Origin: Collybia mongolica
Lineage: Eukaryota; Basidiomycota; Agaricomycetes; Agaricales; Clitocybaceae
Assembly (NCBI GenBank): GCA_013420905.1
Contig: JAAXNY010000003.1
Coordinates: forward strand, 62,001 to 126,000
DNA: 64,000 nt
Direction of reading: 5' to 3'
Shown: positions 1 to 64,000 of the stretch, piece after piece
How the letters are laid out: every line of letters begins with the position of its first letter
Position numbering within the stretch: position 1 is the stretch's first letter
Notes under the pieces: generated by a model
Told to the model about the DNA's origin: nothing
What the model saw: only the letters and a program-made list of their open reading frames with translations
Database searches by the model: none
Translations under genes and position numbers: made by a program

Positions 1-1332
1 ACCCCACGCGTGTGTGTCCATGAATTCGAAATCCGCCTCTGCTTTCGTCACAATTGTCCGGCGATAAACGGTTGGGTCTTCTTCGTCTTTCTCCCAAACA
101 TAAACCGTGGATGTCTTACTCGGCCCGCTCTTGGTGGCATAAGCTTCCCGGGACTCGCGACTCTGCTTCTCTGTAGGAGTCTCCACCTGAATCCGATGTT
201 GTTGGGCTTTCTCTTTCCGTGCTTTGAAAGTTTCCCAGTCCTCTCCGGGCTTCTGACCAGACAGTGGATTGACGATCATCCTTCGATCAACAGGTGGAGG
301 AGGAAGCTCCTCGTCATCCCATCGAGCATTCCCACGCATAAGGTCAGATGGATCGTCGGGCAAGGTGATTGGGGCACCGGAACTAGGGATGGATGATATG
401 GTGCCTTCGAACTTATATGTTCTTCTAGTGGGAAGCACGATAGAGTCGTACTGAGCTACTCGTCGTTGCGCAATCTCAATGTAATCATCAGGTGGGTAGA
501 ATTCTACAAGCATATGAGCGTCCTGAGCCTGAATGTCCTTAACACCATGTCCCCATATGAACCATATCGGTACGCTGGCGCGGCAGAAATAAACCAGGTA
601 CGGACCCCATCTGGTTGCGTACGGATCAAGGAATGCGCCGGGTCGCAAACCCGGCGACAGATCACCAACGACGGACTCCTGGAGGAGATGGAGCCACGAT
701 CGAGATATGGGATCCAGGGCGCGGGTGGCGAGTCTAACAAACGCGTTTTGAAAGCAATTATCCTCGAATTCTCCCAACCATAGAGACAGCGCGAATGTAG
801 TGCAGGCGGACATGACTCTAAATGCCCATATCGCTCGTCTGGCGCATACAATGGTTAACTCCTGTGTTTGATGAACATCGCGATAGCCTTGCTGCATAGG
901 CCAAAGGGGCCAGGAGATCTTCGGGAACAAGTGGGCTTTTGGATGTTTTGCCATCAGGTAGAAGATAACGTCATGTAACGAGTCCTCCAGAGCAATCCAT
1001 CGATTCATGAAACCTTGTTCCAGCACAAAGGACGAGTGTGTGCCAGGGACATGAATGGCGGCCTTCTTAAGCTCGGAAGGCGTGACAGCCAAAACCGAAA
1101 ATATTGGCCCGTGGTGAATGGCCTTTTTCGGGTAATACGCCATGTATATCTCAGAATCTGAGAGAAAACACGTCGCGTTTGGGTCACCTTTAGGTTGGCG
1201 TGGGGAAGGCGATGAAGTGTGGATGGGGAGGGTACGACTATATGGCGAGACTACGAGCCCTGATTGATTATGCCACATGAGGTGGCGGTGGACTTCTGGC
1301 AGTCGGCGTCGCTCGAAGCTCCGATCGTTCAT
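1..1332 (-). CDS. Agaricomycete hypothetical protein, 3' end outside the window
   Basis: An open reading frame of about 444 codons runs without a stop from an ATG at 1332-1330 to the left edge, so the C-terminus is missing. An in-frame TAG lies upstream at about 1449, which makes this ATG the likely start (it begins MNDRSFERRR). I see no intron. The middle contains WFIWGHGV and a tyrosine/proline stretch (EFYPPDDYIEIAQRR). The C-terminal part contains the segment SGQKPGEDWETFKARKEKAQ, followed by a charged region and VYVWEKDEEDPTVYRRTIVT. From memory, the phrase 'SGQ(R/K)PGEDWxxFxxR' with a tryptophan-rich centre recurs in large families of agaricomycete hypothetical proteins with no known function. 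A decayed inverted copy of its 5' part lies at about 14100-14535. Family assignment rests on recall, not a search. Confidence 0.7.
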   Translation of the reverse strand, partial: MNDRSFERRRLPEVHRHLMWHNQSGLVVSPYSRTLPIHTSSPSPRQPKGDPNATCFLSDSEIYMAYYPKKAIHHGPIFSVLAVTPSELKKAAIHVPGTHSSFVLEQGFMNRWIALEDSLHDVIFYLMAKHPKAHLFPKISWPLWPMQQGYRDVHQTQELTIVCARRAIWAFRVMSACTTFALSLWLGEFEDNCFQNAFVRLATRALDPISRSWLHLLQESVVGDLSPGLRPGAFLDPYATRWGPYLVYFCRASVPIWFIWGHGVKDIQAQDAHMLVEFYPPDDYIEIAQRRVAQYDSIVLPTRRTYKFEGTISSIPSSGAPITLPDDPSDLMRGNARWDDEELPPPPVDRRMIVNPLSGQKPGEDWETFKARKEKAQQHRIQVETPTEKQSRESREAYATKSGPSKTSTVYVWEKDEEDPTVYRRTIVTKAEADFEFMDTHAWG

Positions 1333-1339
1333 ATTGTAA

Positions 1340-2240
1340 CGTATCGTCGATCTACTGTACAAATGGGCCGCAATATAGACTAAATACGTGCTGAGTGTAA
1401 TGAAGCCGATTGCTACGGATTGCCTGACAGGCGCGACGAAGTACAGCTAAGCAAGAGGCAATGGAAAACTGATGGAGACTATCAGCGATGCACGGCAGGA
1501 CAATCATCACGGACGTACGGAGCTCCAACTGACCCGAAACCTTTTCTATGAACGACCGAAGATCCCCAGGGGCAGTCTAACGGAAGAGCACAAGGTAACT
1601 CTTGAAACGTTACGCGAGTACGATCGTGTTCAGAGGGCCGCCAGCACAGGTGAGGCGTCGAGAAAGAAGGAGTAGTGTCAGGAGCAAACCCCGCAACTCT
1701 ACTGTAGAACGAAGAGAGAAGATGGTATTGGGAGCAGGCCCCGCAACACCAAGTGGATCGTTGTTGAGGTCGTCGTGGTGTGGTGAAAGGTCGGTGGGGA
1801 TGGGGTGGAAAGGAAGAAGTGACGAAAACGCGCCCAAAGAACAATTCAACAGTCAGGTGACAACTTATCGCCGAGATCACCGAGTCTGGAACACCGGCGG
1901 TCTATCGGTTCAATTATCGGACTCGTCACTTGTTCCGCAACCTGTTCCGCTCCCACCACTACACAACGTACGGGGTCTGCCCCTGCGTCTGCCTTATACA
2001 TCTCGGACTACTACAGCGTACGGGGTCTGCTCCTGCGCCTGTATCTCTTGTCGCCCGATTCCTCCATCCAAACTCGACACCCGAGGTTCGTCGAACCTCG
2101 CCGTTCTCGTGCATCGGGGCCCACTCCAGCCCACACAAACTCCTGCGCCTACTCAAAAACTCAACTTCGCCTGTAAAGGGAGACATACTCACACCATATG
2201 ACAAGGTTCATTAACTGAGCGTCGTCTCGCTCATGCTGAC
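1340..2240. repeat. Dispersed repeat R1, copy 1
   Basis: This non-coding block immediately upstream of the first gene recurs almost intact but inverted at about 13440-14330, and again at about 18370-19060 in that second orientation. It contains the palindrome at 2082-2100 and two copies of a ~22-nt motif (GTACGGGGTCTGCCCCTGCG and GTACGGGGTCTGCTCCTGCG) roughly 50 nt apart, near 1968 and 2018. Further pieces of the form GGAGCAGGCCCCGCAAC lie at about 1680-1750. Open frames across it on both strands shift between copies and are repeat shadows, not genes. Confidence 0.75.
2082..2100. repeat. 17-19 nt palindrome family GAGGTTCGWCGAACCTC (type copy)
   Basis: A perfect inverted repeat around TTCGWCGAA. 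Related copies lie at 2411, 2601, 2967, 9509, 13203 (partial), 13552, 14968, 17037, 17381, 17575, 17914, 18105 (partial), 18458, 20987, 21169, 21755, 21814, 22000, 22072 and 22263. The central bases vary (GTC, GAC, CTC, GAG, CAC, GTG) while the arms stay complementary. It occurs both inside and outside the larger R1-R3 repeats, and I found none right of 22.3 kb. Confidence 0.8.
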
Positions 2241-2539
2241 CCACTCTATCACGTAGGTTCTATATACAATCCCCACCGCGTATTTACGACACGACAAACG
2301 CCTGAACACCGCCTGAACGGCCTGGATACTGGGGTACTCCTTCGGACTGCAGGTGAAACAAGGTTTGTTGGTTCTCATCCTCGCATCTCATTTTTTAGGC
2401 AGGTACACTTGAGGTTCGTCGAACATCATGTTCCCGCCTCCCCGTGGTTGGCATCGGATCTTCGCCAAAAAGACACTTGGAGATGTGGCTTACTCTTGCT
2501 GCTTTTAGGGTAAGATGAACTTATATGGTCAGTGCCTCT

Positions 2540-3190
2540 TTCTGCGAGATCATCGCCATCTCAGTACTGACACATTTCTCTCGTAAAGTCCTGTATACCT
2601 GAGGTTCCTCGAACCTCGCCTTTCTCGTTTGAACCGGGTCTGATCCCCGCCGGCACTTTCTCAAGTCTACCGATCAAGTCGCCATCTTCTACATCCCAAA
2701 TATTCAAAGAACCCAAACTACAAGGCCTTGAAACATCAAGCCGTCGAGTCTCAGCGCTCACCCCCTCCTGGAACAGAAACCTCCCCACCCCCCCAATCCC
2801 ACCCCTGCCGATACGCAACGTACGGAGTTTCCTCCTGCGTTTTTTTTCTCCACTTTGAATGGAGGCCGCGTACGGCGGTTTCTCCTGCGCCTTCCTTCCT
2901 CCAACTCAGATGTCCGAATGCCTGACCACCGTCATAAACGACTTGATTAACGGCGTACGTACACCCGAGGTTCGTCGAACCTCCCTGTGTCTCTAGCTTG
3001 CACTTACTCACTCTAACAGAATGCTCGAAACTACTTTGATGGTACCTACGACCGCGTGCTGCCTGGCATAACTCCAGAAATCCGGCCTGAGGTAGAACAA
3101 GTTGCAAAACATAAAGTCGTAGTTGTGATTAGGTACAGGGCAGGGTGGTTAGGTACATGGGCAGGCTAGTAAATTCGTAACGATGGAATA
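2540..3190. repeat. Dispersed repeat R2, copy 1
   Basis: The reverse complement of this stretch matches 16860-17480 closely and parts of 12960-13150 and 17560-18000. It carries palindrome copies at 2601-2617 and 2967-2983 and a pair of GTACGG...CTCCTGCG motifs at about 2818 and 2868. Long reading frames here are conserved only as DNA between copies and break at different points. It ends about 20 nt from the helicase stop codon. Confidence 0.7.
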
Positions 3191-3211
3191 GATATCCTAT
3201 TGATGCGGGTC

Positions 3212-6200
3212 CTACATAGACTCACGCTGTTTTTCCTTACGCTTCGTCAACTTTCCGAAGGGGTTCTTGGATTTCGTAGTCGCGGGAGGAGGGCTCAATG
3301 GTTGGTTGTCTACAAGGCGGCGGCCAAATTGGCTAGGACGGCGCATCGCCGGAACATCTAAACGTCCGTAGTCAAATGAATGCACCGTTTTCTCGAAGAG
3401 GGTCTTACTGGAAGTAGAACTAACACGCCTGTCCTCAGAAAATACATCGACAGACTGTTGGGATTCTCGTGATGGTTTGGATGGTCCCACATCAAATCGG
3501 GGGCCTGTAGAATGAACAAGATGCTATTCAGTTAACAAGACACGGCACATATCACGGACGAGACACACCCGACGATGGCGGTACTGAGTTCGAAGACGAA
3601 CTTGCAAGAGATGGGGCTTCATCCGAGCGTCCAGCCGAAGTCATGCTGCGTATCCATCCAGCGGGCCTTACCCATTTTTTCATGCGCATAGCTGCTGGTT
3701 GGACCATCTGGCGTTCCGGCGGGACGTGCGCTTCACGGTATTTCCCAGTGAAGCCTTCGTGCTGGTTAGAGGCGCTCGACATCTCTTCATCGTCTTCTCC
3801 TACTGTGCGCTTCGTGATGCGCAGACGCTTCTTTTCCTTGCGAACCTCAGGGCTATCTGTCGTGGGGTTGAGTAAACAGCAATTTAAGTTGGGATATTTG
3901 AACTCACCGGGTTGAACGCTGCGTCCCCGTCGAGTTCCTTTTGGGTTTGGGTTATAGTTATGAGGCTCTGTTGTGGGCGGGACCGAGAAATCGGAGTTCA
4001 TCAAGAAACCAAGGTCAGGAGACGATGCTACAGGTATGTTCCGAGATCAATAGGATGCGAAAAATGAAACGATTACAGTTTACATTGTAGTAACTCCGTG
4101 CGCGGCTCAGGAGTCTCACAATTTATGTGCTCGGGTCTGGGAACATTGCCGCCCACATCGGCAGGAGCGCCATATACGGGGGAAGTACTCTGAGGGAGAT
4201 GACCGTCGTCGTTGGGAGCAAGAGACATAGCGTCACTGGCTTCGCCAAGATCGTTGCCATCGCTGATGCCTTCTTCGTCAGTAGTTGGAGCCACGGCGTC
4301 ACCATCACTGATACCAAGGTCGTCTCCGTCGCTAGTACCAAGGGCCTCACCCTCACTGGTGCCGAGAGCTTCGCCATCGCTGGTACCACACAGATCGTCT
4401 CCAATACTTGCAGTGCCGTCGTCAGCAGCGAGCGCCGTCCCGGACTTCGATCCGTCAATGTCCATGGGGTCTCCTTCCGGTCGCTCGTCGACATCCATCG
4501 CATGACTGTTCTGGGCCTTTGGTCCATCATTCACCTTTTTATCAAGGACCATATCGTCTTCCTCAGCCCCCACTGTCTCTTTGACGAATTTTGCAGTGGC
4601 CTTCTTAGCCGCCCTCTCTTCTGCCTTTTGAGCCTTCTCCGCCCCCTTCTCCGCCTTTCGAGCCTTCTCCGCCTCTTTCTCTGCAATGCGTCCTCCCTTT
4701 TCCGCCTTCCGCTCCATTTTTTGCCTTTCCTTTGCCTCTTTATCCGCCGCCTTTCTTTGCTCCTTCTCCTCCTGCTTCTTTGACCTTTCGAGCTTCTTCC
4801 GTTCTCTCTCCGCTTCCTTCCGTGCAGCTGTTTCGGCTTTCTTTTGATGCCGCTTCGTGTCTAGAGCCTCGGGGTCATCGTCGTCGACATCATCCTGGGG
4901 ATCCGCTAAGGATTTCCCCGAGAACAGGTCATACATCTCTGAACAACTTGTCAAAATCTGTCAAGAGGAGTCAAGTGATACGACACACCTTCGCCCTTTT
5001 TCTTATCGAGAAACGCGTCCATCAAGTATTTTTTCCCGCGCGCTAGAGAAGACAAGACGATGTCCGCTGTATCAGCCGCGAGGAGGGTGTAGGTAACCAC
5101 GGTCTTCTTTTGGGGTTGTCGGAGCGCTCTGCCGAGAATCTGGTGTTCTTCCTGAGCGCTCCAGGGCTGGTCCTATGAAGGAGATTAACACGTCGAAACA
5201 TCGAATACCAGCTGCAGGACTCACAAGAAAAATAATCACTGTGGCAACAGTGAGATTCAAGCCCGTAGAACCAACCGCCGATATGATCAAGACGCGATAC
5301 GTAGGGTCTTCACAAAATTTCTTCACAATCCTCGCGCGCTGATTAAATGCCGTTTGCCCATCAATATACAGGAATCTGATCCCATACAGGGATAAGATCT
5401 AGGCGCAATCAGCACTGGAAAAAGGACGACCGTTACGAGACGCTCACATTTCTAAGGAGCGGGCCAAGGCTGGGGTACTCCTGATAGATTAGAATCCTGC
5501 GTAAGAAAGTCGCAACTTCGCCGGTTGGAAGAGGTGGAAGAGTCGGGAAGCGCATCTGACCATTTTCAACAAGGGGTCGAGGCGCATCGTCGCGAGACAG
5601 GAGGTACTGGCAGAGCCGGGCGCAAGTATCAATTTTTGTGGATTTTACCTTCTCCCATGCTGCGAGACTCCCAAATCTGGGAGGAGGCACTGAGATATCC
5701 AAGCGCGCAAAGCCCATAGCCATGCGGTGTTCAATATAAAAACTCCTTGAAACTATTGTTAAAAGGCCGTTGGAAGATGAAACACTGTGAACCATCTGTC
5801 AATACAGTGTACAACGGAAATTTTCTCAACAACATCACCTCTCCTTCACTTTGTCCGCGAGTTCGGAGATGACCTCCATTTCGCGCGCCGTCAGATTTAG
5901 AATCACCAGATTTTCTTCGTGAGGTGGGAGTGGTACAAGACACTGTTTCTTCCAATCAAGGCTCTCTTTGGTACGCCTAAGAATGCGCCCTTGGAATTGG
6001 CGTTGCATGCGCTGCGCAATGTCCACCACAGCAGAATCGATTTCTACCGGCCCATCGACAGAGTCGTCTCCCCTTGAGCGTCGTATGACCGTTGCGTCCG
6101 ACTTCTCTTCAGCTAGAGCATCTTCGCTGAAGAAATGGGGTATTCCGACCAATCTCCCCATGCTGGCGACGTCCTAAGTGGTCGTCGTTAGTATGTGGTA

Positions 6201-8373
6201 CACATATTCTGACAATACTAGGTTTACCTTCGTCGATGTCTGAAGAGGTGTTCCTGTCATTATTTGACGGAAAACAGCCTGCTTCGACAGTGAGAGCGCA
6301 GCGCTGCCCTTAGTCCCCACGTTGCGAAAGCCATGGGCTTCATCAATTGTCACCGATAAATATTGCCTCCCATAGAGTGTGCTGCCGACAAGCAGCTTAT
6401 ACGAAGGAAGAGGAGTGGGATCTTCCCAAGGGAGTTTCTCCGATGATGGCTTCGCATAAATCAACGAATAATCTTGCAGGAGTGACTAATAGCTGTGGTT
6501 AGTAGTCGAAGAAAGACGACAATTAATCAGGCCTACCGAGTGTGATGCGAGTATGATAACGTTTCTGAGCTTGTGTTTCGACTTGGAAAAATCTCCCTCA
6601 GGGCCCCAGAACGCCTCATGTTGGGCTTTTCCGGTGCCATATAATAAAATATCAAATGAACCTCCTCTAAATAGGGTTCTCACCTCGACCTCCCATTGAG
6701 ACAGGAGCGTCCCGGGAACAAGAAACAAATGTGGGAGATCGGGTATTTCCCGTTTGTCTCCCAAGAATGGGTTTTTTTCTGGAGATGAAGTTTCGTCAAA
6801 CTTTGCGAGGAGCAGGTGGGCGAGGCAGGAACTAACCGAAAAAAGGGGGAAGCTCCTTTCCTACTGCTTGGCGCACTACACATTCAGCCAGAATAGCAAC
6901 TGCCGTGATGGCTTGAAAAGTCTTGCCAAGCCCGACATCATCAGCAACTAACACTCCCGTACATGCGCCAACAGCTGGAACTGGCTTGAAGACCATTCGA
7001 AACATGGCATGAACTCCAGCTTTTTGGTGCCAGTGGAGCTCTATGGGAACCATGTCTGGATTGTTCTGTGCTCGTTCAGGAGCAAATTCAGCAGCATGGG
7101 TGGGATCCCATGAGGTAAGTCCCCCACAGTGACGATAGCGATTGAAGACTACAGGAAGACCATCGAGAAAGCCAAGATTGTGCTCCAGATCAGCAGGAGA
7201 CAACCCCATCTCAACCTCAACGCCAGGATCAGAACCGTCGATAGCTTCCCCAAATCGATATGAGAAGGCCGGCTGTTGGCCTTGCAGCTCGACATTATCG
7301 TCGCGGCCAAAAGAATCGAAAAACTCTCTATAGAGAGAGAGGACGTCTGCGACGTCTTGTTCGGAAGCCAGAGTTTGCAGCGCAGCATGGGTGACTTTGG
7401 TTAGTTCTTGAATAGAGTCAGCTATGATCCGCTCAAGAAATATCAGAACGCTTACTCTTCTTTGCTTTTGCAACTTTCAGAACCTTCGCATCCAGGACAG
7501 CACCCAGCCCAGCCATAAGCTGCGTGAGTTCGGCTTCTATACAACTCACTCTCTCCAGGGCTTGTTCCATTTGAAGAGACTCCGCAGCGGCCTTCCAGCG
7601 ACTGACTTTGAGAATAACACTCGAAATCTGGCGCTTCGTAGGCGTGTCCTTACTGAGGCCTAGAGGGGTTGAGTAACGGCTCGAAATAAAAATCAAAGTC
7701 GGACATACCATCGAATGCGTCCATAGCGCCTTTCTCTAAAGCAACGAGGCGCTTAGAGGTGCGCTGTAGTTGGTTGTAGATGTTGATCCATGTGCGTTGC
7801 ATGAGTGCGAGCGTCGGTGAGCGCAGCCCTGTACGGAGGAGACCAAGGGAATTACAAGCCTCTTCGCCAAAGAGAGACCTCGCAACGTCGTCCACTGCAA
7901 GCGGTAAATATGTGGAGTTATGTGGGACATCGTCCAATCCACTCCCATCGCTGAGCGCAAGAGTCAATGGGTGCAGGTTTTTGACCTTGAGGATCTCTGT
8001 GATTTCGGCAGTGAATTTTCCTCTTCTGCCACAACTCCGTGACCCAGTTCCGCCACAAATCGCGCCCAGCGACACGGATGGAACCACGCCTGGAACTCGA
8101 GAACTTAATCCTCTCATCCTCGGTGCGCAATTTCTGGTACTGGTCGAAGTAGAGTCCGATGAGGTTTGCGGTTTCTCGTGTCCAGCCCTCGGGAAGGAGG
8201 GAATCGTCATCCGGAAACAGCCCATGCTTCACACCAGTGATTCGCTGCCAGCAAGGGTATCCCCAGGGCGCGCCATCGTGCATGACGTACAGCTGGGTGA
8301 GTGCGCTGTGAACCATATGGCTAGGCATGTTTCGAGCTAAGTGGGTGAGCGATGTCGAGGTTTGGAAAGGCAA
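3212..8373 (-). CDS. SNF2-family helicase-like ATPase, multi-exon, one apparent frameshift
   Basis: About a dozen exons can be joined in frame from an ATG at 8373 (MPFQTSTSLTHLA) to a TAG at 3212. Helicase motifs appear in order: Walker A DDVGLGKT (about 6920); Ia HLFLVPGTLLSQWEVEVRTL (about 6710); DEAH box TIDEAHGFRNVG (about 6340); motif III MTGTPLQTSTK; linker QGRILRRTKESLDW; motif V ISAVGSTGLNLTVAT (about 5270); motif VI HQILGRALRQPQKKTVV (about 5130). The last large exon (4954-4083) is a Lys/Glu-rich coiled-coil followed by an acidic repeat (ALGTSEGEALGTSDG); two basic tail exons follow. These motifs define SNF2/Swi2-like DNA translocases; a DNA repair or chromatin role is inferred. An extra base in a tttt run at 8016-8019 breaks the first exon (WQKRK to FTAEI), so it is a pseudogene, a sequencing error or an allele. 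An internally deleted copy lies at 16283-16800. Confidence 0.85.
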
Positions 8374-10144
8374 GTAGGGAGGTGCAAATACTACGAGAAG
8401 GCGAATGACGAATATCCTTTCACCCTCACTCTTTTATAGAGAAAAGAAAATTGCAATAATACTGTGTATAGTGAAAAGAGTCTACACGAAAAATACCAGT
8501 TACACTATCAGAATGCAGCCAAGAGAAAACTCAAGCCTCAAAGAAACTCCAACGGACAAATGTGACGTTCAAGGAGGTGGTGTTAACACCTGGACCCACG
8601 TTTCAGAAGGCAAAATGAGAGTAGCGGCGGATGCAGTATACCTCATTCGAGACTCTTGGTTATTCATTCTTCATGGACATATGGAAGATTTCGAGACCAA
8701 CTAACTAGAAGGAAATAATCAGATATCCATAAGAAGGAAAGCAAAAGAAACTTACGTAGAGTTGAGGAAACGGCCCGTGGAGCTTAAGAATAGAATTCGT
8801 ATGTTTACTCCAATAACTAGGAAGCATATCATAAGACAAAACTGACGGGGATTTAGGAACGCAAGCAGGACACTCACTGGTAAGGTGACCAGATGTATCT
8901 GGAGAAGTCGTTAGGCTAGACATTTGCTCAAGTGCATTTATCGAAGCCGTATGCGCATGCAAAAGATGTATGGCGGCATCAAGCAAGTCACCAAGGTCAC
9001 AGACGCAGGAGAGCTCCCCGTACGTTGTTAAACCAAACCAGACTCAGGAGTAACCCCCGTAAGTCGATCTAAGGCAAGTGGCTACGGTTTTTGCGAAAGT
9101 GGAGCAGCTCAGACGCAATGAAGACGGTAAGAATGGAGAGAGGAATTTTTTTTGTTAATTGTTTGTTGACCGTATTATTCTTTATTTGTTTGGATAGCTG
9201 GTGCGCGTTTCAAACTCCACACTTCTCCAACGTCGCGTCCTTCGCACTGGGGACTCTTAGTGGAGACTGAGGCTGCACCTGCGTACGGGGTTTGCTCCTA
9301 CGCGGGATACTGCAACATGTGGGGTTTGCTCCTGTGTATGCATTTGGGATGTCATTCTCGTTGATGACAATCGTCCCTCCCAAGCACGCATTTTCTTGGC
9401 CAGTAAGTCAGTACCTCATCTTGCGGAGATTCACTTCTAATTTTGTAGTAAATTAAACCCCTTTTCTGTGTTAGATTTGACGCGCTCCATTACAACAGAC
9501 CTCCGCGCGAGGTTCGACGAACCACGGATTATCATTGGACCGTTCCCTTCCAGACTCCTCTGTCAATTCCATATCAGGGTCCCCGATGTCTCATTACCGT
9601 CCGCAGTCCCGTATCAAGGGTTGTTGTACAGACAAACCGGGATGCTATGCTCAATTATCCCGTTTCCGCGATAGTCTCAACCTACTCCATCCGGGATAGC
9701 AGACTTCTGTACGAAGTTTGACAAACTCCAAAAAATCGGTAAGCCACTCTATTCCTTTCTGATACCTTTATCCCAGAAACACCCAGGTCTTATCACATTC
9801 ATTTTTCTGCAAACAGGGTTGCTGCACGGACGCACCACAGTGCGATTTTTTCTCCATTTCTTCCTGGTCTCGACCCGCTCTACCCATGACATCGGACTTC
9901 CGCATGAGGTTCAATGAAACACGCCACATTGTAAGTCGCACCTTGCTTGGAATACCCCTCAGTTGATCTTAGAGTCTCGCAGATATCAATTGATCCGCCC
10001 GTAGTCCAATAATGAGCGATTTTGCGCCAGAGATACTCCCCAGTCCCCTTAATTAGAAATAAGCATTCTAATAGTATAAATATGTCCTAAGATATGTGAA
10101 TATGGCTATACCTAAACCTCACCCTTACACTTATCGTATACACA
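8374..10144. repeat. Gene-free, duplicated flank of the helicase gene
   Basis: No gene is supported here. About 8160-9420 (the start of the helicase gene plus its upstream region) is present again, inverted, at about 15200-16440, with good identity except for indels and point changes. The stretch 9460-9700 is partly repeated at 14815-15050, in mixed orientation. It includes paired ~22-nt motifs (GTACGGGGTTTGCTCCTACG near 9280, a second near 9312; diverged forms near 9010 and 9047) and one palindrome copy at 9509-9525. From 10040 to 10144 the sequence is AT-rich and probably holds the promoter of the plus-strand gene that follows. Confidence 0.6.
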
Positions 10145-12810
10145 ATGCCCATGCATCACGGCAATTATCCCCTTCAATATACGTCTCTCCGCCGCTTCTG
10201 CCAGACATCGAAAGAACTTCTCGGAACCAACCATCGAGACTTCGTGAAGTTCACCCTTGAAGGTGTGCATGAGAATAGGCAACACGTCGTTGATCTCTCA
10301 CTTAATGTGATGGAATTTGACGAACCTTTTGATGCAATGAGAGACTTTGACTCTCTCCTAGGGCTTTCAGATCGAATTATGGTGCATGATGCTATCACCG
10401 TGTTTCCGGTTGCAAAGCAGGAGAAGACGTTATCGACCGATATACACCTTGTATATGAATTTGAGAGTAGTAAAGTGAGTGTTTTACATGTAGTAGTTTG
10501 GCGTGCTAACCGTAATTCTCAGGGATTGTTCCGTGCTCCCGTGCATAAAATCCCCAATGCATGCTTGGCAACTTGGAACACGCACAATGTAATATATGTA
10601 CTCCTTCCCGAGCTTTACGCAAAAGATCGAAGCTCGTACCTAACGCAAGAGGAATACCGAATTCTCTATGAGGATGGGTTACGCCCTGCAATTGAGAATT
10701 TGTCACCGGAGACAGTGGCGGAATGGCCTGCAAAGTATGCGGATGAAATGTTTAGGGCTCGCAGGCGCAACGGACAGTTAGCGTTCACGAGTAAGATGCT
10801 CGCCCAGTGGCATGTTCGTTACCTGGGGGATCGTATCCGTGCTGCGCTCACACATAAGGGAAGCACCTGGGCTACGGGACTGATATTTCTACACCAAATC
10901 CGTGGTGTAAAGCATTCGACACTTCACTGCACCGAAATAGCAGCCGCCGAGGAGGCTTTCGAACATTTCCTTCAACAAAACCGCCTCTCCTACAACTCGA
11001 TTAGCAGGCATGGCACCTGGTATGTGGACGTCGGTGTCGAGCTGGGCTCACCGCGGGGTAATTGCCTAGCCTGGCGAACCGATTCGCACTGTGACATGGT
11101 ACAGGAGTCGTGTGAGGTGACCGAGCGAGAAGCAAGAAGTATCACGCGTTTAGGAAGTTCAAAGTATGCGCGAGACATAGTGTCCCATCTTCCTGCTGTC
11201 TCGGGATGCCGGATCACCACTGGGAGGGCGCATGGCCCTCATGACATTCCTTACCTACAGCTATACACTACCGACAAGGCCCTCACCTATCACCCGGATC
11301 GAAGAAGTTTCGGAAAATCCATAACCGCTGAGGAACTCCTTAAGGACAAGGGTACAACGTATATTGAAAGCCTCTGTACTTTGTACAACAACGCCATCAG
11401 AACGAGCGAGGGCCATGCCCGAATCGAACTCAGGGTGTCGATTTTTTCTGCAACAAAGGTGCTCGTTAATCTCGATGAACGTTTACTACGAACATGCCTC
11501 GTCTCAATTGACCGGTCTATTTGGTGGTAAGTACTGTAATTGGGTGATAATATAATCTATTACTTATTCTTAATAGGACACTTCGCAGCTGCAGAGCCTT
11601 AGCGCTCAAATTTCTTGTTGAGTGGCAGATGCAAGGTGTCCCAGCATTTCGAGCGAACCCGTCCGCCCTAGTTCTCACAGCGGCAGCCGCGTGGCTACTA
11701 AATAGCCTACACTCTGCGCCCGATAAGGGACAGTCATCGCGGGAACTAATGGCCGCGGTATTACCGCACGTTGACCGTGTTGGCGCAGATCACAACATCC
11801 TTGCATACGGTACACCATTAGACGACGAAGACTACGAATCGGAAGCCTCCACGGACTCCGGCTCGGACAACGATCGTGTACCGCGTGAAAGATCCCGACG
11901 CGATGCAACCACGTTACCAGCCTTTCCTTACGGGATCATCTTCCTTTCAAATCTTCGCATTGGAGAAGAGTACCCTGTTCCGCGTTTGACGAAAGACCCA
12001 CGCCATACGCTGAGCGATCGCGCATTTCGCTATTTCTTCAACTCCACCCCTGAGGAACTGTCGGAAATGCTCCTTCAGGCTGGGGTAGTTCTGCGCAAGC
12101 ACCCCAATCGAGTGGCGAACCGGACGCGGATAACCCCATCGTACTATAATTGGGGTCAGAACCCAGATCGAAACATATTCGACCTGGCGGGAAAAGGCGC
12201 GAGCCTTCCAGTTCGCCCTCGAGACTTGGGCTCGGACAACGAGCAGGAGGAAAGCGCGGGAACTAGCCATGATTCGGATGGCGATGATAACACCAACATC
12301 GACAAATTCATCACTAAATTGTGGTACCAATTCCTTATCGACATCATGGAAGTCGGCCCAAACAAGAGAAGGGCTCACATGCCTGCATATATAAAGCTCA
12401 ATCAGGTTGAACGCAAGATGGTTAACGAGGAGACGTACCGCAATAGGAATCTAGAAGAACTTTTCACTGAGTTTCAATGGCGACTGGCGGACGACAAAGC
12501 GTGGAAGGTTAATTTCGACAAGCTCTTCCCCGTGAAGGGCCATACTCGAGCAGGAGCGATCCAGAACTACCGGAGAGCGAAGTATTACCCCAGATGGGAG
12601 GACTTTAAGGCGAGGGCGAACCATCAATCTTACACCATGGTCCGCAAGGAGCTTTGGAAGCGCTTTCGTAAACTCTACTGGATGCCCAAGGCCGAAGAAG
12701 ACCGGATCTGGTGGACGAAATACGATTCTCAGATGCAGCACTCCAAGGGCGACCATGTCAATACACCCGCCCCGCGCATTCTAGTTTACAGCCCCTGGCC
12801 TGCACTGTAG
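10145..12810 (+). CDS. Two- or three-exon hypothetical protein, unrecognised family
   Basis: Starts at an ATG at 10145 (MPMHHGNYPLQYTSLRR) after an AT-rich leader. An intron at 11527-11576 (GTAAGT...TTAATAG) joins the two long frames in phase, with a tryptophan codon spanning the junction. A second candidate intron at 10475-10522 (GTGAGT...TCTCAG, 48 nt) is in frame and could be removed. The product is 871 residues, or 855 if that piece is spliced. I do not recognise the family. Visible features are LSPETVAEWPAKYADEMFRA, a region rich in histidine and cysteine (HCTEIAAAEEAFEHF, SHCDMVQESCEV), an acidic stretch in the second exon (DDEDYESEASTDSGSDND) and a tryptophan-rich C-terminus. Decayed pieces of the gene lie at 14590-14815 and 14915-14955, so it has been copied with the neighbouring repeats. 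Confidence 0.65.
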
Positions 12811-12959
12811 GTACTTCTTGTATTCGTATTAGCATCCGCTTTTTCTACGCATTAATATGTTTTAAATATACTATGACACCTCGTTTTGCTCGATTGCAAG
12901 ATCTGCAATAAGACGAACCGGCACAAAGTACAATGATAATAGCATGGTACAGGACGAAT

Positions 12960-13420
12960 CGAAGGAATACATTCGCAGGAGGAATCCCGGTACGCTGCCT
13001 CTGCTCGAAAATAAAGGGAGAAAAGCAGGAGGAAACTCGGTACGTTGGGTATCGGCTGGAGTGGGATTGGGGACTGAAAGGTTCCTATTCCAAAGGGGAG
13101 TGAGCCCTCGACGGCTCAATGTTCCAAGTCTGATGTACTGGTTGATATACGTGGCTTTTCGGCGGGGGTCAGATGTCAGCCATGGAGGGGCGGAAACATG
13201 TTGTTCGACGAACCTCGCGTATACGTGCCTAAAGAAACGAGTTAGCATTGGTCCGAGGATGCGTTGATGGGGCTGAGGATCAACGAACCTCGTTGTGCCT
13301 TCAGGTCAAATGAGTACGTCGGGACTCAAGCCGTTTTCGCGGGTGGTCAGGCGGTTGTTGCGTCGTAGGTGCACGGTTGGGATTGTATATAGAACCTAAG
13401 TGATAGAGTGGGTCAGCATG
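12960..13420. repeat. Mixed R2/R3 repeat fragments
   Basis: 12960-13150 is a partial copy of R2 with a pair of ~22-nt motifs (CGCAGGAGGAATCCCGGTAC at about 12974 and AGCAGGAGGAAACTCGGTAC at about 13024, 50 nt apart). 13150-13420 (R3) is repeated in direct orientation at about 18050-18300. It carries a half-palindrome TTCGACGAACCTCGCG at 13203. No coding sequence is supported. Confidence 0.6.
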
Positions 13421-13439
13421 AGCGAGACGATGCTCAGTT

Positions 13440-14330
13440 AATGAACCTTGTCATACGGTGTGAGTATGTCTCTCTTTACAGGCGAAGTTGAGTTTTTGAG
13501 TAGGCGCAGGAGTTTGTGTGGGCTGGAGTGGGCCCCGATGCACGAGAACAGCGAGGTTCGACGAACCTCGGGTGTCGAGTTTGGATGGAGGAATCAGGCG
13601 ACAAGAGATACAGGCGCAGGAGCAGACCCCGTACGCTGTAGTAATCCGAGGGGTGTAAGACAGACGCAGGAGCAGACCCCGTACGTTGTGTAGTGGTGGG
13701 AGCGGAACAGGTTGCGGAACAAGTGACGAGTCCGATAATTGAACCGATAGACCGCCGGTGTTCCAGACTCGGTGATCTCGGCGATAAGTTGTCACCTGAC
13801 TGTTGAATTGTTCTTTGGGCGCGTTTTCGTCACTTCTTCCTTTCCACCCCATCCCCACCGACCTTTCACCACACCACGACGACCTCAACAACAACGATCC
13901 ACTTGGTGTTGCGGGGCCTGCTCCCAATACCATCTTCTCTCTTCGTTCTACAGTAGAGTTGCGGGGTTTGCTCCTGACACTACTCCTTCCTCCTCGACGC
14001 CTCACCTGTGCTTGCGGCCCTCTGAACTCGGTCATACTCGCGTAACTTTTCAAGGGTTACCTAGCGCTCTTCCCTTGGACTGCCCCTGAGGATTCTCGGT
14101 CATTCATAGAAAAGGTTTCGGGTCAGTTGGAGCTCCGTACGTCCGTGACGATTATCCTGTCATGCATAGCTAACAGTCTCCCTCAGGTTTCCATTTATTT
14201 TTGCTTGGCTTCCCTTCGTCGTGCTCGCCAGTCGATTCGTAGCACCGGCTTCGTTACACTCAGCAAGTATCTAGTTCATATTGCGGCCCTTTGTACAATA
14301 AATCAACAATACGTTACAATATGAACGATC
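13440..14330. repeat. Dispersed repeat R1, copy 2 (inverted relative to copy 1)
   Basis: Matches the reverse complement of 1340-2240 nearly throughout. It contains the palindrome at 13552-13570 and two copies of CAGGAGCAGACCCCGTACG about 48 nt apart (near 13617 and 13664). It continues directly into a relic of the gene found at 1-1332, so the duplicated unit included gene and repeat together. Confidence 0.75.
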
Positions 14331-14535
14331 GGAACTTCGAGTGACACCGACTGCCATAAGTTCACTTGCCACGCCATGTAACACAATTAATTGGGGCTCA
14401 TAGTCTCGCCATATAGTCGTAGCCTCCCCATTCATACTTCGTCGCCTTCCCCACGCAACCCTAAAGGTGATCCAAACGCGACATGTTGGTTGGTTCCGAG
14501 ATATACACGGCGTATTATAAGACGGCGGGAAGATG
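14100..14535 (+). pseudogene. Decayed 5' fragment of the 1-1332 gene
   Basis: The sequence at about 14320-14520 matches the reverse complement of 1150-1340, including the start region (ATGAACGATCGG at 14324) and the stretch encoding the SPYSRxLPIHTSSPSPR segment. The frame is broken immediately: a TGA follows ATGAACGATCGGAACTTCGAG. Similarity stops near 14535. This is a truncated, non-functional copy. Confidence 0.7.
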
Positions 14536-14589
14536 AGACACTAGGTCTCGCACATACTTTGCACTGTTCAAACGCGTGATATTTCTGGC

Positions 14590-14815
14590 TTCCCGCTCAG
14601 TCAACTATGTCACAGTGCGAATCGTTTCCCCAGGCTAGGCTATTACCCCATGGAGAGCCCAGCCCGACATCGACGTCCACATACTAGGTGCCGTGCCTGC
14701 TAGTTGAGTCGTAGTAGAGGCGGTTTTGTTGAAAGGTAGCGAACATGCCACTGGGTAAGCATCTTACTTGTGAACGCTGATTGTCTGTTGCGCCTGCGAG
14801 CCCTAAACATCAGAC
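14590..14815 (-). pseudogene. Decayed fragment of the 10145-12810 gene
   Basis: On the minus strand this piece resembles 10740-11110, including segments corresponding to GTWYVDVG, LGSPRGN and the FRARRRNGQ region, with many stops and a large internal deletion. A second small fragment of the same gene (TCGGAGACAGTGGCGGAATG) lies on the plus strand at 14915-14955. The two orientations show that several rearrangements followed the copying event. Confidence 0.6.
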
Positions 14816-15200
14816 CGTTCCCTTCCAGACTCCGTCAATTACATCCCAGGGTCCCCGATGTCTCATTACCGTCCCCAGTCCCGTACCAAGGGTCGTTGTA
14901 CAGATGTACCGTCGTCGGAGACAGTGGCGGAATGGCCTGCGAAGTATGGGGATGAAATGATAATCCGTGGTTCGTCGAACCTCGCGCGGAGGTCTGCTGT
15001 AATAGAGCGCGATAAAACTAACACGGAAACGGAGCTTTAACAGACATAGTAACATTCTGCTCGAATCATTGTACTTGCCATCAACGAGCGCATGGCCCTG
15101 AGGTCCATAATGAGTCTCACGAAGGAGGCCGGTGTGGAGACGATTCGGCGGGCGGTCTGTAAATCCGTGCCATTTACTACAGAATTAGAAGGGGCGTTTC
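14815..15200. repeat. Rearranged copy of 9460-9700
   Basis: 14815-14905 is a direct match to about 9540-9635 (CCCCGATGTCTCATTACCGT and flanks). 14960-15050 matches the reverse complement of about 9460-9530, including a palindrome-related sequence at 14968-14983. No gene is supported. Confidence 0.5.
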
Positions 15201-16282
15201 GGCAAGATGAGGTACTGACTTACTGGCCAAGATAATGCATGCTTGGGAGGGACGACTGTCATCAACGAGAATGACATCCCAAATGCATACACAGGAGCAA
15301 ACCCCACATGTTGCACTATCCTGCGTAGGAGCAAACCCCGTACGCAGATGCGGGCCAGTTTACCACTAAGAGTCCTAGTGCGAAGGATGCAATATTGGAG
15401 AAGTGTGGAGTTCGAAACGCCGCACCGGCTATCCAAACAAACAAGAATCATACGATCAACAAATAATTGACAAAAAAAATTCCTCTCCCCATTCTTACCG
15501 TCTTCATTGCGTCCGAGCTGCTCCACTTTCGCAAAAACTGTAGCCACTTGCCTTAGATCGACTTACGGGGGTTACTCCTGAGTCTGGTTTGGTTTAACAA
15601 CGTACGGGGAGCTCTCCTGCGTCTGTGACTTGATGCCGCTATACATCTCTTGCATGCGCATACGGCTTCGATAAATACACTTGAACAAATGTCTAGCCTA
15701 ACGACTTCTCCAGATACATCTGGTCACCTTACCAGTGAGTGTCCTGCTTGCGTTCCTAAATCCCCGTCAGTTTTGTCTTATGATATGCTTCCTAGTTATT
15801 GGAGTATCATACGAATTCCATTCTTAAGCTCCACGGGCCGTTTCCTCAACTCTACGTAAGTTTCTTTTGCTTTCCTTCTTATGGATATCTGATTATTTCC
15901 TTCTAGTTAGTTGGTCTCGAAATCTTCCATATGTTCCTGAAGCATAAACAACCAAGAGTCTCGAATGAGGTATACTGCATCCGCTGCTAATCTAATTTTG
16001 CCTTCTGAAACATGGATCCAGGTGTTAATGCCGCCTCCTCAAACGTCATATTTGTCTGGTGGAGTTTTTTGGGGGGCTTGAGTTTTCTCTTGGCTACATT
16101 CCGTTATAGTGTAACTGATATTTTTCATGTAAACTCTTTCGGACTATATACAGTATTATTACGATCTCTTTTCTGTATAAAAAGGTGAGGGGTGAAAGGA
16201 TATTCGTCATTCACCTCGTAGTATTTGGACCTCCAGACTTGCCCCTCCGACCTCCACACCGCTCACTCACTTTGCTCAAAAT
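15200..16282. repeat. Inverted copy of the helicase upstream region
   Basis: Corresponds to the reverse complement of about 8380-9420. A pair of ~22-nt motifs is visible near 15294 and 15327 (ACAGGAGCAAACCCCACATG and TAGGAGCAAACCCCGTACG) and diverged forms near 15555 and 15600. It leads straight into the start codon region of the truncated helicase copy. Confidence 0.65.
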
Positions 16283-16800
16283 ATGCCTAGCCATATAGTT
16301 CACGGCACACTCACCCAGCTGAACGTCATGCACGACGGCGCGCCCTGGGGATACCCTCGCTGGCAGCGTAATACTGGTGTGAAGCATGGGCTGTTTCCGG
16401 ATGACGATTCCCTCCTTCCCGAGGGTTGGACACGAGAAACCGATCTCGCTGTTGCCACGGTAATTATTTTTCTTGTGAATTCTGCGGCCGGTATTTGATG
16501 TGCTAAGCTCCTTCGTAGGACCAACCCTGGGGTGCTCAGGAAGAACACCAGGTTATCGGCAGAGCGCTCCGACAACCCCAGGAAGAGACTGTCGTTACCT
16601 ATACCTTCTTGGTGACGGATACAGCAGACATGGTTTTGTCTTCTCTAGTGCGTGAGAAGAAATCCTCGATGGACGCTTTCCTCGATAAAAGAAAGGGCAA
16701 AGGTGCGTCGTATCACTCGACTCCTCTTGTTCGATTATGACAAGTCGTTCAGAGATGTATGGCCTGCTCTCGGGAAAGTCTTAAGTGGATCCTGAGGATG
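16283..16800 (+). pseudogene. SNF2-like helicase copy lacking the ATPase core
   Basis: The first ~60 codons match the start of the helicase at 3212-8373 (MPSHIVHGTLTQLNVMHDGA...LPEGWTRET). They then join in frame to DLAVATVIIFL, which corresponds to motif V of the full gene. The next exon is still open and reads HQVIGRALRQPQEETVV (motif VI), followed by the K/E-rich segment, up to a GT donor near 16693. About 3 kb containing Walker A, the DEAH box and motif III are missing. With the ATP-binding half gone it cannot be a helicase. It is most likely a relic, though a short expressed product cannot be excluded. Confidence 0.7.
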
Positions 16801-16859
16801 TTCCGGCAAGCCGTTTTGGCTGCCACCGCAGTAATATGATATCAATTCCATTGTTACGA

Positions 16860-17480
16860 GTTTACTAGTCTACCCATGTACTCAAACACAACTATGACTT
16901 TTTGTTTCGCAACCTGTTCTATCTCAGGCCAGATTTCTGGAGTTTAGGGTCATGCCAGGTAGCGCGCGGTCATAGATATCATCAAACGGGATCGAGCATT
17001 CTATTAAAGTGAGTCAGTACAAGCTAGAGACACAGGGAGGTTCGACGAACCTCGCACGTATGTACACGGTCAATCAAGCTGTTGTTTACGACGGTGATCA
17101 GGTATTTGGACATCTGAGTTGGAGGAAGGAAGGCGCAGGAGAAACCGCCGTACGCGGCCTCCATTCAAAGTGGAGAAAAAAACGCAGGAGGAAACTCCGT
17201 ACGTTGCGCATTGGCTGGAGTGGGATTGCGGAGTGGGTAGTTTTTTATTCCAGGAGGGAGCCAAGGCCTTGTAAATTGGATTCTTTGAATATTTGGGATG
17301 TGGAAGGGGACGAGTTGATCCTTGCGCAGTAGACTTGAGAGAGTGCCGGTGGGGATCAGACCCCGTTACACGAGAAAGGCGAGGTTCGAGGAACCTCGGG
17401 TATACAGGACTTCACGAGGGGAACCGGGTCAGTACTGAGATGGCAATGATCTCGCAGGCAGAGGCACTGACCGTATAACT
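16860..17480. repeat. Dispersed repeat R2, copy 2
   Basis: Reverse-complement match to 2540-3190. It carries palindromes at 17037-17053 and 17381-17397 and a motif pair (CAGGAGAAACCGCCGTACGC near 17130, CAGGAGGAAACTCCGTACG near 17180, 50 nt apart). Confidence 0.7.
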
Positions 17481-17559
17481 TGGTTTTGGCCTCAAATCGA
17501 TGAGCACGCTACGTCGTCAAGCGGCTTTTCGGCGAAGATCAGATGCCAGCCCTGTGTAA

Positions 17560-18310
17560 ACGCTCGGGAAAGTTGAGGTTCGACGAACCTTGCCTGCTAG
17601 AAACAATGATTCGTATGTTTGAGGCGAAGGACTATAAGCGCAGGAGAAATCCCCGTGCGCTGCGTCTGCTCGAATAAAGAAGAGAAACGTAGGAGGAAAT
17701 TCCGTACGTTGGGTATCGGCTGGGGTGGGATTGTGAGTGGGGAGGTTCCTGTTCCAGAAGGGAGTGAGCGTCGCGACCCGACGGCTTGATGTTCCAAGCC
17801 TTATATACTGGTTTCTTTGAATATTTGGGATGTGGAAGATGGCAGGTTGATCCCTGCACAGTAGACTCCTAAGAGTGCCGGCGGGGATCAGACGCGATGA
17901 AAACGAGAAAGGCGAGGTTCGAGGAACCTCGGGTATACAGGATTCTACGAGAGAATTGCATTAGTACTGAGGTGGCGATTATTTCACGGACAGAGACACT
18001 GACCGTACAACTTCGTTTGGCCCTGAAATCGGTTGAGAGTACGCTTCGTCAAGTGGCTTTTCGGCGGGGGTCAAATGTCAGCTATGGAGGGGCGGAAACA
18101 TGATGTTCGACGAACCTCGCGTATACGCGCCTAAAGAAACGAGTTAGCATTGGTCCGAGGATGCGTTGGTGGGGTTGAGGTTGAGGATCAACGAACCTCG
18201 TTGTGCCTTCAGGTCAAACGTGTACGTCGGCACTCAAGCCGTTTTCGCGGGTGGTCAGGCGGTTGTTGCGTCGTAGGTGCGCGGGAGGGATTGTATATAA
18301 AATCTACACG
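17560..18310. repeat. R2 copy 3 fused to R3 copy 2
   Basis: 17560-18000 resembles R2 again, with palindromes at 17575-17591 and 17914-17930 and a motif pair near 17640 and 17690. 18050-18310 duplicates 13150-13420 in direct orientation. No coding sequence is supported. Confidence 0.65.
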
Positions 18311-18369
18311 AAAGAATTGGTCAAAGTGAGCAGGAAGACACTCTTTTGACGAACTTTGTCCATCTGAGG

Positions 18370-19120
18370 TAAGTTCCTTTTGACAGGCCACGTTGAAGTT
18401 TTGAGTAGGCGCAGGAGTTTGCGTGGGCTAGAGTGGGCCCCGATGCACGAGAACGGCGAGGTTCGACGAACCTCGGGTGTCGAGTTTGGATGGAGGAATC
18501 GGGCGACAAGAGATACAGGCGCAGGAGCAGACCCCGTACGCTGTAGTAATCCGAGGGGTGTAAGACAGACGCAGGAGCAGACCCCGTACGTTGTGTAGTG
18601 GTGGGAGCGGAACAGGTTGCGGAACAAGTGACGAGTCCGATAATTGAACCGATAGACCGCCGGTGTTCCAGACTCGGTGATCTCGGCGATAAGTTGTCAC
18701 CTGACTGTTGAATTGTTCTTTGGGCGCGTTCTCGTCACTTCTTCCCTTCCACCCTCATCCCCACCAACCTTTCACCACACCACAACGGCTTCATCAACGA
18801 TCCACCTGGTGTTGCGGGGCCTGCTCCCAATACCACCTTCTCTCATCGTTCTATAGTAGAGTTACGGGGTTTGCTCCTGACACTACTCCTTCTTTCTCGA
18901 CGCCTCACCTGTGCTTGCGGCCCTCTGAACTCGGTCATACTCGCGTAACTTTTCGAGAGTTACCTAGCGTCCTTCTGTTGGACCGTCTCTGGGGTCAGTC
19001 GGAGCTCCGTGCGTCCGCGACGATGGTCCTCTCGTGCATCGCTAACGGTCTCCGTCAGGTTTCCATTCCTTGGCTGCTCTTCGTCCCGGTGGTCAGCGTC
19101 CCCCTGCCGCTCTAACTTCT
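18370..19120. repeat. Dispersed repeat R1, copy 3
   Basis: Direct match to 13450-14200, with the palindrome at 18458-18474 and two CAGGAGCAGACCCCGTACG motifs near 18520 and 18568. Identity is high, implying a recent duplication or ongoing gene conversion. Confidence 0.75.
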
Positions 19121-20980
19121 CTCATTGTGCTTCGCAGAGCGCTTTACTTTGTAATTGTAACTTCCACGTCTGTCCGTAAGTCGTCTCATTCTTCTCGTAG
19201 CGTGTACAAGCTAAATTGTTCTCAGCCGATCTACTACACCATTTGACGATAATCCGCAAGATTCAAGGATCGCTCTTAATTCCAAAAACCCACATCCGTT
19301 CCCGCCCCACATACTATCTACTTACTTCCCCTCCCCAGTTTCGTGATAGCCATTCGGTCACCATCGCTGCAAAATAAAAATAAATTGTCGTTCCCATTTA
19401 GAAACTCGTGAACATAATTAGAACTTCATCTCTATAACATAGATATGGTGTTGTGTCTTTTCGAAAGTCATCGCACCCCTGTCAACATCGTGGCTAGTGA
19501 TGCCCAGGAGATGAGTTGACGATTACGGGATTTCAGTTTATGAAGTCCGAAGAACGCCGCGCACAGCACTGACGAACAGGAACCCTCGTGGCAGGTGGTG
19601 TGGATATTGTGAGCCGGAAGTAAGGGATAGCAGTGAGAAGTCGGCAGCGGAATGCCAGTACGCGACGTTCGGAAACTTTGTGCACGGAAGCCATAAAGGG
19701 AGGGATTGAGGGTGTTTCTGTCCCGGGGGAGAGGGTTACTCGATGCGATGTGTAAAAGATTCCGCGGAGAGATATACTGCAGGTATTGGGGATGTCATAT
19801 CTCACACGAAGGTTTGGCGGCTTAATCTAAAAGAAGGCATTTTTCCTCAGCATATAGCTCACTTGAAGATCTCTATTTGCTAAGGTGACTACTCCGTCTT
19901 TCTTAACCCTGACCACCATATTACAGTGAGTCCCTAACTTTCGAATAGCTTCTGTTTTTTTTTTCGCACACGACGCAACCTCTGCTAACAAACTTTATAC
20001 TTCACTTCAAGCGGTCTTATAATTCAATCAACCTCACTCTCTTGTCCCACCACCACCACTTCCATGCCTATCATCTCGCGCGGTATAACGTGGGTTTCGT
20101 CTCTCCGTCTCGCCCTCCCGCCGGCGTTCCTTGGTGTTTTTTCTCGGGAAAGGATTCACAAGGTACGTTTCTCTTCATATCGAGCATCGCGTAACTCATT
20201 CCCTTTGAGATTCTTATGGAGTCCGTTCGCCGAGCAGGTCTTCCGGCATCGCGGTTGGTCGAGCGTTTCTTCGAGGATGAGGCGTCGGTAAGTTTTGTTT
20301 CTTCGCTTCTTGCTTCGGCCTTATAGTACATAGGATCCTCACTGGCGCGAGGACACTATGTGCCCGGTGAGTTGACTTGATTTGCCCACCCCCTCCTCGT
20401 CTAAGTCCTTCAAGATCTGTCTCGAAGATCCAGCCCCTCGCGAACCGCATCTCCTCACTTGTACGTGCCGTCGCTTATGGTACTGCCAGGTAAGTCGAAT
20501 CCCCTTCGCAGACAGCTAACTTACACAACTTAAATACAGAAATGCGTCTTCAACCTGCCGACCATGGGTGAGAACGATGATAGAATGGCCTGTAAGTCTT
20601 TCATTCTGATCGTTTTAGTAGTCTAATTTCGGGGTAGGCCCTATTTGCGCCCGTCCCGCTCTTGCTATTCATTTTGGTTGGCTGGCCGATTGAGCCGCCG
20701 TTGTTCTATTCAATGTAATTACTCTACCTACCTTCCATTTGTATATAATCTTGTAGTCTAGTATTTTTTGATAGTGTTTCTTGGCGATTAATAGATACTT
20801 CTAATATTTAATTGCATCACACTAATACCTGCATCTTTGTTCAGTTCGACCTTGGCTCTTCGTCAACCAGAATAATCAAAAGAACAAGACTGAATACTGC
20901 TCCCGGCTGTGCGATAAAAAGGTGAGTCTTATGAGCATTGTCGAACTGAAGTCCTGCAATTTACAGTTACAAAATGAGCA
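19121..20980 (+). other. Possible small multi-exon gene, unrecognised
   Basis: A plausible start (ATGCCTATCATCTCGCGCGG at 20064) is followed by stretches separated by good donor and acceptor signals: GTACGT at 20163, GTAAGT at 20290, GTGAGT at 20369, GTAAGT at 20491 and later GTGAGT near 20921. Hand-splicing gives short pieces including MESVRRAGLPASRLVERFF. I recognise no domain, exon choice is uncertain, and the stretch 19121-20063 holds nothing I can name. It could equally be an untranslated leader or a relic. Confidence 0.25.
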
Positions 20981-21810
20981 GAACGCGAGGTTCCACGAAC
21001 CTCGCTTTCATCCTTGGTGTTATCGCACGGGAGGTATGCATATTGTGCGAGGCTCGACAAGTCTCATCTTCGGTCATTGAATAAGGCCCACAAATGTCCC
21101 GAGGCACGACCGAACCAACATAACCAAACCAGCCACCCCTAGTCGCAGCAGCATCAGGTGAGTAAATGTGAGGCTCGACGAACCTCGCCTATCTCACGCG
21201 AGGTATTGAGTTAGTGTAAAAATTCCCGGTCCTACTGGCGAGGATATCCCATGTACGAACAGCTGATCAAAGATTGCGCCCGGGTTCAAATAATGTGAGT
21301 AGGTTGAGTAGGTTATCAAACGGGATTGGCCACTCGTTATCGAGTTCCAGGTGTGCCATTCTCGAGGCTCATCAAACCTCATTCCACCCTTCGGTGATCT
21401 TGCTATTATTCTAGTTAGTTATCTCATCATTACTTAGGGCTATCGGTGTACTCGAGTTCTTCTGACCTCAGATAGAATTGTCAAGGTGGTGTCTATCACC
21501 TAGAATTGCATTCCACAAAGTTGATTTCGAGGATCACCGAGCTCTGCCCGCGCCACACTTTGTCGTCTAATTAGTTTCTTAGTTGTTACTGCTGTATTCT
21601 TCATGGCTTCGCATTGGACCGTCAGACGGTCAGTTCTAACCAAACCAACCAAACCAAACACATCATCCCCGGTTTTCTCGCGTTCGAAGCGAGGCTCATA
21701 GAGTCTCGTCTCATAGTCTCTCTCATCACCCAGCAAACACCAGTGAACAAAATGTGAGGTTCGTGGAACCTCGCATCTATTGGAGCATTTGGAAGTGTTG
21801 TTACTCGGAA
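20960..21810. repeat. Gene-free stretch rich in palindromes and GT-AG-like signals
   Basis: Contains palindrome-family members at 20987, 21169 and 21755 and diverged ones near 21040, 21364 and 21690. AACCAAACCAACC-type runs occur near 21120 and 21640. I see no supported coding sequence. Confidence 0.45.
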
Positions 21811-22330
21811 ACGCGAGGTTCGACGAACCTCACACACCAGAATTGTTATCAAGAAATTGCATTTGGTGGGCTCTGATTGATGATCAATAGTAGTAATAAA
21901 ATAGAGCGAGCCGAGGCTTACAATGCCAAACTTCTTAGACTCTTCATTTTTATCCTCATCAGCCTATTGAGGCATTTGGGAACATGGACTCAAGGATGTG
22001 AGGTTCGTCGAACCTCATGTGCTAGTATGTTTGTTCAAGAGAGTAGGCATGATAGACTCAGAAGTAAATGTGAGGTTCGACGAACCTCACACACCAGAAT
22101 TGTTGTTGTTATCAAGAAAATTCATTTGGTGGGCTCTGATTGATGGTCAATAGTAGTGATAAAATAGAGCGAGCTGAGGCTTGCAATGCCAAATCTCTTA
22201 GACTCTTCACTTTTATCCTCATCAGCCTATTGTGGCATTAGGGAACATGGACTCAAGGATGCGAGGTTCGTCGAACCTCATGTGCTAGTATGTTTATTCA
22301 AGAAAGTAGACATGATAGACTCAGAAGTAC
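21811..22330. repeat. Tandem duplication, unit about 258 bp, two copies
   Basis: 21814-22071 and 22072-22330 are near-identical direct copies. Each starts with GAGGTTCGACGAACCTCACA, continues through TTTGGTGGGCTCTGATTGAT and a TTTTATCCTCATCAGCCTAT stretch, and has a second palindrome (GAGGTTCGTCGAACCTCATG) about 190 nt in. Differences are a few substitutions and a short insertion. Confidence 0.85.
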
Positions 22331-22384
22331 AATGGTAGTAGTAGTAAAGTTGAATGAACTGTACCTATGATGGAAAGGAATTCC

Positions 22385-22790
22385 ATCTGTCTCTCAATCC
22401 TACTCCCAATCCCTGCTCATCTCTGCTCATCCCTGCTCCCAATCCCTGCTCATCCCTGCTCATCCCTGCTCCCAATCCCTGCCCATCCCTACTCCCAATC
22501 CCTGCCCATCCCTGCTCATCCCTGCTCCCAATCCCTGCTCATCCCTGCTCATCCCTGCTCCCAATCCCTGCCCATCCCTACTCCCAATCCCTGCTCATCC
22601 CTGCTTATCCCTGCTCCCAATCCCTGCCCATCCCTACTCCCAATCCCTGCCCATCCCTACTCCCAATCCCTGCTCATCCCTGCTCATCCCTGCTCCCAAT
22701 CCCTGCTCATCTCTGCTCATCCCTGCTCCCAATCCCTGCCCATCCCTACTCCCAATCCCTGCTCATCCCTGTAATTTAAATCCCTGTTCA
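22385..22790. repeat. Minisatellite based on ATCCCTGCTC / CCAATCCCTG
   Basis: About 400 bp of short direct repeats mixing CATCCCTGCT and CCCAATCCCTGC units, with occasional CATCCCTACT variants. It ends in ATCCCTGTAATTTAAATCCC and then TAGCCCCATAACCCTAACCC, entering telomeric sequence. A related array with the same type of junction is at 44930-45130. Long reading frames here are an artefact of the stop-free repeat. Confidence 0.9.
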
Positions 22791-22818
22791 ATCCCTGTCC
22801 AATAAAAAAATAGCCCCA

Positions 22819-22842
22819 TAACCCTAACCCTAACCTAAATTG
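22819..22842. repeat. Interstitial telomeric repeat (CCCTAA)n, tract 1
   Basis: ATAACCCTAACCCTAACCTA followed by AATT, then the 3' cleavage-product sequence of the hammerhead ribozyme unit (GCTTGTTTGTAACG). The C-rich strand is on the plus strand, so the telomere-proximal side was to the left. Confidence 0.9.
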
Positions 22843-22913
22843 CTTGTTTGTAACGCAACTCATCGTACCAAAGTCACTCGCAACCTCGCTTCGCTCGGTT
22901 GCTCGTTCCTCCC
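22842..22913 (+). mobile_element. Short Penelope-like element fragment starting at the ribozyme cleavage site
   Basis: This ~72-nt sequence is identical or nearly so to 24845-24917 and 43688-43757, the part of the repeat that lies 3' of the hammerhead cleavage site. It ends in a hairpin-prone GCAACC...GGTTGC and CTCGTTCCTCC, followed at once by CCCTAACCC. It is bounded on both sides by telomeric repeats. Confidence 0.75.
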
Positions 22914-22930
22914 TAACCCTAACCCTAAAA
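22911..22930. repeat. Interstitial telomeric repeat, tract 2
   Basis: CCCTAACCCTAACCCTAAAA, abutting the 5'-truncated reverse transcriptase fragment on its right. Confidence 0.9.
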
Positions 22931-23845
22931 GCACCGTTCCTGGATATGATGTTATACATTGATATGCAGAACCGTTTGCAACACATGCCCTATCGGAAAA
23001 GTGGATCGCATCAGGAAAGAATTCCATGGATCTCTCACCACCCTCTAGATGTAAAAAGAGGAACTTACGTGGGCGAGATGTCCCGTTTAGCCACCCTGAG
23101 TAGTACATTTCAGAACTACCGGAACGCTATAGACTCGCTTCGTGCGCTCTATATACAGCGTGGCTATCCAGTGAAATTAGTATTGCAGTGGACTTCGGTC
23201 AATATGGCAGAACGATGGCAGAAACGTCTATCAGAGTCTAAGGGTTCTGGAGAGCTAGACAGTGTTCTGGTGCTTAAGTCTGAATTCAATACTGCTTGGA
23301 ATTACTTCTCTGCTCGAGAATTGGGTAACACAATCACGGATTTCTGGTCGTTATGGCTAAACCATAACCAGGCAGCTACGGAGGGGAATCGCTTACCCCC
23401 CATAGAGTTCCCACAATTATCTGGATCTTTGGGCAAGTTGGCCGATGGAGTCCCGGAGGCGTACACTGTGCGTCTTCAGGTCACTAACGGTACGACGACC
23501 TCAATACCAGATATACGGAAACTAGATATCCTAAAGCGCCGATGGATTGTCAGCCGCAAACGCACTCTCAATCTCTTCGACCTCGTAAATCTTTGGAAAA
23601 AGATTGTTATCGAACACTTAGACAAGGATGCAGCACGAAAGGCTGTACCCAATGAGCCCGTGGGTAACCCCCAGAATACGGTAGTAAGAACTATAAACCC
23701 CACTCCTAACATTGTGAACAGGGAACGGATCGAAACCATTCACACGCGCGAACGTGCGGACTCAGAGTTGGACCCCTTCGTCCTTGCTTGGAACCAAGGT
23801 TTTAGGCTCGGAGTGAACGCGGACCCTACTGGAGTAACTCTCTAA
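22931..23845 (+). pseudogene. 5'-truncated Penelope-like reverse transcriptase (thumb region onwards)
   Basis: About 300 codons are open, starting directly after a telomeric repeat. Near the beginning is MLYIDMQNRLQHMPYRKSG, then HHPLDVKRGTYVGEMSRLA, LSSTFQNYRNAIDSLRALY and QRGYP. In Penelope-like elements the region just after the RT catalytic core reads HPxxVKRG...R...SS...F...L...RGYP, so this looks like the C-terminal palm/thumb of such an enzyme. The catalytic YxDD core lies upstream and is missing. Known telomere-associated, endonuclease-deficient Penelope-like elements of basidiomycetes (Coprina) are 5'-truncated and capped with telomeric repeats in this way. I see no GIY-YIG endonuclease before the stop at 23845. 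It is a non-autonomous relic here, with family assignment from motif recall. Confidence 0.65.
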
Positions 23846-24351
23846 TCTGCGCCTTTGGTATCCCCAGAGGTGATGGCCTAGGAAACCGGTCGCAATGCAG
23901 CTCCTGTTGCACTTTATGGTCTGTGCTCAGCGAAAAGTGAAATAACTTTTGATGATCTTGTGGGCTAAGGCCCCACACCTGTCGCGGCTTACCCCGCGCA
24001 GTTGATCTCCTTTACGGAACGATTACCTCTTGATCTTTGGTATAAGTCTATCTATCTGAGGCGTAGCATGCTGGTGGATTCCGGCTGGTTACGAAAAGTA
24101 ATAGCGCCCAAGTTGATTGAGGTTGGGGACTGGGTTCCCCCTGTAAAATTGAACCTCGTTTAAAGATCTATTTCGTCTTAAGGGACGTCGCCTAGTAGCA
24201 ACTCCCCGCTTGAATCACTCTAAGTGTCAATTCTCGTAAGAACTCCTTGAAAAACTGTCTATTCTCCCAGTTTTTCCACTCACTACATACGTTTACCAGA
24301 AGCTCTGTTTAAAATCTGGGACATGTCGGTTTTAGATGGCCGTTGGAACAT
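23846..24351 (+). mobile_element. 3' untranslated part of the Penelope-like element
   Basis: GC-balanced sequence without reading frames but with self-complementary pieces (GTGGGCTAAGGCCCCAC near 23960, CGCGGCTTACCCCGCG near 23984). It ends at CGTTGGAACATCCTAACCCT, where telomeric repeats resume. This fits the element's structured 3' end joined to the chromosome through telomeric sequence. Confidence 0.5.
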
Positions 24352-24446
24352 CCTAACCCTAACGTACGTAGCTTCGACTTAACCGTCGAAACGACCAGCT
24401 AACGGTCTTTTATTTTAACGAATAATAGCCTAACCCTAACCGCTAA
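24352..24446. repeat. Telomeric tracts 3 and 4 around an 65-nt fragment
   Basis: CCTAACCCTAACG at 24352-24364 and CCTAACCCTAACCG at 24429-24442, enclosing a short stretch (24365-24428) with no recognisable content. Degenerate TAACC repeats continue to about 24460. Confidence 0.75.
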
Positions 24447-24913
24447 CCTTTAACCTTAAAGGCTAAGTAGCCGGGCCGATGGGGCCCGGCGCCTAAGTAT
24501 AGCGCGGCTAAAAAAAGATAAGATCCAGGCACGAGATCCATCTTCTTTATTGATCCGCGTCGGTGAATAGCTAACCGAAATTGATCCGCGTATCGGATAA
24601 ATACTAAGGTAGGGCGGGCCAACATGGACCGCGTTCCATGCGCGTTGAACGCGCATGCCAGCGCACACCCCCTCACATGGCGTAACATGTGTCTGAGGGG
24701 TTTACGCTGTGGTCGCTCGGAAAAACCGCGCGCGCGCCGTAACGGTGCGGCGGCGCGAGCGGAGAAACTGATTAAACATTAACAAACAGGCCTGATGAGT
24801 ACTTATACGAAACAGGTCGGGTGGGGGATTCCCCCAACCCTGTTGCTTGTTTGTAACGCAACTCATCGTACCAAAGTCACTCGCAACCTCGCTTCGCTCG
24901 GTTGCTCGTTCCT
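24447..24913 (+). mobile_element. Penelope-like element 3' repeat (pLTR-like) with hammerhead ribozyme
   Basis: A GC-rich segment with several inverted repeats (GCCGGGCCGATGGGGCCCGGC near 24470; GCGCGTTGAACGCGC near 24638). It then enters the conserved unit CACATGGCGTAACATG...GAGCGGAGAA...ACAAACAGGCCTGATGAG that is repeated at 43516-43700. It ends at CTCGTTCCTCC followed by telomeric repeats. Terminal repeats of Penelope-like elements are known to carry hammerhead ribozymes, which matches. Confidence 0.65.
24782..24854 (+). ncRNA. Hammerhead ribozyme, copy 1
   Basis: All parts of a type I hammerhead are visible. Stem I is ACAAACAGGC (24782-24791) pairing with GCTTGTTTGT (24845-24854), ten pairs including one G-U. 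The core is CTGATGA (24792-24798). Stem II is GTA/TAC with loop CTTA (24799-24808). Then comes GAAA (24809-24812). Stem III is CAG...GGGTGGGGG with CCCCCAACC...CTG and loop ATT (24813-24842, small internal mismatches). The cleavage triplet is GTT, so cutting is predicted after T24844. The short stem II is typical of retroelement-borne ribozymes. It should self-cleave the element's transcript. Confidence 0.88.
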
Positions 24914-25052
24914 CCCTAACCTAACCCTAACCGTGAGTACTTGTTTGCTTAATGCATCCGATCTACGTCAATCTGACATTGAACGAATTAGCTAACCCAA
25001 ACCCTAACCTAACCGTTAACCTAACCCTAACCGGTTAACCCAACCTAACCCG
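24914..25052. repeat. Telomeric tracts 5 and 6
   Basis: CCTAACCTAACCCTAACCG at 24914-24932 directly follows the conserved element end. A degenerate tract of TAACC/CCCTAACC units runs from 24992 to about 25050. Between them is a short AT-richer insert of unknown origin. Confidence 0.8.
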
Positions 25053-25575
25053 CCTGAGCCGGACCGGACCTTGATCCGATCACCGGCCCGACATGGACGG
25101 TTAAAGGCCACGTGCCCGGTCCGAAATGACCGCGACGTGTGAAAGGTTACTAATCATTACAGCTGACCGGAGTAATCCGTTCGGCTTTGTTCCCACAGGT
25201 TGTCAAGGTCGTTAATAGACGGTCGCCGATTGGTGCCCAACACACTGCCTTCGGGCAGAGTTAGTAAGCCCGCCTCGGCGATGTCGTGCTCTATTCCGAT
25301 CTGCCAGACGCTATGGAAGCGACTGCGCATCTGTCATGCGCGCAAATGGCCATTGGCCGCCTCTGACAGGTAGATGACTAAGTATCCCGACTTTAGCCTA
25401 ACTTCGGAACAAAGCTAAAGTCCGCAGCAACCCGTATACACCCTAAAACCGATCTGAAGAGTCTTAAAAGACGAAAGGATCCGACCGGTGGTCTCCTCCA
25501 TCGATCCTTATCGGTAAATTTCGCCTACTCAACTATATCCTCCAACAAAAACGCTTCGCGTTTTTGTTGTCGTCC
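25053..25575 (+). mobile_element. Second, different element 3' end joined to telomeric repeat
   Basis: About 520 bp without a reading frame but with several inverted repeats. It ends with a perfect 12-bp hairpin (25543-25554 with 25558-25569, loop TTC), then TCGTCCA and CCCTAACCCTAACC. Like the ribozyme-bearing element, it has a hairpin just upstream of the telomeric junction. I infer a 5'-truncated member of another Penelope-like subfamily; no protein-coding part remains to prove it. Confidence 0.4.
25543..25569 (+). other. Perfect terminal hairpin next to telomeric repeat
   Basis: CAACAAAAACGC pairs fully with GCGTTTTTGTTG around a TTC loop, six nucleotides before the CCCTAA tract. It could be the recognition structure at the 3' end of a retroelement RNA. 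Confidence 0.7.
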
Positions 25576-25593
25576 ACCCTAACCCTAACCTAA
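25576..25593. repeat. Telomeric tract 7, at the truncated helicase end
   Basis: CCCTAACCCTAACCTAAAG joins directly to the 3' end of the RecQ gene. It supplies that gene's apparent stop codon in reverse complement (GGTTAG). Confidence 0.9.
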
Positions 25594-28500
25594 AGTGTCT
25601 TTGCCAAAACAGAGACAGAATGAGCAGTTATTCTTGTACATTGCAAGTGCACGTTCAAAACTGTCAATATATTCACCATTGGATGCAACGCGTAGTGTCT
25701 TGCGTTTCTTTGACTGCGCGGTTGCAGCATCAAACGCACTGGTAGGAGGCATCACAGCACGTTTCCCAGAGCTGTGTAAAAACCGGTCATGACCGAAAAT
25801 AACATGTGCACAGTTGGGGATTCTAACCTTGTCACAGCTTCCATCCTACCAGTACCAGATTTGCATCGACTGCATTTATTGCCATCACTCGTATCAGGAC
25901 AGTACACCCCTTTTCCATCATTGAACAACGTGATCCTGTATCGAAAGCACTGTGCTGTTTGGAAGATGATCGTCCAAGCATCCATCTTCCCACTGAAATC
26001 AGTGACATTGGGGTCAATGGTGGGCATCTTTGGTTTACCAATTGGCAATACAAAGCACTGGGCTCGGGCTTGGTCTCTGCCAGCGCGTGACATCTCCTGG
26101 GTGAATCCAATCATTTCCTTGGGGTTTCCTACGTGAATTGTTGCTCGGACATGGGCATAATCATTTCCGGCGCCAAATGAAGATGTGCACACCATGACCT
26201 TTGCCTTGCCAGATATCCAGTCATTGTAAAAGAGCTGGCGGTCCTGATTTGAGGTATCCCGGTGTCCATTGTAAAAAGGGCATGACAACATCTGCGCAAG
26301 ACGTTTTCCCCAGTCGAGATAGGGCACAAATATCAACCCCCGATCACGTGGGCTGAAACTGGTTTCCAACTTTTCATAGAGTGTGACTGCACGCCGCATG
26401 TTAGCCAGTGCATCGCTTTCTGTGCTCTGGATGATGTACTCCAGCTCAGGTCTATCAGATGGAGTGCGGAAAACCTTGGAGTCTTCCATCATGCCAAACG
26501 TGTCCAACAGGCTGGCTTGTATGCAAGGGGGTACGGTTCCCGACAAGAGAACGAGCTGCATCGGAAACACCCTGAGCTCATGTAGATTCTGCAGAGATGT
26601 GCGGAAATCCTGGGCAGTGAGGGCGAGCTGTGCCTCATCAAACACCAACCGCACGACACGCTTTCGCATGTTGAGTTCCCCAATGGCCTTTTCCCATCCG
26701 CGCATACGGGCCTGATCGGCTGAAACAAGGACCAGATTGTGAGATCCATTCAATTGGGGTGAGTGTTTGGGCCCAAAGAGTTCATACCCAATCCCTATCT
26801 GATCTAGTTTGCGAACATAATCCATAATCAAAGATTTGAGCGGCAGAACCACAACCGTAACCCATCCGTCTTCGACCATTGGAGGGATCAGAGCAAGCAT
26901 TGTCTTTCCATAACCTGTGGCCATTATGGCACAAATGTCTGTGCGCAACTCGAGTGTTGCTCTGACCGCATCACGTTGAGTCTCGCTGCGCCATTCTGCC
27001 TTGGGGTTGCCACTTATCTTACGCAGAGCTTGGATACACTGTTCCTCACGTATGAACACTCCATGATTCTCTACCGAATCCCACGTCAAGTCTGAGCATG
27101 GACAAAAATAACACTAACCTTGTTTACCTTTTGGTTGACTGAAGAACGCCTTGTTTGTGGGAAAAGACACTTCCCGGCACGCCTCGTCCTCAATGTAGTC
27201 ACCACCTTCATCATGTCCAGCTATCACGTCGTCTTCTTCCATGTCGTCTTCATCCAGGACCCAATCAGGATGCCTAACCTTGGGGGAGCTGGGGGTCAGA
27301 GGCTGGACGTCGTCAACCAGCGTCACTTCTGGATCGTTTTCTTGAACGATTGGACCTGTGAACGCTAACCGGATTGTAGCCCTTGAGCGTTAGAATGATT
27401 AAATCAGAGTGCGAACCCTTTCCACTCACGAGAGGCCGGTCGGTGTGTGACAGGGCTTACAAATGCTGCCTTCTGCTGCATTGCATTCATGGTTTGCTCC
27501 ACGGAACTCGTTATGTGCTCTTCAAGGATCGGTTGGAGTCTTTTGACAATGGCTTGTGCGAGAGAGTCGTGAGCGTCCGTCTGGCTCTTTAGGGACCTGG
27601 GTATCAACCCGGATGTCACCAAGGCCGGGAACCTCGACGCACGCACTTGCGTGTACGGCAGCAAAAGTCCACCTGGAACAGTTTTGCACTCGACTTGCCA
27701 TTCCGTGCTTGCATCCAAATAGAGGGGTAGCACGTCCTCAGCCGCGCCAGCCAGGGTTTCAGCACTGACGCCATATATTCTGTTTTCCGTTTTACGAGAG
27801 TGGGATGACTGCAGAGCCTCGATGGTTTCAGAATCGTCATCCTGGAGGAGATCAGACATCTTGGAACACATCTTGCGCCTCCAGGCAGCACTAATATGCC
27901 GCCATGCCTGGACTCCAAAGGAATAGCCTAGAGCCTCTTGGGTATAACGCTTCAGGACGTTGGTTATGTCCGTGGTCACAAATAACTTTCCATTGTTCAC
28001 AAAGAGGCTGTTGGAATAGAGTGCCTGGATGGTCGGATCATCTCGATAGCACTGAAGGACCGCCAGTTCTGCAAACGGGCGTGCGAGGGCAAGATCTTGA
28101 ATAACAAGGTCGGACGTGACTGCATCAAGAGCATGAGGGATAAGCTTATCCTGTCCTGTGATCGCACTGCCTTTGTGGTACGTAACCAGTATGGACAGGT
28201 ATTGTCCAAAGGCAAGCAGGTTGCGGGTGCTGGCGGTTGGTATGTTTCTGTACGACATCGCGGTAACCTCTGTAACACGACCGGGGGACCCGCCCAGCAG
28301 CTCGGCACGGACAATCAGCAGCGCATGGAATCGGGAATAATGAAAGAGCCACTCGCGGAACCTGGCCTTGTTCCAGATGGGCATGCCAGTCAGTGGATCG
28401 GCGCCAACAACAAACCTTTCCCTGAGAGGCACGCTGTCCAACACACATCTAATCATTGTGTCCTGTTCCCGATGAAACGGATTTCGACTATCCGAGATAA

Positions 28501-30553
28501 ATGAATAGCCAACAGTGCGATTCGTGAGATCGTCAGCGAGCATATTATATCCAACATGCAGATCGAGTCCCATGAGCAAGTCCTGTTCCCATATCCTTAC
28601 AATGTCATTCTCCATCATCACAAACATCTCGCACAATGCAGCAAACTCAATGCGGTGGCCTTCGTAGAGCATCACGCGGAAATGGTCACGGTCAAGCCAC
28701 CATACCCTGGGCAGCCCATGTTCGGCATAGGCAATAGCAGACGCACGGTGTTGAAGAGAGCGGATCGAGTTGAAAGTGGAATCTTGGTTTTCGGTGTACC
28801 ACGGTTGGAGGACAGACGCTTGCTCCAGATATTCCTGGTCGTTCTTCCTGTCCGTTTTTCGTTCAATCTCAACCATGTACACCATCCGCATATCGTACTG
28901 AAGTTTAGCAAGTATGCCGGTGGTATATTTGGGGTGTGCAAATGACCCGTCATCGGAAAGCATAGTGAGTGCGACACTGACGATAGTTGGATCAGGGAAT
29001 GGAATTGCTGGTGTCCTCGCCCAACACACAGTCCACAAGCCAAGGAGAACGTAAAACACCTTGTATGGGAGACTGTCCACGTCGTTGGTGAATATGCGAT
29101 CTCGGATCTTCTGCAGGTTGCTGACCACCTTGGCTGGCAAGTCAAACTCGAGATCGCCGTCGTTCCGCAACAGCATGGCCAAGAGCTTGATGACCGGTTG
29201 AGCGTACTCATGCATGCGAAGTTCGTGTTCCTGATGCTTGTGAAACGGCTCATGATTTAAACCCCTGGATATTGGGGGGGGTGGAGGAGGAATGTAAGGA
29301 CTGACCATGATCGAAAAACATTAAATACACTCACTTTGTGGGCTCTGGGGTGTTGATCCGCTGCAACAAAAGTTCGGGCATGATATTGAGGATGTCCGTG
29401 GATGCAGCAAAAAGCGTGTGCACGGCTTTGGCAAGCCCGGGAAACTCGGACTCACGAACGGTTGCTACAAGGCTGCGGAGGCGAGAAACATCTTTGTCCT
29501 TGACAAGCTCATGCCACTGGGTGGTGCGCAGCCATGGGCTGACGGATCGAGCATCGAGCGCGCTCTCCGTGTTTATTTCGCGGGCGCCGGCATCAAGTTC
29601 TTCCCGCAACGTCTGCACAATACTGGTGGTGGGCCGAGTGGGGTTCTTAGCCCTGAGAAAGATGGGGAAATAGGTCTTGTGAGATCCTCGATCAAGTTGC
29701 TGTATATTGACCGCGGGCCAGGAAGACGGGATAGAGACGTTGGTGTGACGGCGGCGATGATGCGCAGTAATCGTGCCAAGTGTGCCATAGCACTTTTTGC
29801 ATTGGACACATTGATATCCGGTGTATACCCTTAGGCCGTCGATCTCATCAACCGGTTCCAGCTGGATAGTGGGAAACGCAGATGGAATATGCAATTCGGA
29901 ACAGACCTTATCAACCATGTCAGAGTCGACACGGAATCCACTCGACTTGTGGACCGTGACCATATGTGTTCTGGCCTGACTGGGGATAACAGCAACTTGA
30001 CACGAGAGACATATCAACAAGGACAACTCTCGATTGAAAGCTAACCCAATCCCTCCAAGCTCAGGATGTAGATACAACTGACTATAAGAACACACACGGG
30101 GCGCGTTTTAGCTAACCAAACTCACCCCAGATGTAGTGGGTTTCTGACAAGCAAGAGTCGCCGACGCACTTGTAACCGCTGGTGGCTACAGACATATGCA
30201 TGTAAGTTTAGTACATGATCACTGTAAACGTTGAGGCAACCCACCGGGTTGGATTCCAATGCCAATGCATCTGGGTTAGCAGTCAGATCGATACACGCAG
30301 ACTTGGGATTAGTGACACGAGAAAGGTGCGACCTGATCGCAGTAGTGGTCTTGAACAGGATTGGGCAGTCAGGGGATTGACAGTCACAATGGAAACAACC
30401 ATCCGGTTGGCGTTCGAACGTTATCGACCGGGCTCCAGATGTGAGGGTTATCTGGGGTTGGCATCGGCGAACATGAACATCACGTGCGCTGCGCGCGTTG
30501 ATGATCAAACCGTCGAATGACTCGCCACAGTGAGTGCATGTGACTGAGGACAT
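25585..30553 (-). CDS. Telomere-linked RecQ helicase with N-terminal zinc fingers, 3' end truncated by telomeric repeat
   Basis: Six introns join in frame (donors near 30122, 29334, 27427, 27112 and 25828 and partners), giving about 1,500 residues from MSSVTCTHCGES. N-terminal CxxC/HxxxH fingers include CLSCQVAVIPSQARTHMVTVH and YQCVQCKKCYGTL...HHRRRH, as in DUF3505-like fungal proteins. Then come a ~600-residue region of unknown fold, an acidic linker (DEDDMEEDD) and a RecQ core with Walker A ATGYGKT, DEAQ in place of DEAH, LSGTVP, and QEMSRAGRDQ (motif VI). A cysteine cluster (CPDTSDGNKCSRC) follows. After the last intron the frame passes KKRKTLRVAS and NNCSFCLCFGKD, then stops inside the telomeric repeat. 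Such genes sit at chromosome ends in many fungi (TLH/tlh type). Unwinding at telomeres or in recombination is inferred from the family. Transcription runs towards the former telomere. Confidence 0.85.
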
Positions 30554-31758
30554 GATTATGTAATGACCTAAAGGCAAGTGTGCGCTTGGAAATTTGAGAA
30601 ACCAAACAGTTCAAGTCTCGTCTCCCCAAAAGAAAGCGCGCGCTTTATATACCGTTGCACCAAAAACCCTTGGCGCTTATGCATGTTCACGTCTCTATAC
30701 ATGTGATCTTGATGGGTAAAGGATGCCATGGCCAGAAAAAAAATGGCAACGATCAAAAAAACTGTGCGTGTAACCCCTCCTCATCATACGACAACCACCA
30801 CTAACCACACATCTCCACATCTCTGTTAACGTTCGCAGTGGACAAGTTTTTTGTATGATGGGTTAGGGGTTTACCCTTCCAGCGCGAGAGGTGGAGAGAA
30901 AGAGAGAGGCGTAGGAAATAAAAAATTAAACTCAAAAAAAGCCAAGTGATAAAATTTAACGAGTCATACACTGACGCAATGTGCAAGGCTCCCGGCACGG
31001 ATCTTAACCTCTCAGAAGGCCAGAGCACAGCGAGTCGGCAACAAGAGTTGGCCCAAATCTCGTAACACACATCTGCAGATGACTAAACCGTCCTTATCGA
31101 CGGTGGCATTGACAATTACGTCATAAGACACCCAGACGCGACTCAGACCAGGCGCACAACAGGTGGACTGTGCGACAAGATTAACACAAACCAATACCGG
31201 CGGTGGCGGTTGGGGGGAGATTAGACGGATCGCGAGGGTTAAATGTCTGGAAAATGTAGATACTGTGCATGGTCAAAACGTACACTCAAGCCAATCATAG
31301 TCGGGGCGGTCTATATGTACTGTATCACATGTATATAGTGTTTTGCACAACAGTCTATGTGCGTGCGTGCACAGAGTATTCCTAACCCATATGAAAGATA
31401 GATGTAAAGTGTGGAAAAGCGATAACCCTCAACGCCATCCTGATTGCACGAAATCCATTGGTTGTAACTCTAAGTGTGCATGTGGCTCAACCGTATACGC
31501 TTGGCAGGCTCCCCGCTGTCTGTGTCTAGCCCTGCCGTCTCACGATCTCGTTTGACTGACGGAACAAGGGGCTCTGAAGAGTACAATCAACGTCAAGGTC
31601 ATTTATTTTTGTTGTTTAGGGTTTCCACACACCGTCAAGGGCCATAGGCTCGCATTGGGCTCTGGCGTGCGTCGACTCCTTGTCATGCGATCCACCATCA
31701 GATGCAGGTTGATCTGTGTCTTACATATTAGTATTAAATCCAAATGCTTTTGGTTAGA
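30554..31758. other. Intergenic region, promoter side of the RecQ gene
   Basis: About 1.2 kb without a supported gene. It contains CT/GA-rich and A-rich stretches near 30895-30960 and the end flank of the first ParB-like gene. The RecQ gene's promoter should lie between 30560 and about 31000. A TATATA-like stretch is present at 30645. Confidence 0.4.
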
Positions 31759-34700
31759 TCAAGCACCTGACTCTAACGCAGTATTCGTCTCGTCTGTTGC
31801 ATGTTGCTTATCTGTGTCATCTACTGAACCACGATTTGAACCGACGATGTAGAGCATGACCATAGACAAACTCACCATGTTCATCAGCATCTGGACCGAA
31901 TTCATCCAACCCCAAAATGTTAAAACCGACCATGGACTAAATTGACAATGTGTTCACCTTGAATCGAGTCCTGAGTTTGATACCCATTGTCTACATAGGT
32001 GTCAATGTCATCGTTTTCTTCCATGTCCACATCGTGCTCGGCATCTTCTAAACCAGGATGTCAGACTAAGCCTCTCATGCAAACAACACACTCACCATCC
32101 GTCCCGGCCTCCAGTTCGCGGCTCTCTTTCTGGTCTTCCAAGTTGTCTGAATCTCCTATTTTTACCATCAGGACACAACCCCAAAGTAAACCCTAAAAGG
32201 GAGTTTACCTCGAGATCCAGAAGGTTCCTGATCTGACTCGGGCTCGTCGTCGTCATCTAGGATATAATGTAAGAGGCAAACACGGTCAGATCAATTAGGT
32301 TACTAACATGAGGATGGGGCCACGTGTCCATTGTCCGTCTCTCGGGGATCATCTGTATGCCCCTCAACCATACCCATAACTGCCAACAGATGTGTTTTAG
32401 AGTCACTAACCCACTAAACCCAGAGTACAACGACTGACCTTGGTCTTCAGACGAACCTTGGTCATGGGCACCTGCATTGGATGACGCTAGACAATGTTTA
32501 GCAATTACTGCAAGTGTCAATTAGATATAATACAGCACGTACTTGCATCTTGACTTGTGCCAAGCGAATCTAATACTATGGTTTGATCCAACACACGCAC
32601 TTATTTGCAAATATCAGAGCGTTATATATTCCACTGGAAAACGCATGGCTTACCTCGTGCTCCGGGGAGACGGCCCACTATGTCCAAGATTGACATATGT
32701 CTGCATCAGCTGGGTTACATTGTAGAGTGGGTTAGGGGAAACGTACATGGCCTGCGTGGATCTGGATGGGGTCGGGGTCGAGGTCGAGGCTGCGGGACAG
32801 GACTAGAATCTGCTCGGGATGTTAGCACAGACCATGGTCCAAACTAACACTTACCATCATCAATGTAGATCGGCCGCACGGTGACAGCCTTGGTTGGAGT
32901 CTTTGGTGGTGGAAAAGTGGAGACAACTATTGACGGTGATTAGAGAGTTCAACTAAACCCCATAGTCAACGCCTACACGCACCTTTTTGCGACGACTTGG
33001 CTGGGATTCGTCCATCCCCACTTGAGCGCGCTTGTTGGACCAACTTGTGTTCGTTTAGTGCATTGACCTCATCTTGCCGGACAAGATCCCCCTTCATTCG
33101 TTTATAGGCATTGACATCAGGTGCAGGTTGGTTGTCCATGAGTTTTTCAACCTCCCTGTACGAATAAAATGCCGCGAGGTCGGATGCATCGCCCTTGTCA
33201 GGCAAGGTTGGCACACCGAGTTGGAGTAAAACATCCTCAATCTCCTCGTCAGAGACATGCGAGTCGATCGCAATCCCTGAATCGTCTGCATCGAGATCGA
33301 TGGCCTGCGTGGTGCGGATATAATGCTTGACAATCTCCTACACAAAAAGAGATCAGACTGGGGGTTTAAAACGCGTATAAACATTTTTGGTATTAGACTT
33401 GCCTTGCAGAGAACATCGGCGGCAGAATGTACCTGAGGGGGGAGGTTTATATGGGGTCCTTCACTACTACCATCTGGGATCAGTGTCGAGTTGTCGCGTG
33501 CCAACGCCAATATAATGTGACGGAGTGCGGCCGTCGTATTGCGCTTGAGGGTATCGATAGTGGTTGAGAGCACATATGAGGCGATGGCATCTTCGTTGGT
33601 GCCCACATCACTGTCATCCTTGGATGGCTTCGGCATGTTGTACCACGTTCCCTTGGTGCTGCCTTGCAAAGCAGTTTTGATGTCGTTGTGATAGAAATCA
33701 TATGCGCGCGCATAGCAACCCCCCTCTCTAAGTGCCGGGGCCCAAACATCCTGTACCAGGCTTAGCGTTTTAAGGAACGCTTTAATCGCCTTGGTCCGGC
33801 AAGATGAAGTGATGGCAATTTTACCCGTCTTCAGCGTTTCAAACGTAGCATGGAAAATGGGCATAGTTGTTGCCTTGCACATATTGGAGATCATCGGACC
33901 ATCCTACTGATGTTACAGAGCGCTCGGAGTCGGGCGTCCCCAGTCCCCAGACTGGCAGGATACACAGAGTTCTCATTGAGCATGATGGTGCCAAGCAGCT
34001 TCCTGAGTGGATTGTGAAGCGCGTTTCCTGCTGTAGACACAGTTACCTGTCCATAGTCAATCACAAGCTTGGGGCTGAAGGCTTGGTGGATGATGCCAGC
34101 CACAGTGACGCGCACACCAAGGAACTCGGACAGCGCTTTGTGGTACTGCCGAATGTCCCGAAAGTGCGAGACGAGCACGTCACTGGTGGCGCGCGCCCGA
34201 CTGCCTATGTGTAGGGTGAGCGACATTGCATACAATGGTTCAACCATCGTGAACATCTAAAACGTTTTGTAAGCTTGGTCCATGTCCAAACCTAACGTGC
34301 TTACCCAGATGTAACCATCCCGGACGTTGTGGACGGAGCGGCCGAGCGAGATGAGCATCTCGGGCATGATCAACGGCATCCGGTATCTGTCGTAGAACAA
34401 TCCAACTGACAGATCATTAAAGAGGCGCCCTTCGAGGATCCAACGCATCTTCTCAGCAATTGCTCCAGTAATTGTGCCGGCTGTCGGATTAGCTTTCCAG
34501 ACCCTGTTGCTGACCTCGGTTGTCCACACCAACACTGCATTGTACAGATTCTGGCTGTATGCATGAAATTCTCGGTCCCATGCATCAGTATTCGACTCCA
34601 CAGGCGACCCGAAATTGTTCATGAGGGACCCAAAATGATCATGGTAAAGGTCCTCGCACATGTCAATAAAATGCCGATCCAGCACCCGCAGGTTCTGCTC

Positions 34701-36140
34701 ATGTCCGGGAAACCCTACGCTGGCTTCCTTGCGCGTGGTTCTTATGTACGCGGCACGCGCCTCACCCGTGGTCGTACTATACTGTGGTGTGGGGATGTCC
34801 ACACACAAGTACAGTAACTGCAGATAACCCTCTCCGCAAAGTGCCTCCAGGAATGGTGAAACAACGCTCTTCGAGTCATTCAGGAAGTTGGCCGAGAACG
34901 GCTTCCGGATGCTGAGCGCAGGGAGTTTAAGGTACCGAGACACATGCCAGAGCAGGGTAGGGTTAGCGGTGGCCTTGCCCGCACGCGTCGTCACCTGCTT
35001 CTGGGTGTGGAAAGTTACAAACTCACACGCCTCTTTGGCGGTCTTCATGTTGTTGATGAGGGGGAAAATCATTTGCAAAAGGTCTTCGTCCGTTTCTGCT
35101 GCTTGCCATACCCTAGGATTCCGCGCGAGCTTCATCTTGATCTTATCGCGTTGGCCGTGGCTTTCAATGGCATCTTGTCGCCTCAACGTCAGTTCCGTAC
35201 ATGACCAAAAAGTACATCCTCAAAACCCACCTAGGTCGTATACTTTCACAATCCACTGCCCCACCTTGGCTAGGACTTTATGCGTCTCCTTCCATGACTT
35301 GAGCGCCCGCTTGTGCTCGTCTGAATCCTTGTCTACAATTCCTCTCAATATTTCGTCAAGCGCTTCATAGTTATTCAACGTCGTCTTATTGTACCGTTCC
35401 ATAAATGTTCGCCGATGGTTTCCATTGATTAATAGTGCCTGTCCTGCTTTTCCTGCGACGCCCTTTGCCCACTTGATTGGCTTGATGTTTTCCTTCCGTC
35501 CTGTTTTGCTAAGGTTATCTGTCTCAATTACCCCACGCCTAACACCGAGGTATACTGCGTTCTCCGGTGCCAATGCCCGCAGGTTGACATAGTTCTCACC
35601 GAGTGTTGCTTCAAAGTCTTCCAACCTGTTTGTCTTGGCCTCGCGTGTGTTCCATTGCTTGATGTCCAAGATGGGTCCACGTCCAAGATCCGTACGATGT
35701 GCCAGGCAAATCGTTCCAAATCCTAGAAAACAACCGTCGGTCGCCAGCTCTACCTCGTCCTCATGGATGGCCGCGTCGATCTCTTTTGCTGAAGCATTTG
35801 CTGCTTTGGCCTGGACTGAACATTGAGAAATTTACCACTTGAACAAAAGATAACTAAACTCACCGCCTTAATGACTGCATCAACGTTCTATGTTGTTGAT
35901 CAGGCCTCTCTTCATTCCATACCTAGTACCCAGGTGACATACCTTATTCGTTTTCTGAGCCTGCTTGGTGGAATCTCCTGTAGTCTGTGGGGCCGATCTC
36001 AGTTCTGTCCACGCTCAAAATATACGTGCAATAAATACCTTTGTTGCATCCCCTCTGTGGCTCTTGGTCTTCTGTTTTTAGTGCGCATGAGTATCAGAAA
36101 CAGTGCGTGTTACGGTCTGGCGCAAACTTACTGGCGGCAT
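31759..36140 (-). CDS. ParB/sulfiredoxin-like motif protein, paralogue 1
   Basis: Starts with a tiny exon, ATG CCG CCA, at 36140-36132 followed by GTAAGT. Three short Lys/Ala-rich exons follow (KTKSHRGDATK; NVDAVIKAAKAANASAK), then a conserved body: GTICLAHRTDLGRGPILDI, ALLINGNHRRTFMERY (about 35410), SIRKPFSANFLNDSKS and DRHFIDMCEDLYHDHFG. A second large exon group runs to about 33000. The tail is a series of mini-exons rich in Asp/Glu (DDDEPESDQEPSGS, EDAEHDVDMEENDDIDTY), ending ALESGA-stop at 31759. The NGNHRR motif after hydrophobic LLI resembles the (D/N)GxHR motif of the ParB/Srx fold, which covers nucleases, CTPases and reductases, so a DNA-related role is possible but unproven. Estimated length is 1,000-1,150 residues. 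Its nearest relative is the next gene upstream. Confidence 0.65.
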
Positions 36141-36896
36141 GATTTGAGATATGTTTATTTATAGAAAAAAGTAGCTGTAAAAATGTTGAGTGTCTGAAGA
36201 GCGTGCAACCCAGCACTTTGCGTTGCACTCTGCCTTTATAGATTTCCGCGGAGCCTTGTTCCGGCACTAACGGCGGACCTAGTATGTTTTTGTTTTTGGT
36301 TTTTTTTTTTTCTACAAGTTACTTCCCGCCTTATTCGCATGCGCGCTCGCGAATTGTGACAGATGTGAAGATGTGAATAACCCTAAACGTTAGCCAAAGC
36401 GTTCAACCCAAGTGCTCCCAGAGTTACCAACTACAAAGTTCCCCGATTTCACACTCACGGTCCAGACATGCTATATTCGACTCTGCACAGGTGTTTGCCA
36501 TAATACTCCCAAGTTCCATGAACGCCCACATTTCGGGGGTTAGGCTGACCCTGTTGACTGATCAAACGCCCAGACTTACCGTAAACCCGATTCACATGTA
36601 AGTTTCGATCATGTCACATTTTTACATTCTCACTTAGCGGTCTAACACGGAACTAAATATTTGGGGCTCGTCACATCCAACGGTTACCCCAGGTCCCTAA
36701 ACATGGCCCCCGACTCGCAGTCAACCCATAAAACATGCTTGATACACACGAAATGTCTTGTGAGATTAGGTGGGACCTTTCAATGCATGCCGCACGATGT
36801 GCGCGTTGAAACGGCTCAGTTAGAATCACTGGCACTGATGTAAATTTCATACATGTTCTAAAATTACTTTCAGATATCCGTGCAATACACCCTACC
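36141..36896. other. Intergenic region between the two ParB-like genes
   Basis: About 750 bp with no supported gene. It includes a T-run at 36300-36312 and single TTAGGG-like matches that are not tandem. It should carry the promoter of paralogue 1 and the terminator of paralogue 2. Confidence 0.4.
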
Positions 36897-39800
36897 CTAT
36901 ACTTCATCTTCTGAACCCGTGTCATTTGCTAATCCCTCGTGGAACTGTGAACTCGATGCGATCCGTTTGGCCTTCTGGTTTTGTGCTTGCACCTGGTCCT
37001 CGGTAGAAGGTACCAACTCTGTAACATTAAAATCAATCGCATACTCTTTACAGTCACGGTCGACTGACCTGCTCCTGTAGGCGTGGTTACTGGGGGGATC
37101 AGTGGCTTTGGCACCTTGCGTGTAATGTTTGGTTGCCTGTCCATGCCGTGGGTCTGCTCGCGCCGATGTCGCAGACGCTTGAATGGTCCGTCTGCTGTCC
37201 CAACAGACTCCATCATGCCCATCGTTCGTTTGACACCCTGCATGGGGCCTTCTATGCAGACTCGTCAGTTGGTTCTTGCTCATGGGACACCACACAATGT
37301 ACCTCCACCATCGACTAACCCCCCTCCTGGCTTACCAGGTGCAACCACTCCGTCTTCCTGGGAATCAGGAACGATGCTATCAGCCATTGTATCTGTGCAC
37401 ACGTTGAATTTATTTCAGACGTCCAGATAATAATAAACCACCTTGACCGGGTGACACGCCTTGGTTAGTATCTCTTTGTTCTTGGTCTTGTTCTTTCCAT
37501 GTCAGTTTGGCTCATGTTCACAAGTACAGACTATACCTTTGTCCGTTTCGATCTCTTCTGGTGGTGATTTTGCATGCAAAGGTTCACATACTTGCTCCCC
37601 CATATCCTTGTCCGTGTCTATATGCTCGGCTTCTTCTTCTTGTCCTGAATCTAATCCAAACCAGAGCACCTATGAGTGGATGACACCGTGTATTAAAGCC
37701 CAGATGGAACTCACCAGGATCGCCTTGTTCGGCACGGGTTATTTCTCTACCCAGTTCTGTGGTGGACATTTCCTGATCATTTGAGCGTTCGGTTTCCAAC
37801 CCAAACTCCTGTTCCGCTGTTCCTACAACAAGTCAGGTGAAAACTCGAACCCCAGAGTGCAAAGCAGACCTTTGTTGGCGACTAAAAGAGTATCAGAACC
37901 CGTCAAGGTGCATGTAATGTTGTTAGGCTTACTGTTGGATGGGCCCCTGGCACGAGACTTGCTCTTCCGCAGATTCTCTTCAAGTCTTGCATGTTCTTCC
38001 TCCATGCGGATATTCTTCTTTTTCTGACGCTCATACATCTTCACCTCGGACACCACACTCCTGTCGTCCAACCCCAAGACTGGTCGGTGAGAAAAACATG
38101 TCACGAGCTCTGCAGGCGTCGCCGTCCGCGGCAACCGTGGTACATCCAGACTCGCCAACTTGGCTCTGACCTGGTTATCTGGAACAGGCTTTGCAGGATC
38201 GAGCGTCTTTCCCTCTCCAAGCAACATGGTATCCGACACGCGAATATGGTGCTTGACAATTTCCTGTTTCAAATTTGATAGTGTACACTTTGCACATGGA
38301 CAGTTGGCACGTACGTTGATCAGATGCTGTGCCGCATCATAAATGTCGGGAACAATACGCATTTCAGATGAACCTTCCCCACTATGCTTCACAAGCGTGC
38401 CTTCATCTTTGGAAATAGCGTCCACTATCATACGCACTGCCCTCTCTGTCTGTGTCCTGAGCATTTCGACGACTTCTACGCATGCGTTCCCGTTGACAAA
38501 ATCCTCTGCACTGCGCTTGCGCTGTTCTTCTGCTGGGGGTGGTTTCATGACATACCAACAGTCGAATTTATCCTTCAACCAGTGTGGTTCCTCGATGTAA
38601 TTCTGATAAACATCGTACGCCGTGGCATATACATTACTTTCAGTAAGCGCTGGAATCCACACCTCGTGCATCAACTTGAAGGTGTTCAGCACAAAGCGTT
38701 GTGCTTTGTACTTGCACGCAGAGTTCACTACCTGCTTGTTCTTTTCAAAGGTGGCGTGGAATATCGGATGCTTCGTTTGTTCACAGATTCGGATGAGCTC
38801 TTTACCGTGAGTCACTTCAACAACCTTGCGAGCAAGGTTCGAGTCCACCTCGTCGGGGTATTCAGAATCAGTCGCCACCATGATTGATGATAGAAATTTC
38901 AATAACGGTTTCATGAGCTTTTCGTCTGTTGCATCGGGCTTGTCCACCCCCCCAAAGGTTGCGTTTGGAAGCCCTTTGAGAGCCTTGTGTATTGCATGCA
39001 TCTGTGCGTCGCGGATTCCGAGTAAACCACTCATCACACGGTTGTACGTCTGCTCATTTAGAAAGTGCTTGCGTAGGACACCACTGACAGCCCGACCTGA
39101 TCCCTTGTTGTGTTCCGTCAGAATCGCAGCATACAGTGGTTCAATATGCGTGAAAACCTGCTTGTTTCCTAAGTATGTATGTTTGGATCATGGATGAATA
39201 CAACATGCTCACCCAGAGATACGCCAACTCGGTTTCATGCACACGATTCCCCACAGTGATCGGCAAGGCAGGTACGATGATCGGTTTATGATACTCTGAG
39301 AAATGGATGCCAATCTGGAAGTGATCGAATATGGCGCCATCTAGGATCCACTCCAGTTTCGACATGAACTGGTCCAGGAGCTTGAGTTCCGTCGGATGTT
39401 CCTTCCAGATTCCTACCTTTAATTCTTTTATCCACTCCCCCACTGCATCGTACAAGTCCTTTTTGTATTCCACCATTGCCACAACCCACCCAGACTGGTG
39501 ATCTTTGACTTGTGATCCGAAATGTCCTGAAAGCTCCCCAAAATGCTCCATGTATCGCTGCTCGCACTCGTCAATAAAGTCACGGTCCAATAGGTGGTAC
39601 ACGGGTATGTAGTTTGAAAACCCTGACTGTGCTAGATTCCGGATCTTCTTCTTGTATGTTTGGCAGGCCTCGTTTTGGATCCCTCCAAACGGCGGTGCAT
39701 CCACATCAATGCAGAGGTAAGTAAACTGACAGTAACCCTCAAACAAGAGCGCCTCCAAGAATGGTGAAGGCGTGTCTTTAGAATCATTGAGGAAATTGGC

Positions 39801-41106
39801 AGAAAACGGCTTGCGAATGCTGACGGCTGGAACGAACAGGTAGCGCGCAACATGCCACAGCATTGTGGGATTGCTCGCTGATCGTGTACCACGTGTGGGG
39901 TTCCCCTTGGACGTCTGAGTATGGATAAACGCTGCAACCTCTTCACTTGTCTTCATATCCCGAATTAGGGGGAATATCATGCGAAGGTAATCATTTGTAG
40001 AGTCAACCGCTTGCCACACCTTGGGGTTCTCCGCCAGGTGGAATTTGATCTGGTCACGCATACGGTGGGCCTCGATGGCATCTGGTGTCGGGGGGAATGT
40101 ATCATACAACCATGTGCAGAGTTTACATTGGAACATACCAAGATTGTATACCTTGACAGCCCAGCGCCCGACATCCGCCAGTTGCCCAAACGCCTCGTTG
40201 CGTGAATCCAAGACAGCCTTGATTTTATCGGATCGGTGATCAGTTTGGGCTAATAACACTGAATCGATACGCTTGATTCGCTGAACAAGTGGTTGGGTCA
40301 CGATCTCCATGATCGTACGGCGGTGGTTTCCATTGATCAAGAGTGCGAGTCCCTCCTTCCCTTTCACCCCTGCAAGCCATTTGATTGGCTTCAGCCCATC
40401 TGGCGTCCAGTTCTTGGTGAGCTCGCCAATGTCAATCGTCTCGCGTCGCACACCCAGGATGACGGCATGCTCAGGTGCAAGGGGACGCAGTTCGCAGTAG
40501 TTCTCTCCCAGGGTTTTGGTAAAGTCTTCAATCTTGTCCTTGTCAGCGGTACGCATGTTCCATTGTCGGATGTCAATAATGGGTCCCCGGTCAAGGTCTG
40601 TACGGTCAGCAAGGCACACGGTTGAATACCCTAGGAAGCATGAAGCCGCTGCAAGTTCAATATTGTCTAATTTGATGGCATCTCCAATCGCTTTCGCAGA
40701 TTTGATGACTGACTCTGCCTATAATATAACAAGTGTGTCCATGGTCAAAGTATATGCCTTGGTAGAAATAAATTTACCGCTTCAAGTGCTAATGTGACTT
40801 TCTGTTCACCATGTCAATCCTATCGTTTGTACAGATTAGCTTTCTCTTGAACACGTACATCCTTGCTTTTGGGTCCTTTTTCCCGTCGCGAGCCTTGTCC
40901 CTCCGCGGCCGCCTTGTTCGCAGCGTCAAGGGCCCGCGCTGCTGCAGGCTGACCACACATTCATTCACTATTTCAATGCGCTACCCAGGAGTCTTGGTGG
41001 ATCCACTAACCTTGGCGGGTTTCGAACTTTTCGTATTTTTCTGGGTGCGGTGCATGGCTTAGCCAAGTTACATGTATACAAGTTGATACAAACTCACTGG
41101 TGCCAT
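36897..41106 (-). CDS. ParB/sulfiredoxin-like motif protein, paralogue 2
   Basis: Same architecture as paralogue 1. A mini first exon ATG GCA CCA at 41106-41098 is followed by GTGAGT, then KNTKSSKPAK, a conserved exon with AESVIKSAKAIGDAIK and STVCLADRTDLDRGPIIDI, and LALLINGNHRRTIMEI (about 40320). The body contains SIRKPFSANFLNDSKD and DRDFIDECEQRYMEHFGEL. The next large exon (39037 down to about 37860) holds KHPIFHATFEKNKQVVNSAC, a CPCAKC pair of cysteines and a basic coiled stretch (KKKNIRMEEEHARLEENLRK). Acidic and low-complexity mini-exons follow, ending GLANDTGSEDEV-stop at 36897. Conservation of exon layout, including the three-codon first exon, shows tandem duplication. Function is unknown; the nuclease-like fold is inferred from one motif. 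Tail exon borders are approximate. Confidence 0.68.
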
Positions 41107-42020
41107 GCTTATGTGATCTTAAAATGAACACGTCAGGCAGGTGGGTGATTTCTCAATGGTATGTTTCACGTAGCTGCTGGGATGGGGGGGGGGGCGTTAG
41201 ACTTACTTGTTGAATATCCTGGACTTTTATACATCACGGCTTCGCTTGAAACCGGAGCATACAAGGTGAATTTGTCTTTTTTTTTTTTCTCGGATCAGTG
41301 CAACCCAAAGGCTTGTCATGCAACACGCATCCAATAACACCTCGATCACCCATCACTAAGCGCCCCCAAGACTTGATCGATGCTTCTGCCGGGTGCACTT
41401 AGTGATGGGTTATTTCCACCCGTCCTCCCCTCTCACAACTGCCCTGGGCAACTCAACCGCAAGTAGTTCCAAGTGACCAGGGCCAGTTCTTACGTTCCCT
41501 GGCTGCATCTCAGTGTTCCAAACTGTATTCAAATTGTGTGATGAGAATTCCTGTTCCATTTCGGCTTATTACCGAAACAGTGGCTGACCAGGCAATGTCA
41601 TTTTTTTTCTGTATCCAGCGTGGCTCTGATCTCAACTAACAAACCGGTTTCAGTATTAACTCAATGTACAAATTGTCTTCAACATGGCCGATTACCCATC
41701 AACATCACCAATATTGTTGCAAGTCATCAATGTCACCAACCCCATATGCACGCACTAGAATGCTGTAACCATCCCAGACCTTGTCTGTATCACGCGCTAG
41801 CAACTAATCCTCAATTCATCATGCCAGAACAGGTGCAGTAAAAGATTTGTTTTCCTCACACACTCGTTCGGTGAGTCGCACTTCAACTTTGTCCCCTTTT
41901 CACCAAATCGCACTTTCCATGGCAGGCACGCAACCGTTGACCATTCTAACCTATTATCCTATGTCTCCCTGAGCCGGACATTAAGCGTGTGGGATGTGCG
42001 GTCTCCCGGGAGTGGCCCTA
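41107..42020. other. Gene-free stretch with an inverted repeat
   Basis: No gene is supported. 41348-41363 (ACCCATCACTAAGCGC) and 41395-41410 (GCACTTAGTGATGGGT) are inverted copies, 15 of 16 matching, around a 31-nt loop. G-run at 41184 and T-run at 41279. The promoter of paralogue 2 is expected just right of 41106. Confidence 0.5.
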
Positions 42021-42029
42021 GGTGAGTAA

Positions 42030-42720
42030 GTCCTCACTTCATCTCCTCACTAATCATTTTGCTCATTGTATGCCGAGTTCTGGGCCGTTCACAAAAACAC
42101 CTATGGTTCCTGAATGCGCTGAATTCCCTCCCTCTGGACGTCCCATGCGCACAATGAACGATTGACTTTGTCATATACCGAGTTAGTGCCTCCTCATCAC
42201 CCTGCCCCATAAACTCAAACTTTTTATTGCAAGACAACCGCCGATCTGTATGGCATAACGCTTGGTGCTCCTGGATGCGTTGTTAATACTCTATTGAACG
42301 ACCGCGTGCTTGTCACGGTTTGTGCCTTTGTTCTATATGGTGAGTGCCTTCTCTTCATCCTGGCCCTATAAATTCGTTTTTTTATTGCATGACAACCGTC
42401 GAACCGTATGCCCCAAGAGAGGGTGTTCCTGAGAGCGTTCATGGATCTCTTTTGATTGACCGCACCTCTTTCCCTATGCGCTTCGCCGTTGCATATGGTG
42501 AGTACCTGCTCTTACCTGCCACTAACTGTAACCAACTCATTTAATTAACTGCAGGATGACTGCTCAACAACACATCCCGAGCCTGGGTGTTTCTGAAAGC
42601 ATACACTCTAACCTTTCAACTGACCCTTCTCTTTTCAGGGTGTGCATCTTGCTTGCATATGGTCAGTGTAGGTTGAGATGTATTTTTAGCAATGTATTGT
42701 TTTTAGGGGCACTACTTGAT
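42030..42720. repeat. Tandem intron-exon-like units, about 150 bp, diverged
   Basis: Successive blocks share the order: TTCCTGAxxGCxxT, a ~50-nt segment, a donor-like GTGAGTxCCTxCTC or GTTAGTGCCTCC, then CTCAAACTTTTTATTGCA or TTCGTTTTTTTATTGCATGA, CAACCGxCGAxCxGTATG. Four diverged blocks can be seen. A fifth related one is at about 45790-46060 (GAGTACCTCCTTATCACCTT and CTCGTTTTTTAACTGCAAGG). They look like a repeatedly duplicated exon plus intron, now decayed. Confidence 0.5.
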
Positions 42721-42749
42721 ATCATACTCTGTTCTCACTAAAAATTAAG

Positions 42750-43375
42750 ATCACTTTGAGGTTGTGTTTGAGTGTGAGAGTGATGGTGGATGGGTGATGT
42801 GTCTGATCTGTAAGTGAGGTGCACAACTTTTGGATACAGTCATACAACTGCCAGCAACAACACTGGGAGAGACAGTTCTGAGAGCAATATAAGTTTGAAC
42901 CATGGTTAAAACATACTTCAGAGGACTATAAGTGAGGTGCACAAGTTTTGGATGGAGTCATACAACTGCCAACAACTGCAACTGGAAACAACAACACTGG
43001 GAGAGACAGTTGTGAGGTGCACAACTTTTGGATGGAGTCGTACGACTGCCAATGACAATACTGGGCGTACATTCTGTTGTCAGTATGAGGCATGAGAGCA
43101 ATGTAAGTCTGAATCATGGTAGAAATACACTTCAGAGGACTATCAAAGAGTCGTACGACTGTCAATGACTGTGGATGACTGTGGATGGCTGGCCAACGAC
43201 TGCCAACGACTGCAACTGGAACATACATGAGAGCAATGTAAGTTTGAATCATGGTAGAAACACACTTCAGAGGACTATCAAAGAGTCGTACGACTGTCAA
43301 CGACTGTGGACGACTGTGGATGGCTAGCCAACGACTGCCAACGACTGCGACTGGAACATACCCATGTTCTTCACA
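42750..43375. repeat. Tandem repeats with CGACTGCCAACGACTGC core, period about 135 bp
   Basis: CATGAGAGCAATGTAAGT recurs at about 43091 and 43226, each followed by GAATCATGGTAGAAA, CACTTCAGAGGACTATC, AAAGAGTCGTACGACTGTCA and a run of GACTG-containing words. Shorter diverged versions extend left to 42750. Reading frames over it are repeat-derived. Confidence 0.7.
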
Positions 43376-43390
43376 AGTAGATTATTAGGC

Positions 43391-43453
43391 CTGATGAGTA
43401 TATATACGAAACAGGTCGGGTGGGGGATTCCCCCAACCCTGTTGCTTGTTTGT
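43391..43453 (+). ncRNA. Hammerhead ribozyme, copy 2, outer stem I broken
   Basis: CTGATGA (43391-43397), stem II GTA/TAC with loop TATA, GAAA, the same G/C-rich stem III and the GTT cleavage triplet are all present, with GCTTGTTTGT downstream (43444-43453). Upstream of the core the sequence is ATTATTAGGC rather than ACAAACAGGC, so only the AGGC part of stem I pairs well. It marks the 5' boundary of the repeat unit here; cleavage may be weakened. Confidence 0.7.
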
Positions 43454-43515
43454 AACGCAACTCATCGTACCTAAGTCACTCGCAACCTCGCTTCGCTCGG
43501 TTGCTCGTTCCTCCC

Positions 43516-43757
43516 TCACATGGCGTAACATGTGCTCTGAGGGGTATACGCTATGGTCGCTCGGAAAAACCGCGCGCGCGCCGTTACGGTGCGGCGGCGC
43601 GAGCGGAGAATCTGATTAACATTAACAAACAGGCCTGATGAGTATATATACGAAACAGGTCGGGTGGGGGATTCCCCCAACCCTGTTGCTTGTTTGTAAC
43701 GCAACTCATCGTACCTAAGTCACTCGCAACCTCGCTTCGCTCGGTTGCTCGTTCCTC
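43516..43757 (+). mobile_element. Second tandem pLTR-like unit of the Penelope-like element
   Basis: From CACATGGCGTAACATG to CTCGTTCCTCC this unit matches 24676-24913 closely. It follows the previous ribozyme unit with a spacing of 244 nt between cores, so two repeats lie head to tail, as tandem pLTRs of Penelope-like elements do. It runs directly into CCCTAACCCTAACC. Confidence 0.7.
43625..43697 (+). ncRNA. Hammerhead ribozyme, copy 3, intact
   Basis: Stem I ACAAACAGGC (43625-43634) pairs with GCTTGTTTGT (43688-43697). The CTGATGA core, stem II GTA-TATA-TAC, GAAA and stem III are complete. It differs from copy 1 mainly in the stem II loop. Predicted cleavage is after T43687. Confidence 0.88.
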
Positions 43758-43776
43758 CCTAACCCTAACCTAACCC
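43757..43776. repeat. Interstitial telomeric repeat, tract 8
   Basis: CCCTAACCCTAACCTAACCC after the element end, in the same orientation as all tracts at 22.8-25.6 kb. Confidence 0.9.
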
Positions 43777-44535
43777 CTCTCCAGGGTGCATTTGCAGGTG
43801 GTGTGCTCTTCTTAGGAAGGAAGGTTCCTCTATTATAGTACTGTAATTAAGCCCCAACTCTTGGAGTGTACTGCCTAGAACTCGGGAAGATACATATTGA
43901 CCATGGGGGGTATGAGGAGAGGCACCCTCCCCTGGGCACAGTTGTGGGTGGTATACTTTTGCTGGGAGAGAAGGTTTCCTCTATCATGACCCTCTAATGA
44001 TGCCCCAATTCTTACAGTATACCATCCAGAACCTGGGGTACTATGTACTGGTATAGTATGGGGGGGAAAAACACAAAACCTTCTGCTCTGAGTGCAAATG
44101 TGGATGGTATACTTTAGGTAGAGGACCAAGTTGCTCTATTATGTATACTCTACCTCTCGTTAAAAGGGTTGATTATACCACCCAGAACTGGGGGAGATCT
44201 AGGATTTTGGGTGGGTAAAATCACAATATGATTCCCTCTGTAGCAAGGGCAATCCTGGATAGATTTCTTAGGTTGAGTGGCAAAATTTGGTCCATTGGCC
44301 TTAACCCTGCCTGCATCAGAAGTTATGAGTATACCACCTAGTTTTGGTAGAGATCCTGAGATTTGGGTGGGGGAACATGAGAATATATAGTCTGTAGAGG
44401 TCCCAAACCTGGGGGGTATACTCCCATGTTGTAGGACCATCATCCCTAGCCCCTTAGAGAAGTTTTTGAAACCAGGCAAAAGTATACCAAGGTGGTCATT
44501 CCCTACAGAGTTGGGGGAAAAACTAATATAGATAG
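43777..44535. repeat. Diverged subtelomeric repeats with TATACCACCCAGAAC words
   Basis: Repeated words such as TATACCACCCAGAACTGGGG, GGTGGTATACTTT and CCTCTATTAT recur roughly every 100-150 bp with strong divergence. No gene is supported. Confidence 0.5.
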
Positions 44536-44905
44536 GATTGACTGCAAGATGTGGTGTTCCTGGAACACCCTGTACAGCTGTTGTATTCCATGAGCCTACC
44601 TACGCTGGCCACCAACATGGATCAGGCTTGACTACAATACATGGTGTTCCTGGAACACCACATACAGCTGTCCTATGTACACTGGCTACCACTATGGAAC
44701 AAGTACAACTACAATACATGGTGTTCCTGGAACACCACATACAGCTGTCCTATGTACACTGGCTACCACCATGGAACAAGTACAACTACAATACATGGTG
44801 TTCCTGGAACACCACATACAGCCGTCCTATGTACACTGGTCACCACCATGGAACAAGTACAACTACAATACATGGTGTTCCTGGAACACCATGTACAGGT
44901 GTTGC
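44536..44905. repeat. Tandem repeat, 77-bp unit, about 4.5 copies
   Basis: Each unit contains ACAATACATGGTGTTCCTGG, AACACCACATACAGCTGTCC and TATGTACACTGGCTACCACC. The palindrome GGTGTTCCTGGAACACC lies in every unit. Because 77 is not a multiple of three, all three plus frames are open across it; none is a gene. Confidence 0.9.
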
Positions 44906-44929
44906 CCTCTCAGACTCATTACAATGCTG

Positions 44930-45130
44930 TCCCTAGCCCATCCCTCCCCCATCCCCATACTGTCCCTAGCCCATCCCTAGCCCATCCCTCCCCCATCCCC
45001 ATACTGTCCCTAGCCCATCCCTGGCCCATCCCACCCATCCCAATACCATCCTAGCCCATCCCTAGCCCATCCCTGTAAATTTTAATCCCTAATCCCTAGG
45101 AACCCAAACACAAATGCCCCATAACCTAAC
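44930..45130. repeat. Minisatellite CCCTAGCCCATCC / CCCCATACTGT with telomere-like junction
   Basis: Direct repeats of CCCTAGCCCATCCCTCCCCC and CATCCCCATACTGTCCCTAG, ending ATCCCTGTAAATTTTAATCC, then GCCCCATAACCTAACCC. The same ending (AAATCCC, then GCCCCATAACCCTAACC) closes the array at 22385-22842, so the two minisatellite-telomere junctions are related. Confidence 0.85.
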
Positions 45131-46100
45131 CCATCAACTTTGGCTATAATTAGACGGGAAAGGAACGCGAGCCCGTTTAGGCCAGGGAGCCCTGATTCTG
45201 CGCTGTGAATTGATGCACCAGGGATCTGTTATTAGAGCATATCTTGCACCACGGTTCGAGGCTAAGTAGAGTGTATAATGCACCAATATGCCAGCATCTG
45301 GTGTGCTTGAGGTGTCAATTCAAATTCAAAATCACTGCAAATCTATCACGCAACGTTAGTATTACAACCATCGTCAGGAACTGCCCAGCACCTTGAGGGA
45401 TGTTAAAAGGTGTTATAGACAGCGAGCACACTACTTCCAAGCTAAATGTATGGCAGGGTGCGGCGACTGACGGAAGAACTCACGTTGCCTTCCTACCCTT
45501 TTACATAAAGTTACACATTGTACCGCGCGTGCTACTCCATTCTGAATAGCCCGCGCATTTTCAGAACGCCGTTGATGTCCTGTACCCGGACGCATGTTCC
45601 TTTTGTCATACGATTACTTGTGGATCTGCCTAGGTGTATTCCTCATTGTTTTTCTGCCTTCTCGTCACCTTGAGTGTTCCATCACCGGTCCTGCACTGTT
45701 TCCGACTGACCTGAGTGTTCCGAAGCTGGACGCCCAGCCTGTGAGACATGTGGTCACCTGGGAGTACTGCTGGGTGGGTCTGGCCTGACATCTCCTGGTT
45801 GACCATTTTCGCTGCCTTGGCCGTTCAAAAAGGCCGTTCGAAAAACGCGGATGGTTCCTGAATGCACTCATAGGCCTCTCCGGACGTCTTATGCGCTCGA
45901 GAAGCAATGCTGTGCATCATATACTAAATGAGTACCTCCTTATCACCTTACCCTGAAAACTCGTTTTTTAACTGCAAGGCGACAACTCGACCACATGTCG
46001 AGAAACTGAATGTCCCTAAGAGCGTTTGGACCGCTCTCCTGAATGACTAGTCTTCTGTTACGGTGTACATTTTGATGAATGATGTCGTGGGGGAGGTTTA
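45131..46100. other. Gene-free stretch with a decayed repeat unit
   Basis: Nothing coding is supported. About 45790-46060 is related to the units at 42030-42720, showing that this subtelomeric repeat lies on both sides of the telomeric tract. Confidence 0.45.
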
Positions 46101-49100
46101 CAAGTTCGAATTTGGAGGTGGAACTCTTAGAACCAGTTTTATTTAAAATAAATACAAGAGTGGTATGTTGACATACAAAGGAAACAAGAAATTACCAGCT
46201 TTCCGTCAGAGAAGAATCAACAGGGATGTCTGACGGCTTGTCATATACAAGCTCAACACTTTTTTCGATGTTGATGTGCATGGGTTGCAATTGTACGTTA
46301 TTACCAGATAACGCTGAACCCTACGGTTGCGTCAGACAGAACGGCGAAGTATCACAATAGGAGACGTACGGGGGGGTCCCGAAATTGGAACGTCCGGCGT
46401 TGTGAGGTGTGCATGTCGGACTGGGCTGGAAGCTCATGCGTTAATTGTGAACGACGAAGCTCATGACGAGTGTTCAATCTATTGTCGTTGGTATAAGTTA
46501 TTGTCATGTTGAGATCCCTGATTTATGACGAACGTTGCTAGGAGGGAGTTTGCATATACTACGCATACTACATTGAATGAGAGTGTCAAATAGATGTTAA
46601 GGTTTCTCACATTTTCCGATCACGAGATGCAGTCCCATAAAGATCAAATTGTTGGTCATGGTCAACCACTATAAAATCCTTCAGTGGCTGGGATAGATGT
46701 TATGTTACACCACTCACGCATATCATAGTCGCAATCGTTCCGGCGCTAAATCGAATAAGTCGGCTTTTACTCGCACGGACAAGAATTTAGACGCACCATG
46801 TCAATGATCCAATCTCGAAAGCGTACAAAATCAGGGCGTCGATGACATGGTGTAGACTAGAGGATGTCATTAGAAAACGTGCTTGGAAGATTAGGTAAAC
46901 GAACTTACGTTAAGGACTTTGCCCGGCTATTCTGAAGCAGGAAAGACAGAAAGATAGTAATAAGGATGTCGACCATTGATGAAAAGACCAATCCGAGTGA
47001 AAATAGCCACTGGTATGGAGAGTCAAACTGAATATAGCGCCAAAAAGAGAATGCGACAAACTCTGAACCTCAGTTGAAACATGGTAAAGCTATGCACGTG
47101 GATCCTAAGATAGGTGATATGGATGCGCAATTTGACAGAACGTGGAATAAACGCTACATTTCAGCACTCGTAGCTGTTACAAATGGGTATGGATGAGATA
47201 TTCCGGGTGGTTTCTAGAGGAACTCACCAAAAGCAGAGACTATTATCTGACCGTATCAGTGGATTTCGACTTATACAGGGAGAGGTTTTGCTCACACATT
47301 CGGCCGAGTGCAAGGAAAATCTGTGTCGATAAACATCACCATGGATGTAAAATTGCTGGAATGCTTGCTTACGAGGAGACCTGTCATATACCAATTCTTT
47401 TTACTGACTTTGAGAGTAAATATCGATCGGTCAGCAATATGTAAGGACGAAGGAAGCACAACTCACGCAGGTGTATCCGATAAGTGAAGAAACTTTCAAG
47501 AAATTAGAGGTGAGAAGCTCCACACAACACGGCTCTTACCATTGTGGGAGAAAAGTGAGAATGGCCTATCATACGAAAGTTTAGATGCATCCTCCGAAAG
47601 AGATTAACGGAACACACTGTGAATATTACTGTAAGCTAGTGGAGAGGTTAAGTTTTGAACCACGATGTGGGAGGTTGGTTCATACCGAAAGGCATCTGCA
47701 CGGTATATATGGTAAAATAAGCTTGAGAAATTTGGGTCCCGTACACTTACAAGGGAATCGTGTCAGCATTAGCAACGTCCCCGTAATGCGCTATGAGATA
47801 TTCCCACATCGCCGCCCAGGTAAGTCCGGTATGAACTAGATCAAGGCTCCTGCGCAAGTATTACGACCTGAAGGAAATAGGGCGAATGTTTACATACCAT
47901 ACGGTCAGAACCTACAATCCAAATTAAATGATGCAAGACGACAAAAACCGCGAACATACCAATGCTTTATGGAAGGGCAAATCCGACGGATAGAGTTTGA
48001 GGTAGACGACGGATTGTACTGTAACCATACCCGCAAGCCTGAGGATGCAATTGAGAAGGGACGTCCACTGTCGGAGCAGACGACAACATACGCAGCCGAG
48101 ATAAGCCCACCCAACAGCAGCGCGCCTTGAGTTCGTGGGACGTTGGTCATTGCTGTGGCCATACTTGGTGGTCAGCCGTCGAAAGTGGAGAAAGGAGATA
48201 CTTCCCAGGAACAAAACAATATGTGTTCGCGCTTTTATCGGTAAGTCGAATGGCGATTCCACATCTGTCATACCACTCATCTGAAACGCCGGAAAGGTGA
48301 ATAGAGTCGTGTGTGCCCATGCATCAGCGCTTCTCCTCAATGTTCTGGGGAAGCGGAAGCAGAAACCAGAAGAGGTTAATCATTTACACCGCTGTTAATT
48401 GAGTTCGACGTACTCAAGTGACATATGGAGTAAGTGTTTCGGGCGATTGGTTCCCTCGTTAATGCTCACTGTCGCTCCGGTGGTTCTACTCATCAGATTT
48501 CGTGAACATATGATAACGAAATAGTTTATTTTTAACTTACATTGTTTCTTACATTATCAACAGCGTAGAACCCTCTGCGGGGAGGCATTTATGCAGCCCT
48601 TCATTCGTCCGGTGCGCGCGAAGTTCTGGAATACAACCATGTCAGAGACCAATCCCTTGGAGCGGTACGTGGGGCATAGTGGGGCGACACAGTTTGAAAT
48701 AGATGTGGTGCGTGTCGACGTCGACGACCTCTCAAGGCCCGCGAATCAGATCAGAGGTTTATTTTCAGTGGTAGGTTCAGCTTTTTTGATATTTCAATGG
48801 TCCTCCCACCAAGGCAGTGACTGAGGTGCCGCATGGGGCAGTTCCAATAGGGTAAAAATGGGAAGATGGGGGATACGTGTGATAGTAAGGAAATCGTAGC
48901 GTCTACCACTAAAAGAAAGAACAATTTCGTGCGAAACACAATGGCTCGTCAGAGAAAGTTGATTTTAGAGACAACTCGTGACCATGCGCCTGACCATGTA
49001 CGATTTTTGAATAAGGCATATGATGCATTATGCATCGCGGGCGGAAGGTCATACCGCCAAGGACGCGAGCCAAGGGTGGACCTAGGCGAGCGATAAGCCG

Positions 49101-50340
49101 AGTTGATGAAGCTACGGATATATTTTCTGGCTGTTAGTCGTAGTTCACGAGAGAGATATAGACGAAGACTCACGTCAAATGGAGAAGCGTCTCCTGAATC
49201 AAGGCCTGAAACGGGAGAAAAAAAATATAGCACCTCTTGACTTCGTGTATATGTCCCAAAAGTTGGGAACTCACGATCACCATGCGTCGTAGGCGCTACC
49301 CTAAACATTGCTCAAGGGCTAAGTTAAGACATCATCCACCCCGGATGTGTTTGATGGTCCCGTGGCGCGTATTTTTGGATTCCCGTTGTCGCGTATAATG
49401 TTATACTGTGTCTGGATCTCGGTATCGTCACCTAAGCTCAGCGAGGTTTAGTGTCGTGCCTTGAGGTATTCGAGATGCACCGTCCTCAGACCGCCAGTCG
49501 ATTCAGTTTCAGGGCGTATATTTTTGCATACGATCATAGGTCTGACAGCGGTGTGAAGATTGGAGTGTGAACACGCCCGGCACGCTCGATGTACACGGGA
49601 AATCGGACGATCGTAAAGGTGTGTGTCTGGAGTCCTTAATGTCATTGTGTTTCAACATTATATTGAATCGGGGCGAGGTCTGGTGCTCACCGTGACTTGT
49701 GGTGATCCTAATGACATCACTTGGGTCGATACCTCGTCAGCTATCGTCAAAGCTTTATTTTTTCAGGCTTAGAGACGTAGCTGGGCCAGTGTTCCGCCGG
49801 AATATACCAGAAACCAAATGGTGAGACGGGCGCGCAACGAGCCAGAGTCCGTGGACCTTTCCAGAGCTTGAGCCTCGTCGAGAATTCCCCAACGCCATAC
49901 TCGCGGATCACCTTGTGCTATGGAGCATCTGAGCTTCAAAGAGATCTAGAGCAGTAGGTGGCGATGTTAGCGTGAGACCTTCAAAAGAAATATAAACCAC
50001 AGGGACTAAACAAGATAACAGTGATGTTTTTGAGCCCTATAAGTCAGTTCCCACTTAAAAACGATTCAAGGAGTAGATTAGCGAGTATAGTCTTCTGGTG
50101 AGCAAGGCTTGGTTATGATAAAGTGGCCGAGGGGAAGAAGTTGAAAAGGTTCATGTGGAGGAGAGAATCGAGGTTGAACGAAACGTGACAGGAGTATCAC
50201 GTGGTTCGATCAACGTGATCCGGCTGGACGCGGCGCGTCGCGTCATGACCACGCAAGGACAAGAACAAGAACAAACTCACGTACATACGACAAGTAATAT
50301 AGTCATATATCCAAGGTTTATTCTATTAGTTTGATAGAAA
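46101..50340 (-). other. Possible multi-intron minus-strand transcription unit(s), unrecognised
   Basis: On the minus strand, strong donor-like GTGAGT/GTAAGT sites occur near 50277, 49692, 49274, 49170, 47751, 47462, 47224 and 46907, each followed after 45-60 nt by CAG/TAG. Short open pieces lie between (for example DEVSTQVMSLGSPQVT near 49710 and FSLHSAEC near 47300). I could not assemble a convincing protein or recognise a domain. It may be a gene of many small exons (membrane-protein-like hydrophobic pieces occur near 48000-48200) or a decayed one. Confidence 0.25.
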
Positions 50341-51296
50341 CTCCTTGCTGAACGTATGTGGGGGGAAGCCAACATTTGAACGCACTGAGCGAAAACCATA
50401 TTTAGAGTACACAGCCACTCAATGCGTCATCGTCGAAGATTGCCGATCGACCGTTATATATCAGCTCTGCAAGAGACGATTCTCTTTCTCTCCTCCTTCA
50501 GCCCCCTTCCTCACAGGTATATGCTGTGAGGCGCTACCCTTGTATCAGCTCTTTCCTCTCCGAATAGACCTCCAACATCCCATACCCTGTGGCGGGCTGT
50601 GCGAGGCTGTGAGCAATCAATAATGCCGTCGGTCATTAGAAGACATCATAGGAAGGTGGAAGTTGATTTTTCCTGCAGGAGGCTCTCATTACATTCACCG
50701 TCTGTCATACCATCGGCTTGATCGGCTCTGACCTGATGCTCGGGGGGCTCGGACGAATTATTTGCGCCGCGAGCGCCCAAACTGCGCACCACGATATATA
50801 GCCCAAAAGTTATCTATACGTAGGCACAAAGTAGCTTTTGAGCTGTACAGCTGACGCCGTGTGCCATGGGACCTGGACGGCGGCTTCGGGGACGAGGATT
50901 TGGCTTATATAGCTCGGGTCATGTGACCGTGGCTATGGTAATTTGGCTCCCAACGGACGTACAAACAAAGTTTACCTCCCTCGTCAGACGTTTCCAACGA
51001 GCCTCGAGGCCCACTGTGACCATCTATTGGATTCACACACCATTGGTAGAACTTGCATTGTCTTCCAGTTGCGGCCAGGAACGACGGCTGAAAGAGGAAA
51101 CGGTTCCGTGGATTGCTATTGTCTTTTCCATGTGGTTGGCGGTATCCAAACAAAGCCAAACATCAAAAGCTATTGTCTGGCTGTTCATTGTCTGCAAGGC
51201 CCGCTTTGTCGACAAGACAAAAAGAAAGGATGGCGGGCCAATCTAGTGCACTTTCGCTTCTTGCCTTCCCCACTTTTCCTTCTTCCTCCCTTTACG
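50341..51296. other. Intergenic region upstream of the ABC transporter
   Basis: No gene is supported. The last 60 nt before the start codon are pyrimidine-rich (CTTCTTGCCTTCCCCACTTT), typical of basidiomycete core promoters. An open frame extends upstream of the chosen ATG to 50943 but lacks family-like content. Confidence 0.5.
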
Positions 51297-54200
51297 ATGC
51301 GCCGCAACTCCACTCTTGTGGTGGACACCTCGACGCCCAACGACCTCGTCTACGAACTTGAATTCTCTCCACGATCCTCAGTGTACTCCGATATCAAACA
51401 ATCTCCAGAATCATCACATGTATCAATCGAGAAACCTACCATCGAGCAGCCCCAATCTCCCCCCCTCTCCCCCTCCATCCGTCTGCTCTTCTCCCTCATC
51501 TCACGGCGTCACCTACTCTTCCTCGTCCTCCCGGCCATCATCTCATCACTTATCGCAGGTGGCATTGCCCCTTTCATGACCTTCGTCATTGGACAAGCAT
51601 TCGACGCTTTCGCAAAGTTCCCCCTCACGCCAAATCCCCCCCAAGAAGCCAAAGACAAACTCCTCCACAGCGTTGGTCTCGCCGCGCTCGAGTTGGTCGG
51701 GCTGGCCGTCGGTTCGCTTGCCCTCAGCAGTGTCACCTCTTGCCTCTGGATCTGGGCTGGTGAGCGGAACGTTATGGCATTGCGCAAGCGGGTCTACGCC
51801 GCTGTTACACAAAAGGACATGGTATGGTTTGATACAAAGATGGGCGCTGAAGGCGCTGTTCAGTCTACTGAGGAAGACCAAGGCCCTCTCGGTGCTGGTG
51901 GTCTTATGGCCAAATTCACAAGGTGCGTATCCTTTTTTCTGTGCTATTACGGCGTTCTCATTCCTGATGCAGAGAAACCGATGATGTTCGGATGGCGACG
52001 TCCTTAGCATCTGGCATGCTTATCCAGTATCTAACAACATGTATCACTTGCCTCATTCTCGCCTTCGTGCGCTCCTGGGCACTCACCCTTGTCATCCTAT
52101 CCGTCGTCCCCATCCTCATGCTCATACAAGGTTTTTCCCAAGGCTTCGCTGGGCCCCTTCTCGCCCATGAACGCTCCCAAACCGCCACCGCTGCTACCCT
52201 CGTCGACCGCGCTATCTCCGCCATCGCCACCGTCAAGGCATTCAACGCCCACACTCATGAACAAAATTCCGTTAACACTGTGCTTGACCGCCTCAGCCTC
52301 GCAGCCCGGCGGCTCAACACCGTTTGGGGCATCACCTCCAGCCTTGCCCAGTTCGTCATGATGGGCATGTTCGTGCAGGGCTTCTGGTTCGGTGCGAAGC
52401 TCGTGAAGGAGGGCAAGATCAGCGCAGGCGACGTCATGGCCGTGTTCTGGGCGTGCCTCATCGCAACGAGCAACCTCCAGATGTGCATCCCCCAGTTCAT
52501 CACCATCACCAAGGGCAAATACGCAATCGTTGCGCTCCTCACTCTCGTTGACACACACACCGAAACTGTCCCACTCATCCCGTTCACCCCCAACTCCCCG
52601 TCCGGGCAGTCAGTGATGTCGCGCAAGTCTCATGTTCCCAAACACCGTTCTACACAGCTCCGCAAGATCGTGCCTCGCAAGTGCGTCGGCGAGCTCGCCC
52701 TGCACGGCATCACCTTCGCATATCCCTCCCGCCCGACACTCCCCGTTCTCCAGGACGTCTCCCTCTACCTCCCCGCTGGCGAAACCACCTTCATCGTCGG
52801 TGCCTCCGGCTCCGGCAAGTCCACTGTTGCACAGCTTCTCCTGCGCATGTACGCGCCCCAGTCCGGCATGGTCCAGCTCGATGACCAAGATGTACGGTAC
52901 TTGGACGAGATATGGATGCGCGGCCACGTCGCCGGCGTTCAGCAAGGTGTTGTCATCTTCGAGGGTAGTGTCTTCGATAACGTCGCCGTTGGGTTGGCAG
53001 GAACAGGGAAGGATGCTACGAGAGAGGAGGTTATGGATGCGTGTAGGGCTGCCCTTATGCACGAGTTTGTCAGAGATCTTCCTGAAGGATACGAGACAAT
53101 GCTTGGCAACGGCGGTGCAGGACTCAGCGGTGGTCAGAAGCAGAGATTGGCCATCGCTCGAGCTAAGCTTAGGAATCCTACTGTTCTCATTCTCGGTAAG
53201 TTTCTCTACCCATTCCACTCTCTTCGTGGCCTAACCCTCCTTTGTTCACCAGACGAAGCCACCTCCGCACTGGACGCTACTTCGCGTATCTTGGTCTTTG
53301 AGGCCATCAAGCGCTGGCGTCAGAACAAGACCACCATCGTCATCACACACGACCTCTCCCAGATTAGCTCCGGCGACTTCGTCTACGTGCTTAAGAGTGG
53401 ACGTGTCATCGAGCAAGGATACCGCTACGACCTCGAGACCTCGGCTGGCGAGTTCCACGAGATGATGCTCACCCAACGTGCGACCGGTGGCTATCTCCCC
53501 GAGAAAGCCATCAACGACGAAGAGTACGCCCAAGTCGACGTCGAAAAGGTGCATGCACTCCTCGAGGACGACGAGGAGGAGCAGGTCGAGGTCGAGGTCC
53601 CGTTCAACCTTAAGCACCAGAGTCTCGCCCGCCCCACCCTCCGCCCCCTCACACTGGGCAACTGGATGTTCGATGTTGTGGCTGATCTCACCAAGAATGA
53701 GACGGGCGCCCCTGCCGCTGCTATGGTCGCAGCCCGCGAGCCTCACCGCATCAGCCGCTTTGTCCCCGCCGATACCTTCTCAGCTGAGATGCCCGATGCC
53801 CGCCCCCGCCGGCGCTCAAGCATCCACATTCCCTCTCTCTCTTCACCAACAGCGGCACACACCCTCGTCGGCCGGCGCTTCTCTCTTCAATTCACTCCCA
53901 CCTCCCCAACATTCTCGTCCTACAACTATAACGCGAGCTCGATGTCGATGCTCATGACGGACGACGAGGACTCGCAATTCGAGCAGGAGAAGTCTGCAGT
54001 ACAGCGTAGCGGGGCCTCGGCCACCACTCGCAGGGCACACACGCAGGCTCCCCGGGCACGGTGGGACGATGCTAAAATCGCTCCGCTCACCACTGTTAAG
54101 GTCGACTCCAAGACTCCGACTCCTGTCCAAACCAAGGAAGAAACAACGGAAGCCCGCCCGCAATTTTGGGCGCTCATGCGCGAAGTCTACCCCACCATCC

Positions 54201-56021
54201 CCTACAAACCTCTCTTCTTCCTCGGGCTCGCTGTCTGCCTCCTCAGCGGTGCCATGACGCCGATCTTCTCCTTCCTCCTCTCCCGCCTACTTTTTGAGGT
54301 CTCCATCGGCGCACAAAACACATCATTGATTAACAAGTACGGCGGTATCGTCCTCTCCGTCGCCGCGCTCGACGGGATCCTCATGGGTCTCAAATACTTC
54401 CTCATGGAGACGTCGGGCATGACTTGGGTCACGCGCATCCGCAAGCGCTGCTTCGCTCTCGTACTGGCGCAGGACAAGAAGTGGTTCGACAAGATGGAGA
54501 ACAGCCCCGTACGCCTTGTGCAGGTGCTCATCAAGGACGGCGACGACGCGAGGAACTTGATCGCTGTTGTCTTTGGACAGTGTGTCGTGGTCGTGGCGAT
54601 GCTCGGTGTTGGGCTCATCTGGGCCATGGTCCGCGGCTGGCAGCTCACCCTTGTCGGGTTCGCTATCGCCCCCGTCTTCGCTCTTACGATGGCCGTTCAG
54701 ACATCTTTGGTCGCCAAGTGTGAAGTGCGGAACAAGCGGGCTCGTGAAGAGGTTGCGAAGGGATATTACGATGTGAGTTTCTTCTTCGCTACGTTCTTGT
54801 GTGGATGGGTTACTAACTTTCAGTTGACAGGCTATCTCCAACATCCGTGGCATCCGTGCAATGGCCTTCGAGACCGTCTTCCAGAAGCAGTTCGACCAAG
54901 CCGCAGATAAGGCTCTCACTACCGGAGTACGAGGCGCTTTCGTAGAGGGCTGCACGTATGGCGTTGCCAGCGGCCTCATCTACTTGGCGGAAGCACTCCT
55001 CTTCTACGTTGGCGCTGTCTTGATCGCTCGCGGAACATATACATATCTTCAAATGGTGGAGGTCCTCAACCTCGTGGTCTTCACCGTCACTATCGGCTCT
55101 CAGCTCATGGCTTTCAGTATGTCGCTTTCCAATCGCTTTGGTTAACGTTTTTCCTAACGTCCTTGTTCTTCTCTAGCCCAAAAAATCGCAAAATCGGTGC
55201 AGGCAACCAGCGATTTCAACAAACTTCTCAAACTTTCTACTACCACTGACGAGTCCCGCGGTGTCCTCCGGCCAGAACTCATGGGACCCGTCGCCTTCAA
55301 CAATGTTTCTTTCTCTTACCCCGAACGCCCCGATGCCCCCGTACTCAAAGACATCAATCTCGAAGTCACCGATGGTGAATGCGTTGCCATCGTCGGTGCC
55401 TCCGGGTCCGGAAAATCCACCATCGTTGCCCTCCTCCAACGTCTCTACGAACCCGACTCCGGATCCATCACCATCGGCCTCAACGAGCTCCGCTCCACCG
55501 ACGTCCTCCACCTCCGCCACCACGTCTCCGTCGTCAGCCAAAACCCTAACCTCTTTGATGCAACGATCGCTGAGAACATCCGCTATGGAAACGTGGCTGT
55601 GTCGGAGGTTGATATCCGAAAGGCTGCCAAGGCCGCCCACGTCCACGAGTTCATTATGTCTTTGCCCCAAGGCTACGATACTCTCGTTGGCGAAAACGCC
55701 TCTTTGATATCGGGCGGACAGGCTCAACGGCTTCAGATCGCTAGGGCGCTCGCTCGGCCGTCGAAGATCCTGATTTTGGATGAGTGCACATCGGCATTGG
55801 ACCCGACGAACCAAGCTGCGGTTATGGAGACCATTCGAGAGGCCAAGGTCGGACGCACGACGGTCATGGTGACACACAAGCTCCCAGTGATGCAAATGTG
55901 TGACCGGATTCTGGTCGTGCACGAGGGTGTCATCGCTGAGCAGGGGACATATGATCAGCTCATGGAGCGCAAAGGCGTTTTCGCCAAACTCGCCAGCGGC
56001 GGCGAGTGGGTTGGCCAGTGA
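51297..56021 (+). CDS. STE6: Full-length ABC-B transporter, Ste6 (a-factor exporter)-like
   Basis: Five exons (51297-51922, 51973-53195, 53253-54772, 54831-55116, 55177-56021) add to exactly 1,500 codons with all junctions in phase. Order: TMD1 with membrane helices (residues ~60-400); NBD1 with Walker A GASGSGKST, signature LSGGQKQR, Walker B/D-loop VLILDEATSALD (split by intron 2) and H-loop VITHDL; a linker of ~250 residues with acidic and Ser/Thr-rich parts; TMD2; NBD2 with GASGSGKST, ISGGQAQR, ILILDECTSALD and VTHKL. Both ATP sites look complete. Half-pair layout and the long linker fit fungal Ste6, which exports the farnesylated mating pheromone across the plasma membrane; a general multidrug ABCB transporter is the alternative. 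The start is the ATG after a pyrimidine-rich leader, where the hydrophilic N-terminus begins. Confidence 0.85.
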
Positions 56022-56542
56022 GCTGCATCATATCTTCCATTCATTTATATTGTATTATTGCATTTAGCATCATTTATCACTCATTTACAGTACGTACTTT
56101 CGACATTCGATTAGTGTGCCCATCGATGGCACGGATCTACGACCTCATTACTATATCACACACTCATACACACATTTGTAGTTTAGACACGCATGCAACT
56201 GATACTTACGAACCCTTTGTATACCTCGTAGTAGAAAAAATGACAATTTTACCTTCAAAGACTTGGCTTGTGAACGCCTCGAAGCTCGTTTGAATCTCAT
56301 TACGAACTGTTGTTGATGCCTCATCAAACTTCTCTTGGCACCGACAACGTAAAATACTGACCCTCGTGTCTTCAGACTCATGTCAGATTCCCACTTGCCC
56401 CTTATTTCTCGCTTCTCGCTTCCCAGGCTCATGGCTACTTCACCATATTCTGTGCAACGGTGATCTGATAGCCACGCATGATAGCTTTTTAGCTTCCGAT
56501 ACGATCTCAGGCTGCTGACGGGCCAACCTCTTCCTCATTGCA
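56022..56542. other. Intergenic, 3' flank of the ABC transporter
   Basis: AT-richer sequence just after the stop (TATTGTATTATTGCATTTAG) suits a polyadenylation region. No coding sequence is supported. Confidence 0.5.
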
Positions 56543-57184
56543 ATGGCGCTGGCAGCCTCGCCATCGATGTTACTAAGGTCGGGGAAGCATTTGCTCGAGC
56601 ATAGTCCCACAATCATTGTTGCAGGTCCCAGCATTCCAGGAGGTACTTCACGAGTCCTTTCCGCTCATAAACGAGAATTTCCACTCGACGGGCAGAACCT
56701 GTCCACTATCTCCTATACCCAGTATCGCGGCACAGGCGTTCCACTTTTGGAGCTGGGAGAACCCGGAGACCTGTTTATTGATTTGAGTCCCAATACATAT
56801 CGAGCTTTTGTGAGATATAGGTCCTGGCGAGAATGGCCCGGGATACACGAGGACACGGACATGTCAGAAGATCCTCTCGTCACTCCGTACACACACCCGA
56901 AAGACCCAACCAGGATCATCTGGTGCACACAAACCGACGTCGTATGGTATAAAATTACCTCAGTCAGACTTTGGAAGATGCGCCTGTTCTCTTCCGAGTG
57001 TTACCTTGGCGTTACATTCATTTCAGCTCATGACCTAATACGGCGATCATCCATACCCTGCGAAAACGAAAATGAGAATCGTTTGTTGATGGACACCAGT
57101 GGACGTGAGCCGAAGAGGCGGAGAGCGGAGAGGCCGCCTGTGCCAGACGCTAGAGATGAATTACATGGTGGGTCTGCATTATAA
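56543..57184 (+). CDS. Single-domain protein of an unknown basidiomycete family (YTQYRG domain)
   Basis: An intronless frame of 213 codons starting MALAASPSMLLRSGKH. Residues ~55-170 form a domain with ISYTQYRGTGVPLLELGEPG, DLFIDLSPNTYRAFVRY, a W-rich stretch (SWREWPGIHED), HPKDPTRIIWCTQTDVVWY and a closing FISAHDLIRRS. Two more copies of this domain are in the next gene, 106 bp downstream in the same orientation. The C-terminus is basic (REPKRRRAERP), possibly a nuclear localisation signal. I do not know the family; tryptophan spacing suggests a small beta-rich fold. It probably arose by local duplication with its neighbour. Confidence 0.65.
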   Translation: MALAASPSMLLRSGKHLLEHSPTIIVAGPSIPGGTSRVLSAHKREFPLDGQNLSTISYTQYRGTGVPLLELGEPGDLFIDLSPNTYRAFVRYRSWREWPGIHEDTDMSEDPLVTPYTHPKDPTRIIWCTQTDVVWYKITSVRLWKMRLFSSECYLGVTFISAHDLIRRSSIPCENENENRLLMDTSGREPKRRRAERPPVPDARDELHGGSAL

Positions 57185-57289
57185 TATCGTTCCGTGTTCG
57201 TTCTTTGATACCTTAGGGGTAATGCCGTAGTACATTTTGACCCAACTCTAGGCCGTGATGCAAATTCTTCAACCACGCTTAAACGTTCC

Positions 57290-59659
57290 ATGGCTACCAT
57301 CTCCTCTCCCTTAAATCTGTCCGTATCTATCGATAGCGACGAGGACTCGGATCACCAGTCAATGTCAGAAGATATCCAGGTGATCATCGCCCAAGATCGG
57401 CACTTCGAGTCTTCGACTTGCCATATCATCCATTATACCCAATATCGTGGTTACGGCCCACCCCCACCAGATCTTGGGAGCCCAGGTGATATGTATATCG
57501 ATACGACTCCCGAAGCTCATCGGCTGTTCGCCAGATATGAGTCGTGGATGGAGTGGACAGGCGTGCACCGGGTACAGCCTTCATTTCGATTCCCTCATCC
57601 ACGGGATACAGATAGACAACTCTGGGTCACACTCAACGACATCCTGTGGTTCCGCGGCAGGCCGTTATGGTCCGCCCGAAAGCGCGTACTGAGTTTCACG
57701 ACGGAGTCATTTATCTCTGCGCACACCATGATACAGAAGTCAGGTTTCCTCAAACAGGACTTGAAACGCATTAAGGATAAGGAGCTGGATGATGACCATA
57801 GCCCAGAAATACGACGCAGAATAATGGCGAATGGCTTGGTTGGGATGCGGAAAGGGATATCGACGCCGTCGGATAGCGACGATCCAGATGATGTCAGCGG
57901 TTCACGCGCGAGGTCATCAACATCTGCCTTTCCTCGGAAGAAGGTAAGAACCAAGACCCCCGTAATCGCTGGTCCTCCGACAAATGCTTACTCAATCCCT
58001 TCCCCCGGAGGCACGTCTTCGCCATTATCATTGCTACCTGACGGTACGATGGAGACCAACCTACTCTCGCCTTCCGCTCCCTCCATACCGGAGCTGCCCT
58101 CCATGATCCCCACATCTCCAAACGTGTTCAATTATTGGGATGTAGAACATACCTTACGACAAATAAGTGAGGACCCATACACATTGACGTACACACCAAA
58201 GATGCCCCAGCCCCCTGCAGATGAGACCCTCCAGGACAATATGTTCCCTCAAAATACGTGGCCTTTTAACGAATATCTTCATGGTCACCCACTTAATCCC
58301 GCATCGAACATATCCTTCTCTCCGGAGTACACCATCGATCCTCGAATTTTACGCTCACCATCAGTCCAGATTGGCGAACAAGAAAATGGGGAGACGTCTG
58401 CAATGTCGTTGTCGTCTCGCCCATCGATTGACGACGACCAACAAACCACTTTAAGCCGGCCACCAACTGCCCCACTTTCGGCCTCTCTATATCATCGGGA
58501 TGTCGTATTATCTTCGCCTCGTCGTTTGTCCATAGTAGGCGAAGAGCCGTCGACATCGTTCAACGCACGTCTGGACATCCTAGAAAGCCAACACACAAAC
58601 AGAATGTCAGTTCCGCTTTCACCGCCTCCAGGTCAAGCCGCTCTAGAGACGACAATCGAACACAGAGACGTCGCTTTAGACCACAGAGATTTAACGTTCC
58701 GTACCAGGACGTTTGAGAAAACGGACCTTCAAATCGTCAGATACAAACAATATTGCAGTCACGGCCCACCGCCGGCTGACCTTGGGAGCTCAGGTGACAT
58801 GTATTTCGACATCTCACTACCTGCACATCGACTCTTTATTAGGTACACAAGGTGGTGCGAATGGCTTGGGGTTTACCGAACCGTGACTCCCCCCTTCGAA
58901 CACCCCGAAGACAGAGAAATAATAGTCTGGTGCTCGATAAACGATGTCTCGTGGCGCAGAAAATCCTCAACCTCCCATTCTCGCGCCCATCTGTTCAAGA
59001 GACGTAATGTTCCCTTTATCCCAGCACATACGTTGATTAAACGGTCTGGCATCCTCTATGACCAGAATTGGCTAACAATAACGGAAACTTTGACTGAGGA
59101 TACTCAAGTAGTCCAGTCGAAAGCGCCCGATCTTGACCCACCTACAGACTCACCTAATATCGGCGATGATCCTCCACCACAGGCGGGGGTCACAACAATT
59201 GTTCCTCTAGAGACACCCTCTCAACGGCCGATAGAAAATTCTACCGCCTCTAATGGTGTAGACCGGGCGAAGGATCAACCAGTGAAGATCGAAAGCGATA
59301 TAATTAAAACTATACTTGGAGTAGGCGATATGCTGAAGACACAGGATAATCTCAAGAAACGTCAGGAGAGACACAGAAAGCGAATGATTGAACTTGCTAA
59401 GAAAGAAAGGGAACTGGCGACACAAGAGGAGAGAATTCTATGGGAAGAACAACAAATCAAAGGAGACCTGGAACGTACCAACGGAAATGCGATTCGGTTA
59501 CAAGAACGCACAAAGCGGTTAGAGGATGAGCTACTTCTTGAGAGGGAAGATATTTTGTCCAAGGAGGCAGATATTTCCCAACGGGAGAAAGCTTTGAAGC
59601 AAAGAAAGAAGCTGGTAGCTGAGATGGAAGGTCGGATTAACGAATGGGAGCACATCTAG
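57290..59659 (+). CDS. Two-domain paralogue of the YTQYRG family with C-terminal coiled coil
   Basis: An intronless frame of 789 codons (MATISSPLNLSVSIDSDEDS). Domain 1 (residues ~40-150) reads HYTQYRGYGPPPPDLGSPGD, MYIDTTPEAHRLFARYESW, HPRDTDRQLWVTLNDILWF, FISAHTMIQKSG. Domain 2 (~475-590) reads RYKQYCSHGPPPADLGSSGD, MYFDISLPAHRLFIRYTRW, HPEDREIIVWCSINDVSW, FIPAHTLIKRSG. A Ser/Pro-rich linker separates them. Residues ~680-789 are a long charged heptad region (KKRQERHRKRMIELAKKERE), likely a dimerising coiled coil. Basic segments (RKKVRTKT) may be nuclear signals. Function is unknown; the domain plus coiled coil suggests a scaffold or chromatin-associated protein, which is inference only. Confidence 0.7.
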   Translation: MATISSPLNLSVSIDSDEDSDHQSMSEDIQVIIAQDRHFESSTCHIIHYTQYRGYGPPPPDLGSPGDMYIDTTPEAHRLFARYESWMEWTGVHRVQPSFRFPHPRDTDRQLWVTLNDILWFRGRPLWSARKRVLSFTTESFISAHTMIQKSGFLKQDLKRIKDKELDDDHSPEIRRRIMANGLVGMRKGISTPSDSDDPDDVSGSRARSSTSAFPRKKVRTKTPVIAGPPTNAYSIPSPGGTSSPLSLLPDGTMETNLLSPSAPSIPELPSMIPTSPNVFNYWDVEHTLRQISEDPYTLTYTPKMPQPPADETLQDNMFPQNTWPFNEYLHGHPLNPASNISFSPEYTIDPRILRSPSVQIGEQENGETSAMSLSSRPSIDDDQQTTLSRPPTAPLSASLYHRDVVLSSPRRLSIVGEEPSTSFNARLDILESQHTNRMSVPLSPPPGQAALETTIEHRDVALDHRDLTFRTRTFEKTDLQIVRYKQYCSHGPPPADLGSSGDMYFDISLPAHRLFIRYTRWCEWLGVYRTVTPPFEHPEDREIIVWCSINDVSWRRKSSTSHSRAHLFKRRNVPFIPAHTLIKRSGILYDQNWLTITETLTEDTQVVQSKAPDLDPPTDSPNIGDDPPPQAGVTTIVPLETPSQRPIENSTASNGVDRAKDQPVKIESDIIKTILGVGDMLKTQDNLKKRQERHRKRMIELAKKERELATQEERILWEEQQIKGDLERTNGNAIRLQERTKRLEDELLLEREDILSKEADISQREKALKQRKKLVAEMEGRINEWEHI

Positions 59660-60141
59660 GGCATAGTCTGCACTGGCGAGGTACAGTGTTTTCGGAAGAT
59701 GGTAGCACAATACATTCATTTATTTTTCAATAATACATAGGAACCTAATACCACGTCTGTTCAAACCGCGACGAGTACAGGGTATCTCTTAATCGTTATT
59801 GCACAACAGTCGCGTAGCGTTTCAGGATCTCCGGCAGGTGTCCCCAGTTTGGCAAAAATGTAGCCGGCGTTACGATCTTAATTGATGCTAATATACTCGA
59901 AGCTTTATGTGGTTCGAACTAAACAAAGGAGTTATGAAGTATCCAAATCTACAAGGTTGGGTTCAACAAAGCTGGAAATCTGGTGCGAATCACGCATCCC
60001 GCAACACTGCATTCTATAACGGGTATGGGGCATCTCGTCTCATAGAGTCGTTGGGTCGTTTCAGTACACGAGTTAAATGGGTAATAAGTTTTGAGGCAGG
60101 CGAAACTATGAACGCGAGGTCTTAAGCCTTTTCTGTGTAGT
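59660..60141. other. Intergenic, no supported gene
   Basis: A 72-codon open frame at 59907-60125 has no recognisable content or splice context. Convergent 3' ends of the flanking genes meet here. Confidence 0.5.
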
Positions 60142-60912
60142 TTACTGAATGCTACAGCACCCAAGTACTGCAGAAAACGCTGCTTCGACGGCGAGGCCAC
60201 CAATAATACCCCCTACAGCTGCCTTGGCTGTCTGTGGGTGCAATGGAATTAGTTGATATGTAGTCAAGAGTGGCCGTGCTCGTACCTTGGGATCTGCGTC
60301 CGGCGGTGCTGCCTGTAGAGTAACGAAGGTTATAGCAAAAATGAGGAAAATCATTTCCTCCAATGGCACACCCTTATGGAAGGTCAATGTAGCAGGTTCG
60401 TTTTCCCCGAAAGTATGAAGTTTCACAGGCGTTAGAACTGCAAAGATTTCTTCCTCTGACTTGATCTATGAAGCCCGCGTACTGGTAAGAACCAGATGAA
60501 TACATTAAAGAGTATCTCATACCGTCCAAATCCGATCGTTCAAAGACGTAACGTATCTCCTTTCTGACCATTGCCATTCTCGCCCTCTGCATGAACGGCG
60601 TCAATTGTGTTATCATTGCATGTCAAAGCGAGGAACTTACGAGCTCAGCATCCCGCCAGGTTTGTGCTTGATATCCGAGAACGGCTTTGTCACGCCCATG
60701 ATATCTATGGTCCTCTTCATCCAATCAATCGTAGCCCCAGTAGTGCGAGTACCATCAATGTCGGAAATGGTAAGTATACTGGCCTTGTTAACAGATAAGA
60801 TCCCTCGTTGCGTGCTGAGAGAAAATGATAAGGCGCCTTCTTTAGTGGAGGTAATCAAGCTGTTCCCAAGGTCATACTCCGAAAACGTGAATGTTAACAT
60901 TCGGGACGACAT
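60142..60912 (-). CDS. DUF6593-like small protein 1, CaaX-like C-terminus
   Basis: Four exons can be spliced in frame: MSSRMLTFTFSEYDLGNSLI...GGMLSS; then GREWQWSERRYVTSLNDRIW; then ITSEEEIFAVLTPVKLHTF...EEMIFLIFAITFVTLQ; then TAKAAVGGIIGGLAVEAAF...CCSIQ-stop. The N-terminal 'LTFTFSEYDLGNS', a central 'REWxW' strand and a short hydrophobic C-terminal part fit small basidiomycete proteins of the DUF6593 type (assignment by recall). The last residues CSIQ match a CaaX prenylation box, with a second cysteine just before it that could be palmitoylated. This suggests membrane attachment. Paralogous to the gene at 62396-63200. Confidence 0.65.
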
Positions 60913-62395
60913 TTTTGGTGGTGGGGGATTTTTTAAACGAGAGTGATGGCTTCTGTGAATCTATAGGATTATAAGTGTCAGAAAGCTACTATGTTTAATA
61001 ATTAAAGTTAGTTCCTACCGGCCCTTGAGCAAGCCTGACCTGCCCATCATGGTGTTGTTATACAGCAATCCGACAATACATCCTAAAGCTGTAGATCGAC
61101 AAAGTTACCTCTTTAAATTGGACGCGGTTGGGTCACCAGCCCAAGGTCACCTTGTAAATATAGGAACTTCCATGTCCTGGTTGCCTTCCACCAAAACCGC
61201 ATCAACAGTTGGATGTAACTTCGCAATTATCTAATTTTACTCATGCCTTGAATTGTGTCGAGTGTACTCATGATACAATTTCGCTATATAGTCAAGACTC
61301 GAGTAGCTCCCGTCCGCTTTGCGTGAATGGATTAGAAACGTCACTGAGCCAGTGAAAAGTGGAGACCTTGGTTTGAGCAATCTGATGCTACCCCTAACAT
61401 CAGTATCGTAATTAATAAGAGCGACAGACTTGTCGATATTTATCGGACTCCTATCTGTCTAGAGGAAGAGTAAAAGAAAGAGAACCCCTCCTGAGTGCAG
61501 ATAATGCGTGTACTTATTGTCAAAGTCATATTCCAAGAATATGTACGCCAACGTATGAACTATGGCTCAATTTGACTCAGTTTATGGAAGCGGTTAGTAG
61601 AAACCCAGGCAATACTGGTAGCTCTACCATCACAACAAATTATAAGTATACTTCCTCGCCGAATGGGTTTTACGCCATCCTTTTTCAAGCGTTCACTGTT
61701 GGTTCCTCCCAACTGCAAATGTTCGGTTTGGCCGGTGTACTGTGAGATATGTCGGCATGTGCAGGTACGGAGATCGCAAGCGTCTCACACACGTCATCTA
61801 CGTGTATTTATATTGGTATGTGTTATTTGACAAGCAGACATGGCATTGGCAGAGAACATCAACGAATAAATAGGTCACTTGAGCAGATTTCTGATTTACT
61901 TCCACGTTACCACTTGTCAGGTCAGCTTTCTGGAAATTTAGTATTGGTTTCAAGTTCAAAAAGGGTGTAATCTTTGGTCTCTCCGTTGCTAGCAACGGCA
62001 TGGACTGCCAACTTTGACATCTACACTCCAGCACGAAGCAAAAAACGTCATCAAAAGTGGAAGTCCATTGAAAATGACATTTTCGCGTGATTCGCATCCT
62101 TACTGATTGAGGGAGAACATTGTCCCACAAAAAACAATGTCTAGAAGAAACACTGCCATGAACGTTGGAGGGTCTGATCAAGAAGGAGAGCGGCAGCCAC
62201 GTGAGTAGAACAGCCTCGGGGAGGCGATGAAAAAAGAAGCATGACCTCAAACAGGCATGAAAAGATAATCTGAGAACGAGAGAGAGCTGTGCGCAATAGC
62301 GAGGGAAATATTGTAAGCTTCAATGTTCTAGATGTGGTAGAGTACAAAGTCAAAATTAGAAGATCCCATACTTCGAAAATTCCAGGCATGCATAT
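60913..62395. other. Intergenic, no supported gene
   Basis: 1.5 kb with only short, unrecognisable frames (for example 61798-62250 minus). Upstream region of the first DUF6593-like gene lies at 60913-61000. Confidence 0.4.
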
Positions 62396-63200
62396 CTACT
62401 GAATGCTGCAACACGAGAGTATCGCATTGGTGGCTGCGCCTGCAGCTACGCCAACAGCTACATCCGCCGTCACTTCACCTGCTGCAGCCGCAGCTGACTG
62501 GAGGATATTATGAATTATAATGAAAGATCGAGAAAGGACGAACATATACAATACGTACCAGCGGTTTCTTACGGGGAGGGAGTTGTAAAGTTGGGAAGAC
62601 TATGGCAAAAATGAGGAAAATCATCTCTTCCTTAGCGACCTCTGAGTGGAAAGTCAATATGGTGAGTTCATCCTTCTTGAATGCATGGGTCATCAGAGGC
62701 GTTAAGGTCGCCAGAGTTTCTGAGCCCAACGTGACCTTGTGAACCGATTTTCCATTCAGAGAAGAGACAAGATTAAATTTGATAACGGTACATACCGTCC
62801 AATTTCCCTTCTTGAAACCTGTTACGTACTTTTTTCCCAACCATGTCCACTCGCGGGTTCTGCGTCGTTACAGAAGTGAAGTATATAACCTCACGACGAA
62901 GGGGGGATCTTACGAGCTCAGTGCCCCACCAGGTTTAGTCTTGATTCCCGTCCACAGTTTAGTCACGCCCAAAACCTCTATCATCTTGTTCTTCCAATCT
63001 AATGCACCGCCGAGAGTACTACTGCCGTCGGCGTCGTAAACGGTGAGCGTAGTGGTCTTATTTGTACCCGTAAAGCCCCGCTTCGTAGCAAGTGCGAACG
63101 ATGAGGTGCCCTCCTGGATGGTGACGATCTCGCTATTCCCAATGTCATATTCAGTGAACTTGAATGCTAACGCCGGAGATGAAGGTAAAGCTTTCTCCAT
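62396..63200 (-). CDS. DUF6593-like small protein 2, CaaX-like C-terminus
   Basis: Same exon plan as the gene at 60142-60912: MEKALPSSPALAFKFTEYD...GGALSS; REWTWLGKKYVTGFKKGNW; GKSVHKVTLGSETLATLTP...EEMIFLIFAIVFPTLQ; then an alanine/glycine-rich hydrophobic end finishing ATNAILSCCSIQ-stop (TAG at 62396). An upstream in-frame ATG at 63254 would add 18 residues; I prefer 63200 because similarity to the paralogue begins there. The identical CCSIQ end in both copies, while the preceding residues differ, argues that the tail is under selection. Confidence 0.65.
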
Positions 63201-64000
63201 GATGGGGTTATGTTTAGGAGGACAAATATTCTGGCCGTAGGGATGAAATGACAAACTTTTGAGAGTATCTTCGCCTGCTGAATGATTATCACGTTTAGAC
63301 GCCTAGTGCTCGTTCCCGATCATCGCGCAAAAAGCTACTGTTTGAAACCTAACATGGCGATATTGCATAGTGGTGTGGCTGTAGATATGTGCCGCCATAA
63401 TCACCTTGGCATCCAGGTGATTGGGATCACCATTCATGATAATGATGCTCCCCGAATATAGGAGGCCGCATGTGCCGTCCGTCAGTTGACAGACATAAAG
63501 GGAGGTGTCAGCTGTTCAAGGAAACTCTATGAATCTCACCTAGTTACACTTGACGCCTGAACGTTGCCCCGATACTCGCGATCTTTGCGGATGTCATACT
63601 TACCAGTCGGCCACCGGGAGCTATCCAACGCACCAAATTTGCATGAAGGAGAATTTGAGAATATCTTCACTGGGCATTTTTACGGATTTAGGATGGTTAT
63701 GTCGAGAAGAGTTGTGACGTCTGGTCATGTAGGCCATCTGACAGCAGTTCTAAATTTAGATTCAACTTTCAAGAAAGAAGCCATAAGCACGACCTCATGG
63801 ACCGATTACACTACAAGAAACAACTTACAGTTCAATCTAGAGAATCTATCCATAGATTATTGGTGGTCATGGCGTCAGTAATTGTAGGCCCTCGCGGAAT
63901 TGCGGAAAAGATTGGTCCAGTGCAATGAGGGTTTAACTCGAAAATTGTTGGCATGAAACACGTGACTTAGGCACAGACAACGCGGATCAAACACATTCCC
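63201..64000 (-). other. Window end, possible exons of a further minus-strand gene
   Basis: On the minus strand a piece reading WPTGKYDIRKDREYRGNVQA (about 63620-63560) precedes a splice-like site near 63540, and a second open piece (CQLTDGTCGLLYSGSIIIMN) lies at about 63495-63430. They could be exons of another small gene. I cannot name it and the frame is uncertain. Confidence 0.2.

Follow-up and report, generated by a model that had tools for sequence, protein, structure and literature searches.

The subtelomeric DNA of the mushroom Collybia mongolica raises the question of whether a self-cleaving RNA lies within a retroelement at chromosome ends, and whether cleavage takes part in attaching that element to telomeres. 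From the letters of a 64,000-nucleotide window, the whole stretch of DNA analysed here, an intact hammerhead ribozyme had been predicted in a telomere-associated retroelement of a basidiomycete. The host assignment holds: a host ABC transporter encoded in the window shares 91% identity with one of Collybia nuda (Agaricales). The explanation that best accounts for the observations overall, and that we regard as probable, is a hammerhead-bearing Penelope-like element that inserts at chromosome ends and whose cut RNA gives rise to mini-elements.

The predicted ribozyme, assigned to family A, occupies positions 24782–24854 on the forward strand. Stem I pairs ACAAACAGGC (24782–24791) with GCTTGTTTGT (24845–24854) at all 10 positions, including one G-U pair, and forms a continuous helix with no evident loop for tertiary contact with loop II. 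The core comprises CTGATGA (24792–24798) and GAA (24809–24811), the same core as in the minimal type I hammerheads known from Penelope-like elements, and stem II is GTA[CTTA]TAC (24799–24808, 3 bp). A CUGANGA and GAA core, three helices and an open stem I define the site as type I, and the original prediction proved exact to the base when read in the sequence; a descriptor search and a covariance model built from a second family (E 1.2e-5) also recover the site. Reading of the motif likewise places the predicted cut between T24844 and G24845, after T24844 as had been proposed. Stem III (A24812 to T24843) is long, as claimed, but interrupted: five outer pairs are followed by a 4-nt bulge and seven inner pairs with one bulged A.

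The descriptor, which required at least five, three and four pairs in stems I, II and III, respectively, matched the window three times, always on the forward strand (CTGA at 24792, 25454 and 43635). It matched none of 540 simulated Markov-1 windows with the same dinucleotide frequencies (0/40, then 0/500 more). The third site is a family A hammerhead in a truncated copy at 43625–43697 (forward strand; descriptor and covariance model), with the loop II variant TATA and followed by CCCTAACCCTAACC. A further truncated family A copy, at 43387–43511 on the same strand, retains the hammerhead without the outer part of stem I and was found by the covariance model.

The Rfam covariance search suggested as a check went against the prediction: Rfam 15 gave nothing above threshold in the window, and its hammerhead models gave no match over 24500–25200 even at E ≤ 10. 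Genome-wide, RF00163 yielded six sub-threshold places among 73 scored of 7911 candidates, and none of these is a hammerhead site found here. All six were rejected; the three that were examined (C1:2601, L057; C22:10179, L058; C4:3204704, L066) had no descriptor match, looser stems included. At E ≤ 10, RF00163 also gives matches in 11 of 14 control genomes. The missing Rfam match would suit a fortuitous resemblance to a hammerhead within a subtelomeric repeat, but the empty simulated windows, a layout common to two families and the detection of one family by the other's model argue against it. The existence of the second family already contradicts this reading, which is very improbable.

The second family, family B, has its hammerhead at 25448–25515 (forward strand), recognised by descriptor, pairs and fold, with a predicted cut between T25509 and A25510. 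It reads ACCGAT CTGAAGA GTCT TAAA AGAC GAA AGGATC...GATCCT T ATCGGT, a motif diverged from that of family A rather than copied from it, and it is placed in the same way with respect to its hairpin tail and CCCTAA. The family B 3′ tail (25510–25576, forward strand) contains the hairpin CAACAAAAACGCTTCGCGTTTTTGTTG at 25543–25569, and CCCTAACCCTAACC follows at the 3′ junction (25577–25590, forward strand). At least 45 places in the genome match the 177-bp surroundings of this site, in whole or in part. Across nine family B versions, pairing is kept in 98.6% of cells over 16 pairs, and C-G replaces A-U at the outer stem I pair in three of the nine; a double-sided change occurs in only one of the 16 pairs. 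The covariation score was equalled in 8 of 500 shuffles and the count of double-sided pairs in 386 of 500, and covariation within family B appears modest.

A covariance model was built from the nine family B sequences alone and run on the window without filters. It ranked the family B site first, then three family A sites (E 1.1e-6, 1.2e-5 and 8.8e-4), with the next match in the window at E 0.73, all E-values of this model being rough. On 22 loci, the same model gave 44 matches at E ≤ 1, each recognisable as a site of family A or of family B, with truncated ones among them. Pairing is thereby conserved across the two diverged families, and no other evidence for a hammerhead in family A is as strong as its detection by the family B model.

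Conservation among family A copies follows the predicted structure. In 44 copies, with 36 to 40 present at most hammerhead sites, stems and core together show 4 minor letters in 2430 cells and the core none in 415; the cells are not independent because the copies are related. Loops II and III show 26 minor letters in 471 cells, 342 sites upstream show 193 in 10105, and the tail shows 17 in 2551. Variation is concentrated in the loops.

The unchanged core bears on whether the hammerhead is a degenerate relic, with the 3′ end selected only as a fold for binding the reverse transcriptase (RT). The free fold of family A, in which GGCCUG pairs with CAGGUC, beats the hammerhead fold by 5.6 kcal/mol (−29.8 versus −24.2), a competition that would be expected of a relic, as would the lack of an Rfam score for the family A motif and the core change G12 to A in two family B variants (L030 and L070). 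Against these stand the invariant family A core, the retained pairing of family B, including one pair changed on both sides, and a family B hammerhead fold within 1.2 kcal/mol of its MFE. A relic is thus rather unlikely, and we favour, with reasonable though incomplete confidence, a genuine type I hammerhead at 24782–24854, within the 3′ terminal part of a retroelement of the Penelope-like kind. One further variant, L055 (C4:26900–27500), is a family A hammerhead in which a 26-nt unit is duplicated between AAACAGG direct repeats, giving two nested cores.

The element carrying the family A ribozyme is a 5′-truncated copy at 22929–24912 (forward strand), consisting of the C-terminal part of the RT frame (RT homology at 22928–23842), a 3′ region, the hammerhead and the tail. 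The tandem family A unit is 4679 bp long with one long frame of 1241 codons. The tandem family B unit measures 4583 bp, and one such unit has a frame of 1166 codons that is 44% identical to that of family A; other stretches of the family B group reach 53% identity. Three stop-free family A copies were found, at C11:474 (the query), C21:401671 (100% identical) and C1:21737. The 1241-residue family A product contains FYGIPKIHK, MRPIIP and YIDD, which we take to be RT motifs. Foldseek placed TERT structures at ranks 1–5 for the predicted structure of the RT part (mean pLDDT 76; TM-scores 0.34–0.40), the C-terminal part of the model being of low confidence.

A search for RT relatives returned 334, and among the best 120 of these one is from Lentinula edodes. 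PF00078 is annotated on part of these best 120 and is sub-threshold on one relative within the genome. Pfam gave no match at all in the family A RT protein (P0001): no GIY-YIG domain was found, but RVT_1 was likewise unmatched. Scanning the RT alignment against viral and genome contig collections gave no lead, and neither did a sequence search of solved structures. By its RT motifs and predicted fold, the element appears to be Penelope-like with a telomerase-like RT, and it is probably of the Coprina type, without endonuclease.

Placement in the genome bears out a telomere-associated element. The family A 3′ tail (24845–24912, forward strand) covers the 68 nt between the predicted cut and the telomeric junction. 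The arms of its hairpin lie at 24883–24888 and 24900–24905, and CCCTAACCTAACCCTAACC follows the tail at 24914–24932 (forward strand). Among the genome matches listed, 41 of 42 family A tails lie near contig ends, within 105,688 bp, with the 3′ end inward; the single exception is on a 50.7-kb contig. Orientation was counted for family A only, and copy numbers are lower bounds, as each genome copy search scored approximately 40 candidates. Just past the invariant end, CCTAA occurs within 10 nt in 41 of 45 family A 3′ ends, in varying register, and beyond it the sequence mostly differs between copies. CCCTAA arrays terminate six of the ten contig ends inspected. Family A thus displays the terminal attachment and inward orientation that mark Coprina and Athena elements, and its varied-register junctions fit priming from a telomeric overhang, as published for related elements. 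The hammerhead does not, however, lie right at the CCCTAA junction as first proposed: the cut is 68 nt upstream, with the hairpin tail between.

Several other observations concern telomeric sequence and these 3′ ends. Telomere-like CCTAACC runs also occur inside the window (24352–24363, 24429–24441 and 24992–25053), upstream of both 3′ ends, and some copies seem attached at internal runs of this kind (C7:4995). A diverged family B 3′ end at C8:1303911 (L070, C8:1303820–1304020) lies in the interior of a 3.6-Mb contig and is followed by CCCTAACCTAACC, possibly a trace of chromosome end fusion. Head-to-tail arrays of A and B elements with short CCCTAA spacers occupy chromosome ends at L009 (C3:55907–59107), L035 (C11:1–8000) and L037 (C3:1–10000), an arrangement that makes relative dating of insertions possible. 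A hammerhead at both ends of a unit, as in an LTR-like element, was considered and rejected: the CCCTAA spacer between tail and body varies, which suggests that the 5′ hammerhead belongs to the upstream copy.

The position of the cut constrains what cleavage could do. Lying 68 nt upstream of the junction, it would detach the telomeric anchor from the body, contrary to the notion that cleavage produces the attaching end. Of 44 family A copies, 36 extend through the ribozyme core, so that their RNA template was uncut, and 33 keep the whole 5′ strand of stem I. No 3′ end falls at the cut among the 39 family A and 43 family B stem III arms in the stretches examined. The C9 contig end proved to be only a contig edge.

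Three 68-nt tails nevertheless occur as mini-elements that start 0–2 nt from the predicted cut. In the window, one spans 22842–22909 (forward strand), preceded by telomeric repeats (22822–22841, ending in CCTAAATT) and followed by CCCTAA repeats (22911–22928). Its 5′ junction joins CCTAAATT to GCTTG; the others, at C3:57621 and C15:503544, join CCCTAACCCT and CCCTAAATT, respectively, to GCTTG. The 3′ junctions differ (CCTCCC at 22842, CAACCC at C3:57621 and CCACCC at C15:503544), and since each mini-element has its own, the three are probably separate events, although those at 22842 and C15:503544 have a common upstream repeat and the letters ATT. The C15:503544 site was also weighed as a full-length copy starting at the cut; this was rejected, as the tail is followed by CCCTAACCTAACC and a differently starting body, and the site is read as a mini-element plus a second copy.

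To place these starts among all family A 5′ ends, 20 telomere-capped starts were kept from 49 rows and entered by hand. Dropped were six double mappings, five short tail fragments, five rows at stretch edges, nine AGG/TAG junctions, two rows joined to family B ends inside stem III and two joined to family C without clear repeats. The nine AGG/TAG junctions were rejected as RT ends, since the sequence joined there consists of other repeats rather than telomeric DNA. Among the 20, C7:4995 and C3:105513 are capped only by another tail and a CCCT start, and the start positions of C11:115 and C11:3103064 are uncertain, as both fall within a telomere-like stretch inside the element. Seventeen of the 20 starts are no more than 500 nt away from the cut; three of these 17 fall in the 3-nt cut interval. 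Under a uniform null, this enrichment has a probability of approximately 1e-4, or 3e-3 if two of the starts represent one event (2/16), both values being post hoc. For family B, none of 46 rows (11 at stretch edges and one place mapped twice) starts at the cut, the nearest being 5 nt downstream.

These mini-copies could also arise if a real hammerhead stays uncut and the RT pauses at the base of its GC-rich stem III, attachment being independent of cleavage. TT, one pair inside stem III, opens two of the three mini-elements, the two with a common upstream repeat; this would suit either additional letters or, with uncut RNA as template, a halt 2 nt before the cut. Further 5′ ends lie inside the hammerhead at C1:26549 and, on the far side of stem III, at C4:4977365. 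Moreover, a published Penelope-like element assayed in vitro inserts just as well when its hammerhead is inactivated, and no reads end at the site (PMC11167929). Stalling accounts less readily for C3:57621, where GCTTG directly follows telomeric CCCT, or for three of 17 starts at the exact 3-nt site. We consider it a possible but less favoured origin, and the mini-copies at the cut suggest instead that the 3′ cleavage product itself was copied onto telomeres. The proposed tie between self-cleavage and attachment is therefore upheld in part: three mini-copies start at the predicted cut, but the 36 of 44 copies derived from uncut RNA make them a side product.

A mechanism can be proposed on the preferred reading, that of a hammerhead-bearing element whose cut RNA yields mini-elements. 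The 3′ end of the element RNA would read hammerhead, 68-nt hairpin tail, CCCUAA. From the junctions and published models of related elements, the CCCUAA would pair with the G-rich telomeric overhang, which the telomerase-like RT would extend. Uncut RNA would give the full or 5′-truncated copies, the dominant sort. Hammerhead cleavage would yield an anchorless upstream piece and a 3′ piece of tail plus anchor, and the RT, copying the latter to its 5′ end, would generate 68-nt mini-elements starting at the cut; cut RNA primed internally is an alternative template. Where copies lie head to tail, read-through RNA would also be freed by the ribozyme of the copy upstream. More speculatively, the RNA may have two fates, uncut RNA adding a whole or truncated element and cut RNA yielding a mobile 68-nt telomere-capping unit, in which case the genome would hold a record of cleavage in living cells; the ratio would then be set by the competing fold of family A.

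Other subtelomeric features adjoin these elements. Different sequences, ending in CACAAGTAGATTATT, ACTAATATAGAT or GGAATAATGTT, are joined at AGG to various points within family A and B copies. The junctions lie at 43387 in the window and at C1:21464, C1:89538, C22:28894, C11:3106114, C1:107704, C11:3085483, C24:145037, C7:8527 and C22:40957. A minisatellite of the CCCTGCTCAT type (22363–22840) has a 3′ end, AATAGCCCCATAACCCTAACC, that adjoins the telomeric repeats capping several elements. It is possibly a third telomere-attaching family, and no hammerhead was found within it at 22363–22840. A subtelomeric DEAD-box helicase fragment on the reverse strand (25752–27113; Pfam DEAD and Helicase_C) is perhaps a telomere-linked helicase.

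Gladyshev and Arkhipova (2007) reportedly described Coprina as an endonuclease-less Penelope-like RT found at telomeres in basidiomycetes; the elements here have in common with Coprina the basidiomycete host, telomere attachment and Penelope-like RT. In the literature searched, no hammerhead was found in a basidiomycete or Coprina element, the likeliest papers being outside the reach of that search. Terminons of bdelloid rotifers are telomere-attached, endonuclease-deficient Penelope-like elements with head-to-tail, 5′-truncated copies, whose 3′ end carries a hammerhead and then reverse-complement telomeric repeats (PMC6431247, PMC12477314). The Collybia elements are alike in this 3′ layout. 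Unlike Terminons, which are giant (up to 40 kb) with accessory genes, they are compact units of 4.6–4.7 kb with one long frame each, in a mushroom host with CCCTAA telomeres. They further differ in a long closed stem III, in the 68-nt hairpin tail that separates the cut from the anchor, and in mini-copies starting at the cut.

Reviews describe minimal type I hammerheads in Penelope-like elements, with no known role (PMC7761336, PMC6155905), and one of them states that the motif is present in every available Penelope-like sequence (PMC6155905). In such hammerheads (Cervera and de la Pena 2014; Luense 2017), helix III is usually absent and cleavage may take place in a dimer (PMC7761336, PMC6155905, PMC7229834). 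The elements here share the type I topology and the Penelope-like context but have a stem III of 12 pairs in family A and at least six in family B, and folding from a single copy is therefore expected. Among fungi, Yarrowia was named in 2011 as having a hammerhead (PMC3088659). Retrozymes also link hammerheads with retrotransposition but are non-autonomous and use circular RNA (PMC7761336), whereas the present elements are RT-coding units. The Collybia elements join the known Terminon-like layout with an unusual genomic trace, and no new class is claimed. With well-kept ribozymes in two RT families, stop-free copies at chromosome ends and mini-insertions at the predicted cut, they provide a tractable test case for hammerhead cleavage in cells and for its role in telomere attachment.
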